Assembly: GCA_012959995.1 (NCBI GenBank)
Contig: DUCC01000026.1
Location: forward strand, 62,001-126,000
DNA from: Acidimicrobiia bacterium
GTDB lineage: Bacteria > Actinomycetota > Acidimicrobiia > Acidimicrobiales > MedAcidi-G1
DNA: 64,000 nt
Direction: 5' to 3'
The number at the start of each line of letters is the position of its first letter. The stretch's first letter is position 1. The notes below the pieces were generated by a model. The model was not told the DNA's origin, searched no databases, and saw only the letters and a list, made by a program, of their open reading frames with translations. A program made the translations under genes and the position numbers. This document shows, piece by piece, positions 1 through 64,000 of this stretch.

Positions 1-1
1 A

Positions 2-403
2 AGCGACAACAACGATTCCATGCTCTCTGCCATAGCTACCCCCGAACAAAAACTCGCTCTTGATGGGATCGCCGGTTTAATGAGCCTGCTCGAAGGCCAC
101 GGCGACGTCACCATGGACCGGGCCGGTATCGGCCTGGTAGAACACGCCGACCGCTACGCACGGGTTATGCGCCATCGCCGCCAGTCGGCCACCGGCCTTA
201 CCCGGTTGATTCAAAAAGCCATTGGTCTCGAAGCCAAGTTGGCGCAGTACATCCAAGGCGAAGAATTTATTGCGGCCGTAGAAACCGCCGGAGGCGCCGA
301 CCTCTTTAACCGTGTGTGGGAAAAACCAGCGCACTTACCAAGTTCAGCCGAGATTCAAGACCCTCAACTGTGGGTGACTCGCATGACCGAACCGGCGGCA
401 TGA
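2..403 (+). CDS. Zinc-dependent metalloprotease-like protein (DUF2342/zincin_2), C-terminal part only
   Basis: The reading frame is open from the first bases of the window, so only the last 133 or so residues are present and the start lies upstream. The tail resembles the C-terminus of the actinobacterial zincin_2 family (DUF2342, often labelled F420-biosynthesis associated): a GLEAKLAQYIQGEEF helix followed by AGG, a VWEKPAHLP segment and the ending PQLWVTR. The HExxH zinc motif would be in the missing part and cannot be checked. It overlaps tilS by four bases (ATGA), the usual arrangement of this family in Actinobacteria. The cellular role is not established; a membrane or cytosolic peptidase is inferred from the family only. 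Confidence 0.75.
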   Translation, partial: SDNNDSMLSAIATPEQKLALDGIAGLMSLLEGHGDVTMDRAGIGLVEHADRYARVMRHRRQSATGLTRLIQKAIGLEAKLAQYIQGEEFIAAVETAGGADLFNRVWEKPAHLPSSAEIQDPQLWVTRMTEPAA

Positions 404-1299
404 TCGAAATCTCGCTTTCAGAACTCTTGGAGCGATGCAACTTCCCTTCGCCCGGAACCCCCATAGATTGCGCTGTTTCTGGAGGCGCCGACTCGTTAGC
501 GTTGCTGGTACTGGCCATACAAGCAGGTTGCACGGTGACGGCTTGGCACGTGGACCACGGCTTGCGCCAAGGCTCCGACCAAGAAGGGGCAGCGGTGGCC
601 CAAGTAGCGACCAGCCTCGGGGCCAGCGTCGAGTTGGTGACCGCCTCGGTAAACCCTGGCCCCAACCTTGAAGCCCGAGCACGTCAGGCCCGTCGCGAGC
701 TATTGCCTGCTGGGGTGCTCACCGGCCACACCGCAGACGACCAAGCAGAAACAGTGCTACTTAATTTGCTTCGCGGCGCTGGTTTGCCCGGGGTGGCAGG
801 CATTGGAAGCCCTCAACGGCGACCCATCTTGAACCTACGCCGCCACGAAACCCAATGGGTATGCCAAAACCAAGGCCTTGAGCCGCTGGATGATCCCATG
901 AATGCTGACCCACGGTTCACTCGTAACCGGGTGCGGCACGAAGTACTGCCGCTACTCGCTGAAGTATTCCAACGCGACCCGGTGCCTCTATTAGCCCGCC
1001 ACGCCGAACACGCCGGACAAGGGGTGGCTTTGTTGCAAGAGTTGCTAGCTGACCTTGACCCCACCGATACCCGAACCCTGGCCCAACAAGATCCCGCCCT
1101 GATGCGGCTCAGCGTGCACCGTTGGCTCACCGAACAACGAAATGGGTTAGCCCCCGACGCCGCAGCGGTAGATCGGGTGTGTGCGGTGGTCGCTCACTCC
1201 AGCCAAGCGGCCGAAGTGGGCGGAGGCGACCGAGTAGAACGCACCGATGGACGCCTGCGTTTTTTGCCGGGTCGCCAACCAACCAAATCATCCCGCTAA
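400..1299 (+). CDS. tilS: tRNA(Ile)-lysidine synthase TilS
   Basis: TilS uses ATP to attach lysine to C34 of the CAU-anticodon tRNA-Ile, changing its identity from Met to Ile. The 299-residue protein carries the PP-loop ATP-binding motif SGGADS at residues 27-32, followed by HVDHGLR and TGHTADDQAET, both typical of TilS, and a FTRNRVRHEVLPLL segment. It is short next to the E. coli enzyme because it lacks a long C-terminal extension, as is common in Actinobacteria. The ATG at 400 overlaps the upstream stop in an ATGA; an in-frame ATG at 316 would lie deep inside the neighbouring gene and was not chosen. Cytosolic, essential in most bacteria. Confidence 0.93.
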   Translation: MIEISLSELLERCNFPSPGTPIDCAVSGGADSLALLVLAIQAGCTVTAWHVDHGLRQGSDQEGAAVAQVATSLGASVELVTASVNPGPNLEARARQARRELLPAGVLTGHTADDQAETVLLNLLRGAGLPGVAGIGSPQRRPILNLRRHETQWVCQNQGLEPLDDPMNADPRFTRNRVRHEVLPLLAEVFQRDPVPLLARHAEHAGQGVALLQELLADLDPTDTRTLAQQDPALMRLSVHRWLTEQRNGLAPDAAAVDRVCAVVAHSSQAAEVGGGDRVERTDGRLRFLPGRQPTKSSR

Positions 1300-1308
1300 G
1301 GTCAGGTC

Positions 1309-1872
1309 ATGAGCGCTTACCAGTCAAACAACCCAGACATCCCCGCCCCCGGAAGGGTTTTGGTTTCGGCTGAAGACCTCGCCAAACGAGTAACGGTTTT
1401 AGGTCGAGAGATCACCGCCGACTACGCCGGCCGTTCCCCGTTGCTGGTCGGCGTGCTCAAAGGGGCGTTCATGTTTATGAGCGATCTGGCACGAGCCATC
1501 GACCTACCGGTAGAACTCGACTTCATGGCGGTGTCTTCTTATGGGCATTCCACCCGGTCCTCTGGGGTGGTGCGCATCGTTAAAGACCTCGACCTTGACC
1601 TCGCCGGGCGCGACGTGATCATTGTTGAAGACATCGTAGATAGCGGCCTGACCTTGAGTTATCTGCGCAAAAACCTTTTGGCCCGCAACCCGGCCAGCCT
1701 CGAAGTTTGCGCCTTGTTAGTGCATAACGACCACCAACTTGATGAGTCAATCCTGCGCTACGAAGGCTTTCGTATCCCCCCAGAATTTGTGGTCGGCTAC
1801 GGCCTTGATGTAGCCCAGCACTACCGCAACCTCTCCGATATTCGGGTTATCGAAACCGAAACCGACGAGTAA
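1309..1872 (+). CDS. hpt: Hypoxanthine phosphoribosyltransferase
   Basis: The enzyme salvages hypoxanthine and guanine to IMP and GMP using PRPP. The 187-residue protein has the PRPP-binding motif [11 protein letters not shown] at residues 103-113 and the conserved [11 protein letters not shown] loop near residue 47, both characteristic of bacterial Hpt. It begins nine bases after tilS with AAGGTCAGG just upstream as ribosome binding site. In most Actinobacteria ftsH follows hpt; here the stop TAA shares a base with the folE ATG (TAATG) and ftsH is absent from this position. Translational coupling to folE is likely. Confidence 0.93.
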
Positions 1873-2453
1873 TGAGCGAACCAGTAGACCTTCCGCGTAT
1901 CGAAGCAGCGGTAAAAGAAATTTTGGCCGCGCTGGGCGAAGACCCACAGCGCGACGGGCTTATCGACACCCCGGCCCGCGTGGCTTGCATGTATGCCGAA
2001 GTGTGTAAAGGCATCGCCGAAAACCCGGCCGACCAGCTAAGCAAAACCTTCGACGTAGACCACGACGAAATGGTCATGGTTAAAGACATTCCATTTTACT
2101 CGCTGTGCGAACACCACATGGTTCCCTTTTTTGGGAACGCCCACGTGGCTTACATCCCGAAAAAAGAAGGACGCATCGCTGGGCTGTCTAAGTTGGCTCG
2201 CTTAGTAGACGGTTTCGCCAGCCGCCTTCAAGTACAAGAACGCTTAACTTCGCAAATAGCGGAAGCCATTCAAACAACGCTGGACCCCCAAGGGACTCTG
2301 GTAGTCATTGAAGCCGAACATTTATGTATGTCTATGCGAGGCGTAAAAAAACCAGGAGCGGTGACCGTAACGTCGGCAGTACGAGGAATATTCCGCACCG
2401 ACATGGCGACCCGCTCCGAAGCGATGCGTTTTATTGAGCCTTTGCGGCGCTGA
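1872..2453 (+). CDS. folE: GTP cyclohydrolase I
   Basis: FolE converts GTP to 7,8-dihydroneopterin triphosphate, the first step of folate synthesis. In this 193-residue protein the zinc ligands expected for the family are visible as Cys79 and His82 (in [10 protein letters not shown]) and Cys152 (in LCMSMRG). The [12 protein letters not shown] and [10 protein letters not shown] segments are standard family signatures. Cys-containing active-site motifs mark it as the type IA enzyme rather than the zinc-independent FolE2. It begins one base into the hpt stop codon and is followed by folP, so it opens the folate part of the operon. Confidence 0.95.
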
Positions 2454-2481
2454 CGGTCATCGCTCAGGTATTGAGATACGC

Positions 2482-3255
2482 ATGACCAAAGTAATGGGAG
2501 TAGTGAACGTAACCCCGGATTCTTTTTCTGACGGCGGACAGTTCCTGGATCACCAGGCCGCTCTTTCTCATGCCAAAAAACTTGTTGCAGAAGGAGCCGA
2601 CATTATTGACGTAGGCGGAGAGTCCACCCGCCCGGGCGCTAACCCGGTAGGGGCCGACGAAGAAATAAAACGCGTGTTACCGGTCATCGCCGGACTGGTT
2701 AGCCAAGTAAAAGTGTCGGTCGATACCCGTCATAGCGAGGTGGCGCGAGCCGCTGTGGATGCTGGAGCGACGCTCATTAACGATGTCAGCGCCTCTTTAG
2801 GTGAGCTCGCAGGCCAACTAAAAGTGGGCTGGGTAGCCATGCACATGCAGGGCGACCCACGCACCATGCAGAAAGAACCGCAATACGACGATGTGGTGCA
2901 AGAAGTAAGGGACTACCTAGTGCAGCGAGCCGAGGCGGCGCAAGCGGCCGGAGCCACCGAAGTTTGGATCGACCCCGGTTTGGGTTTCGGCAAAACAACC
3001 GCCCACAACCTGACCTTGCTGGCTCACCTTGACTGTTTGGTAGAAACCGGTTGGCCAGTGGTGGTAGGAGCCAGCAGAAAACGCTTCTTAGGAGAAATCT
3101 TAGGAAAGAGCGACGGCCTTCTCGGCCCGACCGAACCAGCTGATCGAAAAGAAGGATCGGTAGCGGTCGCTACCTGGGCCTTCCATAAAGGGGCAGCCAT
3201 GGTGCGGGCCCATGAGGTAGCAATCACTGTTCAAGCAGCAAAAATGGTTGGTTAA
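2482..3255 (+). CDS. folP: Dihydropteroate synthase
   Basis: FolP joins p-aminobenzoate to 6-hydroxymethyl-dihydropterin diphosphate, giving dihydropteroate; it is the sulfonamide target. The 257-residue protein begins MTKVMGVVNVTPDSFSDGG, with the first pterin-site signature at the extreme N-terminus, and carries IDVGGESTRPGA, DTRHSEVARAA, INDVSA and PVVVGASRKRF as the other conserved strands of the TIM barrel. The ATG at 2482 was chosen because an in-frame start at 2434 would sit inside folE and add a tail unlike the family. Between it and the next gene are 93 bases with no recognisable feature. Confidence 0.94.
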   Translation: MTKVMGVVNVTPDSFSDGGQFLDHQAALSHAKKLVAEGADIIDVGGESTRPGANPVGADEEIKRVLPVIAGLVSQVKVSVDTRHSEVARAAVDAGATLINDVSASLGELAGQLKVGWVAMHMQGDPRTMQKEPQYDDVVQEVRDYLVQRAEAAQAAGATEVWIDPGLGFGKTTAHNLTLLAHLDCLVETGWPVVVGASRKRFLGEILGKSDGLLGPTEPADRKEGSVAVATWAFHKGAAMVRAHEVAITVQAAKMVG

Positions 3256-3348
3256 GTTGCCGTACGGGTTTTGTTGGTACAAGATGGGCGAGATAATTCA
3301 TGGCTTCTGGTATTTGCCGGAATCCCCGTCTGAACGAGGGAGGAACCA

Positions 3349-3867
3349 ATGAGAGGTAAATGGGCACAAGGCATTGTGCCACGCGGCTTTTGCTGGATCA
3401 TTAAAGACCACCTCGCGGTTTGTGAACGCCCCGGAGGGTGCGGGGTAAGCCATAGAAAAGTGCGTCGCCAAGAAGAAATTATTTGGATACGCGAAAATGA
3501 TTTTGACGTTGTGGTGTCGTTGTTGTCCAGCGAACACAACTTGCATAACTACGATGATTTGGTAGTGCGCTGGGCCCACGAACCTTTTGGTGGGGCCGAA
3601 GAAGGCATTGGCCGTTTGCTTCAGGTCATCAACCGCTTGGCCACCTTAACGGCCAACGGGGGACGCATTTTGGTGCACCGGGAAGAACTCAACGAAACGG
3701 TCTGTGGCCTTATGGCCGCTTACCTGTTGGCCACCAAACTGATGACCACCGGCCCCCATGCCATCGGGGTGATCGAACAGATCATGGAACGGCCATTAGG
3801 TACCCCAGGCCGTCGTATCGTTGACCTTATTGTCCAGCATCTTGACGAGAATCAAGATGCTGAATGA
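3349..3867 (+). CDS. Dual-specificity-phosphatase-like protein lacking the catalytic Cys and Arg
   Basis: A 172-residue protein with the layout of a small cysteine-based phosphatase: an N-terminal beta-hairpin (FCWIIKDHLAVCERPGG), a R-xx-E-xx-WIRE helix, the strand DFDVVVSLL, and a late strand-loop-helix ILVHREELNETVCGLMAAYL. In active enzymes that loop reads HCxxxxxR. Here His110 is kept but the Cys position is Arg111 and the Arg position is Thr117, so hydrolysis by the standard mechanism looks impossible. It sits between folP and folB, overlaps folB by 11 bases, and has a good ribosome site (GAGGGAGGA) before 3349. The fold assignment is by pattern only; a structural or ligand-binding role in this operon is inference. 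Confidence 0.55.
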   Translation: MRGKWAQGIVPRGFCWIIKDHLAVCERPGGCGVSHRKVRRQEEIIWIRENDFDVVVSLLSSEHNLHNYDDLVVRWAHEPFGGAEEGIGRLLQVINRLATLTANGGRILVHREELNETVCGLMAAYLLATKLMTTGPHAIGVIEQIMERPLGTPGRRIVDLIVQHLDENQDAE

Positions 3868-4219
3868 CCGTATTGAGTTACGGGGATTAACCATGCTGGC
3901 CCTTTGTGGGCTTCTCCCTGAAGAACTCAAACGGCGCCAACCGTTGTCGTTTGACCTAGATGTATACCTCGATTTAGCAGCCGCTTCTTTAACCGACGAC
4001 CTTCACGACACAGTGAACTATGGGGCTCTTTGTGAACTAGTGGAGAGCATTATCAAAGCCGAACGCTTTGACCTGCTTGAGCGTTGCGCCGGGCGCGTCG
4101 CCGAAAAAATTCTAGAATTTGAGCAAGTAAAAGAGGTCACGGTGACGGTGCATAAACTTCGCCCTCCGGTGCCTCAAGATCTCGCCACCAGCGGGGTGAG
4201 AATTCACCGACCGCTATGA
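3857..4219 (+). CDS. folB: Dihydroneopterin aldolase
   Basis: FolB cleaves 7,8-dihydroneopterin to 6-hydroxymethyl-dihydropterin and glycolaldehyde. The 120-residue length is normal for the family. Recognisable elements are the start MLNDRIELRGLTMLALCGLLPEE (the usual D-x-I-x-L-x-G-L-x-x-x-x-x-G-x-x-x-x-E pattern), DTVNYGALC and the C-terminal KLRPPVPQDL. The ATG at 3857 overlaps the previous gene by 11 bases; an upstream in-frame start would intrude further into it. Next in the pathway, folK follows with a four-base overlap. Confidence 0.92.
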   Translation: MLNDRIELRGLTMLALCGLLPEELKRRQPLSFDLDVYLDLAAASLTDDLHDTVNYGALCELVESIIKAERFDLLERCAGRVAEKILEFEQVKEVTVTVHKLRPPVPQDLATSGVRIHRPL

Positions 4220-4689
4220 AAAGGTTCGCCTACCTGGGTTTAGGGTCAAACCTTGGGGACCGGGCGGCTTTTCTTCAAGAAGCGGTGGCTGGCTTGCCCG
4301 ATGTGGCAGGGGTTTCTGCGATTTACGAAACGGCTCCGGTAGGCGGACCCGAACAGGGCCCGTACCTAAACTGTGTGGCACAGTTGCTGACCGAACTCAC
4401 CCCTCGGCAACTTTTGCAACTTTGCCAAGAAAGCGAAAAGGCCGCTCAGCGCGTGCGAGACGAACGCTGGGGCCCCCGCACCCTCGACGTTGATTTACTG
4501 TGGGTAGACGGCGAAGAAGTCAACGAACCCGACTTGGTAGTGCCGCACCCTCGGATGCATCAACGAGCTTTTGTGTTGATTCCCTTTTGTGACGTGGCCC
4601 CAGAAGTGGTGGCGTCACTGCCCGGGGCGGCAGAGGTTATGGCTGCTGATGCGGCCCAAGTGGTGGCCATCGGCCCGGTAAACCCTTAG
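4216..4689 (+). CDS. folK: 2-amino-4-hydroxy-6-hydroxymethyldihydropteridine pyrophosphokinase
   Basis: FolK transfers pyrophosphate from ATP to 6-hydroxymethyl-dihydropterin, supplying the FolP substrate. The 157-residue protein starts FAYLGLGSNLGDR, has YETAPVGGPEQGPYLNCV in the substrate loop, and the metal-binding signature RWGPRTLDVDLL with both aspartates, followed by PHPRMHQRAFVLIP. It overlaps folB (ATGA) and is three bases before panC, so folate and pantothenate genes are on one transcript. Confidence 0.95.
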   Translation: MKRFAYLGLGSNLGDRAAFLQEAVAGLPDVAGVSAIYETAPVGGPEQGPYLNCVAQLLTELTPRQLLQLCQESEKAAQRVRDERWGPRTLDVDLLWVDGEEVNEPDLVVPHPRMHQRAFVLIPFCDVAPEVVASLPGAAEVMAADAAQVVAIGPVNP

Positions 4690-4692
4690 GTA

Positions 4693-5580
4693 ATGATGGC
4701 TGAAGAAACCCCGGTGGCCACGGTCACCACCGCCGAGGACCTTCAAGTGCAACTTGTTTTGGCCCGCCAAGAGGGCCAAAAAGTGGGTTTTGTGCCCACC
4801 ATGGGAGGTTTGCACGCTGGGCACAGTTCGTTGATGAGAGCCTCTGTAGCGGCCTGTGACTTCACCGTAGTTTCGATCTACGTCAACCCGTTGCAGTTTG
4901 CCCCGAGTGAAGATCTCGCTACTTACCCAAGAGACTTTGCGGCAGATTCGGTTTTGTGCGCCACTCAAGGAGTTGATCTAATTTTTTGTCCCTCGGTTGA
5001 GGAAATGCAAAAAGCGCTCCTCGACACGTCGGCTCCGGCAAGTGAGATGGCTGGGCTTTGGGAAGGAGTAACCCGTCCCGACCATTTTGCAGGGGTCACT
5101 ACCGTGGTGGCCGCTCTTTTTTCTTTGGTGGGCTCCTGCCAAGCATTTTTTGGAGAAAAAGATTTTCAACAACTGGCCGTGGTGCATCAATTAGTGCAAG
5201 ATCTCAACCTCCCGGTGTCGGTAGTGGGCTGCCCCACCTGGCGAGAAATAGATGGGTTGGCGCTCTCCAGCCGCAACGTTTACCTCACGGCGGCCCAACG
5301 AGCACAAGCCCCGGTTCTTTATCAAGCGTTAAAAGTGGGGGCTGATTTAATAACCAGCGGCGCAACGAAACGGCTCAAAGTAGAAGCGGCCATGACCGAG
5401 ATCTTGAAAACCGCTGATGCGTTGGTTGTTGATTACTGTGCAGTGGTGGACCCACAGTCATTGCAGCCCGTCGAGGCCTTTAAAACAGATACTCGTTTGT
5501 TGGTGGCCGGGCGTTTTGGGGCAACCCGGCTGTTGGATAATCGTGCTGTTCAAGAAGGGGAGCGTTATGGCTCCTGTTGA
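4693..5580 (+). CDS. panC: Pantothenate synthetase
   Basis: PanC condenses pantoate and beta-alanine with ATP to make pantothenate. The 295-residue protein has the HxGH nucleotide motif as HAGH at residues 41-44 within FVPTMGGLHAGH, then IYVNPLQFAPSEDLATYPRD, the FGEKDFQQ motif and the LSSRN loop (KMSKS equivalent). The family usually reads PTMGALHEGH, so GG and A are minor substitutions. Two adjacent ATG codons (4693, 4696) are possible starts. It overlaps nadB by 14 bases. panB and panD are not in the window. Confidence 0.93.
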   Translation: MMAEETPVATVTTAEDLQVQLVLARQEGQKVGFVPTMGGLHAGHSSLMRASVAACDFTVVSIYVNPLQFAPSEDLATYPRDFAADSVLCATQGVDLIFCPSVEEMQKALLDTSAPASEMAGLWEGVTRPDHFAGVTTVVAALFSLVGSCQAFFGEKDFQQLAVVHQLVQDLNLPVSVVGCPTWREIDGLALSSRNVYLTAAQRAQAPVLYQALKVGADLITSGATKRLKVEAAMTEILKTADALVVDYCAVVDPQSLQPVEAFKTDTRLLVAGRFGATRLLDNRAVQEGERYGSC

Positions 5581-7141
5581 GCAACCACTTGATTTATTGG
5601 TGATAGGAAGCGGAGTAGCGGGCCTCTCGGCGGCAATATTGGCCGCCGATCTAGGTTTAGCCGTCGGGGTGGTAACCAAAGGGCAATTAGAACAAACCAC
5701 CACCCGTTGGGCGCAAGGAGGGGTAGCAGCCGTTTTGAGTGGCGACCCTGACTCCACCGACCTCCACCTGGCAGACACCCTGGCCGCCGGGGTCGGGCTA
5801 TGTGACGAAAAAGCAGTCAGGATTTTAGTTGACGAAGGGCCCGGTCGGGTACTGGACCTCATCGCCCGAGGCGCAGTGTTCGACCGTGACGAAACAGGAA
5901 AACTTCTACTGGCCCAAGAGGGCGGGCACTCCACGGCCCGGGTGGTTCACGCGGGAGGAGCCGCCACCGGAGTAGAGATTGAACGAGCGCTGGTAGCGGC
6001 CGTCAAAGCCACCGCTACCGAATTACGCGAAAACCATTTCGTTACCGACTTGATTGTGGAAGACGGCCGGTGCGTGGGAGTACAAGTTCTTGACCAGCAC
6101 GGAGAAAACCACCAGGTGAGGGCTCCTCAAGTTTTGTTAGCGGCCGGCGGGGCAGGGCAACTGTTCGCCGTCACCACCAACCCTTTGGAAGCCACCGGCG
6201 ACGGGGTCGCTATGGCCCTTCGAGCAGGGGTGGCGGTGGCCGACGTAGAGTTTGTGCAGTTCCACCCCACGGCGCTTCACCACGACCGCATGCCGCGACC
6301 CTTGCTTTCTGAAGCACTGCGGGGCCACGGAGCACTGTTGCGAGACCGTGACGGAGAGTCGTTCGTCGACGAATTGGCGCCCCGAGATGTGGTGTCTCGG
6401 GCCATGACCCAGCGCATGTTTGACCAAGAAGTAGAACACCTCTGGCTAGACGCCACCGGGCTGGCCTCTTTTTCAACCCGTTTCCCGACCATTGCGGACG
6501 ATCTCGAAAAACTCGGTTTAGACCCGGCAAAAGATTGGTTACCGGTGGCCCCGGCCGCGCATTACCTGTGTGGCGGGGTGTTAACCGATTTGCAAGGAGC
6601 CTCAAGCCTGCCCGGTCTTTGGGCGGCAGGCGAGGTGGCTTGCGTGGGGGTACACGGGGCAAACCGCTTGGCCTCAAACTCGCTACTGGACGGGATGGTT
6701 TATGGAGCCCGGGTCGTGGAGGCCGTGGCTGCCGGAAAAGGCGGCCCGGAAGCTACGGGCCCACTGGCCGCTCTTCTGACGCCCGAAGAGACGACTCGCC
6801 CCGGGGTAAAAAAATTGTCGGTGTGTTTTCCGGCCATGACGGGAAGCGACGACCCGCAAGGTCTACGAAAAGAACTACAACAAACCATGACCCGCTATGC
6901 CGGGGTAGTTCGTAACGAGAACTCACTGACCGAAGCAGTTTCCCGCATTAACGCTTTGGCTGTCCGTTGCCCCAAAGCCACCGACAGCCCGGCGGCCGCA
7001 GAAACAACAAACCTCATCACCTTGGCCACGGCTCTGGTGGCGGCCGCTTTGGCCCGCCAAGAATCACGAGGTGCCCACACCAGGCAAGATTTTTTGGCCA
7101 CTGACCCCGCATTTACCCTCCGTTTAGTGGTCAACGCATGA
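5567..7141 (+). CDS. nadB: L-aspartate oxidase
   Basis: NadB oxidises L-aspartate to iminoaspartate with FAD, the first step of de novo NAD synthesis. The 524-residue protein has an N-terminal Rossmann GxGxxG (VIGSGVAGLSAA), TTRWAQGGVAAVL, the flavin-reductase-family loop HPTALHH, a second GGAGQLF segment, and the late FAD motif GLWAAGEVACVGVHGANRLASNSLL typical of NadB/SdhA proteins. The ATG at 5567 follows GAAGGGGAG and overlaps panC by 14 bases; longer in-frame extensions lie inside panC and were rejected. nadC follows, but nadA is not here. Confidence 0.94.
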   Translation: MAPVEQPLDLLVIGSGVAGLSAAILAADLGLAVGVVTKGQLEQTTTRWAQGGVAAVLSGDPDSTDLHLADTLAAGVGLCDEKAVRILVDEGPGRVLDLIARGAVFDRDETGKLLLAQEGGHSTARVVHAGGAATGVEIERALVAAVKATATELRENHFVTDLIVEDGRCVGVQVLDQHGENHQVRAPQVLLAAGGAGQLFAVTTNPLEATGDGVAMALRAGVAVADVEFVQFHPTALHHDRMPRPLLSEALRGHGALLRDRDGESFVDELAPRDVVSRAMTQRMFDQEVEHLWLDATGLASFSTRFPTIADDLEKLGLDPAKDWLPVAPAAHYLCGGVLTDLQGASSLPGLWAAGEVACVGVHGANRLASNSLLDGMVYGARVVEAVAAGKGGPEATGPLAALLTPEETTRPGVKKLSVCFPAMTGSDDPQGLRKELQQTMTRYAGVVRNENSLTEAVSRINALAVRCPKATDSPAAAETTNLITLATALVAAALARQESRGAHTRQDFLATDPAFTLRLVVNA

Positions 7142-7194
7142 CCGGGTTGAAGGCCCGTGTTGGCAGCGGTGGCCGAGGGCGGCAGGCTTAGGGC

Positions 7195-8052
7195 ATGGTT
7201 TTGTACTTGCACCCCCCACAGATCGAAGTAGAGGCCTCGGTGCGTCGCGCCCTGCAAGAAGATCTCACTCCCTTAGGCGACCTCACGGCTGCCTTAGTGC
7301 CCGCCGAAGCAAAAGCCCGCGGCGTCCTGGCGGCCCGCCAAGATGGAGTACTGGCCGGAACCGCTTGCGCCACCGAAGCGTTCCGTCAAATTGACGCCAC
7401 CATTGCGGTGACCTGGGAAGTTGCCGAAGGTGACAAAATAGAAGTCGGCCAAGTGTTGGCTCGCCTCGAAGGCCCGCTGGCTACCGTGCTTACCGCCGAA
7501 CGGACCGCACTGAACTATCTCAGTCACCTCTCAGGTATCGCCACCGTGGTGGCCCGCTGGGTAGCCGAAGCGGCAGGCGGCGCCGTGGTGTGGGACACCC
7601 GTAAAACCACCCCAGGGTTACGGGCACTAGAAAAAGCCGCAGTGCGAGCCGGCGGGGGAGCCAACCACCGAGCCAACCTCAGCGACTGGGTGATGCTTAA
7701 AGACAACCACCTCACCGGGACCGATATTTCGTCAGCGGTGGCCCAAGCCAAACAAAAATGGCCCGGACGGACGGTGCACGTGGAATGCGATTCTCCAGAA
7801 CAGGCGCAAGAGGCGACGGCGGCCGGGGCCGACGCTTTGCTCCTAGACAACATGACTCCAGCGGTGGTGAAAGAATGTGTGGCCGCCGCTCAAGCCTTTG
7901 AACAACAGCACGGAAGGCGCCCACTTCTTGAAGCCTCCGGGGGAATCACCTTTGATGTTCTGGCCAACTACGCCGCCACCGGAGTGGACTGTATTTCCAG
8001 CGGGGCTTTAACCAACAGCGCCCCGGCTTTAGATATTGGGCTAGATCTTTAA
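7195..8052 (+). CDS. nadC: Nicotinate-nucleotide pyrophosphorylase (quinolinate phosphoribosyltransferase)
   Basis: NadC turns quinolinate plus PRPP into nicotinate mononucleotide. The 285-residue protein shows the conserved DTRKTTPGLR at residues 134-143, AVRAGGGANHRANLSD, LKDNHL, VECDS, and DALLLDNMTP, then the phosphate-binding EASGGI loop near the C-terminus. It starts 53 bases after nadB. The pathway would still need NadA (quinolinate synthase), which is not in the window. Confidence 0.94.
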   Translation: MVLYLHPPQIEVEASVRRALQEDLTPLGDLTAALVPAEAKARGVLAARQDGVLAGTACATEAFRQIDATIAVTWEVAEGDKIEVGQVLARLEGPLATVLTAERTALNYLSHLSGIATVVARWVAEAAGGAVVWDTRKTTPGLRALEKAAVRAGGGANHRANLSDWVMLKDNHLTGTDISSAVAQAKQKWPGRTVHVECDSPEQAQEATAAGADALLLDNMTPAVVKECVAAAQAFEQQHGRRPLLEASGGITFDVLANYAATGVDCISSGALTNSAPALDIGLDL

Positions 8053-8092
8053 AGTGGCCCGGAAGAAGCGTTCTGTCCGTCTAACCTCTTGG

Positions 8093-8122
8093 TATCCAAC
8101 TGCTTAGTATCCAACCGCTTAG
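8093..8122 (+). repeat. Imperfect 15-bp tandem repeat upstream of coaX
   Basis: Two head-to-tail copies of TATCCAACNGCTTAG (N is T, then C) lie in the 106-base gap between nadC and coaX, about 36 bases before the coaX start. The copies differ at one position. The preceding bases (TAACCTCTTGG) faintly resemble a third, decayed copy. It may be a regulator site or chance; no known operator was recognised. Confidence 0.4.
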
Positions 8123-8158
8123 GCGGCCCCATTTTTCGACACGGCAAGGAGAACGTTG

Positions 8159-8953
8159 ATGCTTTTGACCATTGACGTCGGCAACACCCAAACGGTCATC
8201 GGCCTCTACCAAGACGACGATGCTTCGGGCAACGGTGCCGGGGCGGGTTTGCTCGACCACTGGCGTATCGCCACCGATGCAGACCGCACCGCTGACGAAC
8301 ATGCAGTAATTATCCGCAACCTTTTAGAGGCATCGGACTTCGCCTTCGATGTAGATCACGTCGCCATGTGCGCCGGGGTGCCCCGAGTGTTGGCCAGTTT
8401 GCGCCAAATGATAGAACGCCACGGAAATCAAGAACCAGTGGTTATCGAACCCGGAGTACGCACCGGGATGCCCATCCTTTACGACAACCCTCGAGAAGTA
8501 GGAGCCGACCGTATTGCCAATGCGGTGGCCGCCTTCGACTTGTACGGCGGCCCACTGGTGGTGGTGGACTTCGGCACCGGCAACAACTTTGACGTGATTT
8601 CTGCCAAAGGTGAGTTCATGGGCGGCGCTATTGCCCCCGGTATTGAAATCAGTCTGGACGCCTTGTTCGGCAAGGCCGCTGCTCTGGGAGCTATTGAGTT
8701 GGTAGAGCCTCGAAACGTGATTGGGAAAAGCACCAAAGAGTCGCTGCAGTCGGGTGCCATTTACGGTTTCGCCGCACAAATAGATGGCATGGTGGAGCGC
8801 TTTCGGGCCGAACTTGACACCTGCACGGTGGTAGCTACCGGCGGCTTGGCTCATTTGATCGCTCCGGTGGCCCGCACTATTGAACACGTAGAACCATTTT
8901 TGACCCTGCATGGGCTGCGTCTCGTGTATCAACGCAACCAGGAGCTGAGTTGA
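8159..8953 (+). CDS. coaX: Type III pantothenate kinase
   Basis: CoaX phosphorylates pantothenate, the committed step to CoA, directly using the product of panC upstream. The 264-residue protein starts MLLTIDVGNTQTVIGLY (ASKHA phosphate-1 motif) and has PREVGADRIANAVAAF and GGAIAPGIEISLDALF, diagnostic of the type III family. The usual DFGTATT phosphate-2 motif reads DFGTGNNFD here. Two starts are adjacent, TTG 8156 and ATG 8159; the ATG is seven bases after AAGGAG (8146-8151) and is preferred. It overlaps lysS by one base. Confidence 0.92.
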   Translation: MLLTIDVGNTQTVIGLYQDDDASGNGAGAGLLDHWRIATDADRTADEHAVIIRNLLEASDFAFDVDHVAMCAGVPRVLASLRQMIERHGNQEPVVIEPGVRTGMPILYDNPREVGADRIANAVAAFDLYGGPLVVVDFGTGNNFDVISAKGEFMGGAIAPGIEISLDALFGKAAALGAIELVEPRNVIGKSTKESLQSGAIYGFAAQIDGMVERFRAELDTCTVVATGGLAHLIAPVARTIEHVEPFLTLHGLRLVYQRNQELS

Positions 8954-10374
8954 TGAGCGAACAAGCCATTCCGCACCGTTTTGACCCCACCGACCATGCG
9001 GGGGATTTACAAAAAACTTACGCCGAGTTGGCCGATGGAGAAAGCACCGGAGTAGAGGTCACGGTGGCCGGGCGGCTCATGCTTAAACGCGATCAAGGGC
9101 GCTTAGTTTTTGGCACCCTGCAAGACGCCACGGGACGCATTCAACTTTTCGCTCAAGAAAAAACCACTCCAGAGTTTCCTGACTTCAGTGCGCTGCATTT
9201 AGGTGACTGGGTGGGGGTGACCGGTGAGGTCATTAAAACCCGACGGGGAGAACTTTCGGTAAGGGTGGCCCAATGGGTGCGCCTCGCAGAGGCCCGTCGA
9301 TCGTTCCCCGACAAGTGGCATGGCATTTCAGATACCGACACCCGTTACCGCCAACGCTACGTAGACCTGTGGGTGACCGAAGAGGCCCGCCAGACTTTTT
9401 TATTGCGCAGCAAAGTGATGTCGCTGACTCGCCGCTGGCTAGAAGAAAAAGATTTCTTAGAAGTAGAAACCCCAGTATTTCACCCCATCCCCGGGGGTGC
9501 GTTAGCGCGACCTTTTACCACTCATCACAACGCGTTAGATCTGGACCTTTACTTGCGCATCGCCCCCGAGCTTTACCTAAAGCGCCTGGTGGTGGGCGGC
9601 TTTGAACGAGTTTTTGAGATCGCTCGGGTTTTTCGCAACGAAGGACTCTCTACCCGACACAACCCTGAGTTCACCATGTTGGAGCTCTACCAGGCGTACG
9701 CCGACTACACCGACATCATGGTGCTGGTCGAAGAGTTGGTAGCCCACTTGGCCCAAGAAATTTTAGGAACCACCAGCCTCACCTACGACGGGCAAGAGCT
9801 TGACCTCTCTGTTCCCTGGCGACGAGCCACCATGCGAGAACTACTTTTAGAACATGCCGGCCTTGATGTTGATTTAGCTACCCCACGTGAAGAGTTGGTG
9901 GCTATGTGCGAGCAGCATGAGGTGCCAGTAAAAGATCATTACGGATCGGGCAAACTAATTTTGGAACTCTACGAAAAAACCACCGAGGCCAAGTTATGGG
10001 GCCCTATTTTTGTTACCGACTACCCGCAAGAAGTATCACCGCTGTCCCGAGACCACCGAGACCAACCCGGTTGGGTAGAACGCTTTGAAGGCATCGTGGC
10101 TGGGCGAGAACTCTGCAACGCTTTTAGCGAGTTAGTGGACCCCGAGGAACAACGCAACCGCTTCTCGGCCCAAGAATCAGAAAAAGCAGCCGGCGACGCC
10201 GAAGCCATGGTGGTCGACGAAGACTATTTGCGAGCTTTGGACTACGGCCTGCCTCCCACCGGTGGGTTAGGTATCGGCATGGACCGTTTGGTCATGTTGC
10301 TGGCCGACACTACCGCTATTCGCGACGTGATTCTTTTTCCTACGTTGCGGCCCGAACAGGGTCTCGCTGACTAA
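8953..10374 (+). CDS. lysS: Lysyl-tRNA synthetase, class II
   Basis: Charges tRNA-Lys with lysine. The 473-residue protein has an N-terminal OB-fold anticodon-binding domain (about residues 55-150) and the class II core: motif 1 around FLEVETPVFHPIPGGALARPF, motif 2 FRNEGLSTRHNPEFTMLELYQAY, and motif 3 GLGIGMDRLVMLL near the C-terminus. ATG 8953 shares its A with the coaX stop (TGATG); a TTG at 8950 is the alternative. Its 3' end overlaps the convergent polyprenyl synthase gene by four bases, so this closes the + strand operon that begins upstream of the window. Confidence 0.96.
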   Translation: MSEQAIPHRFDPTDHAGDLQKTYAELADGESTGVEVTVAGRLMLKRDQGRLVFGTLQDATGRIQLFAQEKTTPEFPDFSALHLGDWVGVTGEVIKTRRGELSVRVAQWVRLAEARRSFPDKWHGISDTDTRYRQRYVDLWVTEEARQTFLLRSKVMSLTRRWLEEKDFLEVETPVFHPIPGGALARPFTTHHNALDLDLYLRIAPELYLKRLVVGGFERVFEIARVFRNEGLSTRHNPEFTMLELYQAYADYTDIMVLVEELVAHLAQEILGTTSLTYDGQELDLSVPWRRATMRELLLEHAGLDVDLATPREELVAMCEQHEVPVKDHYGSGKLILELYEKTTEAKLWGPIFVTDYPQEVSPLSRDHRDQPGWVERFEGIVAGRELCNAFSELVDPEEQRNRFSAQESEKAAGDAEAMVVDEDYLRALDYGLPPTGGLGIGMDRLVMLLADTTAIRDVILFPTLRPEQGLAD

Positions 10375-11411
10375 AAATGGGTGCCGGCCACGTCGTTGGC
10401 GCGATCAAGCAAGAGGTCACAGGTCATCTGCAACGTAGCGAGCGCCGGGGTGGGCGAGAGGTCGTTGAGCGCCGAACGGGCCCGGTTGGTGTAGTCCACT
10501 GCGGTAGCCATCGCTGAGCCCATGGCTTCATCTTGACGGACCAAGTCTCGGGCTTGGTCGCGAGCGGCTGCGTCAAGAGGACCACCCAAGAGGTGGCGGA
10601 GTTGTTGGCCCGCAGGCCCAGTCAGCGCACGGATAACCGGCAAAGTGTAAACCCCTTCAACAAGGTCGTTGCCTGCTGGTTTACCCAGTTGCTCATCGGT
10701 GGCCACCACGTCAAGTACGTCATCGATTACTTGGAAGGCCATCCCGTAGAAATGTCCAAAGGAGGTCACGGCCTCAATCAAGTGGCGGGGATGATCGGCC
10801 ACGAGGGCTCCTACACGGCCCGCAGCAGCCAACAGCACCGCGGTTTTGCCGGAAATTGATTGAAAGTAGGCCTCTTCGCTGCGGTCAACATCGAAGGTGT
10901 GTTGCAGCTCACGGACTTGGCCTTCACAAAGCGAGGCAATGGTGTCAGCGAGCAACCCGGCGACCTCGGTGCCTAAATCGGCGGCGATCCCCGAAGCGCG
11001 AGCCAACAAAAAGTCGCCCGATAAAATGGCTTCTCGGTTTCCCCATTTGGCGTTGACGCTCTGCACATTGCGGCGCGTTTCAGCACCATCCATAACATCG
11101 TCGTGGTAAAGCGAACCTTGATGCACGAGCTCAATGGCTACCCCACCACGAATAACGTCGTGGTCGGCGGGCCCCGGGTCGCTGCTGGGCAAAAGTGAAG
11201 TAGTGATGGCTAAGGCAGGGCGCACCCGTTTGCCCCCGGCGCTTATGAGATGCAAAGCCACCTCCGTCAAAAAGGCATCCGGTGATTGCACCGACCGGCG
11301 AAGCTCATCGTTTACGCGCTCAATGTCTCCGGCCATGCCGGGAAGCGCCAAGAGAGGTGAAGGAGAGGCCACGGGGTGAGGATACGCCCACATCTGGCCG
11401 CGAAAAACCAT
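10371..11411 (-). CDS. Polyprenyl diphosphate synthase (trans-isoprenyl chain-length type)
   Basis: Adds isopentenyl diphosphate units to an allylic primer, giving the side chain for menaquinone or a related lipid. The protein has up to 346 residues with both Asp-rich metal sites: HDDVMD in GSLYHDDVMDGAETRRN and DDVLD in FQVIDDVLDVV, plus GGKRVRP near residue 59 and GKTAVLLAAA. An internal ATG just before AGDIERVN would give a 321-residue form that fits the family better, so the exact start is uncertain. Product length cannot be read from the sequence; hepta- to nonaprenyl is typical for such enzymes. It stands alone, divergent from clpC. Confidence 0.87.
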   Translation of the reverse strand: MVFRGQMWAYPHPVASPSPLLALPGMAGDIERVNDELRRSVQSPDAFLTEVALHLISAGGKRVRPALAITTSLLPSSDPGPADHDVIRGGVAIELVHQGSLYHDDVMDGAETRRNVQSVNAKWGNREAILSGDFLLARASGIAADLGTEVAGLLADTIASLCEGQVRELQHTFDVDRSEEAYFQSISGKTAVLLAAAGRVGALVADHPRHLIEAVTSFGHFYGMAFQVIDDVLDVVATDEQLGKPAGNDLVEGVYTLPVIRALTGPAGQQLRHLLGGPLDAAARDQARDLVRQDEAMGSAMATAVDYTNRARSALNDLSPTPALATLQMTCDLLLDRANDVAGTHF

Positions 11412-11509
11412 TATTTAGTTCAGAGCAGAAAAAATCTGAGAAAGGCTGCCCGTGGGTCGTCACAGTAGAGCGGTACACTTAGGAACTACAAGATTCAGAG
11501 GAGAACCGG

Positions 11510-14041
11510 TTGTTCGAACGTTTTACTGACAGGGCCCGCAGGGTGGTGGTGTTAGCGCAAGAAGAGGCGCGCACCCTTAACCACAATTACATCGGAACCG
11601 AGCATATTTTGCTTGGTTTGATACATGAAGGCGAAGGGGTAGCAGCGCGTTCGCTGGACTCTCTTGGTGTGTCCCTTGAAGCAGTACGCGAACAGGTTGA
11701 AGAGATCATTGGCCAAGGCGGCCAAGCGCCCAGCGGCCACATCCCGTTTACTCCGCGAGCAAAAAAAGTTTTAGAACTTTCGTTGCGTGAAGCCCTTCAA
11801 TTGGGCCACAACTACATCGGCACCGAACATATTTTGTTGGGCCTTATTCGCGAAGGCGAAGGGGTAGCCGCTCAGGTACTCAGCAAACTCGGCGCTGACC
11901 TTTCTCGGGTGCGCCAACAAGTTATTCAACTTTTGTCAGGATATTCCGGCAGCGGGAGCGGCCCGGGTTCCGATGCGCAAGAAAAAAGTGGCGCAACTTC
12001 TGGTGGCAGTGGCGGCGATGCTTCGTCAGGATCGGTCATCCTGGATCAATTCGGCCGCAACATGACGCAGCTGGCTCGCGACAATAAACTTGACCCGGTC
12101 ATTGGCCGATCGCGTGAATCTGAGCGGATCATGCAAGTGCTTTCTCGACGTACAAAAAATAACCCAGTGCTGATTGGTGAACCAGGGGTCGGCAAGACAG
12201 CAATCGTGGAGGGCTTGGCGCAACTCATCGCTAACGATGAGGTCCCTGAAACCATTCACAACAAACAGCTCTACACCCTTGATTTAGGCGCCCTGGTAGC
12301 CGGAAGCCGCTACCGCGGAGACTTCGAAGAGCGGTTGAAGAAAGTATTGAAAGAAATCACCACCCGCGGCGACATCATTTTGTTCATCGACGAAATCCAT
12401 ACTTTGGTGGGCGCCGGTGCGGCTGAAGGAGCCATCGACGCAGCGTCCATTTTGAAGCCCATGTTGGCACGCGGAGAATTGCAAACCATCGGGGCCACCA
12501 CTCTAGATGAATACCGTAAACATTTTGAAAAAGACGCCGCTCTGGAACGTCGTTTTCAACCGGTCAAGGTAGATGAACCTTCGGTGGCTCACACCATCGA
12601 AATTCTTAAAGGCCTGCGGGAACGTTACGAAAGCCATCATCGGGTAACCATTACCGATCAAGCGTTGGTGGCGGCCGCCAACTTGGCTGATCGCTATATT
12701 TCTGACCGCTTTTTGCCCGATAAGGCCATTGACCTTATTGATGAAGCAGGCTCACGTATGCGCATTAAGCGCATGCGTACCCCAGAAGACTTACGAGAAC
12801 TTGAAAGCTCCCTCGCTGAGGTTACGCAGAAAAAGAAATCAGCGGTCGAAGCGCAAGACTTTGAAGAAGCAGGCCAACTCCGTGACCGCGAAAAAGAACT
12901 CCAAGCAGAAAAAGAAGAACGAGAAGGAGAAATTCGTGAAACCGGCGTCGACTTATTTGACGAGGTAGACGAAGAATCTATTGCAGAAGTTCTTTCCGTA
13001 TGGACTGGCATACCGGTGTACAAGTTGACCGAAGAAGAGACACAGAAACTTCTTCGCATGGAAGACGAACTACATAAACGAGTCATCGGTCAAGAAGATG
13101 CCATTAAGGCAGTTAGCCAAGCGATCCGCCGCACTCGAGCGGGGTTAAAAGATCCGAAACGGCCTTCTGGTTCGTTTATTTTCTTAGGCCCTTCCGGGGT
13201 AGGCAAAACTGAGTTGTCTAAAGCATTGGCAGAGTTTTTGTTCGGCGATGAAACGGCCCTTATTGCGCTCGACATGTCGGAATACATGGAAAAACACACG
13301 GTAAGCCGTTTGGTTGGTTCCCCTCCGGGTTACGTGGGTTACGACGAAGGCGGCCAGTTGACCGAAGCGGTGCGCCGCCGCCCCTTCTCGGTGGTGTTGT
13401 TCGACGAGGTAGAAAAAGCTCACCCCGATGTGTTCAACACGCTGTTGCAGATCCTCGAAGAAGGCCGACTTACCGATGCGCAAGGAAGGTCGGTGGACTT
13501 CCGCAACACGGTACTCATCATGACCTCTAACTTGGGTACGGCCGACTTGCGCAAAGCCAACTTGGGCTTTACCAAAAATGATGAAGCGGTGAGCTACGAA
13601 CGAATGAAAGCCAAAGTGCAAGATGCTTTGAAAGATCACTTCCGGCCAGAGTTCTTAAACCGTATTGACGACACCATTGTTTTCCATGAACTCAGCGTTG
13701 AAGAAGTCACCCGCATTGTGGACCTCATGGTCAAGCGTTTAGCCAAGCAATTGGCGGGCCAGGGCATGGGCCTTGAACTCACCGACGCCGCTAAAGCGCA
13801 CTTGGCTGTCCAAGGCTATGACCCCTCAATGGGAGCCCGCCCCTTGCGGCGTGCTCTGCAACGATTGGTCGAGGACCCGCTCTCGGAGCGCCTTTTGCAT
13901 AAAGAGTTCAGGGCCGGAGAAATAGTGATCGTCGATGTCGAAGATGACGAAGAAAACGCCGGTAAACAAAAAATCGCCTTCCGTACCATCGAAGGCTTCG
14001 AGCCCCCAACGGTCGAGATGGCAGTTGAGGGAGCGGAATAA
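11510..14041 (+). CDS. clpC: ATP-dependent Clp protease regulatory subunit ClpC
   Basis: ClpC is the AAA+ unfoldase that feeds substrates to ClpP and disaggregates proteins in the cytosol. The 843-residue protein has two N-domain repeats (each with [14 protein letters not shown], about residues 25-38 and 100-113), a Gly/Ser-rich linker near 145-175, AAA1 with Walker A GEPGVGKT at 223-230, a UVR segment ([13 protein letters not shown]) and AAA2 with Walker A GPSGVGKT around 560. The start is TTG with AGAGGAG about eight bases upstream, which matches the family N-terminus [12 protein letters not shown]. No CtsR or HspR box was recognised in the 98-base upstream gap. Confidence 0.96.
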
Positions 14042-14099
14042 CCCCTCGGTGGATGTTCTGCCGAGGCAACCCCTCGTTGGTGATCTAGCGTTACTCATT

Positions 14100-15656
14100 A
14101 TGCGACGCCTTCTTCCTCTCTGGATTTTTGGGGCCTTGCTGGGTTTAACGGCATGCCAAGTGGACACCACGGTGACCATCAACGTGACCCCCGATGGTTC
14201 GGGCGTCGTTGAGGTAGCGGTGGCCCTTGATGAAGAAGCGCTTCAAGTCGTAGGGAATCTTGAAGACCAGTTGCGGTTGAGCGATTTAACCGACGCCGGG
14301 TGGACCATAGAGGGACCCGAACAAGCAGCAACAGGCGGGACGACCCGACTGTACGCCAGTAAACCCTTTGCTGTGCCTGAGCGGCTTCCTGCGGTGCTGC
14401 GTGATATTGCCGGTCCGGGAGTATTTACCGACGTGACCTTGACCAGAGAGCGCTCGTTTGCGCGCACCTCTTGGGCACTAACCGGGTCGGTGGACCTCAC
14501 CACAGGGCTGGCTTTGTTTAGCGATGCTGAACTTGATGCCACGCTGTCGGGGCTTACCCTGGGGCACACCGAAGAAGAAATCCGTGAGTTAACGGGCTGT
14601 GCAGAAGAAAATTGTTCTGCCGAAGATGCCTTTGCTTTTGACCTTCAGGTGGTTCTACCAGAAACCGGGGCCACCAACGGGTTAATGCAAGATGGGGTGG
14701 CCCACTGGGAATTAGGTTTAGGCGAAGAACTCGCTGAGCCGTTTACTTTGTCTTGGACACTTGAAGACCGAACACCGCGTATGTGGCGAACCGTGGCGGC
14801 GATAGCGGCCGCGCTTTTTGTGTTGGTGGTGGTTTTGCAAATCGTGCGACTGGTGATGGGCCGCCAAGCGGGTCCGACACTTCCTAGACCTTCGGTACCC
14901 ACCCGTCGAGCAAAAAAAGGCACGCCACTTCCCGTGGCGGAACCACAGGAATCTGGGGAGCGCACCCTAGAGCTTTTGGTGCTGGGCGGAGTTGGGGTCA
15001 TTTGGGACGTGGGTACCGACCCTGAAGGTTTGTTAGTGCCTTTCGTGCGCCAACGTGGCGGGATCGCCAACCCTCAAGAAATCGCTGAGCGCTATCGGGC
15101 GGCAAGTTTAGGACACGTTTCTGCTAACGATTTTTGGTCCTCGGTGGGGATCACCGGGATAGAAGCCGACTTGGATGCGGAATATCTTTCGCAGGTAGGA
15201 ATTCGCTCGGATGTCGTACCTTTCTTGGACCGTATGAAAGAGCGCAACCTTCAGGTGGCTTGTTTGACCAATGCGGTTTTGCCGTGGTCGGTGCAGCTAA
15301 AGAACCGTTTCGGGCTCGATGACTTGATTCAACATTGGGTGGTCAGCGGCGAAGTAGGGGCGCGTAAACCTAGCCAAGCAATGTTCGAAGCATTACGCCG
15401 CATGACCGGTGTTTCGTTTCACAATATGTTGTTGATTGATTCTGATTCAGCCACGCTAGAAGCAGCGCGCGGCATGGGGTTATCTACGGTTTTGTTACGC
15501 GGCACGGCACTTATTCCTGAAGGTTTCCCTCACCCGGTAATAGATGGGTTCGCCGAGTTGTTCAAGCCCAGCACTCCCGCCCCGCCCCCAGAGCCGACTC
15601 CTATTGAAGCCGATGTGCTCCCTGATGAGCCGCCAGAAGAGTCGGCCGATTCTTAG
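14100..15656 (+). CDS. LppM-like lipoprotein domain fused through a membrane helix to a HAD-like pseudoenzyme domain
   Basis: The 518-residue protein begins with a lipoprotein signal peptide (MRRLLPLWIFGALLGLTAC, lipobox Cys19). An extracytoplasmic region with VTINVTPDGSGVVEV and a C-x4-C pair (GCAEENC) resembles the LppM/DUF3153 family. A transmembrane helix spans about residues 229-253, followed by a basic stretch that should face the cytosol. From about 290 there is a HAD-IA-like fold: LLVLGGVGVIWD in motif I, CLTNAV in motif II, GARKPS in motif III and LLIDSD in motif IV. The motif I nucleophile Asp is Val, so the HAD part is probably inactive. The ATG at 14100 was chosen because it gives the signal peptide directly. 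It follows clpC by 58 bases; function unknown. Confidence 0.8.
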   Translation: MRRLLPLWIFGALLGLTACQVDTTVTINVTPDGSGVVEVAVALDEEALQVVGNLEDQLRLSDLTDAGWTIEGPEQAATGGTTRLYASKPFAVPERLPAVLRDIAGPGVFTDVTLTRERSFARTSWALTGSVDLTTGLALFSDAELDATLSGLTLGHTEEEIRELTGCAEENCSAEDAFAFDLQVVLPETGATNGLMQDGVAHWELGLGEELAEPFTLSWTLEDRTPRMWRTVAAIAAALFVLVVVLQIVRLVMGRQAGPTLPRPSVPTRRAKKGTPLPVAEPQESGERTLELLVLGGVGVIWDVGTDPEGLLVPFVRQRGGIANPQEIAERYRAASLGHVSANDFWSSVGITGIEADLDAEYLSQVGIRSDVVPFLDRMKERNLQVACLTNAVLPWSVQLKNRFGLDDLIQHWVVSGEVGARKPSQAMFEALRRMTGVSFHNMLLIDSDSATLEAARGMGLSTVLLRGTALIPEGFPHPVIDGFAELFKPSTPAPPPEPTPIEADVLPDEPPEESADS

Positions 15657-15696
15657 CTCCTTTGGGACTGTCACAGGTCACGCCTAAGGTCTCCCT

Positions 15697-17106
15697 ATGG
15701 CTTCATCTACATCACTTGGTTCGGCTCGCCCTCGGCGGGTATATGTATGTTCATCGTGTGGGCACTCCTACCCCAAGTGGACAGGAAATTGCGCACAGTG
15801 TCGCGAGTGGAACACCCTTGAAGAAACGGTGGTAGCGGGAGGTAACGCTTCCGTCCAGGTGGTGGTCTCCCGAGGAAAAGCAGTACCGCTAACCGAGGTA
15901 GAGCGGGTCACCGCTACCGCCCAAACTACCGGGGTGGCAGAACTCGACCGAGCACTGTCAGGTGGTTTAGTGCCCGGGTCGGTCACCTTGTTGGGTGGCG
16001 AGCCAGGTATCGGCAAATCTACGTTGACCATGCAACTGGCCGCCTCGTGGGCCAGCCAAGGGCGCCGAGTGTTGTTGGTGAGCGCAGAAGAATCAGCGGC
16101 TCAAGTAGGGCAAAGGGCAGAACGTCTCAACGCTTTACATGACGACCTTTGGCTCGCTACCGATGCGGCGGTAGAAGCGGTAGTAGAGCAACTCGACGAA
16201 CTGGCTCCCGAGTTGCTGATCGTGGACTCTATCCAGACGGTGCATATCGAAGGAGCGGGGGCCACCCCGGGCACACCCGGGCAAGTACGCGCTTGTGCCC
16301 ACCGGTTGGTGGCTGAAGCCAAAACAAGAAACATGGCCACTATTTTGGTGGGGCACTTGGTGAAAGACGGGTCGCTAGCCGGGCCCAAAGTCCTCGAACA
16401 CGTTGTAGATACGGTGGTGGAGCTTTCTGGCGATCGCCACCATGCCTTACGACTGTTGCGGGTGGCCAAAAATCGTTTTGGTCCCACCGACGCTTTGGGG
16501 GTGTTCGAAATGAGCATGGAGGGTTTGAGTTCCGTAAAAGACCCCAGCCGACTCTTTTTGGTTGATCGGGCCACCGAATCACCGGGGTCGGTGGTTTTCC
16601 CTGCTTTAGAGGGCCACCGCCCGCTGCTCGTTGAGTTGCAAGCCTTGGTGGTACCTTCAACCACCCCGCATCCGCGACGCTCCTCACAGGGGATCGACGC
16701 TCGTCGGTTGGCGTTGTTGTTGGCTGTGTTAGAGCGGTGGGCCGGGCTGCCTTTAGGTTCGGTAGATGTTTTTGTGGGAGCGGTAGGCGGAGTAGCGGTC
16801 ACCGAGCCCGGGGCCGATCTGCCGTTGGCTTTGGCGGTGGCTTCTGCGGCCACCGGCCGGCCGCTTAACCCGGACACGGTGGCTTGTGGCGAGGTCGGCC
16901 TGGGCGGAGAAATTCGTCAAGTAAGCCGTAGTGAGCAACGTTTAGGAGAAGCCCACCGGTTGGGGTTTCGTACCGCAGTGATTCCTCTGTCGGCCCCCGA
17001 ACCGCCGGAAGGCATGCGGGCGATTCGGGTAGCCACGGTGGCCGAAGCAGTAAAAGTCGCTCTACAAGCAGACCGCTCTTTCCCCGAAGAGATTTCTCGG
17101 CAATAA
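15697..17106 (+). CDS. radA: DNA repair protein RadA (Sms)
   Basis: RadA is a RecA-like branch-migration helicase used in recombinational repair. The 469-residue protein has an N-terminal zinc finger (VCSSCGHSYPKWTGNCAQC, a C-x2-C/C-x2-C pair), Walker A GGEPGIGKST, Walker B LLIVDSIQTV, the RadA-specific KNRFG motif (VAKNRFGPTDALG) and a Lon-protease-like C-terminal domain with GVAVTEPGADLPLALAVASA. Length is normal. It lies 40 bases after the lipoprotein fusion gene and 7 bases before the dienelactone hydrolase gene. Confidence 0.96.
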   Translation: MASSTSLGSARPRRVYVCSSCGHSYPKWTGNCAQCREWNTLEETVVAGGNASVQVVVSRGKAVPLTEVERVTATAQTTGVAELDRALSGGLVPGSVTLLGGEPGIGKSTLTMQLAASWASQGRRVLLVSAEESAAQVGQRAERLNALHDDLWLATDAAVEAVVEQLDELAPELLIVDSIQTVHIEGAGATPGTPGQVRACAHRLVAEAKTRNMATILVGHLVKDGSLAGPKVLEHVVDTVVELSGDRHHALRLLRVAKNRFGPTDALGVFEMSMEGLSSVKDPSRLFLVDRATESPGSVVFPALEGHRPLLVELQALVVPSTTPHPRRSSQGIDARRLALLLAVLERWAGLPLGSVDVFVGAVGGVAVTEPGADLPLALAVASAATGRPLNPDTVACGEVGLGGEIRQVSRSEQRLGEAHRLGFRTAVIPLSAPEPPEGMRAIRVATVAEAVKVALQADRSFPEEISRQ

Positions 17107-17113
17107 TGGCTTT

Positions 17114-17776
17114 ATGAAAATTGAACTTCCCTCGGGGACTCTCGCTGAACTTGCCCATCCAAAGACGGGCCCCGCTAAGCGAGGTGTGGTGTTAATCCCC
17201 GACATCATGGGCATGCGCCCGTTGTTTGTTGACTTGGTGGCTGACTTGGCACAAAAATACCAGTGGTCGGTTTGTGCTTTTGAGCTGTACCCCGGCCAGG
17301 AACACCTTGAGGTGGCTGACCGTTTGACGGCCGGAAACCTGCTTACCGACCAAAGGGTATTAGGTGATGCCGTGGCGGCGGCCGAGGCCACCGGCGTCGA
17401 ACCAGTAGGTATTCTCGGCTTCTGCATGGGCGGAATGTATGCCCTCAAGGCAGTGGCTACCGGACGTTTTGATCGCCATTGCCCGTTCTACGGGATGATC
17501 CAAGTTCCTGAACAATGGAAAAACAACGACTCTCTTGAACCATTGGCGGCGTTAAATCAAGGTGACGCCGCCTCGGTGTTGGCCATTGTGGGGTCGCTTG
17601 ATTCGTGGACACCCGAAGATGAAGTAAAATTGTTGGCCGCTACCGGTGCCCAGGTAGTGCGCTACCCCGAAGCAGATCACGGGTTTGTTCACGATGCTTC
17701 GCGGCCTGCCCATCGACCCGATGATGCCGCCGATGCATGGCAACGGGTAGCGCAATGGATGGAAATAAGCGACTAA
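17114..17776 (+). CDS. Dienelactone hydrolase family protein
   Basis: A 220-residue alpha/beta hydrolase of the DLH family. The nucleophile elbow is GFCMGG with Cys in place of Ser, as in true dienelactone hydrolases. The acid (SLDSWTP) and the base histidine (EADHGFVHD) are in the expected order, and the opening VVLIPDIMGMRP matches the family. Substrate is unknown, since no aromatic degradation genes are nearby. It begins eight bases after radA and is convergent with the Crp-type regulator, ten bases away. Confidence 0.85.
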   Translation: MKIELPSGTLAELAHPKTGPAKRGVVLIPDIMGMRPLFVDLVADLAQKYQWSVCAFELYPGQEHLEVADRLTAGNLLTDQRVLGDAVAAAEATGVEPVGILGFCMGGMYALKAVATGRFDRHCPFYGMIQVPEQWKNNDSLEPLAALNQGDAASVLAIVGSLDSWTPEDEVKLLAATGAQVVRYPEADHGFVHDASRPAHRPDDAADAWQRVAQWMEISD

Positions 17777-17786
17777 AACCGAGTGG

Positions 17787-18446
17787 CTAGTGAGAGCGAA
17801 TGACCAGTTGTTCGCGGTTAGTAATGCGGTAGGTGCGGTCAATCTGTTCAATCCACCCCAAACGAATAAACGAGGCAATGGCTTTGTTGACCCGTTCGCG
17901 TGAGGCCCCTACCATGCCCGCTAATTCTTCTTGAGTAATGGGGAGAGAAAACTCATCACTTTGGCCAGCTAATTCCAACAAGCGTTTTGCGGTACGACCG
18001 GTGACATCTAAAAACACAGAATCCGCTAAGGCTTCGTCCATGTTGCGTAGTCGCCCGGCCAGCATGTCAACCACTCGCCACAAAAGGCGGGGATCATTTT
18101 CGTAGAGGGCCCGCACCGGGGCGTAAGGAATGCAGGTCACGATAGAGGTCTCAAGGGCCCGAGCTTCCGCAGACCGTCCATGGCCATCGAAGAGGCCCAT
18201 TTCTCCGAAAAGGTCACCCGATTCCATTAATGCCACCATTGATTCCCGTCCATCAATGGACTTATTGGCAATGGCAATGCGCCCAGAATGAACAATGTAG
18301 AGCTCGTCGGGTTTGTCATTTTCGCGAAAAATCACGTCGCCGCGAAGCAGCTCGCGGTCAACTGACTGGTCAACAATCGGTGCGAGCGCGGACGGGTCAA
18401 GTCCAGCGAACAGCAAAGTCTCTTGGAAAAAGGTGGTGTCTGGCAT
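17787..18446 (-). CDS. Crp/Fnr-family transcriptional regulator
   Basis: A 219-residue regulator: an N-terminal cyclic-nucleotide-binding beta-roll (about residues 10-125, with SGDLFGEMGLFDGHGRSAEARA as phosphate-binding cassette region) and a C-terminal winged helix (ITQEELAGMVGASRERVNKAI as the helix-turn-helix). The cassette has the Gly-Glu and Arg-Ser-Ala features that bind cAMP in Crp/GlxR proteins, so cAMP is the likely ligand, not proven. No iron-sulfur cysteine cluster is seen. The start at 18446 is where the family similarity begins; a long in-frame extension to 18734 lies across ispD and looks like non-coding sequence. It is divergent from ispD with a very short gap. Confidence 0.88.
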   Translation of the reverse strand: MPDTTFFQETLLFAGLDPSALAPIVDQSVDRELLRGDVIFRENDKPDELYIVHSGRIAIANKSIDGRESMVALMESGDLFGEMGLFDGHGRSAEARALETSIVTCIPYAPVRALYENDPRLLWRVVDMLAGRLRNMDEALADSVFLDVTGRTAKRLLELAGQSDEFSLPITQEELAGMVGASRERVNKAIASFIRLGWIEQIDRTYRITNREQLVIRSH

Positions 18447-18469
18447 ATTCAACGACCATGCTAGTTGAT

Positions 18470-19159
18470 ATGAGTGGTAGCCATGCCGGATACGGCCCTT
18501 TGTCTTCGTTGAATGTTTGGACCGTGGTGGTATCTGCGGGCCACGGGGAGCGCTTTGGTGCCGACAAGTCGGTGGCCTCTTTGGGCGGAAAAACGGTACT
18601 TGAGCATTCGGTGGCCGCCGCCCAGACCGTGGGAACGGTGGTGGTGGTGACGGCCGCTGATCGTTGCCAGGCAGTGGAACACCTGCTTGAGGGTTTTGAA
18701 AAAGTAGCAGCGGTGGTGGCCGGGGGAGCAACACGATCGGCTTCAGTACGGGCTGGGCTGGCTGCTGTGCCGACTAGCGCAGAGATTTTGTTAGTCCACG
18801 ATGGGGCCCGCCCGCTGGCTTCACCCGCTCTTTTTGCTGCGGTAGTTGAAGCAGTGCGTCAAGGAGCAGATGCGGTGGTCCCGGGTCTCACGGCCACTGA
18901 TTCGCTGCGTTGGCGGCAAGGCGGAGCGCTGGATCGCCAGCAAGTGGTCATAGTGCAAACTCCTCAAGGTTTTTCTGCTCAAGCGTTGCGCCAGGCGCAT
19001 AAAGAACAGGGGGAAACGACCGACGATGCCTCGCTGGTGGAAGCTCATGGGGGCCAAGTAGAGGTAGTGGCCGGGGAAACTGGCAATATAAAGGTCACCC
19101 ATGTGGAAGATTTAGCCATACTCAACCACCATCTGAAATTAAGGAACACCGATGCCTGA
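18470..19159 (+). CDS. ispD: 2-C-methyl-D-erythritol 4-phosphate cytidylyltransferase
   Basis: IspD transfers CMP to methylerythritol phosphate in the non-mevalonate isoprenoid pathway. The protein has the CTP-binding SAGHGERFG (usually AAGxGxR), HDGARPLAS, TDSLRW, QTPQGFSA and TDDASLVEAHG. The start is uncertain: ATG 18458, ATG 18470 or TTG 18509 are all in frame and none has a clear ribosome site; 18509 gives the shortest N-terminus and best family fit, 18470 was taken as a compromise. It overlaps ispF by eight bases. Confidence 0.88.
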   Translation: MSGSHAGYGPLSSLNVWTVVVSAGHGERFGADKSVASLGGKTVLEHSVAAAQTVGTVVVVTAADRCQAVEHLLEGFEKVAAVVAGGATRSASVRAGLAAVPTSAEILLVHDGARPLASPALFAAVVEAVRQGADAVVPGLTATDSLRWRQGGALDRQQVVIVQTPQGFSAQALRQAHKEQGETTDDASLVEAHGGQVEVVAGETGNIKVTHVEDLAILNHHLKLRNTDA

Positions 19160-19628
19160 AATAAGAGTAGGTCAAGGCTTTGATGTGCATCCTTTTAGCA
19201 AAGACGCAGAGCGGGTCATGATTTTGGGGGGCGTACGTTTTGATGGTCCGGGTTTGGCGGGCCACAGCGATGCCGACGTTATTGCTCATGCTTGCATTGA
19301 TGCATTACTCGGGGCGGCGGGTTTGGGCGATATTGGGGAGCGCTACCCAGACACCGAAGTAAAATGGGCCGGAGCGGACAGCATGGCTTTGCTTAGCGAC
19401 ACCGTGGAGGCGGTAAACGCTGCGCAGTGGAAAGTGGCTAACGTGGACTGCACAGTGATTCTAGAAACCCCCCACTTGGCCCCCCACCGAGCAGAAATGC
19501 AAAAAAAATTAACTGCGGCAATTGGCGCACCGGTAACGGTGAAAGGTCGTCGCGCCGAAGGCCTGGGGGCCTTAGGCCGCCAAGAAGGCGTGGCCTGTTT
19601 TGCCGTAACACTATTGGAGCGAACATGA
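19152..19628 (+). CDS. ispF: 2-C-methyl-D-erythritol 2,4-cyclodiphosphate synthase
   Basis: IspF cyclises CDP-methylerythritol phosphate and releases CMP. The 158-residue protein has both metal-site segments, GFDVHPF near the N-terminus (Asp and His ligands) and GHSDADVIAHA, plus DIGERYPDT. The C-terminal CMP-site reads VKGRRAEGLGALGRQEGVA, where the E. coli-type family reads VKATTTEKLGFTGRGEG; the change looks like a lineage variant, not loss of function. It is coupled to ispD by an eight-base overlap and to rlmB by ATGA. Confidence 0.93.
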   Translation: MPEIRVGQGFDVHPFSKDAERVMILGGVRFDGPGLAGHSDADVIAHACIDALLGAAGLGDIGERYPDTEVKWAGADSMALLSDTVEAVNAAQWKVANVDCTVILETPHLAPHRAEMQKKLTAAIGAPVTVKGRRAEGLGALGRQEGVACFAVTLLERT

Positions 19629-20593
19629 GTCGAACATCAGGTGGCAATCAACGCAAGGGAAAGCCGTCTCGCGGCAGACCGGCGGAACGCACCGGTAAAG
19701 GTGGGCGGGGCGGCCCGGCGCGCCGCAATAGCAACGCCAAAGGTCGCGGCTCAAGCCAGCGGGGAGCCACCCCAGTGCGCCGCCGTAGCGAGGGTGCGGT
19801 TAAGGGGCTCGGTGGCGACCAAGTAGAAGGTCGCCAAGCAGTGCGCGAGTTGCTCTTAGCGGGGCACCGCCGTACTCGTGAAGTAGTGCTGGCCGGCGAT
19901 CTGGACCCAGCAGCAATCTTGGACGACATTATTGATCTGGCCGATGAAGCACGGGTGACTATCCGAGAGGTGCCGCGGGGCAAGTTTGAGTCCATGGCCA
20001 AAACTGAGGCCCCTCAAGGGGTGCTCGCTTTGGCTGCCCCGTTGCAGGACTATGAACTCGAAGACCTCTTGATCCCGGGCCCTAAAGGCGAGTTGCCTTT
20101 TTTATTGATGCTCGACGGGGTCACCGACCCAGGAAACTTAGGAGCCATCTTGCGTTCTGCAGAATGCGCCGGAGTCACCGGGGTCATTTTGCCTAAGCAT
20201 CGTGCGGCACGCATTACTGCTACCGCCGCCAAGTCGGCCGCCGGATCTATTGAACACTTGCGTCTTTGCACAGTGTCGGGGCTACCTAAAGCTTTGAGGC
20301 GACTTGCTGAAGTGGGAGTTTGGTCGGTGGGTTTGGATGCTGGTGGGCAAGCGGCTATCGGTGACGTCCGGGTCGAAGATGGTGGTGTGGCTTTGGTGAT
20401 GGGAGCAGAAGGCACCGGGCTTTCTCGCCTGGTTTCTGAGCGCTGTGACACCTTGGCCTACATTCCCATGCAAGGGGTTTTGGCCTCCATGAACGTGTCG
20501 GCCGCTGCGGCAGTAGCGCTCTTTGATGTAGCGGGGCGCCGAACGTTGATTGGAAAAAGCGAGCCCGAGGTCGGATTCGAACCGACGACCTGA
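19625..20593 (+). CDS. rlmB: 23S rRNA/tRNA 2'-O-ribose methyltransferase (TrmH/SpoU family, RlmB-like)
   Basis: A 322-residue SpoU-type methyltransferase. Residues 1-65 are a disordered Arg/Gly/Lys-rich tail likely to bind RNA. A substrate-binding domain (VEGRQAVRELL) follows, then the knotted SPOUT domain with the three motifs: LDGVTDPGNLGAILRSAE, LVMGAEGTGLSRL and IPMQGVLASMNVSAAAAVALF. Action on G2251 of 23S rRNA is the family's usual role and is inferred. The last 17 or so codons after the fold run into the tRNA-Thr gene on the other strand and stop inside it. It overlaps ispF by four bases. Confidence 0.87.
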   Translation: MSRTSGGNQRKGKPSRGRPAERTGKGGRGGPARRNSNAKGRGSSQRGATPVRRRSEGAVKGLGGDQVEGRQAVRELLLAGHRRTREVVLAGDLDPAAILDDIIDLADEARVTIREVPRGKFESMAKTEAPQGVLALAAPLQDYELEDLLIPGPKGELPFLLMLDGVTDPGNLGAILRSAECAGVTGVILPKHRAARITATAAKSAAGSIEHLRLCTVSGLPKALRRLAEVGVWSVGLDAGGQAAIGDVRVEDGGVALVMGAEGTGLSRLVSERCDTLAYIPMQGVLASMNVSAAAAVALFDVAGRRTLIGKSEPEVGFEPTT

Positions 20594-20635
20594 CGCTTAC
20601 AAGGCGCCTGCTCTGGCCAACTGAGCTACTCGGGC
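20562..20635 (-). tRNA. tRNA-Thr (anticodon TGT)
   Basis: Read on the minus strand, the gene folds into a full cloverleaf: acceptor GCCCGAG/CTCGGGC with seven perfect pairs, D-arm GCTC/GAGC, anticodon arm GGCGC-CTTGTAA-GCGTC with TGT at positions 34-36, five-base variable region AGGTC, and T-arm GTCGG-TTCGAAT-CCGAC. The discriminator is T (20562) and CCA is not encoded. TGT reads ACA/ACG threonine codons. Its 3' half overlaps the end of rlmB on the opposite strand by 32 bases. Confidence 0.96.
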
Positions 20636-20856
20636 GGGCGGTGTTTGTGGCAAAAGCTACGAGACACAATCCCAGTAACTCTAAGGTTAGCGAGGCGACC
20701 CACCTGGCCGGTCATGAAAAGCCTGACAGTTTTACGCATCGCAGTATTTATAAGGGAAGCGACGCGAGCCACAGGTTGAGTAGCGAATCTAAATGTTAAG
20801 CGAACGCTGCTCAACGGTGCTGGTCATGCCATACTCTGGCTCACGGCAAGAACCCA

Positions 20857-22011
20857 ATGGCTGCATTTTGGAAAATGAGGGACCCGATGCTCAACTTGTT
20901 CGACGACTACCCGATTCATCAGACGCCCGAACCGTTGGCCTACCCGGGAACTTCTGACCCGAACTTTTATGACCGATCGTGGTTCAATGGGTACAATCAA
21001 GATGCTTCCTGCTATTTCAGTTTCGGCATGGCGGTGTACCCCCACCGAGGGATCATTGATGGTGCCTTTAGCGTGGTAGAGGCCGGTGGCCGCCAGCATT
21101 GCTTCTACGGGTCGGGTCGAGCCCCTCAAGAACGCACCAACACGAGCGTTGGGCCGTTGCGGCTTGAAATTATCGAACCCTTACGTCGGGCTCGAATCAT
21201 TCTTGACGAAAACGACTCCGGCCTAGCTTGTGATTTAACTTTTTCGGCACGGACTTCGGCCATTGAAGAGGCACGACAAACGATCTGGACCGGGACGCGG
21301 CGGTTTATGGATGCCACTCGGTTTGATCAGTTTGGGCGCTGGACCGGAACGGTAAGCCACCCCGACGGTGAGTTCAAAGTTAATGAAGAGTCCTGGCTGG
21401 GCACCAAGGATCGCTCTTGGGGTGTTCGACGGGTAGGTGAGCGGGTTCCCCTTGGTGCTCCCGGCCCAAGCCCAAGTTTGTTTTTTCTGTGGGCTCCGCT
21501 TATTTGGGAAGATCACATCACCCATGCAATATTTTTTGATGGACCCGAAGGTGAAGCCTTGGTTCGTGAGGGGTTGGTTTCCCCGCTCTATGCCTCAGAG
21601 GCAGACATACCCGACGAACTCGATTTAACCGCTACTCGCATGGCCACGGCGGTACATCGAGTGGACTACCACCCCGAGACCCGGTTGGCCGCACGGGCCG
21701 CCCTCGACTTGATTGACCTTTATGGTCAGGTACGCACTATTGAACTTGAACCACAACTTAGATTCCAGATGAAGGGTCTCGGCTACGGGCATCAGGAGTG
21801 GGGGCAGGGAGTATGGAAAGGTGAGTTGGCGTTAGGTGGAGAAAGCTTTGACCCAGCAGGCCTCGACCTTTTGGCCCCAGATAACGTGCACGTCCAGCAA
21901 GTGGTGGTGGCCTCTGATGGCCAGCACCAGGGCATAGGTGTCTTAGAGCAACTCGTGTTTGGGCCTTATGGGCCGGCCGGATTTCGCAGTTTGCTAGATG
22001 GCGCCCGATGA
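20857..22011 (+). CDS. CrtC/AttH-like lipocalin-fold protein, DUF7064-like, function unknown
   Basis: A protein of up to 384 residues with no signal peptide. It has repeated beta-rich segments with Trp/Tyr/Gly patterns (SWFNGYNQDASCYFSFGMAV, EWGQGVWKGELALGG, and a DRSWGVRRVGER motif) like the hydroxyneurosporene-hydratase/AttH superfamily, often annotated DUF7064/7065. I assign this from motif memory, not a search. ATG codons at 20857, 20875 and 20887 are all plausible starts. The next gene, a kinase, overlaps it by 14 bases, so the two proteins probably act on one small molecule, perhaps a terpenoid, steroid-like or lipid compound. It is preceded by 221 bases holding only the tRNA-Thr upstream region. 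Confidence 0.6.
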   Translation: MAAFWKMRDPMLNLFDDYPIHQTPEPLAYPGTSDPNFYDRSWFNGYNQDASCYFSFGMAVYPHRGIIDGAFSVVEAGGRQHCFYGSGRAPQERTNTSVGPLRLEIIEPLRRARIILDENDSGLACDLTFSARTSAIEEARQTIWTGTRRFMDATRFDQFGRWTGTVSHPDGEFKVNEESWLGTKDRSWGVRRVGERVPLGAPGPSPSLFFLWAPLIWEDHITHAIFFDGPEGEALVREGLVSPLYASEADIPDELDLTATRMATAVHRVDYHPETRLAARAALDLIDLYGQVRTIELEPQLRFQMKGLGYGHQEWGQGVWKGELALGGESFDPAGLDLLAPDNVHVQQVVVASDGQHQGIGVLEQLVFGPYGPAGFRSLLDGAR

Positions 22012-23077
22012 GAAGGTCAAGACCATAAACCCGGACCATGTGAGTAAAAGTTGGTTAACCGACCGCCTTCAGGCCTGTGGAGCGGCTGCTGAGTCGGCGA
22101 CGGTCACCGGGTTTACCACTCAGCCCATCGGTGCGGGAAAAATGGGAGACACTTTTCGCTATCAACTCACTTGGGGCGGGCCACCGGGGCCGGCCACCGT
22201 GGTAGGAAAGTTTGCCTCCGCCGACGAAGAGAGTCGTGCTGCGGCTCTCCTCACCGGTATTTATCAGCGTGAAGTTAATTTTTTTAGTGAGTTAGCGAGT
22301 CATGTAGACATTCGGATTCCTAACTGTCATTACTCCGAGATAGATGCCAAAACTGGTGAGTTTGTCGTGTTAATGGCAGATCTTGCGCCGGCCACCGTGG
22401 GAGACCAGATCACTGGCTGTTCACCAGATGAAGCAAACGCTGCCTTGAAAGAGTTGGTCGGGCTTCACGGGGTAGAAATTCCCGGTTTGGCTTCCCGGGA
22501 TTGGTTGGGTTCCAAATGCCCAGAGGCTGCTGAAAATATGGGGCTGGTGTACGCAACCCTCCTCCCAACTTTTCTTGAGCGGTACGCAGATCGACTGCCC
22601 GCTGAAACGATTCGCGTCGCAGAACGGTTCGAGGGGTGTGCCAAGAAATGGCTGACTCTGTCCTCTGCCCCCTACCGGCTTCTTCATGGCGATTACCGCC
22701 TGGACAACCTAATGTTTGGCCCTGAGGGGGTCACTGCGGTGGATTGGCAGACCGTCTGCTACGGGCCTCCGGTAGCAGACGTTTCTTATTTTTGTGGTGC
22801 GGGGCTTTTAACCGAAGACCGTCGGGTCCACGAAGAGGATCTGGTGCGTTCCTACCATGAGCAACTTGAACACCGCTCCGGTGGATTGATCTCGTGGGAC
22901 CGTTGCTGGGCAGATTACCGACTGCATGCGGTCGCTGGTTTACATATGGCGGTGGTGGCCGCGGCGCTAGTAACTGAAGATGAACGCGGGATCGCTTTGT
23001 TTAGCGCTATGGCAGAACGTCACGCGGCCCATGTCGTTGACTTGGAGACGCTTGATCTTCTTGAATCCTGCAGTTAG
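21998..23077 (+). CDS. Phosphotransferase of the APH/ecdysteroid-kinase-like family
   Basis: A 359-residue kinase-like protein. The nucleotide-proximal lobe has GKMGDTFRYQLTW and VVGKFAS (ATP-binding Lys); the catalytic loop is LLHGDYRLDNLMF (the HGDxxxxN Brenner motif) followed by AVDWQTVCYGPPVADVSYF, which carries the metal-binding DW motif. This is typical of aminoglycoside-phosphotransferase-fold enzymes acting on small hydroxylated molecules (APH, choline and ecdysteroid kinases). The start ATG lies within the end of the preceding CrtC-like gene, arguing for translational coupling. Substrate unknown; antibiotic resistance is not suggested by the context. Confidence 0.82.
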   Translation: MAPDEKVKTINPDHVSKSWLTDRLQACGAAAESATVTGFTTQPIGAGKMGDTFRYQLTWGGPPGPATVVGKFASADEESRAAALLTGIYQREVNFFSELASHVDIRIPNCHYSEIDAKTGEFVVLMADLAPATVGDQITGCSPDEANAALKELVGLHGVEIPGLASRDWLGSKCPEAAENMGLVYATLLPTFLERYADRLPAETIRVAERFEGCAKKWLTLSSAPYRLLHGDYRLDNLMFGPEGVTAVDWQTVCYGPPVADVSYFCGAGLLTEDRRVHEEDLVRSYHEQLEHRSGGLISWDRCWADYRLHAVAGLHMAVVAAALVTEDERGIALFSAMAERHAAHVVDLETLDLLESCS

Positions 23078-23169
23078 AGAGCGCTTTGGGTGGACGCATA
23101 ATCTGTGGCCGGTGCGGGTTGACCGGTGGCCAACAAAGCCTTATTTCTTCTTTGAAAACTGAAGAAAAC

Positions 23170-23517
23170 ATGACCTCAAGAGAGCTAAGAGAGGGGGTGC
23201 TTGAATCGCGGTCTTTGAGCGGGCAGACTCACATGGTGGAACTTACTGAACGTGACCGAGCGATATTAGATTTTGAACGATCCTGGTGGACTAACGATGC
23301 CCCCAAAGATCAACAGGTACAGGAGCGGTTTGAACTTTCCTTAACCCGCTACTACCAGTTGTTGGTTGAATTGTTAGACATGCCCGAGGCTGCGCTTTAC
23401 GATCCGCTGGTGGTTCGTCGTTTGCAGCGGCAACGAGATCGGCGCCGCCAAGCCCGGCGTGAGTCAATGATTGATGAAACGGTGACCCCCACCGGGTCTA
23501 CAGGAGATGAAACATGA
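23170..23517 (+). CDS. DUF3263 family protein
   Basis: A 115-residue protein with the DUF3263 core LTERDRAILDFERSWW followed by LSLTRYYQLLVELLD and a basic tail with repeated RRLQRQRDRRRQAR. The family is restricted mainly to Actinobacteria and is usually next to a LytR_C gene, as here (ATGA overlap). The basic helical C-terminus and the LSxTRYYQLL stretch, like a small helix-turn-helix, suggest DNA or RNA binding; function is not established. ATG 23170 has GAAGAA upstream; an ATG at 23233 just before the core is possible. Confidence 0.78.
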   Translation: MTSRELREGVLESRSLSGQTHMVELTERDRAILDFERSWWTNDAPKDQQVQERFELSLTRYYQLLVELLDMPEAALYDPLVVRRLQRQRDRRRQARRESMIDETVTPTGSTGDET

Positions 23518-24134
23518 GCAACGGTCGCCGAAGTAAAGGTGGGGGTTTAGGTCCCAGCAATGCGGCAGCTGCCCCGCGTGGGGTGCTGCTTATTGTGGTT
23601 GCCGTAGCACTAGGTGTGCTGCTGCTATGGAAAGGTCTCGGTGCTTCAGAGTTTGCCGTGGCCCCAACGCCGGAAGAAACAGCAACCACCACCACGGAGG
23701 GTGTCACCACCGACACGACGGATGGCCCCGAGGCACCGACCGAGACGGGCATTGATGGCGAGCCGCTGGACACCACCACCACTACTATTTTTCCGGTGGC
23801 CACCCTTCCGCCGAACGAGGTAACGGTGTTGGTGGCTAACGGGGCACGGATTTCTCGAGCGGCCACCAGCGTCACTGACCGCATTACGCCCGCCGGGTAC
23901 ACCCTTTTGGCACCGGCTAATGCTGACGTCACGACACAAACCACCATTTTTTACCGCAGTGGCTTTTTGAATGAGGCCAAAGGTTTGATGGACTTCTTGG
24001 AATTAGACGACCCCAACTTGCTGGTAAGCATGCCGGCACGCGGTTTGGCGGTGCCCGAGGGTTCGGTTGAACGAGTGGGTCAAGCGGACATCGTGGTTAT
24101 TTTGGGCAGCGACGGCTTGATTATCTCTGAGTAG
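23514..24134 (+). CDS. Membrane-anchored LytR_C-domain protein
   Basis: A 206-residue protein: a short basic cytosolic N-terminus, one transmembrane helix (about residues 22-40, GVLLIVVAVALGVLLLW), a Thr/Glu/Pro-rich linker (TPEETATTTTEGVTTDTT) and a LytR C-terminal-type domain from about residue 98 (EVTVLVANGARISRAATSVTDRI, then GSVERVGQADIVVILG). The domain should be outside the membrane. LytR_C domains accompany wall-polymer transferases, but no LCP catalytic domain is present. It overlaps DUF3263 by four bases, a conserved actinobacterial pair. Confidence 0.82.
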   Translation: MSNGRRSKGGGLGPSNAAAAPRGVLLIVVAVALGVLLLWKGLGASEFAVAPTPEETATTTTEGVTTDTTDGPEAPTETGIDGEPLDTTTTTIFPVATLPPNEVTVLVANGARISRAATSVTDRITPAGYTLLAPANADVTTQTTIFYRSGFLNEAKGLMDFLELDDPNLLVSMPARGLAVPEGSVERVGQADIVVILGSDGLIISE

Positions 24135-24143
24135 GAGAAGAGG

Positions 24144-25133
24144 GTGCGGGTAGTTGCCGCTCCAGACAAGTTTAGATCTTCGGCTTCGGCTCAAGAAGTT
24201 GCGGCGGCCATTGGTCGAGCGGTGGTTTCTTGGGGAGGCGATGTTGATTTAGCGCCGATGGCCGATGGGGGCGAAGGAACGCTCGAAGCCTTGGGGGGTG
24301 CAAACCGCACCATGGTGGTGCAGGGGCCATTAGGCGAACCGGTAGAGGCCGGGTGGCGCCTTAGCGGAGAAACCGCAGTGATCGAAATGGCCCAAGCGTC
24401 GGGCCTTTTGTTGGCCGGGGGAGCGGAAGGCAACGAACCCCTTGACGCTTCGACCGCAGGAACCGGACAACTTATTTTGCAAGCGGTTGAACAGGGAGCA
24501 AAAAAGATAATTGTGGCGGTGGGTGGATCGGCCACCACCGATGGCGGGCTTGGTGCCTTAGAAGCGATGGGCTCGCTGGTTCGTTACCGTGGGGTGGAGT
24601 TGTTGGTTGCTTGTGATGTGCGCACCCGTTTCGTGGATGCCGCATCGGTGTTTGGCCCGCAAAAGGGCGCTTCGTTGGCTCAGATTTCTTTGTTGAGCCG
24701 CCGCCTGAATCGTTTAGCGCAGGTCTACCAGGAGCGGTTTGGCTTCGATGTCTTGGCGCTTGATCGGGCCGGAGCGGCGGGCGGTTTAGCCGGTGCCTTG
24801 GCGGCGGTCGGCGGGCAACTGGTAGATGGCGCTGACCTGGTAGCGGATGAACTTTTGTTGGATGAGCTGCTGGTAGGGGCAGATTTACTGGTCACCGGCG
24901 AGGGTTGTTTAGATGAGTCTTCGTTTGAGGGGAAGGTGGTGGGCGGGGTAGCGGCCTATGCCGCTGCGGTAGGGGTAGGGCTTTTGGTGGTGGCTGGCCG
25001 CATTGACGAGAAGGTGGTGGGCCGAGTGCCCGCGGTTTCTTTGGTAAACGAGTTTGGGGAGGAAACAGCAATGGCGAAAACCGGGGAATGTGTAGAAGCG
25101 GTGGTGGGTTCCTACTTAAGAGAGCACTTTTAG
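24144..25133 (+). CDS. Glycerate kinase (GarK/GlxK family)
   Basis: Phosphorylates D-glycerate, probably to 2-phosphoglycerate as in the GarK family. The 329-residue protein starts at GTG with GGAGAAGAGG upstream. Family marks are VVAAPDKFRSSASA at the N-terminus, PMADGGEGTLEAL, EMAQASGL, DASTAGTGQLI, VGGSATTDGGLGAL and FGPQKGAS, then DLLVTGEGCLDESSFEGKV near the end. It is ten bases after the LytR_C gene but is unrelated in function. No glyoxylate or tartronate genes lie beside it. Confidence 0.92.
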   Translation: MRVVAAPDKFRSSASAQEVAAAIGRAVVSWGGDVDLAPMADGGEGTLEALGGANRTMVVQGPLGEPVEAGWRLSGETAVIEMAQASGLLLAGGAEGNEPLDASTAGTGQLILQAVEQGAKKIIVAVGGSATTDGGLGALEAMGSLVRYRGVELLVACDVRTRFVDAASVFGPQKGASLAQISLLSRRLNRLAQVYQERFGFDVLALDRAGAAGGLAGALAAVGGQLVDGADLVADELLLDELLVGADLLVTGEGCLDESSFEGKVVGGVAAYAAAVGVGLLVVAGRIDEKVVGRVPAVSLVNEFGEETAMAKTGECVEAVVGSYLREHF

Positions 25134-25213
25134 CCCACTGGTTGCGTTAATCCCGACTACTTAGGTAGGCTTTTGAGGTTCTTGCGTTTATTCACCAGTC
25201 AGGAAGATCTCTC

Positions 25214-25489
25214 ATGCCAGTTACCGTTCGAGTCCCCACCACCTTGCGCCCCCTAACCGGTGGCTCTCCCGACGTATCGGTAGAAGCCACGACCGTTGGG
25301 GAAGCCATGACGGCGCTGGAATCAGCCCACCCTGGATTCCGTGAACGCATTTTTGACGACCAAGGCGTACTACGCCGCTTTGTTAATGTTTTTGTGAGCG
25401 ACGAAGACATTCGTTTTCTTGAAGGTCTTGACACCTCGGTACCCGAGGGTGCCACGGTGGCCATCATCCCCGCAGTCGCTGGCGGCTGA
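25214..25489 (+). CDS. cysO: CysO-like ubiquitin-fold sulfur carrier protein
   Basis: A 91-residue MoaD/ThiS-fold carrier with the di-glycine C-terminus needed for thiocarboxylation. Its start (VRVPTTLRPLTGGSPDVSV) and its end (VSDEDIRFLEGLDTSVPEG, IIPAVAGG) are close to mycobacterial CysO rather than to molybdopterin carriers. CysO donates sulfur to O-phosphoserine through CysM, and the Mec+ peptidase frees the cysteine. Neither cysM nor mec is adjacent here, and the gene stands alone before groL with about 80 bases upstream. Confidence 0.8.
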   Translation: MPVTVRVPTTLRPLTGGSPDVSVEATTVGEAMTALESAHPGFRERIFDDQGVLRRFVNVFVSDEDIRFLEGLDTSVPEGATVAIIPAVAGG

Positions 25490-25556
25490 TTTTCTTACCG
25501 CAGCGACGAGTAAATGCTAAATCTCGGGTTGTGATTTAAGGCCCACGCTGATTGGA

Positions 25557-25583
25557 TTAGCACTCGGACACTTCGAGTGCCAA
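25557..25583 (+). promoter_or_regulatory. CIRCE operator (HrcA binding site) upstream of groL
   Basis: An inverted repeat TTAGCACTC - nine bases - GAGTGCCAA, matching the CIRCE consensus TTAGCACTC-N9-GAGTGCTAA except for one base in the right arm. It lies 54 bases before the groL start. HrcA repression with heat-shock release is the known role of this element. The -10/-35 promoter itself is not clear; TTGTGA at 25529-25534 is a candidate -35. Confidence 0.9.
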
Positions 25584-25601
25584 ACATGTAAACATCGGTA
25601 A

Positions 25602-27257
<1,656 letters not shown>

Positions 27258-27277
27258 CCCACAAGTACGTTTTGGCC

Positions 27278-27297
27278 GGGGCGCCTTCGGGCGCCTC
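27278..27297 (+). terminator. Hairpin with TTCG loop after groL (probable terminator)
   Basis: GGCGCC-TTCG-GGCGCC (27280-27295), extendable by a G-T and a G-C pair at the base, lies 23 bases after the groL stop. A UUCG tetraloop on a GC-only stem is very stable. There is no T-run directly after it, but TTTTTTCTTCT begins about 16 bases later, so termination is plausible, not certain. Confidence 0.5.
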
Positions 27298-27366
27298 GAC
27301 TGCGTTTAGGCCATTTTTTCTTCTAAAAGGTTGACTAATGAAGAAGAATGCGAAAGGTTTAACAAC

Positions 27367-28152
27367 ATGAGCCGAGGGCGAACCCAGCGAGTGCTAACTC
27401 GCCGCATTGATGCGGAAGGTAGTCGACGCATGCCCGACCAACTCATCGTAGAAGAGCCCATGTCGATCCGCCTCGACGGGACACTGGTCGCCACCACCAT
27501 GCGCACCCCAGGCGAAGATTTTGAACTCGCGGTCGGCTTTTGTGTAACCGAAGGGCTCTTAGGGGAAGCCGAAGTACGGACCGTGCGTTACTGCGGCCAA
27601 GGTTCCGCTATGCAATCAGAATTCAACGATGTCACGGTAGAAACCGGTGGCCAGGCTCCGCCCCCAACCCCACGTTTGGGGCCAGCATCGTCATCTTGTG
27701 GCCTCTGCGGAACGGTAGCGATCGATACGCTGGCCGAACGCCTCTCGGTGCTCAACACCCAACCCTTTGACCCCGAGCAACTCATGGCGGTAGCTGCCGA
27801 AGTAGGGAGCGATCAAGCGCTGTTCGCCGCCACCGGGACCGTCCATGCGGCCATGGCTTTTGACCGAACCGGCCAAGCGTTGATAATGCGTGAAGACATC
27901 GGCCGCCATAATGCGGTTGACAAAATTGTGGGCCGGCTTTACCTCGATGGCCAACTGCCGGCCACCGACTTAGGGCTCTGGGTAAGCAGCAGGGCATCAT
28001 TTGAAATGGTGCAAAAAGCATGGGCCGCGGGCTTTGCCTGTCTGATGGCAGTGAGCGGACCTTCCGCGCTGGCTGTCGAAACGGCGCAACGCTCAGGTCT
28101 GCAGCTGGCTGGGTTCGCTCGTGAGGGCCGGATAAACATTTACACCGATTGA
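27367..28152 (+). CDS. fdhD: Formate dehydrogenase accessory sulfurtransferase FdhD
   Basis: FdhD passes sulfur from a cysteine desulfurase to the molybdenum cofactor of formate dehydrogenase. The 261-residue protein contains the catalytic CGLCG motif (SSCGLCGTVA), preceded by EEPMSIRLDG and TPGEDFELAVGFCVTEGLL, and followed by REDIGRHNAVDKIVG and SSRASFEMVQKAW, all family signatures. ATG 27367 has GAAAGG upstream; an in-frame TTG at 27331 adds 12 residues unlike the family. No formate dehydrogenase subunit is in the window. Confidence 0.95.
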   Translation: MSRGRTQRVLTRRIDAEGSRRMPDQLIVEEPMSIRLDGTLVATTMRTPGEDFELAVGFCVTEGLLGEAEVRTVRYCGQGSAMQSEFNDVTVETGGQAPPPTPRLGPASSSCGLCGTVAIDTLAERLSVLNTQPFDPEQLMAVAAEVGSDQALFAATGTVHAAMAFDRTGQALIMREDIGRHNAVDKIVGRLYLDGQLPATDLGLWVSSRASFEMVQKAWAAGFACLMAVSGPSALAVETAQRSGLQLAGFAREGRINIYTD

Positions 28153-28197
28153 GAGCGGCGTTCACGTCGGAGCAGAATGCTCCCTACACTTACCCCC

Positions 28198-28881
28198 ATG
28201 ACCGAACCAGTTTCCCCCAGCGACGGCCTCGCCGTTCTTCACCTCTTTTGTAAAATTTCCCCTGCTTCGCAAGGCCCAGCAATTCGTTCTGCGGTAGCCG
28301 GTGCACGAGAATCTGGAAACCAGGTAGTGACCGCCGCACTGCTGGGGCATAAAGCCGATATCGGGTTTATGATTTTAGGTCGAGACCTGTGGCAACTCCG
28401 AAACTTGCAGACTGCTTTAATGGGTGCCGGTCTTGAAATCGTTGACAGTTTTGTTTCGCTTACCGAGATCTCTGAATACGCCGCAGGGTTGCCTGAAGCG
28501 ATGAAAGAAACCCGCCTCCGCCCCCAATTGCCGCCCGAAGGCAAACCCGCTTTCTGCTTCTACCCCATGTCGAAACGTCGTGGAGAAAAAGACAACTGGT
28601 TCACTTTGCCTGCTGATGAGCGGTCCGCTCTAATGCATGAACACGGAACATCCGGACGGGCTTTCGCCGGCCGCATCCTCCAAGTAATCACCGGCTCTAC
28701 CGGGTTAGACGATTACGAATGGGGGGTAAGCCTTTTTGGCCAACACCCCGACGACCTTAAAGAAGTGGTCTACACCCTCCGGTTCGATCAGGCCTCAGCC
28801 GTTTACGCAGAATTCGGGCCCTTCTACGTAGGGATGATTGAAGATCTCGACGTGGTGTTGTCCCAACTGGGCTGCGGTTAG
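28198..28881 (+). CDS. hemQ: Coproheme decarboxylase HemQ (chlorite-dismutase family)
   Basis: HemQ converts coproheme to haem b in the coproporphyrin-dependent pathway of Gram-positive bacteria. The 227-residue protein has a divergent N-terminal half and a conserved C-terminal half with FYPMSKRR (the YPM tyrosine motif), WFTLPADERSALMHEHG (the His before Gly is the expected proximal haem ligand), DYEWGVSLFG and the ending FGPFYVGMI. This fits HemQ rather than true chlorite dismutase, which would carry a distal Arg in a different setting. hemE and hemG are 14 kb away on the other strand, consistent with the same pathway. Confidence 0.78.
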   Translation: MTEPVSPSDGLAVLHLFCKISPASQGPAIRSAVAGARESGNQVVTAALLGHKADIGFMILGRDLWQLRNLQTALMGAGLEIVDSFVSLTEISEYAAGLPEAMKETRLRPQLPPEGKPAFCFYPMSKRRGEKDNWFTLPADERSALMHEHGTSGRAFAGRILQVITGSTGLDDYEWGVSLFGQHPDDLKEVVYTLRFDQASAVYAEFGPFYVGMIEDLDVVLSQLGCG

Positions 28882-28895
28882 TAACCGGTTGGCCC

Positions 28896-29699
28896 ATGCA
28901 AGAATCAACCAAACTCGCTCGCCTGCAAGAAAACCTGCAGAGCTATGAACGGGTGGTAGTTGCCTTCTCCGGAGGGGTCGACTCGTCCTTGCTGGCCCAC
29001 GTGGCCCACGACACTCTCGGCCCCGAACGCTGCCATGTGGTCACCGCAGTGTCTCCATCGTTGGCTGGCCAAGAACGGCAAGAAGCTGGTGACCTCGCTA
29101 CGGAATGGGGGCTGCGCTGGACCACCGTCGATACCGATGAGATGGACTCTGCTGCCTACCGAGCCAACGATGCCGACCGTTGTGGATATTGTAAAGATGC
29201 TTTGATGGATGCCCTTGACCCCTTGGCCAAAAGAGAAAAAGCTACCGTTTTGCTGGGAGTAAACGTTGATGACCTCGGCGATCACCGCCCGGGTCAAGAA
29301 GTTGCTGTCCAACGCGGGGCCCAGTTTCCTCTGGTTGATGCGGGGTTCACCAAAGAGACCGTACGCAGTATTTCTAAAAAACTCGGGCTGCGCACCTGGG
29401 ATAAACCAGCCGCCGCCTGCCTGGCCTCGCGCTTGCCCTACGGGACCCCGGTTTCAGTAACCGTTCTTTCTTCGGTGGAGCGTGCCGAAGCAGCATTAAA
29501 AGAATTGGGTTTCGTCGACCTTCGGGTACGGCACTACGCCGATACGGCACGCTTAGAGATCCCGCTAAAGCAGTTACCTGAGGTATTGACTCAGCGAGAA
29601 GCGATCGTTGAGGCGCTCCATTACGTGGGCTACCGCTATGTGACCTTGGATCTTGAAGGATTTCGGTCGGGGAACCTTAACCAAGCCCTCGGAGACTGA
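28896..29699 (+). CDS. larE: ATP-dependent sacrificial sulfur transferase LarE
   Basis: LarE adenylates and then sulfurates the pyridinium carboxylate in nickel-pincer nucleotide synthesis. The 267-residue protein has the PP-loop SGGVDSS at residues 25-31, the motif DRCGYCKDALMDAL, and ACLASRLPYG containing the cysteine that in Lactiplantibacillus LarE (Cys176) is given up as sulfur donor. LarA, LarB and LarC are not adjacent. It is 14 bases after hemQ and one base before glnD. Confidence 0.85.
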   Translation: MQESTKLARLQENLQSYERVVVAFSGGVDSSLLAHVAHDTLGPERCHVVTAVSPSLAGQERQEAGDLATEWGLRWTTVDTDEMDSAAYRANDADRCGYCKDALMDALDPLAKREKATVLLGVNVDDLGDHRPGQEVAVQRGAQFPLVDAGFTKETVRSISKKLGLRTWDKPAAACLASRLPYGTPVSVTVLSSVERAEAALKELGFVDLRVRHYADTARLEIPLKQLPEVLTQREAIVEALHYVGYRYVTLDLEGFRSGNLNQALGD

Positions 29700-29700
29700 G

Positions 29701-31992
29701 ATGGCTACCCATGCGCAAGATGTTGTGGCCAACCAGTCGCTAATCGGTTGGGAACTCTGCGAAGCGTTAACGGCCCGCACTGATGCTTTTCTTGCGACAT
29801 TGTTCGCCGATGCTCAGGCTCCAGACGGTACCGCTCTGCTGGCCGTGGGAGGGTACGGGCGTGGCGAACTCTGTCCGGAAAGCGATATTGATGTGGTGCT
29901 GGTCCACCACCCTGATGTTGAAGTAGCAGAGTTGGCGGAACACCTCTGGTACCCCCTTTGGGATGCCGGGCTAAAACTTGGTCAACAAGTTGGCACGGTG
30001 GAACAAATTTTAGAAGTCGGCCAAGAAAACCTTGAGGTGGCGACCAGTTTGTTGGCGGGCCGCTTGCTCGCTGGCCAAGAAACTCTTGCTGAGGAACTCG
30101 TTGACAGAGCACGGGAGCAATGGTCGGTCCGGGCCGATCACTATCTCAAAGAATTAGCCGAAGCGGTAGACGCTCGCCACCAAAAATTTGGTGAAGTGGC
30201 CTTTTTGTTGGAGCCCGATTTAAAAGAAGCACGAGGCGGGCTCCGTGACGTGCACACTTTGCAATGGGTAGAAAATACATCACCCATCTTGCGTGACTCC
30301 GAAGTAGAGGGGTTGTCGATGGCTTTCACCACCCTGCTAACGGTACGGGTAGAACTTCACCGCCTTACCGGACGCCATGCTGACCGGTTGTTGCTGGAAC
30401 TCCAAGATGAGGTCGCCGACCGGCTTGGCTATAGAGATGCCGACCAATTGATGGCGTCGGTGGCCGCCGCCGCTCGAGTCATTGCTTGGACTGGTGATGG
30501 GGTACATCGAAGGATCTCTCGGGTGTTAGACGAGCGAAGCTCGCAAGCCGAGAAAACCCCTTTGCCTTCTCAAGAGTTAAGCCGAGGAGTTTCTCTGGTC
30601 GGTTCACGGATTGAGGTCTCTGCTGAGGCGCTTGATGACCCGATGGTGGTTTTACGCTGCGCTTTGTTGGCTGCCCAAAATGAAGCTTATTTAGATCGCC
30701 CATCGCTTGAATTGCTGGCCAAAGAAGCAATTGCTCTGCCCAATCCTTGGCCCGACGAGGCACGGCATTTGTTTGAAGAGATCTTGTTTACCGGCTGGCC
30801 TGCGGTCTCTGTTTTTGAAGATCTTGACCAAAGTGGGCTCTTAGTGGGGTTGATCTCTGAATGGGCGCCCTGCCAGTCGCGGCCCCAACGCAACGCTTAC
30901 CACCGCTTTACCGTAGACCGCCATTTGCTAGAAACTGCTGCGCAGGCTGCCCAACTGGTGGGCCGGGTAGAACGCCCCGACCTCCTGGTGGTTGGGGCCA
31001 TGCTGCACGATATTGGCAAGGGCTACCCCGGCGACCACACGGAGGTCGGCATTGACCTTATGGTGACCATCGCCGGGCGCATGGGTTACCCCACTGACGA
31101 TGTGGCGATGTTGGTGTCAATGGTGGAACTTCACTTACTGCTTCCCGATGTGGCTACTCGCCGCGACCTTGATGATGACGGAACGATCCGTTCGGTAGCG
31201 GCCACCGCCGGCAGCACTCGCCTGTTGCATCTGCTGGGTGCCCTCACCGAAGCCGATTCCATCGCTACCGGCCCCTCCGCGTGGAGCTCTTGGAAAGCGG
31301 GGTTGGTTCATGAGTTGGTGATGCGGGCCTCTCACGTGCTGGAAGGCGGAGATGTTTTAGACGTCATCGGAGGGTCGTTCCCCAACCACGAACAACAAGA
31401 CCTTTTGGCTTCTGATCAAGAAGTAGTGCGAGGAGAAGGCTCCACCCTTACCGTGGTAGCCAACAACCGGCCGGGGGCTTTTTCAAAGGTTGCGGGGGTT
31501 TTAGCTCTCAACGGGTTGGGGGTCTTTGGTGCCATGGCCCACACCGAAGGGCACCGAGCAATTTCGGTATTTCGCGTGGATCGAAAAGCCCAACAAGACA
31601 TCGACTGGGATCGAATCGCTCAAGAAGTCAAACGAGCATTAAGCGGACGTTTGGCGGTCGCCGCTCGTCTCGGTGAACGCTCACGAACCGAACGAACGGT
31701 AACCACCACCGCTCGACCTGTCGCCCCACGGTTGACCGTAGATAATGAAACCTCACAGGCCTTAACGGTGCTTGAAGTCAGTTGCCCCGACGGCATAGGG
31801 GTGCTGTACCGCATAACCCGAGGGTTCGCCGAACTCGATCTTGACATCATGAGCGCTCGAGTGCAGACCTTAGGTTCTGATGTGATCGATGCGTTCTATG
31901 TTCGGGACTCTCAAGGAAACAAAATCATGGACCAAGAACATTTGGCAGAAATCGAATTAGCCGTGCTGCGCTGGATTCGAGTCGAACTATGA
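29701..31992 (+). CDS. glnD: [Protein-PII] uridylyltransferase/uridylyl-removing enzyme GlnD
   Basis: GlnD senses glutamine and modifies the PII protein. The 763-residue protein has a nucleotidyltransferase domain (LAVGGYGRGELCPESDIDVVL, about residues 50-70), the GlnE/GlnD helical region with LKEARGGLRDVHTLQW, an HD domain (MLHDIGKGYPGDHTEVG, about 440) and two C-terminal ACT domains (starting near TVVANNRPGAFSKVAGVLALNGL and LEVSCPDGIGVLYRIT). It is somewhat shorter than the E. coli protein. The ATG at 29701 directly follows the larE stop (TGAGATG). glnB and amtB are not in the window. Confidence 0.94.
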   Translation: MATHAQDVVANQSLIGWELCEALTARTDAFLATLFADAQAPDGTALLAVGGYGRGELCPESDIDVVLVHHPDVEVAELAEHLWYPLWDAGLKLGQQVGTVEQILEVGQENLEVATSLLAGRLLAGQETLAEELVDRAREQWSVRADHYLKELAEAVDARHQKFGEVAFLLEPDLKEARGGLRDVHTLQWVENTSPILRDSEVEGLSMAFTTLLTVRVELHRLTGRHADRLLLELQDEVADRLGYRDADQLMASVAAAARVIAWTGDGVHRRISRVLDERSSQAEKTPLPSQELSRGVSLVGSRIEVSAEALDDPMVVLRCALLAAQNEAYLDRPSLELLAKEAIALPNPWPDEARHLFEEILFTGWPAVSVFEDLDQSGLLVGLISEWAPCQSRPQRNAYHRFTVDRHLLETAAQAAQLVGRVERPDLLVVGAMLHDIGKGYPGDHTEVGIDLMVTIAGRMGYPTDDVAMLVSMVELHLLLPDVATRRDLDDDGTIRSVAATAGSTRLLHLLGALTEADSIATGPSAWSSWKAGLVHELVMRASHVLEGGDVLDVIGGSFPNHEQQDLLASDQEVVRGEGSTLTVVANNRPGAFSKVAGVLALNGLGVFGAMAHTEGHRAISVFRVDRKAQQDIDWDRIAQEVKRALSGRLAVAARLGERSRTERTVTTTARPVAPRLTVDNETSQALTVLEVSCPDGIGVLYRITRGFAELDLDIMSARVQTLGSDVIDAFYVRDSQGNKIMDQEHLAEIELAVLRWIRVEL

Positions 31993-32723
31993 GCCAGGCT
32001 CCTTCTCAACGAGATTTGCTGCGCTGGGCGGAAGCTTTGGCGGGCACGGCCCGCACCGGTTTGGGGTTTACCGAGAGCCTGTACGAAAAAGAACGCTACG
32101 AAGAGATTCTTCACGTAGCGGCCGAAATCCGTCACCGAGCCGACCAACTTTCGGGTCATGATTTTGATGTGGAGACCCTGGTAAATGAATGGCTTGGGAC
32201 GGTAGGCCAAGGGGTACCCGGTTACGTGACCCCCAAAGTGACGGTGGCGGCCGTAGTGGGTAACGAAGCGGGAGAACTGCTGCTGGTTCAACGAGCCGGC
32301 TCGGAGGTCTGGCTGTACCCCACGGGTTGGGCTGATGTGGGGTACTCGCCCGCCGAAGTAGTAGTAAAAGAAGTACAAGAAGAAACAGGAATTGAATGTG
32401 AGGTAGTGCGCCCCATCGCTATTTTGGATGGCATGCGGCTGGGTTTTACCGGAATCCCTTTATATTCACTGGTTTTCCATTGCCGCATGACCGGAGGGGA
32501 ACTTCAAGCGCATCCTTTAGAGTGCGCCGACGTCGGATTTTTTGCGGAAGGACATTTACCAGCAAAGACCGCTCTTCCGGAGCAATGGGCTCAAGAGGCA
32601 TTTGCGGCGATTCGTGAAGAAGACCTAGAAGTACGCTTCGATGCCCCGCGAGACCCGCTTTGGGAAGGTCAAGAAAATGTGCTGAGCTTTCTTGAAGACC
32701 CTGAAGAAAAAGAGTCGCCTTAG
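31989..32723 (+). CDS. NUDIX hydrolase with N-terminal NUDIX_N-type helical domain
   Basis: A 244-residue protein. Residues 1-60 are helical and resemble the NUDIX_N domain of the family that acts on nucleoside diphosphates linked to choline, sugars or ADP-ribose. The NUDIX box is GWADVGYSPAEVVVKEVQEETGI, with Lys for the usual Arg at the start of REVxEE; the catalytic glutamates are kept. It overlaps glnD by four bases (ATGA). Substrate cannot be deduced. Its end overlaps the convergent PAC2 gene. Confidence 0.87.
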   Translation: MSQAPSQRDLLRWAEALAGTARTGLGFTESLYEKERYEEILHVAAEIRHRADQLSGHDFDVETLVNEWLGTVGQGVPGYVTPKVTVAAVVGNEAGELLLVQRAGSEVWLYPTGWADVGYSPAEVVVKEVQEETGIECEVVRPIAILDGMRLGFTGIPLYSLVFHCRMTGGELQAHPLECADVGFFAEGHLPAKTALPEQWAQEAFAAIREEDLEVRFDAPRDPLWEGQENVLSFLEDPEEKESP

Positions 32724-33589
32724 GGGCGCCCGTTTTGATCGCGTAGAAAGTCTTCTACCTCGGATACCAAGCGATCCGGGTCATCTTGAAAGTCTTGTTC
32801 TTGCGCATCAAAGTCTTCTTCGAGTTGCTCAACGTAGGTGGCAGTGCTTTCGTCTTCGGCCACGATGTCGCTGACCTGACGTTCGTAAGCCGCAGCAGAT
32901 ATTTCAAGGTCGGTGCAAGTAAATGAAGTATCAAAGGCTTGGCAGACTCGGTTAACCAGCGCTAAGGCCGCTTTGGGAGAAGGAGCATTCGACACGTAGG
33001 CCGGTACCCCTGCCCAAAAAGAAGCGGTGGGAATCCCGTGTTCGCGTAGGCGAGAAGCCAGCACCCCGACAATGCCGGTGGGCCCCTGGTATGCCGAAGG
33101 GGAAATGGCTAAGCGTTGAGCAAGTTCTTGGTCATCGCTGCTGCCATAAATTTGCACAGGGCGGGTGTGGGGGACATCAACCAGCAGCGAGCCCAAGGTA
33201 ATGATCTGCACTGCCCCCAAGGCTTGTGCCGCTTCAAACACCTGGTCAGCAAAGGTGCGCCAACGTAACTGTGGTTCGTGGCCGATTAAGGTCACCAAGT
33301 CGTGGGTAGACCCGGCAATTTCTGCCACCGAAACAACCGTTGAGGGCCATTTGATGGTTCGTTTCTCTTGATGGTCTAACTGCACCATGGGGCGAGCCAC
33401 GGTGAAGTCAAAAAAGTCTTCCGCATCAATGGTGGCCACCGGCCGGGCCTCGAAGTGATCACGCAAATACCGCACGGCGGTGCTGGATGCTTCGCCGGCA
33501 TCGTTCCATCCTTCAAAAGCAGCCAGCAGAATCGGTGCCTTTAAGGTGGCCTTATCTGTCCAACGAAGATGCGGGGGAGGGGTGCTCAT
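32720..33589 (-). CDS. PAC2 family protein (proteasome-assembly-chaperone-like)
   Basis: A 289-residue protein of the PAC2 fold: LLAAFEGWNDAGEASSTAVRYLRDHF at the start, IITLGSLLVDVPHTRPVQIYG, YQGPTGIVGVLASRLREHGIP and ASFWAGVPAYV in the expected order. The C-terminus is acidic (about residues 245-280). In Actinobacteria such proteins are widespread and their role is not settled; a link to the proteasome is inferred from the eukaryotic and archaeal homologues. It is convergent with the NUDIX gene (four-base overlap) and divergent from the GNAT gene. Confidence 0.87.
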   Translation of the reverse strand: MSTPPPHLRWTDKATLKAPILLAAFEGWNDAGEASSTAVRYLRDHFEARPVATIDAEDFFDFTVARPMVQLDHQEKRTIKWPSTVVSVAEIAGSTHDLVTLIGHEPQLRWRTFADQVFEAAQALGAVQIITLGSLLVDVPHTRPVQIYGSSDDQELAQRLAISPSAYQGPTGIVGVLASRLREHGIPTASFWAGVPAYVSNAPSPKAALALVNRVCQAFDTSFTCTDLEISAAAYERQVSDIVAEDESTATYVEQLEEDFDAQEQDFQDDPDRLVSEVEDFLRDQNGRP

Positions 33590-33669
33590 TAAGCCGAGGT
33601 TACCGGCGGACGCTCACAAGATGCGCTGCTGCCCCCAGCAGCGGTGCCTCGGGCCGTACACTCTGCAAC

Positions 33670-34104
33670 GTGCTTGAAATACATGAGGCCGTGGAGGTCA
33701 CCGACGAACTGGTAGCGGCCATGGAACGCTTGGTGCCCCAACTGTCACGGTCGAACCCGCCCCCCGACGCCACTGCTTTAACAGCCATTACGGTCAGCGA
33801 CTCTTCGGTACTTTTTATGGCATCTCTCAATGGGTTGATGGTGGGAAGTTTGACCTTGGCGCTCTTTCGCATACCTACCGGGTTACGGGCCTGGATCGAA
33901 GACGTGGTGGTTGATGAGTCTGCTCGCGGCCAGGGGGTAGGCGCTGCTTTAAACGAAGCGGCTATTGACCGGGCTCGCCAAGAAGGTGCCACCACGGTGG
34001 ATCTCACCTCTCGCCCGTCACGGGAGGCTGCCAACCGGCTTTATCAGCGCTTAGGTTTCGAAGAACGGTCCACCAACGTGTACCGGCTCAACCTCGGACA
34101 CTAA
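33670..34104 (+). CDS. GNAT family N-acetyltransferase
   Basis: A 144-residue acetyltransferase with the acetyl-CoA-binding motif A, VVVDESARGQGVGAALNEAA, and motif B around EAANRLYQRLGFEERSTNVYRL. The N-terminal half has the typical strand pair TAITVSDSS and LFMASLNGLMVGSLTL. The GTG at 33670 is chosen because similarity begins there; in-frame codons further upstream cross the PAC2 gene's start. Substrate unknown. Its end overlaps the next convergent small gene by four bases. Confidence 0.8.
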   Translation: MLEIHEAVEVTDELVAAMERLVPQLSRSNPPPDATALTAITVSDSSVLFMASLNGLMVGSLTLALFRIPTGLRAWIEDVVVDESARGQGVGAALNEAAIDRARQEGATTVDLTSRPSREAANRLYQRLGFEERSTNVYRLNLGH

Positions 34105-34304
34105 GAGTCTTTAAGCCGTTCGGCGAGGCGTCGATCGTTGTGATCCACTGCGGCGCGGGCCGCCGTCATCATCAGTTGCACAGCCACAAAAATGGCCGAC
34201 AAGGCCACCAGCACCGGCCAGTTAATAAGCCAACCAATGATCAAAGCGGCAATGCCGGTAAGGGTCATGATGAACATAAAGAGCACCCTAGAGCGGCTAG
34301 GCAC
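34101..34304 (-). CDS. Small two-helix membrane protein
   Basis: A 67-residue protein with two predicted membrane helices (about residues 8-28, VLFMFIMTLTGIAALIIGWL, and 29-48, PVLVALSAIFVAVQLMM) and a charged, probably cytosolic tail ending AVDHNDRRLAERLKDS. I do not recognise the family. The hydrophobic pattern, a basic N-terminus and the neat four-base overlap with the convergent GNAT gene support it as real. No function can be inferred. Confidence 0.5.
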   Translation of the reverse strand: MPSRSRVLFMFIMTLTGIAALIIGWLINWPVLVALSAIFVAVQLMMTAARAAVDHNDRRLAERLKDS

Positions 34305-34449
34305 CTCAGGGGTGTTAACTCCTACAGGATTTTAAGCAAAAATCTAAAAAATCTGTTCGTGCCTTGGTTCAGACGGTAAGCGTCTTAAGGGAATGTGACC
34401 CCGAACCGGCGGCATATACCGGTCAACTACCCCCTAACCGGTAGGCTGT

Positions 34450-34920
34450 ATGTTTATGGCCGAGACCTTCTTTGCGCACTTGTCGCGCCTCCGTCGCCAG
34501 TACGGGCAAAAATTGTTGCGTTTCGCTGGGGTATCTATGGTCAACGTGTTGACCGGGCAAACGCTTCTGGTCATTTGCTTTGATTATTTTAAATGGCCCG
34601 GAATGTTGGCCAATGCGATGGCTGTGGTGGCCGGCAGCATCCCGTCGTACCTTTTGAGCCGTCACTTTGTGTGGGAGCGCGACAAAGGCGGCCACAAAGT
34701 AGTGAGCGAAATCGTGCCCTTCTGGGGGCTAGCTTTTGTTGGTCTGGTGTTGTCCACCATTTTTGTGGGTATCGCCGATAACTATTCCGACCACATCCTG
34801 GCTATGCAAGCCGGAAACGCTGCGGCCTTCGCTCTGCTCTGGATGGTGCGTTTCGCCGTACTAGAGCACTTGCTCTGGGGCAACAAAAGCGATGAAGAAC
34901 TGGTTGGTTCCTCTTCCTGA
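34450..34920 (+). CDS. GtrA-like membrane protein
   Basis: A 156-residue protein with four predicted membrane helices and the GtrA pattern: KLLRFAGVSMVNVLTG in the first helix, NAMAVVAGSIPSYLLSRHFVWE after the second, and MVRFAVLEHLLWG near the C-terminus. GtrA proteins help move lipid-linked sugars across the membrane for cell-wall glycan or O-antigen decoration. Two bases separate it from the following methyltransferase gene; glycosyltransferase genes lie 3 kb further on, supporting an envelope-glycan role. Confidence 0.87.
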   Translation: MFMAETFFAHLSRLRRQYGQKLLRFAGVSMVNVLTGQTLLVICFDYFKWPGMLANAMAVVAGSIPSYLLSRHFVWERDKGGHKVVSEIVPFWGLAFVGLVLSTIFVGIADNYSDHILAMQAGNAAAFALLWMVRFAVLEHLLWGNKSDEELVGSSS

Positions 34921-34922
34921 TT

Positions 34923-35552
34923 ATGGAAGAACATCTTCTTAGCCAAGCAAAACTTGCCCGGGGTTTTATGCCGCCTGATGAAGGGCTAGCGCTCTATCAG
35001 CATGCATGTGCGGTGAGCATTGCGGGGCCTTTTCTCGAAGTAGGGAGTTACTGCGGTAAGTCAGCGATCTACCTTGGGGCAGCTGCGCAAAAGTCTGATC
35101 GGCTACTTTTTGCTTTAGACCACCATCGCGGGTCGGAAGAAAACCAGCCGGGCTGGGAATGGCACGAACCCGACCTCGTCGACCCCGACCTGGAGAAAAT
35201 GGACACCCTCCCGCATTTTCGTCGAGCGGTGCATGATGCTGGTTTAGAAGGCACAGTGGTGGCATTGGTGGGAGAATCGGCACCGGTGGCTGCTGCTTGG
35301 CAAACCCCGTTGGCTTTGCTTTTTATTGACGGCGGGCATGGCAAAGAGCCCGCCCACCGCGATTATCAAGGATGGGTGCCTCAGGTGGCGCTCGGTGGGG
35401 TGTTGTTGATTCACGACGTGTTCCCAAACCCCGAAGACGGCGGCCGGCCACCTTTTGAAATCTGGGAGCGAGCGATGAACTCAGGGGCCTTTAAAGAAAT
35501 AGGAGCCACCGGTTCGCTGCGAGCATTGCAACGCACGGGGCTGGGTATTTAA
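34923..35552 (+). CDS. Class I SAM-dependent methyltransferase (Methyltransf_24-like)
   Basis: A 209-residue protein with a SAM-binding start FLEVGSYCGKSAIYLGAAA, LFALDHHRGSEE as the acidic loop after strand 2, and LLFIDGGHGKEPAHRDYQGW followed by GGVLLIHDVFPNP. The DGGH and HDVF motifs are those of the Methyltransf_24 group that often modifies sugars or their anomers. It forms a two-gene unit with gtrA and converges on the toroid gene, so a sugar substrate in the same glycan is plausible. Confidence 0.8.
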   Translation: MEEHLLSQAKLARGFMPPDEGLALYQHACAVSIAGPFLEVGSYCGKSAIYLGAAAQKSDRLLFALDHHRGSEENQPGWEWHEPDLVDPDLEKMDTLPHFRRAVHDAGLEGTVVALVGESAPVAAAWQTPLALLFIDGGHGKEPAHRDYQGWVPQVALGGVLLIHDVFPNPEDGGRPPFEIWERAMNSGAFKEIGATGSLRALQRTGLGI

Positions 35553-35555
35553 CGT

Positions 35556-36632
35556 TTAATCGGAGCGGGGAACCGGTGCTTGGGTTTCGATGATGTCGGG
35601 CAGCCCAGCATGGTTTACGAACAGCGCCGATGCAGGGCTGGAACCAGAGAGCGCATCGGCGGCCAAAATGATGGCTGCAGCGGTGTAGGTGGAGCACTCT
35701 TGATCCGGGTAACTGATGTTGCCGGGTTGCACCAATCCGGTAAGGCAGTGGCCAGATTCTTGGCGTAGGCGCAAAGCTTCAGTGAAAAGTTTCAGGGCGG
35801 TGCTTTGGTCGCCGGCCAACTGGTAGGCCATAGCGCATTCACAGGTTTCGGCGGCCGTTACCCAATCTTGGTCGCTCACACAGCGCACTCCGTGGCCGGC
35901 CAAAATAAACTTGTCGGCTTGGCGGTCGAGGTGGGCACGCCCGTCTGCATAGTCGAAGGCCCCGGATAACACTGGGTAGTACCAGTCCATGGCCCATCGT
36001 TCTTTGGGGGCGAAGGCCCCTACCGGTTGGGTGCGTACGGCGTGGGCCAAGTTGGCTAAAGAAAGTTCCCACCCGGGGCGTTCGTGGCCCAACTCTTCGC
36101 CCACTGCCACGGCACAGCGCAGGCTGTGGCAAATACTTGACGACCCGGTAAGCAACGCATAATCAAAGGCAGTTCCGTCGGCTTGGCGCGCCCACTTAAT
36201 GCCCCCGATAGGGGTTTGCAGTTGAAGAACAAAGGTGATGGCTGCTTCCACGGTGGGCCAAAGGGTTTCTAAAAATCCTCGGTCTCCGGTCATCAACCAG
36301 TGATGCCAAACTCCGGTAGCGATGTAGGCAATAACGTTGGCATCAAATTTAGGGTCCTCAACACCGTCGGCGAGGTAGTACTGGTGCCAACCTCCGGTTC
36401 CGGGTCCTTCTTGGTGTTGGGTGTCTATTAGCCACTGGTAGGCGGCTTCTGCCTGATCTAAGTTGCCGGTCGCCGCTAAGGCCATAGCGGCTTCAATATG
36501 GTTCCAGGGGTCGCTGTGGCCGCCGGGGAACCAAGGGATCATGCCATTAGGGAGTTGCCATTCTGCAATGGTTGATGCGGTGAGTTGAAGTTGATCAGCG
36601 CTTACTAATCCGGGGAGTTCAGGCAGCGACAC
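35556..36632 (-). CDS. Alpha/alpha-toroid protein (six-hairpin/prenyltransferase-like)
   Basis: A 358-residue protein made of repeated helical hairpins, each with a conserved aromatic and small-residue pattern (NHIEAAMALAATGNLDQAEAAYQWL, FDANVIAYIATGVWHHWLMTGD, ATCE-type helix pairs near the end). It looks like the six-hairpin glycosidase or terpenoid-toroid fold and is often labelled prenyltransferase in Actinobacteria, without evidence. No signal peptide is visible. It is the last gene of a GT4-methyltransferase-toroid operon and overlaps the methyltransferase by 14 bases. A glycan-processing role is inferred from context. Confidence 0.72.
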   Translation of the reverse strand: MSLPELPGLVSADQLQLTASTIAEWQLPNGMIPWFPGGHSDPWNHIEAAMALAATGNLDQAEAAYQWLIDTQHQEGPGTGGWHQYYLADGVEDPKFDANVIAYIATGVWHHWLMTGDRGFLETLWPTVEAAITFVLQLQTPIGGIKWARQADGTAFDYALLTGSSSICHSLRCAVAVGEELGHERPGWELSLANLAHAVRTQPVGAFAPKERWAMDWYYPVLSGAFDYADGRAHLDRQADKFILAGHGVRCVSDQDWVTAAETCECAMAYQLAGDQSTALKLFTEALRLRQESGHCLTGLVQPGNISYPDQECSTYTAAAIILAADALSGSSPASALFVNHAGLPDIIETQAPVPRSD

Positions 36633-37365
36633 GAGCGGCCTCCTCGGGGCGAGCGGCGTAGACCACTTGGCTTTTTCCCAGCACCGGGTTGAGTAAACGT
36701 TCGCTCCAACGGGTGAGTTTTGGGGCCTTGACGATATCCCAAGCCAGCAACCGGTGGTAAGCCCGGACTAGGCGGTGGTCGTCGATGGGGCGGTCGGGGC
36801 CCACGGCGCAACGGAGCCACCAGTAAGGGCTGTGCAAGGCATGCGCTCGGTGAGAACCGGTTGGTTGCAGGCCCGCGCTGCGCATTTTATTGGGGAGTTC
36901 TTGGCGGCCGTAAATGCGAACGTGCCCGCCGACCACGTGGGGGGCGTGGTATTCATCGGATAAAGCCCAGCAGACTTTTTCGGGGAGGCGAGCCGGAATG
37001 GTAATGGCCATAATCCCGCCCGGACGTAGCACGCGGGTTAGTTCGGCTAAAGCGGCTTCGTCATTTTCGATGTGTTCCATGACCTCCGAAGCGATGATGC
37101 GATCAAAGGAACCATCGGCGAAAGGCAGGCAGGTGGCGTCACCGACGGAGGTTTCCAGCATGGTGCCTTCGGGTATTTCTCCGTCGTCCCACATGACGGC
37201 ACTGGTGCTGCGTACCTGCACGAGTTCGTCATGCCCGAGGTCGCAGGCCACCACATGGGCACCGCGGCGTAGTGCTTCGTAGGCATGGCGGCCAAACCCG
37301 CATCCCAAGTCAAGCACTCGGTCGCCGGGTTGGAGCCCCAGTTGGTCGTAGCGCACGGTAAGCAT
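36619..37365 (-). CDS. Class I SAM-dependent methyltransferase (Methyltransf_11 type)
   Basis: A 248-residue protein with motif I VLDLGCGFGRHAYEALRRG, the acidic VVACDLGHDEL, the post-I segment VGDATCLPFADGSFDRIIASEVMEHI and the LRPGGIMAITIPARLPE strand. The C-terminal half (PHVVGGHVRIYGRQEL, HSPYWWLRCAVG) is a substrate cap of unknown specificity. Its ATG directly follows the GT4 stop (TAAATG on the minus strand) and its end overlaps the toroid gene, so the three are co-translated. Confidence 0.87.
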   Translation of the reverse strand: MLTVRYDQLGLQPGDRVLDLGCGFGRHAYEALRRGAHVVACDLGHDELVQVRSTSAVMWDDGEIPEGTMLETSVGDATCLPFADGSFDRIIASEVMEHIENDEAALAELTRVLRPGGIMAITIPARLPEKVCWALSDEYHAPHVVGGHVRIYGRQELPNKMRSAGLQPTGSHRAHALHSPYWWLRCAVGPDRPIDDHRLVRAYHRLLAWDIVKAPKLTRWSERLLNPVLGKSQVVYAARPEEAARVAA

Positions 37366-38652
37366 TTAACGACCTGGGTGTTCAGAAAGAAGGATGCGGT
37401 ATTGCTCAACGGTGCGTTCGGCGGTGTGGCGCCAACTCCAGTGGTCAATTACCCGTTGGCGGCCTTGGTGGCCGATGCGGGCTCGGGCCGCCGGGTCGTC
37501 GAGGGCGGTGCGGATCATGGAGGCCAGCGCTTCGGAGTCTCCGGGTGGCACTTGAAAACAGGTCTCGTTGTGGGTGCCGGTTACCTCAGGTAGTGCCCCG
37601 CCGGTGGTGGCTATTAAGGGAACGCCGCAAGACATGGCTTCGATGGCTGGTAAAGAAAAACCTTCATAAAGTGAGGGCACTACGGCTAATTCGGCTTCGC
37701 TGTAGAGCTCAACGATGCGTTCGTCGGGCACCCCATGTACCCAGGTTACGCAGTCGGTGAGGCCGAGTTCTTCAAAGACGTTGACGCTGGCGCTGTCCTC
37801 TTTGGGTTTGCCAATGATGACCAGTTCAATGGGTCGTTCGGTGCGGAGTTTGGCCACGGCCTCTAAAAGGTATTTGAGGCCTTTCATAGCCACATCGGCG
37901 CTGGCTGTGGTGACGATACGACCCGGCACGCTTTGTACATGGTCTACCGGTTGAAAAAGTTCTGGGTCAACGCCTACCGGCACCACGTGGATGCGTGATG
38001 GGTCTACTTTGTGGTCGGCGGCAATGTCTGATTTCGAGGACTCTGAAACGGTCATTACTCGGGCCATGCGTTTCGCTACTTGGGTTTGCATGCGGGTAAA
38101 GGCGTACCACCGGCGTTTGCCGAGGCGCTCCATAATGGTGCGGGCGTGTTCAATCTCTAAGCGTCGATCCACGGTAATGGGGTGATGAATGGTGGAAAGT
38201 ACCGGCAGTTTTAACCGGTTTTGCATGAGCAGCAGCCCCCAACCTAAACACTGGTTGTCGTGGACCAGATCAAATTCGTTCGGGCGTTGGGCGAGGTGGC
38301 TCCAGGCCCGCATGCTAAAAGCCATGGGTTCAGAGAAGTTTCCGGTGTTAAAGGACAGGGCTTCGGCGACATCCCATTTGGTTTTTAACTCCCAAATGCG
38401 GGCTTTACGCATAGGGAAGTGATCGTTGTAGAGGTCGAGGCTAGGGAGAGAAACCAAGGGAACTTCTGTGTCAAGTACCGGGTAAGGCTGGCCGGCCAGC
38501 ACTTCAACATGGTGGCCTAAATCGGTTAAGGCTTTGGTGAGGTGGCGGGTGTAGACCCCTTGGCCTCCGCAGTGGGGCTTTCCTCGGTAAGCCAAAAAAG
38601 CGATACGCAGCGAAGCCTCGTCGCTATTTTTGGGGGCAGGTAAAGAAGTCAT
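37366..38652 (-). CDS. Glycosyltransferase family 4 (GT-B fold)
   Basis: A 428-residue retaining glycosyltransferase. The N-terminal domain has the donor-site loop FLAYRGKPHCGGQGVYTRHL; the C-terminal domain has VSESSKSDIAADH, HVVPVGVDPELF and the nucleotide-sugar motif VPSLYEGFSLPAIEAMSCG with the E-x7-E arrangement of GT4 enzymes. Such enzymes act on the cytosolic side of the membrane. First gene of a three-gene minus-strand operon; probably makes a glycolipid or wall glycan with the following methyltransferase and toroid proteins. Confidence 0.92.
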   Translation of the reverse strand: MTSLPAPKNSDEASLRIAFLAYRGKPHCGGQGVYTRHLTKALTDLGHHVEVLAGQPYPVLDTEVPLVSLPSLDLYNDHFPMRKARIWELKTKWDVAEALSFNTGNFSEPMAFSMRAWSHLAQRPNEFDLVHDNQCLGWGLLLMQNRLKLPVLSTIHHPITVDRRLEIEHARTIMERLGKRRWYAFTRMQTQVAKRMARVMTVSESSKSDIAADHKVDPSRIHVVPVGVDPELFQPVDHVQSVPGRIVTTASADVAMKGLKYLLEAVAKLRTERPIELVIIGKPKEDSASVNVFEELGLTDCVTWVHGVPDERIVELYSEAELAVVPSLYEGFSLPAIEAMSCGVPLIATTGGALPEVTGTHNETCFQVPPGDSEALASMIRTALDDPAARARIGHQGRQRVIDHWSWRHTAERTVEQYRILLSEHPGR

Positions 38653-38713
38653 CCGTTAAGTGTGGCGGGACTTTGACCCGATTACTCCCCGGTAACTGGG
38701 TACCGTTGGTCAC

Positions 38714-39151
38714 ATGCGAGCATTAGTGCAACGGGTAGAACAAGCATCGGTCACGGTAGGTACTGAAATTGTGGGAGCCATCGAAGCGGGCCTCTGTGTC
38801 TTGGTGGGAGTAACCCACGATGATGGCCCAGACCAAGCAAACCGTTTGGTAGAGAAATTGGCTGGTTTACGTATTTTTGATGACCCGCAAGGGGTCATGA
38901 ACCTTTCGGTTGTTGACACTCAAGGGGCGTTATTAGTGGTTAGTCAGTTCACCCTTTATGGCGATGTGCAAAAAGGAAAACGCCCTTCGTGGATGGCCGC
39001 CGCCCGGCCTGATCAAGCTGAACCATTAATTGAACAGGTGGTTGAGGGGCTCACTCAGCGAGGACTTGAGGTAGCGACCGGTCGGTTTCGGGCCGATATG
39101 AAGGTGGCGATTTTAAATAATGGTCCGGTTACTTTAATGATTGAGGTGTGA
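38714..39151 (+). CDS. dtd: D-aminoacyl-tRNA deacylase
   Basis: Dtd removes D-amino acids (and glycine mischarged to tRNA-Ala) from tRNA. The 145-residue length is normal. The active-site elements are SQFTLYGDVQKGKRPSW near residue 77 and the cross-dimer loop NNGPVTLMIE at the C-terminus, equivalent to the Gly-cisPro motif (NxGPVT). The start MRALVQRVEQASVTV is typical. It is divergent from the GT4 operon and one base before a methyltransferase gene. Confidence 0.95.
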   Translation: MRALVQRVEQASVTVGTEIVGAIEAGLCVLVGVTHDDGPDQANRLVEKLAGLRIFDDPQGVMNLSVVDTQGALLVVSQFTLYGDVQKGKRPSWMAAARPDQAEPLIEQVVEGLTQRGLEVATGRFRADMKVAILNNGPVTLMIEV

Positions 39152-39152
39152 G

Positions 39153-39932
39153 ATGCCGGGAGTAGATGGCGACCGTTTTGGACAAGCCGCAGATGACTAT
39201 GTAAAATATCGAAAAGGTTTCCCCCCGGAAACTTTGACGGCCCTCGCTCAGACCGGAATTGGCGGGCCGGGGCAACGAGTGCTTGACGTGGGCTGTGGTA
39301 CCGGTACGTTGGCTCGTCAGTTCGCCGCTCAGGGCTGTGTAGTCACCGGTTTAGATGTTGATCAACGCATGCTGGCCGCGGCGGCGCAACTGGCCCAAGA
39401 AGAGGGACTCTCCATCGATTGGGTTAACGCTTCGGCAGAAGACACCGGGCTAACCGAGGGGACTTTTACCACCGTTACTGCTGGACAATGCTGGCACTGG
39501 TTCGATGCACAAAGGGCCGGCGCCGAGGCCTATCGTTTGTTGCGGCCCGGGGGGCAACTCGCTATTTGTGGTTTTGACTGGTTGCCACAGGCCGACTCGG
39601 TATCCGGAGACACCGAGTCTTTGATCCAGACCCATAACCCGGCTTGGGATTTAGGCGGGGTCCGAGACTACGAGACCTCTATTCGCGAAATGTTCGCCGC
39701 CTCTGGGTTTGTTTTTGTCGACTCGTTTAGCTTTGACCTTGATGTAGTTTATGCTCCCGCATCGTGGCGTCGCCGGGTGGCGGCCAGCGCCGGGATTGTG
39801 AACCTCGCTGCAGAAGCAGCTGAGGAGTTCGACCAGCAACTGGCTACTTTACTGGCTGAGAAATACCCGGGCCCTCAGGTGGTAACTCCCCACCGGGTCT
39901 ACGGATTTATTGCTCAGCGCCCGTCGGCGTAG
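39153..39932 (+). CDS. SAM-dependent methyltransferase, class I
   Basis: A 259-residue protein with motif I VLDVGCGTGTLARQFAAQG, VTGLDVDQRML, and the post-motif ASAEDTGLTEGTFTTVTAGQCWHWFDAQRAG, in which CWHWF is the signature of the group annotated as class I methyltransferases near putative small-molecule enzymes. The LRPGGQLAICGFDW strand follows. ATG 39153 is one base after the dtd stop. Substrate unknown. Its end overlaps the convergent lnt gene by 26 bases. Confidence 0.85.
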   Translation: MPGVDGDRFGQAADDYVKYRKGFPPETLTALAQTGIGGPGQRVLDVGCGTGTLARQFAAQGCVVTGLDVDQRMLAAAAQLAQEEGLSIDWVNASAEDTGLTEGTFTTVTAGQCWHWFDAQRAGAEAYRLLRPGGQLAICGFDWLPQADSVSGDTESLIQTHNPAWDLGGVRDYETSIREMFAASGFVFVDSFSFDLDVVYAPASWRRRVAASAGIVNLAAEAAEEFDQQLATLLAEKYPGPQVVTPHRVYGFIAQRPSA

Positions 39933-41415
39933 CTTCTGGTTTTCGGTGCCCCCACAGAATCAAAAATACGCTCAAGATCAACAGAGGCCAGACCCCGACT
40001 TGAGTTGCCCAGGTTTGGCCTTGGCGAAGTTCCACCGTGGAATGGAGCACTGCTTGTTCAGACACTGCGGTGCGTTGCTGTACTTGGCCTTGCGGATTGA
40101 TGATGGCGCTAAACCCAGTGGGAGCGGCTTGAAGAACCCACCGGCCGGTTTCTAAGGCCCGCAGTTGACTGGAGGCCACTTGTTGGGTTTGCACCAAGGT
40201 AAGCCAGTAACTGGCCCCGTTGGTGGGGTTCAACAAAATCTGGCCCCCGTTTCCTATAGCGTCACGGGCTCGGTGAGCGAAGAAAATTTCCCACGAAACA
40301 GAAATCCCCAAGCGACCCAGCGAGGTATCGAGAATTGCGGGGTCTCGGCCGGGGTGTACATCTCGGGTCGGCAACATGTTGGCTGCCAAGGGTTCAATGA
40401 GCGACCGGAGGGGCACGAATTCGCCAAAAGGTACGGTGCGAACTTTGTCGTATCGGTCGGCTATCGTCCCGTCGTTTTCTACGGCCGTGGAGTAATTCAA
40501 GTTGGCGTCTGGGCGGCCGGGGTCCTGGTGAAACCACCCCGGGATCAGCACCGCATTGAGGCGTTGCGCTTCGGCGGTTAGCGCTTGATGCGCTTCATCT
40601 TGGTAGAGCCGGCTGGCTAGGCGTGACCCGTCCCCAGGGTCGGGAGAAGGGTTCACCACGTTTTCTGGCCACAGCACTAAATCAACCGGGGTGGCGACTT
40701 GTTGGTTAGCGGCCAACTGATTGGCAAAAACCACCGCAGCACCGGTAGCGGTAGCTCTGGTGCGCTGCGGGCCTCCCCCCTGCACCACGGCTACTTCAAT
40801 GGTTCGCAGCACCTCGCCCCGAGGAGCCAAGGCAGCCAAGGAGCCAACGAACAGCAGCGCACCAAAGGCCACCACTACGGTCAGGGCAGAACCCCGGGTT
40901 GCCTTTTTTCCATCAAAAAGAGAACTCAGGGCCACCCCAACAACGACCACTGTGGCTACCAGCAACAGCGATCCGCCCACCCGAACCACCGGGGCCAGCG
41001 GCCCGTTGGCTTGGCCAAGAGCCACGGTCGCTAACGGAACCCCACCAAAGGGGACGCTCCACCGAACGAATTCGGCCAAAGTGAATGCCCCGACCAAAGC
41101 AGGGCGTCGGCCTGACCCGGAAGGAACCACCAACGCAGCGACCCCAAACAAAGTGGCGTGCAAGCCAACCACCACCAGCCACCCACCGGGAGATAAATCC
41201 ACCATCCATAACGTACCGATGGCTGTCCAAACAAGACCAAGAGCCAAGCCGCACCAGAAACGAACCCGCCTGGGTTGATTAGCGAGCAGTTGGTCAAAAA
41301 GCGCAAACCCGGCAAATGCTGCCGGCCACCAACCCCAGGGAGGGAGAGCAGCCACCACCAGCACCCCAGACAACAAACAAAAAAGGAGCCTCCGCCGCAA
41401 TGAAAAAATGTCCAT
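39907..41415 (-). CDS. lnt: Apolipoprotein N-acyltransferase-like protein with Ser in place of the catalytic Cys
   Basis: Lnt N-acylates the lipidated cysteine of lipoproteins on the outer face of the membrane. The 502-residue protein has about six membrane helices in residues 1-200 and a nitrilase-fold domain from about 205 to 465. Catalytic Glu251 (LWPEN) and Lys324 (YDKVRTVPFGEF) are present, but the Cys position (normally CYE or CFE) is Ser374 in ISVSWEIFF. NPTNGASYWLT and QQVASSQLRALETGRW are otherwise well conserved, so it is not a decayed gene. Either a serine nucleophile or a different reaction is implied. Last gene of the patatin-hemE-hemG-cyclase-lnt operon. Confidence 0.83.
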   Translation of the reverse strand: MDIFSLRRRLLFCLLSGVLVVAALPPWGWWPAAFAGFALFDQLLANQPRRVRFWCGLALGLVWTAIGTLWMVDLSPGGWLVVVGLHATLFGVAALVVPSGSGRRPALVGAFTLAEFVRWSVPFGGVPLATVALGQANGPLAPVVRVGGSLLLVATVVVVGVALSSLFDGKKATRGSALTVVVAFGALLFVGSLAALAPRGEVLRTIEVAVVQGGGPQRTRATATGAAVVFANQLAANQQVATPVDLVLWPENVVNPSPDPGDGSRLASRLYQDEAHQALTAEAQRLNAVLIPGWFHQDPGRPDANLNYSTAVENDGTIADRYDKVRTVPFGEFVPLRSLIEPLAANMLPTRDVHPGRDPAILDTSLGRLGISVSWEIFFAHRARDAIGNGGQILLNPTNGASYWLTLVQTQQVASSQLRALETGRWVLQAAPTGFSAIINPQGQVQQRTAVSEQAVLHSTVELRQGQTWATQVGVWPLLILSVFLILWGHRKPEATPTGAEQ

Positions 41416-41420
41416 AGGAC

Positions 41421-41999
41421 TTAGTTGGTTAACCCCAACCGTTGAATGCCGCCGACCGGCCCAACGCCCCGGATGTCCACTTCGATTTCTTCAATCACTC
41501 GAAGCCACGAAGGTAAATCGGCGACATCGCAGTGCGCTAAAATTTGGCCTGGTTCGGCAATGGCGCAAAGTTTGGCCGCCAAATTGACCGGTTCGCCGAT
41601 GTAATCATCGCCTTCGTAGAGCAAAGCGGCGCCGGTAGCCAAGCCGATACGTACTTTGAAACCGGCGTCGGCAAAGTGTGCGATCAGGTGCCCGCCCCAA
41701 GCAATGGTTGGTGTGGGTTCGGTGCTGACCACCATGACCCCGTCACCCAACCATTTAGCTACTCGTACCCCGCGTTTGGCGGCCACATCTCGAGATATTT
41801 TGCGAAACTCGTCGAGCCATTCCACGGCAGCCAAGGGACCGTTATCTCGAGTAAATGCGGTAAACCCGGTGAGGTCAGCAAAACAAAAGGTGCGTTCAAC
41901 ACTCAGATACGAGGCATCGGGGAGTTGTCCTGGGGGCTCGGTGCCGCTTCCGGTGCGGAGCCCTGCCCATTCCCGGGCTGGGGTCATTTCTTGGTCCAT
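41421..41999 (-). CDS. Class III adenylate/guanylate cyclase domain protein
   Basis: A 192-residue single-domain cyclase homologue without membrane helices. Both metal aspartates are present: Asp42 in FADLTGFTAF and Asp86 in KWLGDGVMVV. The transition-state region GEPVNLAAKL has Asn139 but Lys143 where active enzymes have Arg, which may weaken or change activity. The purine-specifying positions could not be assigned. It sits five bases before lnt and 63 bases after hemG on the same strand, in an AT-rich gap (42040-42080). A cAMP signal would fit the Crp-type regulator elsewhere in the window; the link is inference. Confidence 0.8.
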   Translation of the reverse strand: MDQEMTPAREWAGLRTGSGTEPPGQLPDASYLSVERTFCFADLTGFTAFTRDNGPLAAVEWLDEFRKISRDVAAKRGVRVAKWLGDGVMVVSTEPTPTIAWGGHLIAHFADAGFKVRIGLATGAALLYEGDDYIGEPVNLAAKLCAIAEPGQILAHCDVADLPSWLRVIEEIEVDIRGVGPVGGIQRLGLTN

Positions 42000-42062
42000 A
42001 AGTCAATAGAACCACGCCGGTCACTGTTTCTGGCGGTTAAGCCAAGTTTTTCTTCAAAAAAG

Positions 42063-43421
42063 TTAAGAAATAAAATTTTTGGCTGCTTGAAAACCTGAAT
42101 TAATACAAGCGGGTACCCCGACTCCGTGGTGAGCGGCCCCGGTAACCACCAGACCGGGGGCAGATTCCGCCAGGTCGCCGGCCAACTGCGCCATCTGATC
42201 GGCGTGACCAACCGGAAATTGCGGCAAAGAATCCGGCCAAGGTGAGCAGCGTGTTTCGCAAGGTGGAGCTTCGACCCCCAACGTGGTGGCCAGGTCTTTG
42301 CGCAACCCGTCGATGAGCGCTTGGTCGTCTAAAGCAAGATGTCGTTGGTCGTTGATGCGCCCGGCGGAGACACGCAAGATTTCTTTTTCCGGATGATGCA
42401 AATGCGCCCACTTGCTTCCTGAGTAGGAACAAGCGGTCATAAGCAGCCCGGCCGACTGAGGAACCAAAAAACCGCTTTGATCGACTGCTACCTGAAGGTC
42501 TCGCCGATGGTAAGCAAAGGTAACCAAGGTGGCTGAAGCGTGTTCAATGCCGGCCAAAGTTTGGGCACTGGGTTGATGCAAAGGAGCGACTAGAGGGGCC
42601 GCCGCAAAAGAAGGAACGGTGAGGATCACCCCATCAGCTCGAAAGTCTTCACCTGGGGTATGTATCGTCCATCCTTTATCACCGGCGGTGAGCGCCGTAA
42701 CGGGGGTGCTGAGTCGTAAGCGATCACCAAGTTGATCCACCAACGCCGAAACCACCCGTTGCATGCCTTCGGGGTGAGCGTTAAAAACCGCAGCGCCTGG
42801 TTTTGCTTGGGCAAGTTGTTGGCGAAAACTGGCCAACATGCCTTCTGGGTGACGCCCCGCGACCAGCAACTGCGGTGCCATAGCGGCGCAACTCATGGCA
42901 TCGGCTTCACCGGCGTTGATCCCCCCGAGCAAAGGGGCCACCAATCGTTCGAACACGGCATCGCCCACACAGGAGCGCACGACGGCACCGATGCTGAGAT
43001 CGCCTTCGGGAAGGGGTTGGTCAGGCAGGCCAGGCCCCGACAAACGGGCTAAATCGTCGTCGGGTAGAATTCCCGGAGCCACCGCCTCGGGATCAAGAGG
43101 AACACCTAACACGTTGGGCGAAGGGATAGGCCGCAAGGCTTGGCCCAGCCATAACGAGGCGTGCCGGGCCGCCGGAGCCACCAGTTCATCTGCCAAGCCA
43201 AGTTCATTACACAACTGCGTACCCCACGGCACTCGCACTAAAAAAGAGTCGGCCCCTTCGTCTACCGGTAGCCCAGCGAATGTATTGGTTATGAGTTTGC
43301 CTCCGGCCCGGTCAGCAGTTTCTAAAACGGTGACCTCTACGTCGGGGGCGTCGTGAAGGAGGCGATGAGCAGCCGATAATCCGGTGATGCCAGCACCGAC
43401 AATCACCACCCGGCGGGTCAC
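42063..43421 (-). CDS. hemG: Coproporphyrinogen III/protoporphyrinogen oxidase (HemG/HemY family)
   Basis: An FAD-dependent oxidase of 452 residues that forms the porphyrin ring; in HemQ-containing bacteria it makes coproporphyrin III. Marks are the FAD Rossmann motif VVIVGAGITGLSAAHRL, VTVLETADRAGGKLIT, LPVDEGADSFLV, LVAPLLGGINAGEADAMS and the C-terminal FAD segment VVTGAAHHGVGVPACINSGFQAA. It overlaps hemE by four bases. With hemQ at 28.2 kb it supports the coproporphyrin-dependent haem route, though a ferrochelatase gene is not in view. Confidence 0.92.
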   Translation of the reverse strand: MTRRVVIVGAGITGLSAAHRLLHDAPDVEVTVLETADRAGGKLITNTFAGLPVDEGADSFLVRVPWGTQLCNELGLADELVAPAARHASLWLGQALRPIPSPNVLGVPLDPEAVAPGILPDDDLARLSGPGLPDQPLPEGDLSIGAVVRSCVGDAVFERLVAPLLGGINAGEADAMSCAAMAPQLLVAGRHPEGMLASFRQQLAQAKPGAAVFNAHPEGMQRVVSALVDQLGDRLRLSTPVTALTAGDKGWTIHTPGEDFRADGVILTVPSFAAAPLVAPLHQPSAQTLAGIEHASATLVTFAYHRRDLQVAVDQSGFLVPQSAGLLMTACSYSGSKWAHLHHPEKEILRVSAGRINDQRHLALDDQALIDGLRKDLATTLGVEAPPCETRCSPWPDSLPQFPVGHADQMAQLAGDLAESAPGLVVTGAAHHGVGVPACINSGFQAAKNFIS

Positions 43422-44467
43422 GAGGCTACGGGCGGGTTCAAAGGAAAGCGATGCACCTGATCGATAACTCGCTCTAACACGGCGGGGTCGGTATCGGGCA
43501 TAACCCCGTGACCTAAGTTAAAAATATGACCCGGGTGATGGTTGTTTTGTTCAAGGACTTCAGTGACCGCTTGTTCCACCACCTCTGGTGGGGCAAAACA
43601 AATTGCTGGGTCAAGGTTGCCTTGCAAAATAGATTGCGGTCCTAAACGCCGCCGAGCTTCGCCCAGCGGCACTCGCCAATCCACTCCCATTACGGTGGAC
43701 CCGGCTTGAGCCATCAAAGGGAGGATCTCGCCGGTACCCACCCCAAAGTGAATGGTCGGCACATCAAGGTCGTCCAGGGCGGCAAAAACTCGTTTGCTGT
43801 AAGGCAAAACATGAGTCTGGTAATCCTTTGGGCTTAAGGCCCCGGCCCAACTGTCAAAGAGTTGGATGGCCGCGGCGCCCGCGTTTATCTGCGAGCGTAA
43901 AGAAACGACGGCGAGGTCTACCAAACGGCTCATGAGGGCATCCCAAAGGGCGGGTTGCCCCAGCATGAGCGCCTTGGTGCGGGTGTAGGTGCGGGAGGGG
44001 GCACCTTCGATGAGGTAAGAGGCCACGGTAAAGGGGGCACCAGCGAAGCCAATAAGCGGTACCGAAAGTTCTTCAACTAAAAGACGCACCGTTTCTAAAA
44101 CATGAGGGGTGTCGGCTTCGGGGTCTAAGGGGCGCAGGCGTTGGAGGTCGCTTTCTGAAGCAAACGGTTGGGCCACCACGGGGCCTAAACCCGGTTGAAC
44201 CTCTACCCCAAAACCGATGGCTTGGGCCGGTACCACAATGTCAGAATACAAAATGGCGGCGTCGGTGCCGTATCGGCGTACCGGCTGCAAGGTGATTTCG
44301 GCGGAGAGTTCCGGGTCGGCAATGGCCTCTAAAATGCTGCCCGGGCCCCGTACTTTCCGGTATTCGGGGAGCGACCGGCCGGCTTGACGCATGAACCACA
44401 CCGGGGTATGGGCATGGGGTTCGCCACGGCAAGCGGCCAGAAATACTGAATCAGGGTAAGAGGTCAT
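43418..44467 (-). CDS. hemE: Uroporphyrinogen decarboxylase
   Basis: HemE removes four carboxyl groups from uroporphyrinogen III to give coproporphyrinogen III. The 349-residue protein starts with the diagnostic HTPVWFMRQAGRSLPEYRKVR and has LYSDIVVPAQAIGFGVE, LIGFAGAPFTVASYLIEG, LFDSWAGALSPKDY and LGHGVMPDTDP, all typical. It overlaps the upstream patatin gene and the downstream hemG by four bases each, making a coupled run. Confidence 0.96.
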   Translation of the reverse strand: MTSYPDSVFLAACRGEPHAHTPVWFMRQAGRSLPEYRKVRGPGSILEAIADPELSAEITLQPVRRYGTDAAILYSDIVVPAQAIGFGVEVQPGLGPVVAQPFASESDLQRLRPLDPEADTPHVLETVRLLVEELSVPLIGFAGAPFTVASYLIEGAPSRTYTRTKALMLGQPALWDALMSRLVDLAVVSLRSQINAGAAAIQLFDSWAGALSPKDYQTHVLPYSKRVFAALDDLDVPTIHFGVGTGEILPLMAQAGSTVMGVDWRVPLGEARRRLGPQSILQGNLDPAICFAPPEVVEQAVTEVLEQNNHHPGHIFNLGHGVMPDTDPAVLERVIDQVHRFPLNPPVAS

Positions 44468-45429
44468 GATGAATGATTTTCTAAAAGCGTTCGCCCGGTG
44501 GCTGAACGAGGGTGAGCCAGATGGGCCAGAGTAGAGATACGGGCCGCCGAACAGACGGCCGCGGCATTATGGGTGGCTAAGTTGCTGGCTTCCCTTACCG
44601 CAAGGTCGTCAGCGGTGGGCTGAAAAACTAGTACCGGGGTGCCGCTGGCTCGAATAGCTTCAACCTCGCGGCGCAAGGTGCGGCTATGCCAAGCACGCCC
44701 TAACGGCCCGCCGGGCCACGACGACTGCTGCGCCACGGCGGTCATGGAAGAAGAAATGACGACTAGATCAAACCCCAAACCCGCCACCAGGCTGGCGTTG
44801 GTGGTTGAGTGCACCCCACCATCTACGTAACGCTGCCCGTTAATGACGGCGGGTTCGAAGTAACCCGGAATAGCAGAAGAGGCTTGAACAGCAGGTCCGA
44901 GGTCGGCCGAAATATCGTCCCGCCCAAAAACCACTCTTTGCCCAGACTTCAGGTTCACTGCGCAAATCCATGTAGCAGCATCCGGCCAAGGCTCGGGGTG
45001 CGACTCACTTACCCGAGCGGCTAAGGCCGAACCTTCAACGGTGCCTTCATGAAGTACCCCGGTTAAAGAAACTATGGGGCGTGGCCTGCCTCGCCCAAAA
45101 ATGCCGCGTACCAGAAGGGTCGGGTTAGCGGGCCGTCGGTTGGTTGGCGGGGGAGGGTTTTCGGGGAGATCTAAACGAGTGGTGACTCGATCGCTTATGG
45201 CTTGACCTTGGGCGCTTAACGGCGTCTTGTTGTAGTAGGCGGCATGGTCGATAGCGGAAAGACCAGCACGCAAGGTGGCGGCGGTGCTGGCCCCTGCAGA
45301 GGTGCCCACCAGAAGGTCGGCGCTTCGAGCATCCCACCCAGTGGCCTCTTCTAAAGCCGCCAACACCCCGGCATGATGGGCTGCTCCGGAGGTTCCTCCG
45401 GCGCTTAAGACGAGTCCGATAGTGGTCAT
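44464..45429 (-). CDS. Patatin-like phospholipase family protein
   Basis: A 321-residue protein with the Ser-Asp dyad of patatins: oxyanion-hole region LSAGGTSGAAHHAGVL, nucleophile GTSAGAS near residue 43, and catalytic aspartate in DGGVHSTTNASL. Lipid acyl hydrolase activity is the family expectation; the lipid is unknown. The start 45429 puts the oxyanion loop at the N-terminus; an extension to 45486 adds 19 residues unlike the family. It is the first gene of the operon with hemE, hemG, a cyclase and lnt. Confidence 0.86.
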   Translation of the reverse strand: MTTIGLVLSAGGTSGAAHHAGVLAALEEATGWDARSADLLVGTSAGASTAATLRAGLSAIDHAAYYNKTPLSAQGQAISDRVTTRLDLPENPPPPTNRRPANPTLLVRGIFGRGRPRPIVSLTGVLHEGTVEGSALAARVSESHPEPWPDAATWICAVNLKSGQRVVFGRDDISADLGPAVQASSAIPGYFEPAVINGQRYVDGGVHSTTNASLVAGLGFDLVVISSSMTAVAQQSSWPGGPLGRAWHSRTLRREVEAIRASGTPVLVFQPTADDLAVREASNLATHNAAAVCSAARISTLAHLAHPRSATGRTLLENHSS

Positions 45430-45571
45430 GTAAACATCGTGGCAGGACAAAACAAAAAAATGACGCCTCAGACACCGGATTGCCAAGATATTCCGCCGAT
45501 AGACTCAATCTTCGGTCAAAACAGGTCTTCTTCGATGAAGAAATGCCGTTTATTTTCCGGTGAGAGGGCCC

Positions 45572-47638
45572 ATGCATCCAGAACTCAAAGCAGAACAGGA
45601 GTACGTCGATGCGGCGTATCAACTCCTTGAAGCGGCGCGTCAACGGGCCTTGAAACTTACCGACATGGTTGAGGTAGGCCGAGGCGGCACAAACCAGGCT
45701 CGCTTTGAGCGAGAGTCAATTTGGGAGTCAGTGGCTAACCGACTGAACGAACTTGAGCTGGGCGAAGCGGCGCTAATTTTTGGCCGCATCGACCAAGAAG
45801 ACGAAGCCGAACAGGGCCGTTTTTATATCGGCCGAGTCGGGGTATGGGATGAAAAACAAGATCCGATCGTGGTGGACTGGCGGGCCCCCATTGCTGAGGC
45901 TTTCTATCGAGCGACCGGCCCCACGCCTATGGGTTTGCAGCGCCGTCGGCATTTCATTAGCCGCCGCCGCCAGTTGCTGGGCATAGAGGACGAACTGTTT
46001 GGCGATTTAGAGCGGTTCCGTACCGACGACGGCCAAGGGTTACGGGGTGAAGGTGCGCTTATTGCCGCCTTAGAAACCGAGCGCACGGGCCGTTTGGGCG
46101 ACATCGTAGGCACCATCCAAGCCGAACAAGACGCCATTATTCGCGCCCCTTTGCCAGGAGTGTTGGCCGTTCAAGGGGGCCCAGGTACCGGCAAAACGGT
46201 GGTGGCTCTGCATCGGGCGGCCTATTTGCTTTATACCCACCGGTTTCCTCTGGATGGCCAAGGGGTGCTGGTGGTGGGACCCAATCGGCTATTTTTGGCT
46301 TACATAGAACAAGTTTTGCCCTCCTTGGGGGAGGCCGGTATTGAAATGGCTTCGGTGGCCGACTTGGTGGGCCGCACTTGGGTAGACGACCGCCGAGACC
46401 CTGAAGCGGTGGCCTTACTCAAAGGCGACTTGCGGATGATTCGTTTTATTACTCGAGCGGTACGAACCCGCCAGCGCCCCTTAAGGACAGACCTTCGCTT
46501 GGGTTTTGGACTGCAATGGTTAACGGTTTCTGTTGAGCAGTCGGCGGCCATGGTGGCTGAAGCGCAGCGCCGTTTTCGCACCCATAACGCCGGACGGAAA
46601 TACATAGTGGCCGAACTGTTTGCTGCGTTGGCGGCCAGCAGCAACGAGGACCTCGACCCGGAAGGTTTAGCGGAGCGTTTGGGATCCAACCTGTTGGTAC
46701 GGGAAGCTTTGGAATGGATGTGGCCGGTGCTTACTCCGGCTCAATTATTGAACGATTGTTTCGGCTCCCGGGCTCTGATTCAAGCCGCCGATCGGCAACT
46801 CAATAAAGATCAAGTTGAAGCGCTGTTTTGTCCTCGCCGACCAAATGCAGCAGAGATCCGCTGGTCGGCTTCAGATGCGCCGCTACTTGACGAAGCCCGG
46901 GCTGCCCTTGGGCCTCGTCCGGGCCGTCGCTCTACAGATTCAGTTCGCACTTACGGGCACATTGTGGTCGATGAGGTGCAAGACCTTTCGCCAATGGATC
47001 TACGCATGTTGAAGCGGCGTTCGTTAAATGGGTCAATGACCGTGGTCGGCGACATTGCCCAGGCCACCGGAGCTTGGGCGCAAGATAATTGGGACAATAT
47101 CTTGCAGCATTTGCCCAATAAAGAACCGGTGCGGCGCTATGAACTAACGGTGGGTTATCGCATTCCGGCGCCCCTTATGGAAATGCCCAACCGAGTATTA
47201 GCGGCCGTGGCCCCGAATTTATCCCTGCCTCGGGCGGTACGTAGTGAGGGTGCGCTCCCTCGGGTGATAGCGGCCCGGTTTGATGACCCGACGCAGGGTT
47301 TGGTGGCCACGGTGGCAGAGGAGTCTGCGGCAGCGGGGGCCGGCAACGTTGCGGTAATCGTGGCTGCTTCGCAGGTGGAGGAAGTTGAAGCCTTGCTTGA
47401 AGCGGCGGGGGTTTCGTTTGGCCGCCCGACTCGTCAGGGGCTGGATTCTTCGGTGGCCGTGGTGCCGGTTAATTTGGTAAAAGGCTTGGAAGTTGATGCT
47501 GCAGTAGTGGTGGAACCGGCTCGAATAGTGGCCGAACAAACCCAGGGCCTGCGGTCTCTATTTGTGGCGCTTACTCGAGCGACCCAACGAGTGGCTATTT
47601 TGCATGAAGAGCCGTTACCTGCCCCCCTTGGGAAATAG
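45572..47638 (+). CDS. HelD/HelR-like superfamily 1 helicase (RNA polymerase recycling ATPase)
   Basis: A 688-residue UvrD/Rep-fold protein with an N-terminal helical hairpin and the HelD signature GRFYIGRVGVWDEKQDPIVVDWRAP. Walker A is GGPGTGKTVVALHRAAYLL near residue 215; Walker B is IVVDEVQDLSPMDLRML near 470; the C-terminal motif VNLVKGLEVDAAVVVEP precedes LFVALTRATQRV. HelD-type proteins pull stalled RNA polymerase off DNA and recycle it, and some give rifamycin tolerance in Actinobacteria. ATG 45572 follows GAGAGG. A 15-base hairpin TTCTTC-GAT-GAAGAA (45528-45542) lies just before the ribosome site. Confidence 0.87.
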   Translation: MHPELKAEQEYVDAAYQLLEAARQRALKLTDMVEVGRGGTNQARFERESIWESVANRLNELELGEAALIFGRIDQEDEAEQGRFYIGRVGVWDEKQDPIVVDWRAPIAEAFYRATGPTPMGLQRRRHFISRRRQLLGIEDELFGDLERFRTDDGQGLRGEGALIAALETERTGRLGDIVGTIQAEQDAIIRAPLPGVLAVQGGPGTGKTVVALHRAAYLLYTHRFPLDGQGVLVVGPNRLFLAYIEQVLPSLGEAGIEMASVADLVGRTWVDDRRDPEAVALLKGDLRMIRFITRAVRTRQRPLRTDLRLGFGLQWLTVSVEQSAAMVAEAQRRFRTHNAGRKYIVAELFAALAASSNEDLDPEGLAERLGSNLLVREALEWMWPVLTPAQLLNDCFGSRALIQAADRQLNKDQVEALFCPRRPNAAEIRWSASDAPLLDEARAALGPRPGRRSTDSVRTYGHIVVDEVQDLSPMDLRMLKRRSLNGSMTVVGDIAQATGAWAQDNWDNILQHLPNKEPVRRYELTVGYRIPAPLMEMPNRVLAAVAPNLSLPRAVRSEGALPRVIAARFDDPTQGLVATVAEESAAAGAGNVAVIVAASQVEEVEALLEAAGVSFGRPTRQGLDSSVAVVPVNLVKGLEVDAAVVVEPARIVAEQTQGLRSLFVALTRATQRVAILHEEPLPAPLGK

Positions 47639-47686
47639 TTCTCTGGTGCTTGTCACATGGCCTGTTGCCCGTTAGCGGTGAGATAT

Positions 47687-50389
47687 TTAGTGATGAGAGA
47701 TGGCTTCCAGCACATTGAGACGAGCCGCTCGTCGAGCGGGCAAAATGGCGGCCAACAAGCCGAATACTGCGGCGATGACTAAGTATTGCAGGAGTTTGGC
47801 CATCGGCACCGACACCACGTCAACGAAGGTCTCGGGAATAGCGGCAATAGCGGCTAATCCAAAGAGCACACCCATCGCTACCCCCAGCACACCGCCGAAG
47901 AGAGCAATGATTACGGCTTCCCAGCGCACCATGCGTCGGAGTTGTCGGCGGGTCATGCCGACGGCCCGCAGTAACCCCAGTTCTCGGGTGCGTTCATAAA
48001 CCGAGAGAGCCAAGGTGTTGGTGATGCCCAGCACCGCGATGAGCAACGAGAGACCTAAGAAAACGGTGATGATGGCCAAAAGTTGGTCAAGTTGGGCCTC
48101 CATGGATTGACGCAACTCCAAAGAGTTTTCTACGGTGGCTTGTGGAAACTCGTTGCTGATCGTCTCTACTGCAAAACGCGCCTGCTCAACATTGGCTACC
48201 TCGTTGAAGGCCACCGACATGGAGTTATCAATAGACCGAGGGAGGTATCGATCGAAAGTGCCGTTGTCGACCACCCAGTTGCCCAACATAGAGGAGTCTT
48301 CAAAAATGGCGCCCACCGAAAAAGTGACCGACCGTTCGCCAGGGAACTCTGCCACCACCAGAGAGCCTATTTCTAGGTTGAGGTCGCCCGCCGGGTCAAC
48401 ATGCACCAGCAGACTTTCGGTAGCCCCGTTTACCGGAGGGTTAGCGGAGAGTCCAGAAACAAGCTGTAAATCAAGGTGGTCATCCAAGTAGGCGAGGTCA
48501 GCACTAAAGACGTCTTTGACGCTGTCTTCTATGCTCATGGCCCCTATGCCGCCGCGGTAAACCACCAGCGAGTCAATGAGTTCTGGTTGGTTTTGGGTGA
48601 GGTCTCTAAGACCCAAAGCCAAGTTGTCGGGGAGACCCGACATTGGGTCAAAACTGCCGGTGTAAATAAAGAGGTCCGAGCGAACGCTTTCGTCCATTGC
48701 CCCCACGAAGGTGGCTTTCATGGAATCGCTGACCACGGCGGCCAAAGAAACAAGCGCTAAACCAACGGTGAGCGCTGCGGCGGTGGCGGCGGTGCGCCGT
48801 GGCGAACGGCGAGCGTTTTCTCGGGCTAAACGGCCCGGGATTTTGAAAAGTTTTTCAATAGGCCAACCCAGAAGGTCGGCAATAGGGCGAGCGATAACCG
48901 GGCTAAGCAGGTAAACGCCGAAAAAGATGCCCAATGCGCCGAGCCCCAAAGAAAGAAGCAGCGGACGAGTGGCAAGATCACCAGCCATGCCGAGCGCTAA
49001 AAGGGCCACCCCAGATAAGGCCATGAGTCCACCCACTTGCAGGCGGCGACGTAAACCAGTGGGGGTAAGGCGCACGTCGTCTCGTAGGGCGGCTACCGGC
49101 GAGATGGTGCGTACTTTACGGGAAGGCCCAATGGCGGAGCCTAAGGTAGCCCCGACCCCCACCAGGGTTGCCACCACGATGGTGCGGGGGCGAATCGGAA
49201 GGACCCCGGGGAGGTTGCCAAAATCTAAAGCGACCAAAAGAAACCGCAAGAAGGTAGCTAAGAAGTAACCAACGACCAGCCCGATAACGGTGGCGACAGC
49301 GCCGATAATCACCGCTTCACCACGTACCGACCGGCTGACTTGGCGGCCGGTGGCCCCTAGCGCTCGAAGTAACGCCAACTCCCGCACTCGTTGGCCCAAG
49401 ACGATAGAAAAAGTGTTGTTGATGATGAAGGTTGAAACCACTACGGCGATGATGGCGAAGGCCAACAACACGCTAGAGATGATGGAGACAAACTGATCGA
49501 AGTCTTCTTGGGTTTCGTCAACGATGGTTTCGAAGGTGACTACCTCAAGGGTGGCGCCAAAATAAGGGGCTAAAAGTTCTTGGATTTCCGGTGAGTAGGT
49601 AGGTAGGTCAAGAAGGAATTGCCCCATGGCTTGGTCAAGTCCGGTTTGAATTTCGGCCATTACTTGGTGGGCGTCGGCGCCCTCATCAAGCAGAATGTCT
49701 ACTTGGCTAAGCAAGCCTTCCATGTTGAGGAACTCTTGGGCGGTGCGCAGCTCAAAAGTGGAGATAGAGGCCCCAACAGTTTTGTTTTCGTCAGGGGCAC
49801 CAAAGTTAAACTGCCCCACCAAGGTGAAGTCTCGGTTTCCGGTGGAACTACTTACCGAATAAACCTGCCCCAAAACCATGTTGTTTATGGTCACACTGCG
49901 GTTATCAAGAGCGAACTCTCCGATTAGCGTGGGGTCGTCTTTTAACGAACCCAACCATTGAGGAGCCCGGCCACCGGTGAGGTAGGTCTGCGTAAGTTCT
50001 GGTATTTCACCGTGGTTGCCGCCAAATTGTGGGCCGTTACCAGGAATGGGTGCGGCTACTCCGTCGACACCCACCACGATGGGTGCTACTTGTGGAACAA
50101 GAATTCCCGGGGATACAGCGGCTACTCCGTCTATGTCGGAGGTAACAAACTTCAGTACGCCTTCGGGCACCGGGAGGCGGTTCATGCGGCTGCCTTCACC
50201 GACCGAGGTGCGGATGGTTAGGTCACTTTTTCCACTAATGTCGCTAGCTAATTCGTCAAAGGTGTCGCGAATGTGGTCGGTCAGGAAAAAAGAAGTGGAC
50301 AGAAAAGCCACCCCCAAAACCACGGCCAGCGTGGTGAGGGCGTAACGCAATTTGCGGCGCAAAATATTACGCAGGGTAAGACGAAACAC
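47687..50389 (-). CDS. ABC transporter permease with two FtsX domains (MacB/LolE-like)
   Basis: A 900-residue permease. An N-terminal helix anchors a large extracytoplasmic domain, then three helices of the first FtsX domain (about residues 295-420, with GQRVRELALLRALGATGRQV), a second anchor near 530, another extracytoplasmic domain, and the second FtsX domain (about 770-895, with YERTRELGLLRAVGMTRRQL) ending ILPARRAARLNVLEAI. The duplicated layout is that of mechanotransmission exporters. Cargo is unknown; actinobacterial members are often linked to envelope stress, peptides or lipids. Its ATPase partner is three bases upstream on the same strand. Confidence 0.9.
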   Translation of the reverse strand: MFRLTLRNILRRKLRYALTTLAVVLGVAFLSTSFFLTDHIRDTFDELASDISGKSDLTIRTSVGEGSRMNRLPVPEGVLKFVTSDIDGVAAVSPGILVPQVAPIVVGVDGVAAPIPGNGPQFGGNHGEIPELTQTYLTGGRAPQWLGSLKDDPTLIGEFALDNRSVTINNMVLGQVYSVSSSTGNRDFTLVGQFNFGAPDENKTVGASISTFELRTAQEFLNMEGLLSQVDILLDEGADAHQVMAEIQTGLDQAMGQFLLDLPTYSPEIQELLAPYFGATLEVVTFETIVDETQEDFDQFVSIISSVLLAFAIIAVVVSTFIINNTFSIVLGQRVRELALLRALGATGRQVSRSVRGEAVIIGAVATVIGLVVGYFLATFLRFLLVALDFGNLPGVLPIRPRTIVVATLVGVGATLGSAIGPSRKVRTISPVAALRDDVRLTPTGLRRRLQVGGLMALSGVALLALGMAGDLATRPLLLSLGLGALGIFFGVYLLSPVIARPIADLLGWPIEKLFKIPGRLARENARRSPRRTAATAAALTVGLALVSLAAVVSDSMKATFVGAMDESVRSDLFIYTGSFDPMSGLPDNLALGLRDLTQNQPELIDSLVVYRGGIGAMSIEDSVKDVFSADLAYLDDHLDLQLVSGLSANPPVNGATESLLVHVDPAGDLNLEIGSLVVAEFPGERSVTFSVGAIFEDSSMLGNWVVDNGTFDRYLPRSIDNSMSVAFNEVANVEQARFAVETISNEFPQATVENSLELRQSMEAQLDQLLAIITVFLGLSLLIAVLGITNTLALSVYERTRELGLLRAVGMTRRQLRRMVRWEAVIIALFGGVLGVAMGVLFGLAAIAAIPETFVDVVSVPMAKLLQYLVIAAVFGLLAAILPARRAARLNVLEAISHH

Positions 50390-50392
50390 GGG

Positions 50393-51136
50393 TTAACTCT
50401 CGAGGTCTTTGATCTTGTCAAAAATGGCGTCCGAGGTGGGGTTGGCCATTTCATCAACAATGCACCCATCGGCCAGAAACAGCACGCGGTCGGAGCGGCT
50501 GGCGGCTCCCGCATCGTGGGTCACCATGACCAGTGTTTGGCCCAGATCGTCTACCGCCGAACGCAAAAAGTTCAGCATTTCGGACCCAGTGGTGGAATCT
50601 AAATTGCCGGTCGGTTCGTCAGCAAAAATAATGGAAGGCTGAGAGACCAAAGCCCGAGCTACGGCCACCCGTTGTTGCTGCCCGCCGGAAAGTTGGTCAG
50701 GACGGTGATCTAGGCGGTCGCCGATGCTTACCGCTGAAATAACTTGTTCTAGCCACTCCGGGTCGGGTTTTTCCCCAGCCAGATCTAAAGGCAAAGTCAG
50801 GTTCTCTAGAGCATTAAGGGTGGGTAAAAGATTGAAAGATTGAAAAATGAAGCCCACCTCGTGGCGCCGCAACAAGGTCAACTGGCGTTCCGAAAGCGAC
50901 CCTAAATCGGTGTCGCCTAAAAAGACTTGGCCGCTGGTCAAAGTGTCAAGACCGGCCACACAATGCATAAGGGTGGACTTCCCCGATCCCGACGGGCCCA
51001 TGATGGCCGTGAATTGGCCGGTAGTGAAATCGACGGTCACCTCGTCAAGGGCACGCACCTCGGTGGTCCCATCGCCGTAAATTTTGGTACCGCCAACAAC
51101 CCGAGCGGCTGACCGTTGATGTTCAGTTTCGTTCAT
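50393..51136 (-). CDS. ABC transporter ATP-binding protein (MacB/LolD-like)
   Basis: A 247-residue ATPase: Walker A GPSGSGKST, Q-loop FQSFNLLPTLNALENL, signature LSGGQQQRVAVARAL, Walker B IIFADEPTGNLDS and H-loop VMVTHDA. The SGGQQQR and the RRxxVGFIFQ pattern place it in the group that partners FtsX-type permeases. The ATG at 51136 begins MNETEHQR; a longer in-frame extension to 51205 is not needed and crosses the divergent gene's upstream region. Powers the permease downstream of it. Confidence 0.93.
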   Translation of the reverse strand: MNETEHQRSAARVVGGTKIYGDGTTEVRALDEVTVDFTTGQFTAIMGPSGSGKSTLMHCVAGLDTLTSGQVFLGDTDLGSLSERQLTLLRRHEVGFIFQSFNLLPTLNALENLTLPLDLAGEKPDPEWLEQVISAVSIGDRLDHRPDQLSGGQQQRVAVARALVSQPSIIFADEPTGNLDSTTGSEMLNFLRSAVDDLGQTLVMVTHDAGAASRSDRVLFLADGCIVDEMANPTSDAIFDKIKDLES

Positions 51137-51153
51137 AAGAGGAAGGTTACGAG

Positions 51154-51683
51154 ATGAATAAAATAATAAATGCTGAGGCCGAGATAGTTTTACGCCCCGC
51201 CCCACCCACAGACCTCTTTGACGTGTTAGCTCTTAACAACGAAGCAGTCCCGGCTGTGAACCTTTTAGAAATCGCAGACCTGGAAAGGTTCGCCGAGGTT
51301 GCGCACACTTTTTTAGTAGGAGAAATCGAAAGCCGCATTCAGGGGTTTTAATTGGGTTGGAAGGCGCTGGCTTGGCTTATCCCAGCGCAAACTACCAATG
51401 GTTCAGCAGTCGTTACGACCGTTTCCTTTATGTCGATCGAGTGGTGGTGGCTCCACCAGCATTCGGGCGAGGCATGGGCCAAGCGTTCTATTGGGCATTT
51501 ATTAACCAAGCCGCCGACCACCCGGTGCTTTGTGCGGAGGTAAATACCCGGCCCCGCAACGAACGGTCTCTGGCCTTTCACACCGCCTTCGGGTTTGAAC
51601 CAGTGGGGAGCCAAGACACCGAAGGAGACACCAAAACGGTGCAAATGTTGGCGCGAGATTTAGCAGTGCCTAACAAGGAATAA
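51154..51683 (+). pseudogene. GNAT family N-acetyltransferase gene broken by a one-base frameshift
   Basis: Two frames together make one acetyltransferase of about 176 residues. The first part (51154-51351) has IVLRPAPPTDLFDVLALNNEAVP and stops after IESRIQGF. The second part (from about 51348) continues LIGLEGAGLAYPSANYQWF, with motif A VVVAPPAFGRGMGQAFYWAF and AFHTAFGF. The join is in GGGGTTTTA around 51342-51350: adding one T gives QGFLIGLEGAG and restores the frame. The upstream slippage pairing is poor, so programmed frameshifting is less likely than a real one-base deletion or an assembly error in a homopolymer. Confidence 0.75.
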
Positions 51684-51873
51684 GGCGTGTGCCAGACGGC
51701 CGGTGGCCTTGGATGCCGCACGACCAGCAGGGGTCACCAACATGGCCGCGCCATCTGACCTCGCAGGAACGGCAAGCTAGCCCAACCCAGTCGGCAGTGT
51801 CTTGAAAACCGGTCGGCGGGTTAGCGGCCCATTGGAGAGCCAAAACAGGTTGCGGTGCGGGCCAAGAAGCCAT
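51670..51873 (-). CDS. Small zinc-ribbon-like protein
   Basis: A 67-residue protein with two cysteine pairs, CRSC at about residue 34 and CWSC at about 49, spaced by WRGHVGDP, which suggests one bound zinc. I recall similar short actinobacterial proteins with a CxxCxxxWxG...PCWxCG pattern but cannot name a family. It lies opposite the end of the broken GNAT gene (14-base overlap) and about 120 bases before the cyclophilin gene on the other strand. Function unknown. Confidence 0.5.
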   Translation of the reverse strand: MASWPAPQPVLALQWAANPPTGFQDTADWVGLACRSCEVRWRGHVGDPCWSCGIQGHRPSGTRLIPC

Positions 51874-51996
51874 GATGGCACCCTAATAAAGCATTGAAGC
51901 CCATTGGGTGACCCTGAGGGTTTGGCTTGGCTTTTCGGCCTCTAGCCTCTTGGGTGCGCCGCTAAACGGTGGCGACGAGAATTTCAGGAGAATACT

Positions 51997-52569
51997 GTGA
52001 ACGATCAGACCAGCGACATCCCAGAAGTAGACGGGTCCAGCCCACGACGAACCGACTTTGTCGGCCAGCCGCCCATGATCATTGATCCAGAAAAAACCTA
52101 CACAGCAGAAATGGTGACCAACGCCGGCACCATGACCATTCACCTCAATGCAGCGTTGGCCCCCAAAACAGTAAACAACTTTGTTTACTTGGCTCGCTGG
52201 CATTACTACGACGGCATTATTTTTCACCGGGTAATCAACGGGTTCATGATTCAAGGTGGCGACCCCACTGGTACGGGCCGCGGCGGACCGGGCTACCAGT
52301 TTGCTGACGAACTCCCTGCACCAGGCCGCTACGAGATCGGTTCCCTCGCTATGGCTAACGCCGGGCCCAACACCAACGGCAGTCAATTCTTTATCGTGAC
52401 CGGCGCGAGCGGTTGTGGCCTACCGCCGCAGTACTCCTTGTTTGGGCAAGTCCTCAAAGGGCTCGAAGTTGCCGAAGCCATTCAAAATGTAGCCACCGCT
52501 ACCGGTGACCGCCCGTTGGCTGATGTGGTCATTGAATCCATAACCATCACTGAGTCCGAGGCTTCTTAA
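51997..52569 (+). CDS. Cyclophilin-type peptidyl-prolyl cis-trans isomerase
   Basis: A 190-residue cyclophilin that should speed proline isomerisation in the cytosol; no signal peptide or membrane helix is visible. Active-site features are FHRVINGFMIQGGDPTGTGRGG (catalytic Arg in FHR, then QGGD), MANAGPNTNGSQFFI and LFGQVLKGLEVAEAI. The GTG start is seven bases after AGGAG, and the first 25 residues are a flexible acidic tail. The next gene begins immediately after its stop. Confidence 0.93.
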   Translation: MNDQTSDIPEVDGSSPRRTDFVGQPPMIIDPEKTYTAEMVTNAGTMTIHLNAALAPKTVNNFVYLARWHYYDGIIFHRVINGFMIQGGDPTGTGRGGPGYQFADELPAPGRYEIGSLAMANAGPNTNGSQFFIVTGASGCGLPPQYSLFGQVLKGLEVAEAIQNVATATGDRPLADVVIESITITESEAS

Positions 52570-53439
52570 ATGGCTGCAGCATTTGGCATTGAACGGGTCG
52601 GCGTCGTAGGCGGCGGCCAAATGGGCGGCGGCGTGGCTGAGGTTATGGCCAAAGCCGGGCTCCCTACCGTGGTGCGAGAAATCAGTGCCGAAGCTGCCGA
52701 AAAAAGCCAAGCAGGTATCGAACGTTCTTTAGCAAAAGCTTTAGAACGCGGAAAACTTGACGAAGATGCTCATGGGGCGACCCTGGCCAACTTGTCTTAC
52801 ACCACCGAAATGGCCGACCTCGCTCATTGTGATTTGGTAGTAGAGGCCGTGGTGGAATCTTTCGACCTCAAGGCGAAAATATTTGCTGACCTCGATGCGG
52901 TGCTGGCCTCGTCGGAAGCCATATTGGCTACCAACACTTCGTCAATACCCATTATCGATATTGCCATGAGTACGGCTCGCCCGGAACAAGTTATTGGGAT
53001 GCATTTTTTCAACCCAGCTACCATCATGAAACTGGTAGAGGTTATTCCATCGGTGCGCACCGATGCTTCGGTGACCGAACGCATCACCGGCTTCACCACC
53101 GAGGTCATCAACAAAACGGTAGTGGCCGCCCAAGATCGGGCCGGTTTTGTGGTCAACATGTTGTTGGTCCCTTACCTGTTGGCGGCCATGAAAATGTACG
53201 AAGCGGGATACGCCACCGCCGAAGACATTGATGCCGGCATGAAACTCGGTGCAGCGCACCCGATGGGCCCCCTAGAACTCAGTGACATGATCGGCCTCGA
53301 CACCATGATGCTGGTCGGAGAAACCTTGTTCGAAGAATACGGCGACGCCTCTTACCTTCCGCCACCATTGTTGAAACGCATGGTGGCTGCTGGGCATCTC
53401 GGACGAAAATCTGGCCAAGGGTTTTACGACTACCGCTAA
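52570..53439 (+). CDS. 3-hydroxybutyryl-CoA dehydrogenase (short 3-hydroxyacyl-CoA dehydrogenase)
   Basis: A 289-residue NAD(P)-dependent dehydrogenase for 3-hydroxyacyl-CoA. It has the Rossmann motif VGVVGGGQMGGGVAEV, VVEAVVESFDLKAKIF, TNTSSIPI, the catalytic His in GMHFFNPATIMKLVEVI and the partner Glu region in the C-terminal domain (GLDTMMLVGETLFEEYGD). The C-terminal HCDH domain ends GRKSGQGFYDYR. Length fits monofunctional FadB2/Hbd enzymes. It follows the cyclophilin stop with no gap; an acyl-CoA dehydrogenase lies 6 kb downstream. Confidence 0.93.
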   Translation: MAAAFGIERVGVVGGGQMGGGVAEVMAKAGLPTVVREISAEAAEKSQAGIERSLAKALERGKLDEDAHGATLANLSYTTEMADLAHCDLVVEAVVESFDLKAKIFADLDAVLASSEAILATNTSSIPIIDIAMSTARPEQVIGMHFFNPATIMKLVEVIPSVRTDASVTERITGFTTEVINKTVVAAQDRAGFVVNMLLVPYLLAAMKMYEAGYATAEDIDAGMKLGAAHPMGPLELSDMIGLDTMMLVGETLFEEYGDASYLPPPLLKRMVAAGHLGRKSGQGFYDYR

Positions 53440-54842
53440 ACCGGTGTCGGTTGGTCCACGATACGGGTAGCGAGCAGAGCGGCCACGATGGCCACGGCCG
53501 CAGCACCCAGATGCAAAAATAAGAACCAAGTGCCATCTACGTGATCGCCCATGAGGGCGGTAAGCACGGTGATGCCTAAGGCAGCCCCCACTTGCTGCAC
53601 CATATTGATGGTTCCCCCGGCGATGCCCAAGTCTTGGTCGCCCACTGCGGTGGTCACGGCGTTGGTAACAGCGGCTCGGATGTAACCGCTGCCTGCCCCG
53701 GCCAATGCGGCACCAGAAATAAAGAGAAAAAGCCAATGCTGTTGGGCGCCTATCCCGGCGATCACCATGGCTCCGGCAAAAACCAGCATGCCGGTGACCG
53801 CAACTTTTTTAGCGCCCCGTAGTGGGTCATGATGGCCCCCTAAGCGAGCTGCTAACGCAAAGGTGAGGGGGCGAGGCAGCATAAGTAATCCGATAATGGT
53901 GGGGCGAAACCCCCAAAGGCGCGCCAGTAAAAAAGGCGCCATAACCATGGCCCCCATGTAGCCCGCTTGCATAACTGCTTGAGACAAAATTGGGTAGGTG
54001 AAGTTGGGGCGGCGAAGGAATTCCGGGGGAAGCAACGGAGAAGAGGTGCGACGCTCAATGATGGTAAAAGCGGCGAGCGAAAGTGGAGCCACCACGAGGC
54101 AGGCCAACACGATGGGGTGCCCCCAGCCCCAGGCGATACCGCGGTTGATGCCTAAAAGTAGGCCGCTGACCCCAACGCCCAAAGCAAACGAGCCGGGGAG
54201 ATCAAATCGCACACCGGGTCGCGTGGGGGTTTCTGGGACCACCAGCAGGGCTAAGCAGAGGGCAATCAGCACGGCGCTCCCTTGAACTACGAACAAGGCC
54301 CGCCACCCCAGCCATTCAATAAGTGGCCCGCCGGTGACTACGCCCACTGCGGGGGAAAGTGCCACCACGGCGGCCCATGTACCGAGTGCTTTCGAACGGT
54401 CGCGGCGAGGGAAAATACTGACGATCATGGCCATGGTGGAAGGCCCGGCCGAGGCCATGGCAGCTTGGGCCAGGGTACGTAAAACGATGAGCGAGGTAAT
54501 GTCCCAAGCCAGTGAGGTGGCTAAAGAAAGCACGGCACCCAAGGAGAAGCTTAAAAGAAAAATACGACGGTGTCCGTAAAGGTCGCCAAGTTTGCCGGCG
54601 ATGGGGGTGACGACGGCAAAAGCCAACAGGGGGGCGGCGATCACCCAAATGATGGTGTCATCGGTGGTGCCGATTTGGGTAGCGATACGGGGCAAGGACG
54701 CTGAAAGCACGGTGACCGGGTAGCTACCGGTAGCTGTGCTGAACAAAGCAACGTAAAGCACCCACTGCCGGTAGTTGGGTCGTTGTTTAATGTGGTTGCG
54801 GCGAGCGGTCAGTCCACGGCCGCCATGGTCGCCTTTATTCAT
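53436..54842 (-). CDS. Major facilitator superfamily drug-exporter-like permease (DHA2 type)
   Basis: A 468-residue permease with about 14 hydrophobic helices. The loop 2-3 motif GKLGDLYGHRRIFLLSF is the MFS motif A, and VVALSPAVGVVTGGPLIEWLGWRALF is the exporter motif C, both expected for DHA2-type proton/drug antiporters. Substrate is unknown. It overlaps the convergent dehydrogenase gene by four bases and is divergent from the AcoX-like gene with 88 bases between starts. Confidence 0.9.
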   Translation of the reverse strand: MNKGDHGGRGLTARRNHIKQRPNYRQWVLYVALFSTATGSYPVTVLSASLPRIATQIGTTDDTIIWVIAAPLLAFAVVTPIAGKLGDLYGHRRIFLLSFSLGAVLSLATSLAWDITSLIVLRTLAQAAMASAGPSTMAMIVSIFPRRDRSKALGTWAAVVALSPAVGVVTGGPLIEWLGWRALFVVQGSAVLIALCLALLVVPETPTRPGVRFDLPGSFALGVGVSGLLLGINRGIAWGWGHPIVLACLVVAPLSLAAFTIIERRTSSPLLPPEFLRRPNFTYPILSQAVMQAGYMGAMVMAPFLLARLWGFRPTIIGLLMLPRPLTFALAARLGGHHDPLRGAKKVAVTGMLVFAGAMVIAGIGAQQHWLFLFISGAALAGAGSGYIRAAVTNAVTTAVGDQDLGIAGGTINMVQQVGAALGITVLTALMGDHVDGTWFLFLHLGAAAVAIVAALLATRIVDQPTPV

Positions 54843-54930
54843 GTGGGTTTACCTTAGATCAGCAAAGAATTTACTACAGCATGGGGCGTCCGGTCAGGTG
54901 TCACCGCGGAGAGCCTATTACGGTCAAGCT

Positions 54931-55968
54931 ATGGAAAAAGATGGTCAAAAAAATGTTGCCCCTATCGGCTTGGTGGTTAACCCTCGGTCGGGGACAGATG
55001 TGCGGCGCGCTATCGCCGCTGCAGGAAGCGTCACGGTGGCCGACAAAGCCAACATTGTGCGACGGGTGGTGTTGGGGGCAGTTGAAACAGGAGCGCACCG
55101 TTTTGTTGTTCACGGTGACCCGCACGGCATTGTGCGCCGGGCTACCGAAACCATTAAAGGTCTTGACCTGGATTGGGTGGGTACGGAGTTGACGTTCACT
55201 GAACGCGACACCTACCACGCCGTGGAGTGGATGCGCAATGCTGGTTGTGCGGTGATTTTGGTACTGGGGGGCGATGGGACGAATCGGGTGGCCGCTCAAT
55301 CCTGGCCGGATATCCCGGTGATCCCCGTATCTACTGGCACCAATAATGCTTTCCCGGTTTTTGTGGAAGCCACGGTGGCCGGTGCCGCCGCAGGGCATGT
55401 AGCAACCGGCCGAGTAGCTATCGGTGAGGTGGCGGGGCCGGCGAAGGTCGTTCGCCTAGATGTTTGGGATGACCAAGGGAACCTTGAAGAACCAGACTTG
55501 GCCTTAATCGATGCGGTGTCGGTAGATGACCGTTACGTCGGTTCGTTGGAGCTTTTTGACCCGAAAACTTTAGGGATTGCGGTGTTGACTCGAGCAGACC
55601 CGGCTTCGGTTGGTTTTGCGGGGGTTGGTGGATTGGTGGAAGAGATCACCGCCGACGACGATGCAGGGTTGTTGATTCGTTTTGCCCCGCCTGCAGCAAG
55701 CGAACGAGTATTGCGAGGTCCGACAGCCCCCGGCCATTACGACGACCTCGGGCTTCAGGAAGTGCGACGCCTCAAACTTGGTGAACGGGTGAGGGTAGAG
55801 GGCCCAATCTTGTTGGCTTTTGATGGCGAACGCAAAAGGCGTTTAGCGGAAGGCGCCCAGGCCGAATTATGGGTTGAACGCAACGGGCCTTGGGTCATTG
55901 ATGTGGCAACCGCTATGCGCCAAGCGGCCGCTCAAGGTAGTTACCTAAGAAATAAATCGCTCGGCTAA
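54931..55968 (+). CDS. ATP-NAD/AcoX-like kinase family protein
   Basis: A 345-residue protein of the ATP-NAD kinase/diacylglycerol-kinase superfamily. The nucleotide-binding motif is VLGGDGTNRVAA near residue 115, followed by VIPVSTGTNNAFPVFVEATVAG. The start GLVVNPRSGTDVRRAIA is typical of AcoX proteins found in acetoin-catabolism operons, but none of acoABC is present. The ATG at 54931 starts the similarity; an in-frame start at 54775 crosses the MFS gene's coding region. The 3' end overlaps the convergent HAD gene by 24 bases. Substrate unknown. Confidence 0.8.
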   Translation: MEKDGQKNVAPIGLVVNPRSGTDVRRAIAAAGSVTVADKANIVRRVVLGAVETGAHRFVVHGDPHGIVRRATETIKGLDLDWVGTELTFTERDTYHAVEWMRNAGCAVILVLGGDGTNRVAAQSWPDIPVIPVSTGTNNAFPVFVEATVAGAAAGHVATGRVAIGEVAGPAKVVRLDVWDDQGNLEEPDLALIDAVSVDDRYVGSLELFDPKTLGIAVLTRADPASVGFAGVGGLVEEITADDDAGLLIRFAPPAASERVLRGPTAPGHYDDLGLQEVRRLKLGERVRVEGPILLAFDGERKRRLAEGAQAELWVERNGPWVIDVATAMRQAAAQGSYLRNKSLG

Positions 55969-56652
55969 TAGGGCAGGGAGTTCACTAAAAGAGTCCAATA
56001 CCGGAAAGTCCACTCCGACTAAAGATGCATCGTCGGCGTGTTCATGCCCCCAAGTGGTGTGGTGAGGTATATGTATGGCTTGGGCCCCCAAAGAAATAAC
56101 CGGGAGTACATCGGAAGGCACGGAGTTGCCGACCATGGTGAACTGGTTGGGTTCAACTCGGTGTTGCCGCAAAAGAGCGCCATAGGTGTGAGGGTCTTTT
56201 TCTCGCACTACCTCAACAGCCCAAAAATGATCCACGATGCCGCTGTTTAAAATTTTGCGATGCTGGTCGGCGGGGTCTCCTTTGGTGATGAGCATCAAGC
56301 GGTGGCTTTCCCCAAGAAGGTGCAGGGTGTCGGCCACTGTCGGTAAAAGCTCAACCGGGTGATCAATGAGGGCTTGACCGGTAGACAATATTCGAGAAAT
56401 CTGTTGGGCATCAATAGCGCCTTCGGTCAGGTTGATGGCCGTCTCGATGCAAGAAAGGGTGAAGCTTTTTACGCCGTACCCGTAGCGTTCAATATTGACT
56501 CGTTCAAGAGCGAGGAGAGAAGCATCAACTTGTTCTCCGTCGGCCCAAGGGGAAAGCAATTGACGAAATTCGCCTTGGGCCGTATCGAAACGTGCCTGGT
56601 TTTCCCAAAGGGTGTCGTCGGCATCGAGACCGAGTACGGGGCGGTTAATCAT
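55945..56652 (-). CDS. HAD-like hydrolase
   Basis: A 235-residue HAD phosphatase of the IA type. Motif I is VLGLDADDTLWENQ with both aspartates, motif II LMLITKGDP, motif III Lys in VREKDPHTYGALL, motif IV FTMVGNSVPSDVLPV. An insert of helices between motifs I and II forms the cap domain. The ATG at 56652 is taken because it begins just before the first strand; extension to 57144 runs antisense through the DUF3499 gene and has no family likeness. Specificity cannot be assigned. Confidence 0.87.
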   Translation of the reverse strand: MINRPVLGLDADDTLWENQARFDTAQGEFRQLLSPWADGEQVDASLLALERVNIERYGYGVKSFTLSCIETAINLTEGAIDAQQISRILSTGQALIDHPVELLPTVADTLHLLGESHRLMLITKGDPADQHRKILNSGIVDHFWAVEVVREKDPHTYGALLRQHRVEPNQFTMVGNSVPSDVLPVISLGAQAIHIPHHTTWGHEHADDASLVGVDFPVLDSFSELPALLAERFIS

Positions 56653-56728
56653 GCGCTGAGCATAGAGGGCGAAGGTGTGGGCTGGGGTGTCCCCGATTGA
56701 GGTCGGCGCCGAGGCTAGCGTTTCCCTT

Positions 56729-57253
56729 ATGCGCCACCTATGTATGCGACCAGCTTGTAACGGCCCCGCCATTGTGTTGGTCATCATGAACCACAACAAT
56801 TTGACTTTTACCGTTCGCGACCCGGGGGAAATTGACGGCCCGGGCCGGGTTGCTCTTTGTGAGGTCCATTTGGATCGTATGAAGGCCCCACAGGGTTGGG
56901 ATATTTTGGATGAACGCCCGGGCGGCGATGTGGTGGCTTTTGTACGGCCTGCCTCGTCGGTGGGACGTCTGGTTGACCCGACACCAACTGCGCCTCGTCC
57001 GGTTGTTGAAGCCACCCACCCTTTGCGTAACCGTTTGACAGAAGAAAACGACGGCGAAACGCTTGACCCCGCTCCGGAGCCGACTCGTACCCCGTTACTG
57101 GCTCGAGCATTTTTGGGGGTAGATCGCCATCCAGCATCGCCCATTGGTTCGGCCGATGATTTTGATTGGGATCAACGAGATTTGCTTGGCGAAGACGACG
57201 ACGAGCAAATGTCTTTAGATGATTTTGACCCCGATGGGTTAGACCTCGCTTAA
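56729..57253 (+). CDS. DUF3499 family protein
   Basis: A 174-residue protein. The first 60 residues carry the DUF3499 pattern: LCMRPACNG at the N-terminus, FTVRDPGEIDGP and VALCEVHLDRMKAPQGWD, with four cysteine/histidine positions that may bind zinc. The middle is proline-rich and the C-terminus is strongly acidic (repeated Asp, ending DDFDPDGLDLA). DUF3499 is restricted to Actinobacteria and has no known function. ATG 56729 begins the cysteine motif; an ATG at 56786 would lose it. It is divergent from the HAD gene (76 bases). Confidence 0.78.
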   Translation: MRHLCMRPACNGPAIVLVIMNHNNLTFTVRDPGEIDGPGRVALCEVHLDRMKAPQGWDILDERPGGDVVAFVRPASSVGRLVDPTPTAPRPVVEATHPLRNRLTEENDGETLDPAPEPTRTPLLARAFLGVDRHPASPIGSADDFDWDQRDLLGEDDDEQMSLDDFDPDGLDLA

Positions 57254-57276
57254 GCTCTTGTGAGACGGCATTGATT

Positions 57277-58845
57277 ATGCGCCGCATTTTTACGGTGCTG
57301 ATGCTTCTGGCTGGGGCGGTGGTCGGAGTTGTTGGATTTTTAACAAGCGACGTTGATGAAGCAGCTATCGAGCCGCTTCCAGTTCTGTCCATTGCCACCA
57401 GTGCGCCGCCGACTACGAGTTCTCCGCCGCCGGTTCTTACCGTACCGGTGGTGCTCGCTACGACGACTACCACCACGCTGCCGCCTTTTTCTGGGTGGGT
57501 TGACCCGTTAAGTATCGGCCAACCGTGGGGCAACACGGTGTCGGGGGTCTTGACTTTTCGCGGTTCACCGACCCGTCGGTGGCATGGCGAGGGCCCGGTG
57601 CCTCAAGAGCCAGAAAGAGCGTGGCGTTTTCCTGCTGGTCAGGCCATGTGTTCAATGAGCAGCGTCTTTGGGGTAGATGAACAGTGGTGCGGTATGGGCT
57701 GGACTGGCCAACCGGCGATTTTTGAACGTGGGGAAATCACTTGGCTGGTTTTTGGGGCCTATGACGCCAAGGTGCATTTTTTGAATGCGGAAACCGGTGA
57801 GCGACTGCTGCCAGATTTCGTTACTGGGGACATAATTAAGGGTTCGGTAACTGTGGATCCGGATGGTTTTCCGCTGGTCTATACCGGTTCGCGAGACAAC
57901 TATCTGCGTGTATTGGGTATCGAAGGGGACGAAGCGGTGGAGTTGTGGCGGTTGCATGCCTATGACGTGTCGCCCACCAAGTGGAACAACGACTGGGATT
58001 CTGCACCTTTGGTCATCGACGACTATTTATTTGCTGGGGGAGAGAACAGCCGGTTTCATATCATTAAGTTGAATCGGGGTTATGACGATTTGGGGCAGGT
58101 CACGGTGGAGCCAGAGTTGTTGTGGGATTTTGCTGGTTGGGATGAGCAGCTTCTTTCGGCGGTGGGATCCAACGTGTCTATCGAAATGTCGCCGTTGATT
58201 TTGGGCGATGTGCTTTACTTTGCTAATTCTGGTGGGTTGGTGCAGGGGTGGGACATCGGCGGGCTTAAAGATGGGGTGGAGCCGCATCGGGTGTTTCGTT
58301 TTTGGGCCGGCGACGATGTAGATGCCAGCATTGTTCCTGATGATGAAGGGTTTCTCTATGTAGGGGTGGAGTACGAGCGCAGCACCGAGAGGTCTAAAGA
58401 GGTGGGTCAGATCATAAAGTTGGATCCTGGCAACCCAGATGATCCGGTGGTGTGGTCGGTGCATGACCGGCCTTATGTGAATTCGGGGGTGTGGGCTACC
58501 CCGGCCATTTATGAGGATTTGGTTATTGTGCCTACTGACCAAGGGTTGGTTCATGGCATTGATCGGGCGACCGGGGAGATCCGTTGGTCGTTGGATTTGC
58601 CTGGTCCGACGTGGTCGTCGCCCACCATTGTGGATGGGGTAATGGTTATGGGCGATTGCTCGGGCAGGGTGCGCGCTTTTGATGTTTCGGATACGTCAGT
58701 AAGCCCGCCGGAGTTGTGGCAGGTGACGACGGGCGCTTGTGTGGAGTCTTCGGTAACGGTGTGGAAGGGCTCGGTTTATTCGGGTTCGCGAGATGGTTTT
58801 CTTTATGCGTGGCGCGATTTAGTTTTGGCTGACGAACCGGGCTAG
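57277..58845 (+). CDS. Secreted PQQ-like beta-propeller repeat protein
   Basis: A 522-residue extracytoplasmic protein. A signal-anchor (about residues 3-23) is followed by a Pro/Ser/Thr-rich linker (roughly 35-70, including ATTTTTTLPP) and a beta-propeller with repeats of the WxF/L..G and G-x-L/V-x-A-x-D type, for example GVWATPAIYEDLVIVPTDQG and GSVYSGSRDGFLYAW. Four cysteines (around CSMSSVFGVDEQWC and DCSGR/ACVESS) could form disulfides. No PQQ-dehydrogenase catalytic residues were recognised; a scaffold or binding role is likely. ATG 57277; a TTG at 57271 is the alternative. Confidence 0.8.
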   Translation: MRRIFTVLMLLAGAVVGVVGFLTSDVDEAAIEPLPVLSIATSAPPTTSSPPPVLTVPVVLATTTTTTLPPFSGWVDPLSIGQPWGNTVSGVLTFRGSPTRRWHGEGPVPQEPERAWRFPAGQAMCSMSSVFGVDEQWCGMGWTGQPAIFERGEITWLVFGAYDAKVHFLNAETGERLLPDFVTGDIIKGSVTVDPDGFPLVYTGSRDNYLRVLGIEGDEAVELWRLHAYDVSPTKWNNDWDSAPLVIDDYLFAGGENSRFHIIKLNRGYDDLGQVTVEPELLWDFAGWDEQLLSAVGSNVSIEMSPLILGDVLYFANSGGLVQGWDIGGLKDGVEPHRVFRFWAGDDVDASIVPDDEGFLYVGVEYERSTERSKEVGQIIKLDPGNPDDPVVWSVHDRPYVNSGVWATPAIYEDLVIVPTDQGLVHGIDRATGEIRWSLDLPGPTWSSPTIVDGVMVMGDCSGRVRAFDVSDTSVSPPELWQVTTGACVESSVTVWKGSVYSGSRDGFLYAWRDLVLADEPG

Positions 58846-58893
58846 GTTCTGTTCGGCTTGAGGCACCGTGTCTTGGGTTTAAGAGAGGTTGTT

Positions 58894-60102
58894 ATGGCTG
58901 AAGTTACCGAAGCGGAGATTCGCGAGTTGACGGCCCAGTTTTTGGCTGAAGTTGACCACACGCAAGTCGACCAGTTCACTTTTCGCGGTGAGCAATTTGA
59001 CCGAGGTTTGGCTTTGGTGCAGTTTCCTGAAGGCTTGGGGGGCTTGGGTTTGTCGAGTCGCCGGCTACAAACGGTGGTTGACGCTGAGTTGCGGGCCGCT
59101 GGGGTGCCTTACCACGATTTGTTGATCAACCCCATTGGTATCGGTATGGGTGGCCCGGTGGTGCTTACTTATGCGACGCCGGAGCAGCAAAAACGCTTGT
59201 TGCGACCCATGTTTACTGGCGAAGAAATTTGGTGTCAGATGTTTTCTGAGCCGGGGGCGGGGTCGGATGTGGCTGGTTTAGCCACTCGGGCGGTGCGTGA
59301 TGGCGATGAATGGATTGTTAATGGGCAAAAAGTGTGGACTACTTTGGCTCATGTTTCGCGCTGGGGCATGTTGGTGGCTCGTAGCGACCCGGATCAGCCG
59401 AAGCACAAGGGTTTAACGTACTTCTTGTTGGATATGGAGTCTCCCGGGGTGGAGGTGCGTCCGTTACATCAAATTACCGGTGAGGCGGAGTTCAACGAAG
59501 TGTTTTTTGATGATGTGCGTATTCCTCATGACCGGGTGTTTGGCGAAGTGGGCGGCGGCTGGGCGGCGGCGGTCACGACGTTGATGAACGAGCGGGTTGC
59601 TTTGGGCGGCACGGTGCAAAAGGGTTCGGGCGCTATTGCTGACCTGATGCGTTTGTGGAAAGATCGGCGCGAAGCGTTGGCTTCTTCTGAAGCGGAAGTT
59701 ATGCGCGACCGGGTGTCTGCTTTGTGGATTGAGGCTGAGGCGCTGCGTTTGACGAACTGGCGGGCTCGAGAGAATTCCAAGGCGGGGAATCCTGGGCCGG
59801 AAGGATCGGTGGGCAAGGTCAAGTCGGCTGAGCTGAATCAGCGTATTTACGAAACCTGTATGGATCTTTTGGGCGCTGAAGGTTTACTTTACGAAGAGGG
59901 CTATGAGCGCCGCCGTCCGGCTCATGGGGAACGCCATGATGCGACACGCACCCATTACGCCTTTTTGCGGGCTCGTGCCAACACCATCGAGGGCGGCACG
60001 TCTGAGGTGATGCGCAACATTTTGGGTGAACGGGTTTTGGGTCTTCCCGGTGATGTGCGGGTCGACAAAAAGATCCCTTGGATAGACGTTCCCCGTAACT
60101 AG
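58894..60102 (+). CDS. Acyl-CoA dehydrogenase family protein
   Basis: A 402-residue FAD-dependent dehydrogenase. It has the ACAD signature CQMFSEPGAGSDVAGLATRAV, the FAD loop DEWIVNGQKVWTTLAHVSRWGMLVAR, a C-terminal helical domain and the ending ARANTIEGGTSEVMRNILGERVLGLP. The region AEGLLYEEGYERRR is where some ACADs have the catalytic Glu; the exact base is not settled. ATG 58894 follows AGAGAGG. It may work with the hydroxyacyl-CoA dehydrogenase 6 kb upstream. A strong hairpin lies nine bases after its stop. Confidence 0.92.
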   Translation: MAEVTEAEIRELTAQFLAEVDHTQVDQFTFRGEQFDRGLALVQFPEGLGGLGLSSRRLQTVVDAELRAAGVPYHDLLINPIGIGMGGPVVLTYATPEQQKRLLRPMFTGEEIWCQMFSEPGAGSDVAGLATRAVRDGDEWIVNGQKVWTTLAHVSRWGMLVARSDPDQPKHKGLTYFLLDMESPGVEVRPLHQITGEAEFNEVFFDDVRIPHDRVFGEVGGGWAAAVTTLMNERVALGGTVQKGSGAIADLMRLWKDRREALASSEAEVMRDRVSALWIEAEALRLTNWRARENSKAGNPGPEGSVGKVKSAELNQRIYETCMDLLGAEGLLYEEGYERRRPAHGERHDATRTHYAFLRARANTIEGGTSEVMRNILGERVLGLPGDVRVDKKIPWIDVPRN

Positions 60103-60110
60103 ATCTCCCC

Positions 60111-60147
60111 GAGATGAAACATGGGGCCAGGCCCTATGTTTCATCTC
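60111..60147. terminator. 17-bp perfect-stem hairpin between two convergent genes
   Basis: An inverted repeat with a 17-base-pair stem (one G-T pair) and a three-base loop CAG at 60128-60130. It lies between the end of the acyl-CoA dehydrogenase gene (60102) and the end of cysS (60197), so it probably stops transcription from both sides. There is no T-run, so an intrinsic terminator of the actinobacterial U-less kind is assumed. Confidence 0.6.
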
Positions 60148-60196
60148 AAGGTTCGGGGATGTTCGATTCCACCAGAACGGTGAGTTTGATTTGGCG

Positions 60197-61570
60197 TTAG
60201 GAGCGGTGCCAGGTGGTGCCGGTGGTGCTGTCTTCTAACACGATGCCCAAGCTGGTGAGTTCTTTGCGGATCTGGTCGGCTAGGTCGTAATCTTTGGCTT
60301 CTTTGGCGGCGCTGCGGGCGGCTACCAGGGCGTCGACTTCTGCTCGGTCGCCTTGGTCGGGTCGGGCTTGGTCGCCCAGCTCAAGACCTAGAGCAGAGGT
60401 GAGTTCTAAAGCAGCGGCGGTTAAGGCAGCAGCCGAATCGTGGTCTTCGGCGTCGAGGGCTCGGTTAGCGTCACGCACGGCATCAAAGATGGCCGCTAAT
60501 GCTCCGGCGGTGCCCAGGTCGTCGTCCATTGCGATGCGAAAGCGTTCCACGGTGGCCGGGTCGCTGGGGAGGTCGGGAAGGTCGGCGGTTTCCATGCGTC
60601 GAGTGAAAGCATCAAGGCGATCTAAGGCGGCGGCCGCCGTGGTTAACGTGATTTCGGTTATTTCCATGGTTTTGCGGTAATGAGTTTGCAAAACCAACAA
60701 CCGTAAGGCCCGAGGGTCCCAGTTGTCTAAAAGGTCGGCCAAGGTTTGAAAGTTGCCCAACGATTTGGACATTTTTTCGCTGCCTACCTGCACCATGCCG
60801 TTGTGCACCCAGGTGCGGGCGAAGGGGCGGCCGCACCCCAAGCATTCGGCTCGTTCGTTTTCGTGGTGGGGGAACATTAGGTCGTCGCCGCCGCCGTGAA
60901 TGTCAAAGTCTTCGCCCAGAAGGTCGAGTGCCATGGCCACGCATTCGATATGCCAGCCGGGGCGGCCCGGGCCCCAAGGGGAGTCCCAGGTGGGTTCACC
61001 CTCTTTGGCGGCTTTCCATAAGGCAAAGTCCAGTGGGTCTTTTTTGTCGCTGTCGACCTCCACGCGGGCGCCGGCGTTTTCTCGCAGTTGTTCGAGGTCT
61101 TGTTTTGCTAGTGCCCCGTAACCGTCGAGGTTATTGACGGCGTAGTAAACCCCGGAGTCGGTGGCGTAGGCCATGTCTCGAGAAACCAGGTCGCTAATGA
61201 CGGCAATCATTTGGTCAATGTATTCGGTGGCTCGCGGGCGGTGGTCGGGGTGCAAGATGTTGAGGCGATCCATCTCGGACACAAATACTTCTTCGAAGCG
61301 TTGCGCTAATTCGGGTTCGGTGGTGCCTTCGGCGGCGGCCCGGTTGATGATCTTGTCGTCAATGTCGGTGACGTTCGACGCCGAGGTGACGTCGTAGCCC
61401 GACCACTTGAGGTAACGAACTAACACGTCAAAAGCCAGGGTGGAACGAGCGTGCCCCAGGTGGGGGGCGTCGTAGACGGTGGGCCCGCACCAGTAGACCG
61501 AGGCTTTGCCGGGGTCGCGGGGAGCGAAGTCTGTTTTTTGGCCGGTCAGGCTGTCAGTAAAGCGAAGCAC
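60197..61570 (-). CDS. cysS: Cysteinyl-tRNA synthetase
   Basis: Charges tRNA-Cys. The 457-residue protein has the zinc-site cysteine in [16 protein letters not shown] (which also holds the HIGH-like PHLGHA), [29 protein letters not shown] (zinc ligand Cys), [17 protein letters not shown] (zinc His and Glu), KMSKSLGN and a C-terminal helical anticodon-binding domain. It is 16 bases after mshC, its paralogue, on the same strand, and ends at the hairpin at 60111-60147. Confidence 0.96.
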
Positions 61571-61586
61571 CCGAACAGGATACGGG

Positions 61587-62783
61587 CTAAGGAGCGAGGT
61601 GGGTGAGGTGAATACCTAAAAGCTCGGCGGCTTGGGTTAAGCCGGCAGCCGCATCGGGGTGATCGCCGGTGCCGGCCAGTAGCCCGATAGCTAAGGCATC
61701 GAGAGCATTTCGAGCGGTGATGGTGTCTAAATCGTTGTCAAGGGCGGCCCGTACAGCAGCCAAGGTGGGGGCGGGGTCGGGGCCGAGTGGGCAATTCACG
61801 GCTCGTTCTAGTCGCTCTAACCGGGCTACCCCGTCTTCGATATCGCCATCGAACCATTCGAAGCCTTCGTGGTAATGGTGGGCCAGCAAAGCTAAGCGAG
61901 TGGCTCGTGGGTCGTATTGTTGGCGCAGGTCACGCACGAAAACCAGGTTGCCTAGCGACTTAGACATTTTGGTGCCTTGGTAGGCCACCATGCCCACATG
62001 CATCCAATGGTCGGCTAAAGGCTGGCCGGTGGCGGCTCGGCTTTGGGCGTCTTCGCATTCGTGGTGGGGGAACACCAGGTCGTTGCCACCGCCGTGCAGG
62101 TCGATGGTTTCGCCTAATTCGTCCATAACCATGGCAGAACATTCAATGTGCCACCCGGGCCGGCCGGGCCCAAAAGGGGAGTCCCAGGTGGGTTCGCCGT
62201 CGGCCGAGGGCTGCCACAGTACAAAGTCCAACGGGTTGCGTTGTCGTGGGTCGTCGGGGCGGCCGCCGCGTTCGGCGGCGTAGGCCTCCATGACCGAGGT
62301 GTCGTAGCCAGAGAGCGAGCCGAAACTGCTTTGGGTAGCCACATCAAAAAAGGTGATGCCTTCCACTTGGTAAGTGTGACCACCTGTTTCCAAGCGGCTT
62401 ACCAGGTTGATGATGGCCGTAATGGATTCAGTGGCTCGTGGTTCGGCGACGGCCGGCCGCATATTAAGAGCCTCCATGTCGGCATCAAAGAAAGCCATTT
62501 CTTGGGCAGCTAACTCAAGGTAGTCAATGCCCAGTTCTTTAGCTTTGGGCAAGATGGAGTCGTCTACATCGGTGACGTTGCGCACCATGCGCACGTGGTG
62601 GCCGAGGTCTTCTAAGCGGCGGATGATCAGGTCAAAGGTGAGGTAGGTAAAGGCGTGGCCAAGGTGGGTGGCGTCGTAGGGGGTGATGCCGCAGACATAC
62701 ATGGTGACGTCGGGCCCGGGGGCAAAAGGCACTACGGCGCCTTTGGTGGTGTCAAAAAGGTGCATGGTTCCGGCGCTGGTCAT
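61587..62783 (-). CDS. mshC: Mycothiol ligase MshC (cysteine:GlcN-Ins ligase)
   Basis: MshC joins cysteine to glucosaminyl-inositol with ATP, the third step in mycothiol synthesis. The 398-residue protein is a CysRS paralogue: TMYVCGITPYDATHLGHA matches mycobacterial MshC closely and differs from CysRS (CGPTVYD), and the zinc ligands Cys (WHIEC), His and Glu (FPHHECED) and KMSKSLGNL are present. It lacks the long tRNA-anticodon domain of CysRS. The start is ATG 62783; an in-frame extension runs through the tRNA-Arg gene and was rejected. mshA, mshB and mshD are not in the window. Confidence 0.88.
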   Translation of the reverse strand: MTSAGTMHLFDTTKGAVVPFAPGPDVTMYVCGITPYDATHLGHAFTYLTFDLIIRRLEDLGHHVRMVRNVTDVDDSILPKAKELGIDYLELAAQEMAFFDADMEALNMRPAVAEPRATESITAIINLVSRLETGGHTYQVEGITFFDVATQSSFGSLSGYDTSVMEAYAAERGGRPDDPRQRNPLDFVLWQPSADGEPTWDSPFGPGRPGWHIECSAMVMDELGETIDLHGGGNDLVFPHHECEDAQSRAATGQPLADHWMHVGMVAYQGTKMSKSLGNLVFVRDLRQQYDPRATRLALLAHHYHEGFEWFDGDIEDGVARLERLERAVNCPLGPDPAPTLAAVRAALDNDLDTITARNALDALAIGLLAGTGDHPDAAAGLTQAAELLGIHLTHLAP

Positions 62784-62805
62784 TTGCTTACGGTACTCGC
62801 TTTGG

Positions 62806-62879
62806 TGCCCTCGGCAGGAATCGAACCTGCGGCCTACCACTTAGGAGGCGGTCGCTCTATCCAACTGAGCTACGAGGGC
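62806..62879 (-). tRNA. tRNA-Arg (anticodon CCT)
   Basis: Read on the minus strand the cloverleaf is complete: acceptor GCCCTCG/CGAGGGC, D-arm GCTC/GAGC, anticodon arm ACCGC-CTCCTAA-GTGGT with anticodon CCT, variable AGGCC, T-arm GCAGG-TTCGATT-CCTGC and discriminator A. No CCA is encoded. It reads the AGG codon. It lies between DUF167 and mshC on the same strand, 22 bases before the mshC ATG. Confidence 0.96.
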
Positions 62880-62909
62880 ATGGCGCTTAGGCTACAAGGC
62901 CTCGGTCGG

Positions 62910-63182
62910 TCATCTACCAAGGCGAGCTAAGGCTTCAAGTTCGGTGAGCCCTTCGATGCGAAAACGTTTGTGTCGAGCGGTGGCTCCTGAAGCCAGAAGT
63001 ACTTGACTTCGTTTTAGGCCTAGGGCTCGAGCCAGCGCCTGTCGGGCTGCTTCGGTGGCTCGACCATCTACGGGTGCTTCGGTTACGCGTATTTTGATTT
63101 CCCCGTTTTCGTAGTGCGCATCGGTCCGACTGGACCGGGGGGCTACCTTGACTTTGAGCAGACAGTGGGTTGGGTCAGTCAC
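62910..63182 (-). CDS. DUF167 (YggU) family protein
   Basis: A 90-residue protein with the DUF167 fold signatures: LLKVKVAPRSSRTDAH at the start, IKIRVTEAPVDGRATEAARQALARALGL in the middle and KRSQVLLASGATARHKRFRIEGL at the end. The family is widespread and its function is unknown. Its start overlaps the end of the luciferase-like oxidoreductase gene by eight bases. Confidence 0.9.
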   Translation of the reverse strand: MTDPTHCLLKVKVAPRSSRTDAHYENGEIKIRVTEAPVDGRATEAARQALARALGLKRSQVLLASGATARHKRFRIEGLTELEALARLGR

Positions 63183-64000
63183 TGCTGAAAAGCGGGGCGA
63201 GGGTTTGGCCGGCTAAGGCCACTATTTCTGGGTGGTGGCCGTTGGCGGGCATGTTCAGGGTCAGACCGTCTATGCCGAGGGCAAGGATCTTTTGTACCTG
63301 TTGGCGTACTTCGTCGGGTCCGCCCATGATGATGCGGCGCATGAGTTTGGCTTGGAAGCCTTGGTCGAGGGAGTCCCAGTCGAAGCCGCGGCGAGCCAGT
63401 AGGGCGGTGCGTTCGGCTTCTGCCTCAGCCAGGGTGGGGGCAATGATTACCGTGCTTTGCCAGGACACGCTGATTTCGCTGCGTGCCCGCCCGAGTTGCT
63501 GGCAGTGTTGGTCGAGTGCGTCAAGTTTGCGTGAAATTTCGTCAGGATTACAGATCAGGTTGGAGGCATCGGCGTATTGGGCCACCATGCGGAGGGTTTT
63601 CTTTTCGCCGCCTCCGCCGATCATGAGGGGGATTTTTCCGATGGGAGGGGGTTGGTTGATGGCGTCGGTTACCGAGTAGTGCTGACCAGAAAAAGTGGGG
63701 CGTTGGCCGGCCAGCATGGGGGGAATGATTTGTAAGGCTTCTTCGAGTTTTTCGAAGCGTTCGGTGAAGGTGTTAAAAGTAAAACCTAGGGAGTCGTGTT
63801 CCAACTCAAACCATCCGGCTCCGATGCCTAAAATGGCTCGGCCTTGGGAGACGACGTCGAGGGTGGTGATAATTTTGGCCAGCAGGGCAGGGTTGCGGTA
63901 GGTGTTGCCGGTGACTAGCGAGCCCAGTTTTATGGTGGAGGTGCGGGCGGCCAGAGCGCCCAGCAGGGTGTAGCACTCCATCATGTAGTCCTCGGGGTCG
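63175..64000 (-). CDS. LLM-class (probably F420-dependent) oxidoreductase, N-terminus beyond the window
   Basis: At least 275 residues of a luciferase-like (beta/alpha)8 flavin or F420 enzyme. The frame stays open to base 64000 upstream of the first visible ATG, so the N-terminus is missing. Visible marks are TIKLGSLVTGNTYRNPALLAK, LDVVSQGRAILGIGAGWFELEHDSLGF and PLMIGGGGEKKTLRMVAQYAD, the pattern of the TIGR03560-type F420-dependent group. The substrate is unknown. It is the first gene visible of the run leading to cysS, coupled to DUF167 by an overlap. Confidence 0.87.
   Translation of the reverse strand, partial: DPEDYMMECYTLLGALAARTSTIKLGSLVTGNTYRNPALLAKIITTLDVVSQGRAILGIGAGWFELEHDSLGFTFNTFTERFEKLEEALQIIPPMLAGQRPTFSGQHYSVTDAINQPPPIGKIPLMIGGGGEKKTLRMVAQYADASNLICNPDEISRKLDALDQHCQQLGRARSEISVSWQSTVIIAPTLAEAEAERTALLARRGFDWDSLDQGFQAKLMRRIIMGGPDEVRQQVQKILALGIDGLTLNMPANGHHPEIVALAGQTLAPLFSSD

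Follow-up and report, generated by a model that had tools for sequence, protein, structure and literature searches.

An LppM-like lipoprotein fused across the membrane to a predicted pseudo-HAD domain in marine Acidimicrobiia

Locus and architecture of the fused protein

The window (the whole 64,000-nucleotide stretch of DNA that was analysed) carries clpC (11510..14041), a gene for a 518-residue fusion of an LppM-like part, a membrane helix and a predicted pseudo-HAD domain (14100..15656), and radA (15697..17106), all on the forward strand. As the preliminary description stated, the fusion gene directly follows clpC; the gap measures 58 nt, on the same strand. Its open reading frame starts where those of its homologues do and matches Pfam PF00702 with an E-value of 5.6e-10. 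An alternative in-frame start at 13935 overlaps clpC, and both the lipobox and the homologues favour the ATG at 14100. No match to plasmids was obtained, and no promoter-like site appeared in the stretch scanned. Terminator-like sites number 5 where 2.6 would be expected (sd 1.5), and they are located within coding sequence.

The open reading frame, the alignment, the structural models and Foldseek all bear out the domain order given in the preliminary description, in which a lipobox, an LppM-like ectodomain, a single helix at residues 225-253 and a C-terminal HAD domain share one 518-residue chain. The lipoprotein signal peptide (14100..14156) ends in the lipobox LTAC, where Cys19 (codon 14154-14156) is invariant in 33 aligned fused proteins. 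It is followed by the ectodomain (residues 20-222; 14157..14765) and by the membrane helix (residues 225-253; 14772..14858), which is helical in both models. One Lys/Arg residue precedes this helix and seven come after it, a charge bias that also appears as a trend in the homologues and fits an outside-to-inside orientation. A basic linker (residues 254-286; 14859..14957) is predicted to be disordered, with pLDDT below 50 at 255-286, and leads to the HAD domain (residues 287-490; 14958..15569). The latter is HAD subfamily IA-like and reaches pLDDT values mostly above 90 in a full AlphaFold model built from 33 homologues.

Given that Pfam alone fell short of LppM for the window protein, the ectodomain was assigned by profile-profile and fold comparison. 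A single-sequence Pfam search of the window protein gave no PF21946 match, matches were found in six of 12 N-domain relatives (the best listed at 26.3 bits against a cut-off of 27), and a PDB sequence search with the N-domain profile returned nothing real. Comparison of a model of the first 287 residues (42 homologues, pLDDT 89.9) with the PDB by Foldseek gave a single match with E below 0.001, namely 2nc8, the LppM of M. tuberculosis (E 2.6e-8, probability 1.00, TM 0.56 by target length). Alignment of the ectodomain profile to true LppM proteins of the PF21946 type by hhalign reached 97.3% probability. The ectodomain is a distant relative of LppM, and is filed as such rather than as LppM. The window genome additionally encodes a separate, closer LppM above the PF21946 cut-off (G000 contig C5:20880-21398, locus L177). 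That gene adjoins one for a patatin-like phospholipase, a pairing seen again in L175 and L176.

Catalytic motifs and selection in the HAD domain

The Rossmannoid HAD core fold is present in the window protein, and the HAD assignment is confident by both domain search (PF00702 at 40.4 bits versus a cut-off of 26.4) and structure comparison (Foldseek to 3cnh, E 9e-10, TM 0.79 by target length). The subfamily model TIGR01509 scores 24.9 bits, under its cut-off of 29.4, which a catalytic relative from a sister family clears. HAD hydrolases use a covalent nucleophile, the motif I Asp, and HAD nucleophiles sit at the end of strand β1. The preliminary description took Val294 to be the residue that replaces this Asp, a placement two residues early that the homologue alignment rules out. 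PDB sequence alignments begin after motif I, and the register was taken from the homologues instead. In catalytically complete homologues, motif I is V-x-x-L-D-G-M-G-V or VVLDAMGVIY; VLGGVGVIW of the window protein aligns to it with no gap, which puts the Asp-to-Gly replacement at residue 296, where strand β1 of the window model also terminates. Gly296 (GGC, 14985..14987) is found in 45 of 45 distinct family sequences, as opposed to Asp in 24 of 24 canonical relatives. A shifted Asp was rejected as nucleophile, given that D303 varies among D, E and Q and D307 among D, N, H and G. With no invariant Asp nearby, the claim of a lost nucleophile holds. The sole invariant acid near motif I is E309, which canonical relatives lack and which, together with D371, is specific to the family.

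Motifs II to IV had been described as recognisable, and this is true of Thr390 (15267..15269; Thr in 43 and Ser in two of 45 sequences), Lys423 (15366..15368; 45/45) and Asp447 (44/45). It does not extend to the second Asp of motif IV (15438..15443), which is Ser448 in all 45 family sequences reaching it, versus Asp-Asp in 24/24 canonical relatives. In relatives such as β-phosphoglucomutase this second Asp is a metal ligand. Thr390, Asn391, Arg422, Lys423, Pro424 and Asp447 are kept and rank among the least variable HAD positions across the 45 distinct family sequences. Just six positions combine a fixed residue in the family with a different, near-fixed one in catalytic relatives; two of these are the lost Asp residues. 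Judged by its sequence, then, the window HAD is a pseudoenzyme, a member of the fold and not one of the enzymes. Canonical relatives themselves have no acid at motif I +2, where Met, Arg or Phe is found, so the domain may not descend from a standard phosphatase at all.

Within the family, sequences are on average 71% identical in the HAD domain, 52% in the ectodomain and 29% in the linker. Simple Nei-Gojobori counts over ten close pairs give dN/dS ratios of 0.00-0.08 for the HAD domain, 0.06-0.20 for the LppM domain and 0.13-0.73 for the linker, with distant pairs set aside on account of synonymous saturation. That is to say, the HAD domain appears dead as an enzyme by its residues yet strongly kept by purifying selection, and the close-pair ratios rule out its decay for this family.

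Spread of the fusion and recurrent change at the nucleophile

All 37 sampled genomes of the window's family carry the fusion, a few of them cut by contig ends, and the named close relatives are marine Acidimicrobiia (MedAcidi-G1, MedAcidi-G2B and AG-410-I20). Across the order, where 298 genomes were sampled, the fusion is present in families f1, f12, f17, f18, f25, f27, f28, f35, f36, f41, f45, f53, f56 and f57, that is, in the window's family and 13 others, and the LppM-like part stands alone in the remaining families of the order and in other sampled orders of the class. The missing catalytic residues, and the several families with no HAD on the LppM-like gene, might suggest a decaying remnant or an assembly artefact. 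This explanation is extremely improbable, and for the family it is refuted by the HAD dN/dS of close pairs and by the 37/37 genomes, which, with the many other families, also dispose of the concern that two separate genes had been joined by error. The fusion is real and old. On a clpC/radA tree, whose deep support is weak, its presence needs at least five gains or losses, and it may have had a single origin with later HAD losses.

Throughout the class, the LppM-like gene lies after clpC and usually before radA; clpC is its neighbour in nearly all sufficiently long loci of the order, as well as in other orders. Adjacency to clpC and radA was not found in the more distant Actinomycetota looked at. 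In some loci radA is missing and a dienelactone-hydrolase-like gene follows the LppM-like gene directly (L003-L008, L013, L020 and L030); these belong to part of the family and include most of the window's genus. L045 departs from the other loci in that its LppM-like gene and the clpC and radA genes lie on different strands, so the LppM-like gene does not share their transcription unit everywhere. The preliminary description thought a link to proteolysis worth considering, and a membrane adaptor whose HAD side presents substrates to ClpC or regulates it would fit an adjacency that holds across the order and into other orders, with the 58 nt gap and shared strand seen here. We regard such an adaptor as very unlikely: the adjacency also holds in HAD-less relatives and thus leaves the HAD unexplained, the L045 gene is inverted, radA is linked nearly as well, and farther actinobacterial relatives are not near clpC. 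Gene order, which HAD-less relatives share, is the only evidence for a putative ClpC link.

A survey of the motif I residue across the order indicates that change at the nucleophilic Asp is recurrent. Complete relatives (f18, f25 and most of f28) have LDGMGV[IL] or LDAMGVIY as motif I; their motifs II, III and IV carry Thr/Ser, Lys and Asp-Asp, respectively. Elsewhere residue 296 is Gly (f45 and f56), Asn (f36), Glu (most of f17 and of f41, and one of f53) or His (f12), while f35 keeps the Asp and has lost the motif III Lys and motif IV. A second lineage with Gly296, f56, keeps Lys423 and has Asn or Ser for the second motif IV Asp. A minimum of seven changes between Asp and non-Asp is required on a HAD tree from whose alignment the motif columns were left out, and a minimum of six on the neighbour-gene (clpC/radA) tree, from which f56 is absent; both trees are quick, with some weak branches, and the counts are approximate. 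On the neighbour-gene tree, the window's family has f28, with its mostly full catalytic set, as one of its closest relatives, so the simplest reading is a nucleophile loss on the branch of the window's family itself. Two fates can be told apart: the pocket persists although the nucleophile and the second metal ligand are gone (f1 and f56), or it is eroded (f41, f12 and f35), so not all members depend on keeping it. One genome with a degenerate fused HAD also encodes, elsewhere, a second, related HAD with motifs I-IV intact and no recognisable LppM part (L150, G272:C1:101188-101709).

The same survey bears on whether the domain might still be an enzyme through another residue or another chemistry. 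In favour of this, Thr390, Lys423, Asp447 and Ser448 show little or no variation, and E309 and D371 are invariant acids of the family. The covalent nucleophile of HAD enzymes is missing, however, no nearby invariant acid aligns with it, and the Gly, Asn, Glu and His found at 296 in other families resemble relaxed catalysis more than a single new chemistry; we consider continued catalysis improbable.

In the 14 groups of the order with figures, linkers are between 17 and 361 residues long. The linker is disordered in the window model, and acidic and repetitive in places. In f56 (L145, L146, L147, L148 and L171) the segment between helix and HAD spans 245-361 aa and is acidic, and that of L145 is visibly built from repeats, e.g. 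DFEDLSGDFEDLPTRPATPPGSPS. This range of lengths and the disorder make rigid transmembrane signalling less likely and suit a leash better. The earlier proposal of a transmembrane sensor or scaffold is accordingly narrowed: it remains the best class of explanation, given the strong selection on a dead HAD, with its rigid-signalling form disfavoured.

A proposed binding role and comparison with known systems

Taken together, the results lead us to lean modestly towards a protein with two anchors whose HAD domain would not catalyse but would keep a phosphorylated ligand or a partner protein at the membrane. The lipid anchor and the single membrane helix would form a double tether, with the LppM-fold domain outside touching an envelope lipid or glycolipid. 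Such lipid contact is plausible by analogy, since M. tuberculosis LppM binds phosphatidylinositol mannosides (PMC6151718) and the window genome encodes an inositol-1-phosphate synthase. Inside the cell, the HAD domain, with its nucleophile and one metal-binding Asp gone, would no longer hydrolyse. The remaining Thr390-Asn391, Arg422-Lys423-Pro424 and Asp447 may then form an anion pocket that lacks a nucleophile and a full metal site, in which a small phosphorylated compound or a partner protein would be bound uncleaved and held at the membrane on a flexible leash. From the residues present we infer that the window HAD does not catalyse and that its role is probably one of binding; because the other residues of the phosphate pocket persist with little variation, binding without cleavage is the most likely form.

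That a HAD without catalytic residues can act by binding proteins is illustrated by PcrP/PA2803, which is inactive in assays and binds proteins (PMC12632274). This precedent also lends itself to a regulatory pseudo-subunit, in which the dead HAD would associate with another enzyme, such as an active HAD phosphatase, to control or localise it as a tether for a protein partner. In its favour, dN/dS is very low across the entire HAD and not just in the pocket, and f41 and f35 retain the domain despite an eroded pocket, which would suit surface contacts. Against it, no partner gene is linked, and no close catalytic paralogue of the window HAD was found in its own genome (one match only); we rate a pseudo-subunit as rather unlikely, though less so than the adaptor or a surviving enzyme.

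Returning to the anchored binding module, a broader and more tentative extension, which we hold to be possible though on the unlikely side, is a class of one-chain envelope receptors that combine an outer, lipid-reading LppM domain with an inner HAD and in which enzymes turned into binding modules several times independently. If true, this class would be a natural series (complete, pocket kept, pocket eroded) for the evolution from enzyme to receptor in one gene at one locus. Full, dead-but-preserved and eroded HAD domains occur across the order mostly at the same genomic address, a set that makes testable what selection retains once catalysis is lost. The fusion further suggests that a cytosolic arm is possible for LppM-type lipoproteins. 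Bacterial HAD-fold pseudoenzymes are scarcely described; among the open-access papers found, PcrP is the one demonstrated experimentally.

No LppM-HAD fusion was found in the open-access literature, and the protein is a new architecture assembled from known domains. With M. tuberculosis LppM (Rv2171, PF21946, PDB 2nc8) it has in common a lipobox and, by Foldseek and profiles, the ectodomain fold; its ectodomain is merely 16% identical, however, and the open-access literature found describes no cytosolic HAD for the M. tuberculosis protein. HAD subfamily IA variant 3 (TIGR01509; YihX, 3cnh) shares with the window HAD the fold, motifs II and III and the first motif IV Asp, whereas the window HAD lacks the nucleophilic Asp and the second motif IV Asp and is membrane-tethered. 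The PcrP/PA2803 subfamily resembles the window HAD in having the fold without catalytic residues, and a non-catalytic role would be expected for both. In contrast, PcrP is phosphonatase-like, comes from Pseudomonas and represents another lineage, and none of its motifs retains the catalytic residues and its cap is abbreviated, where the window HAD keeps part of its pocket.
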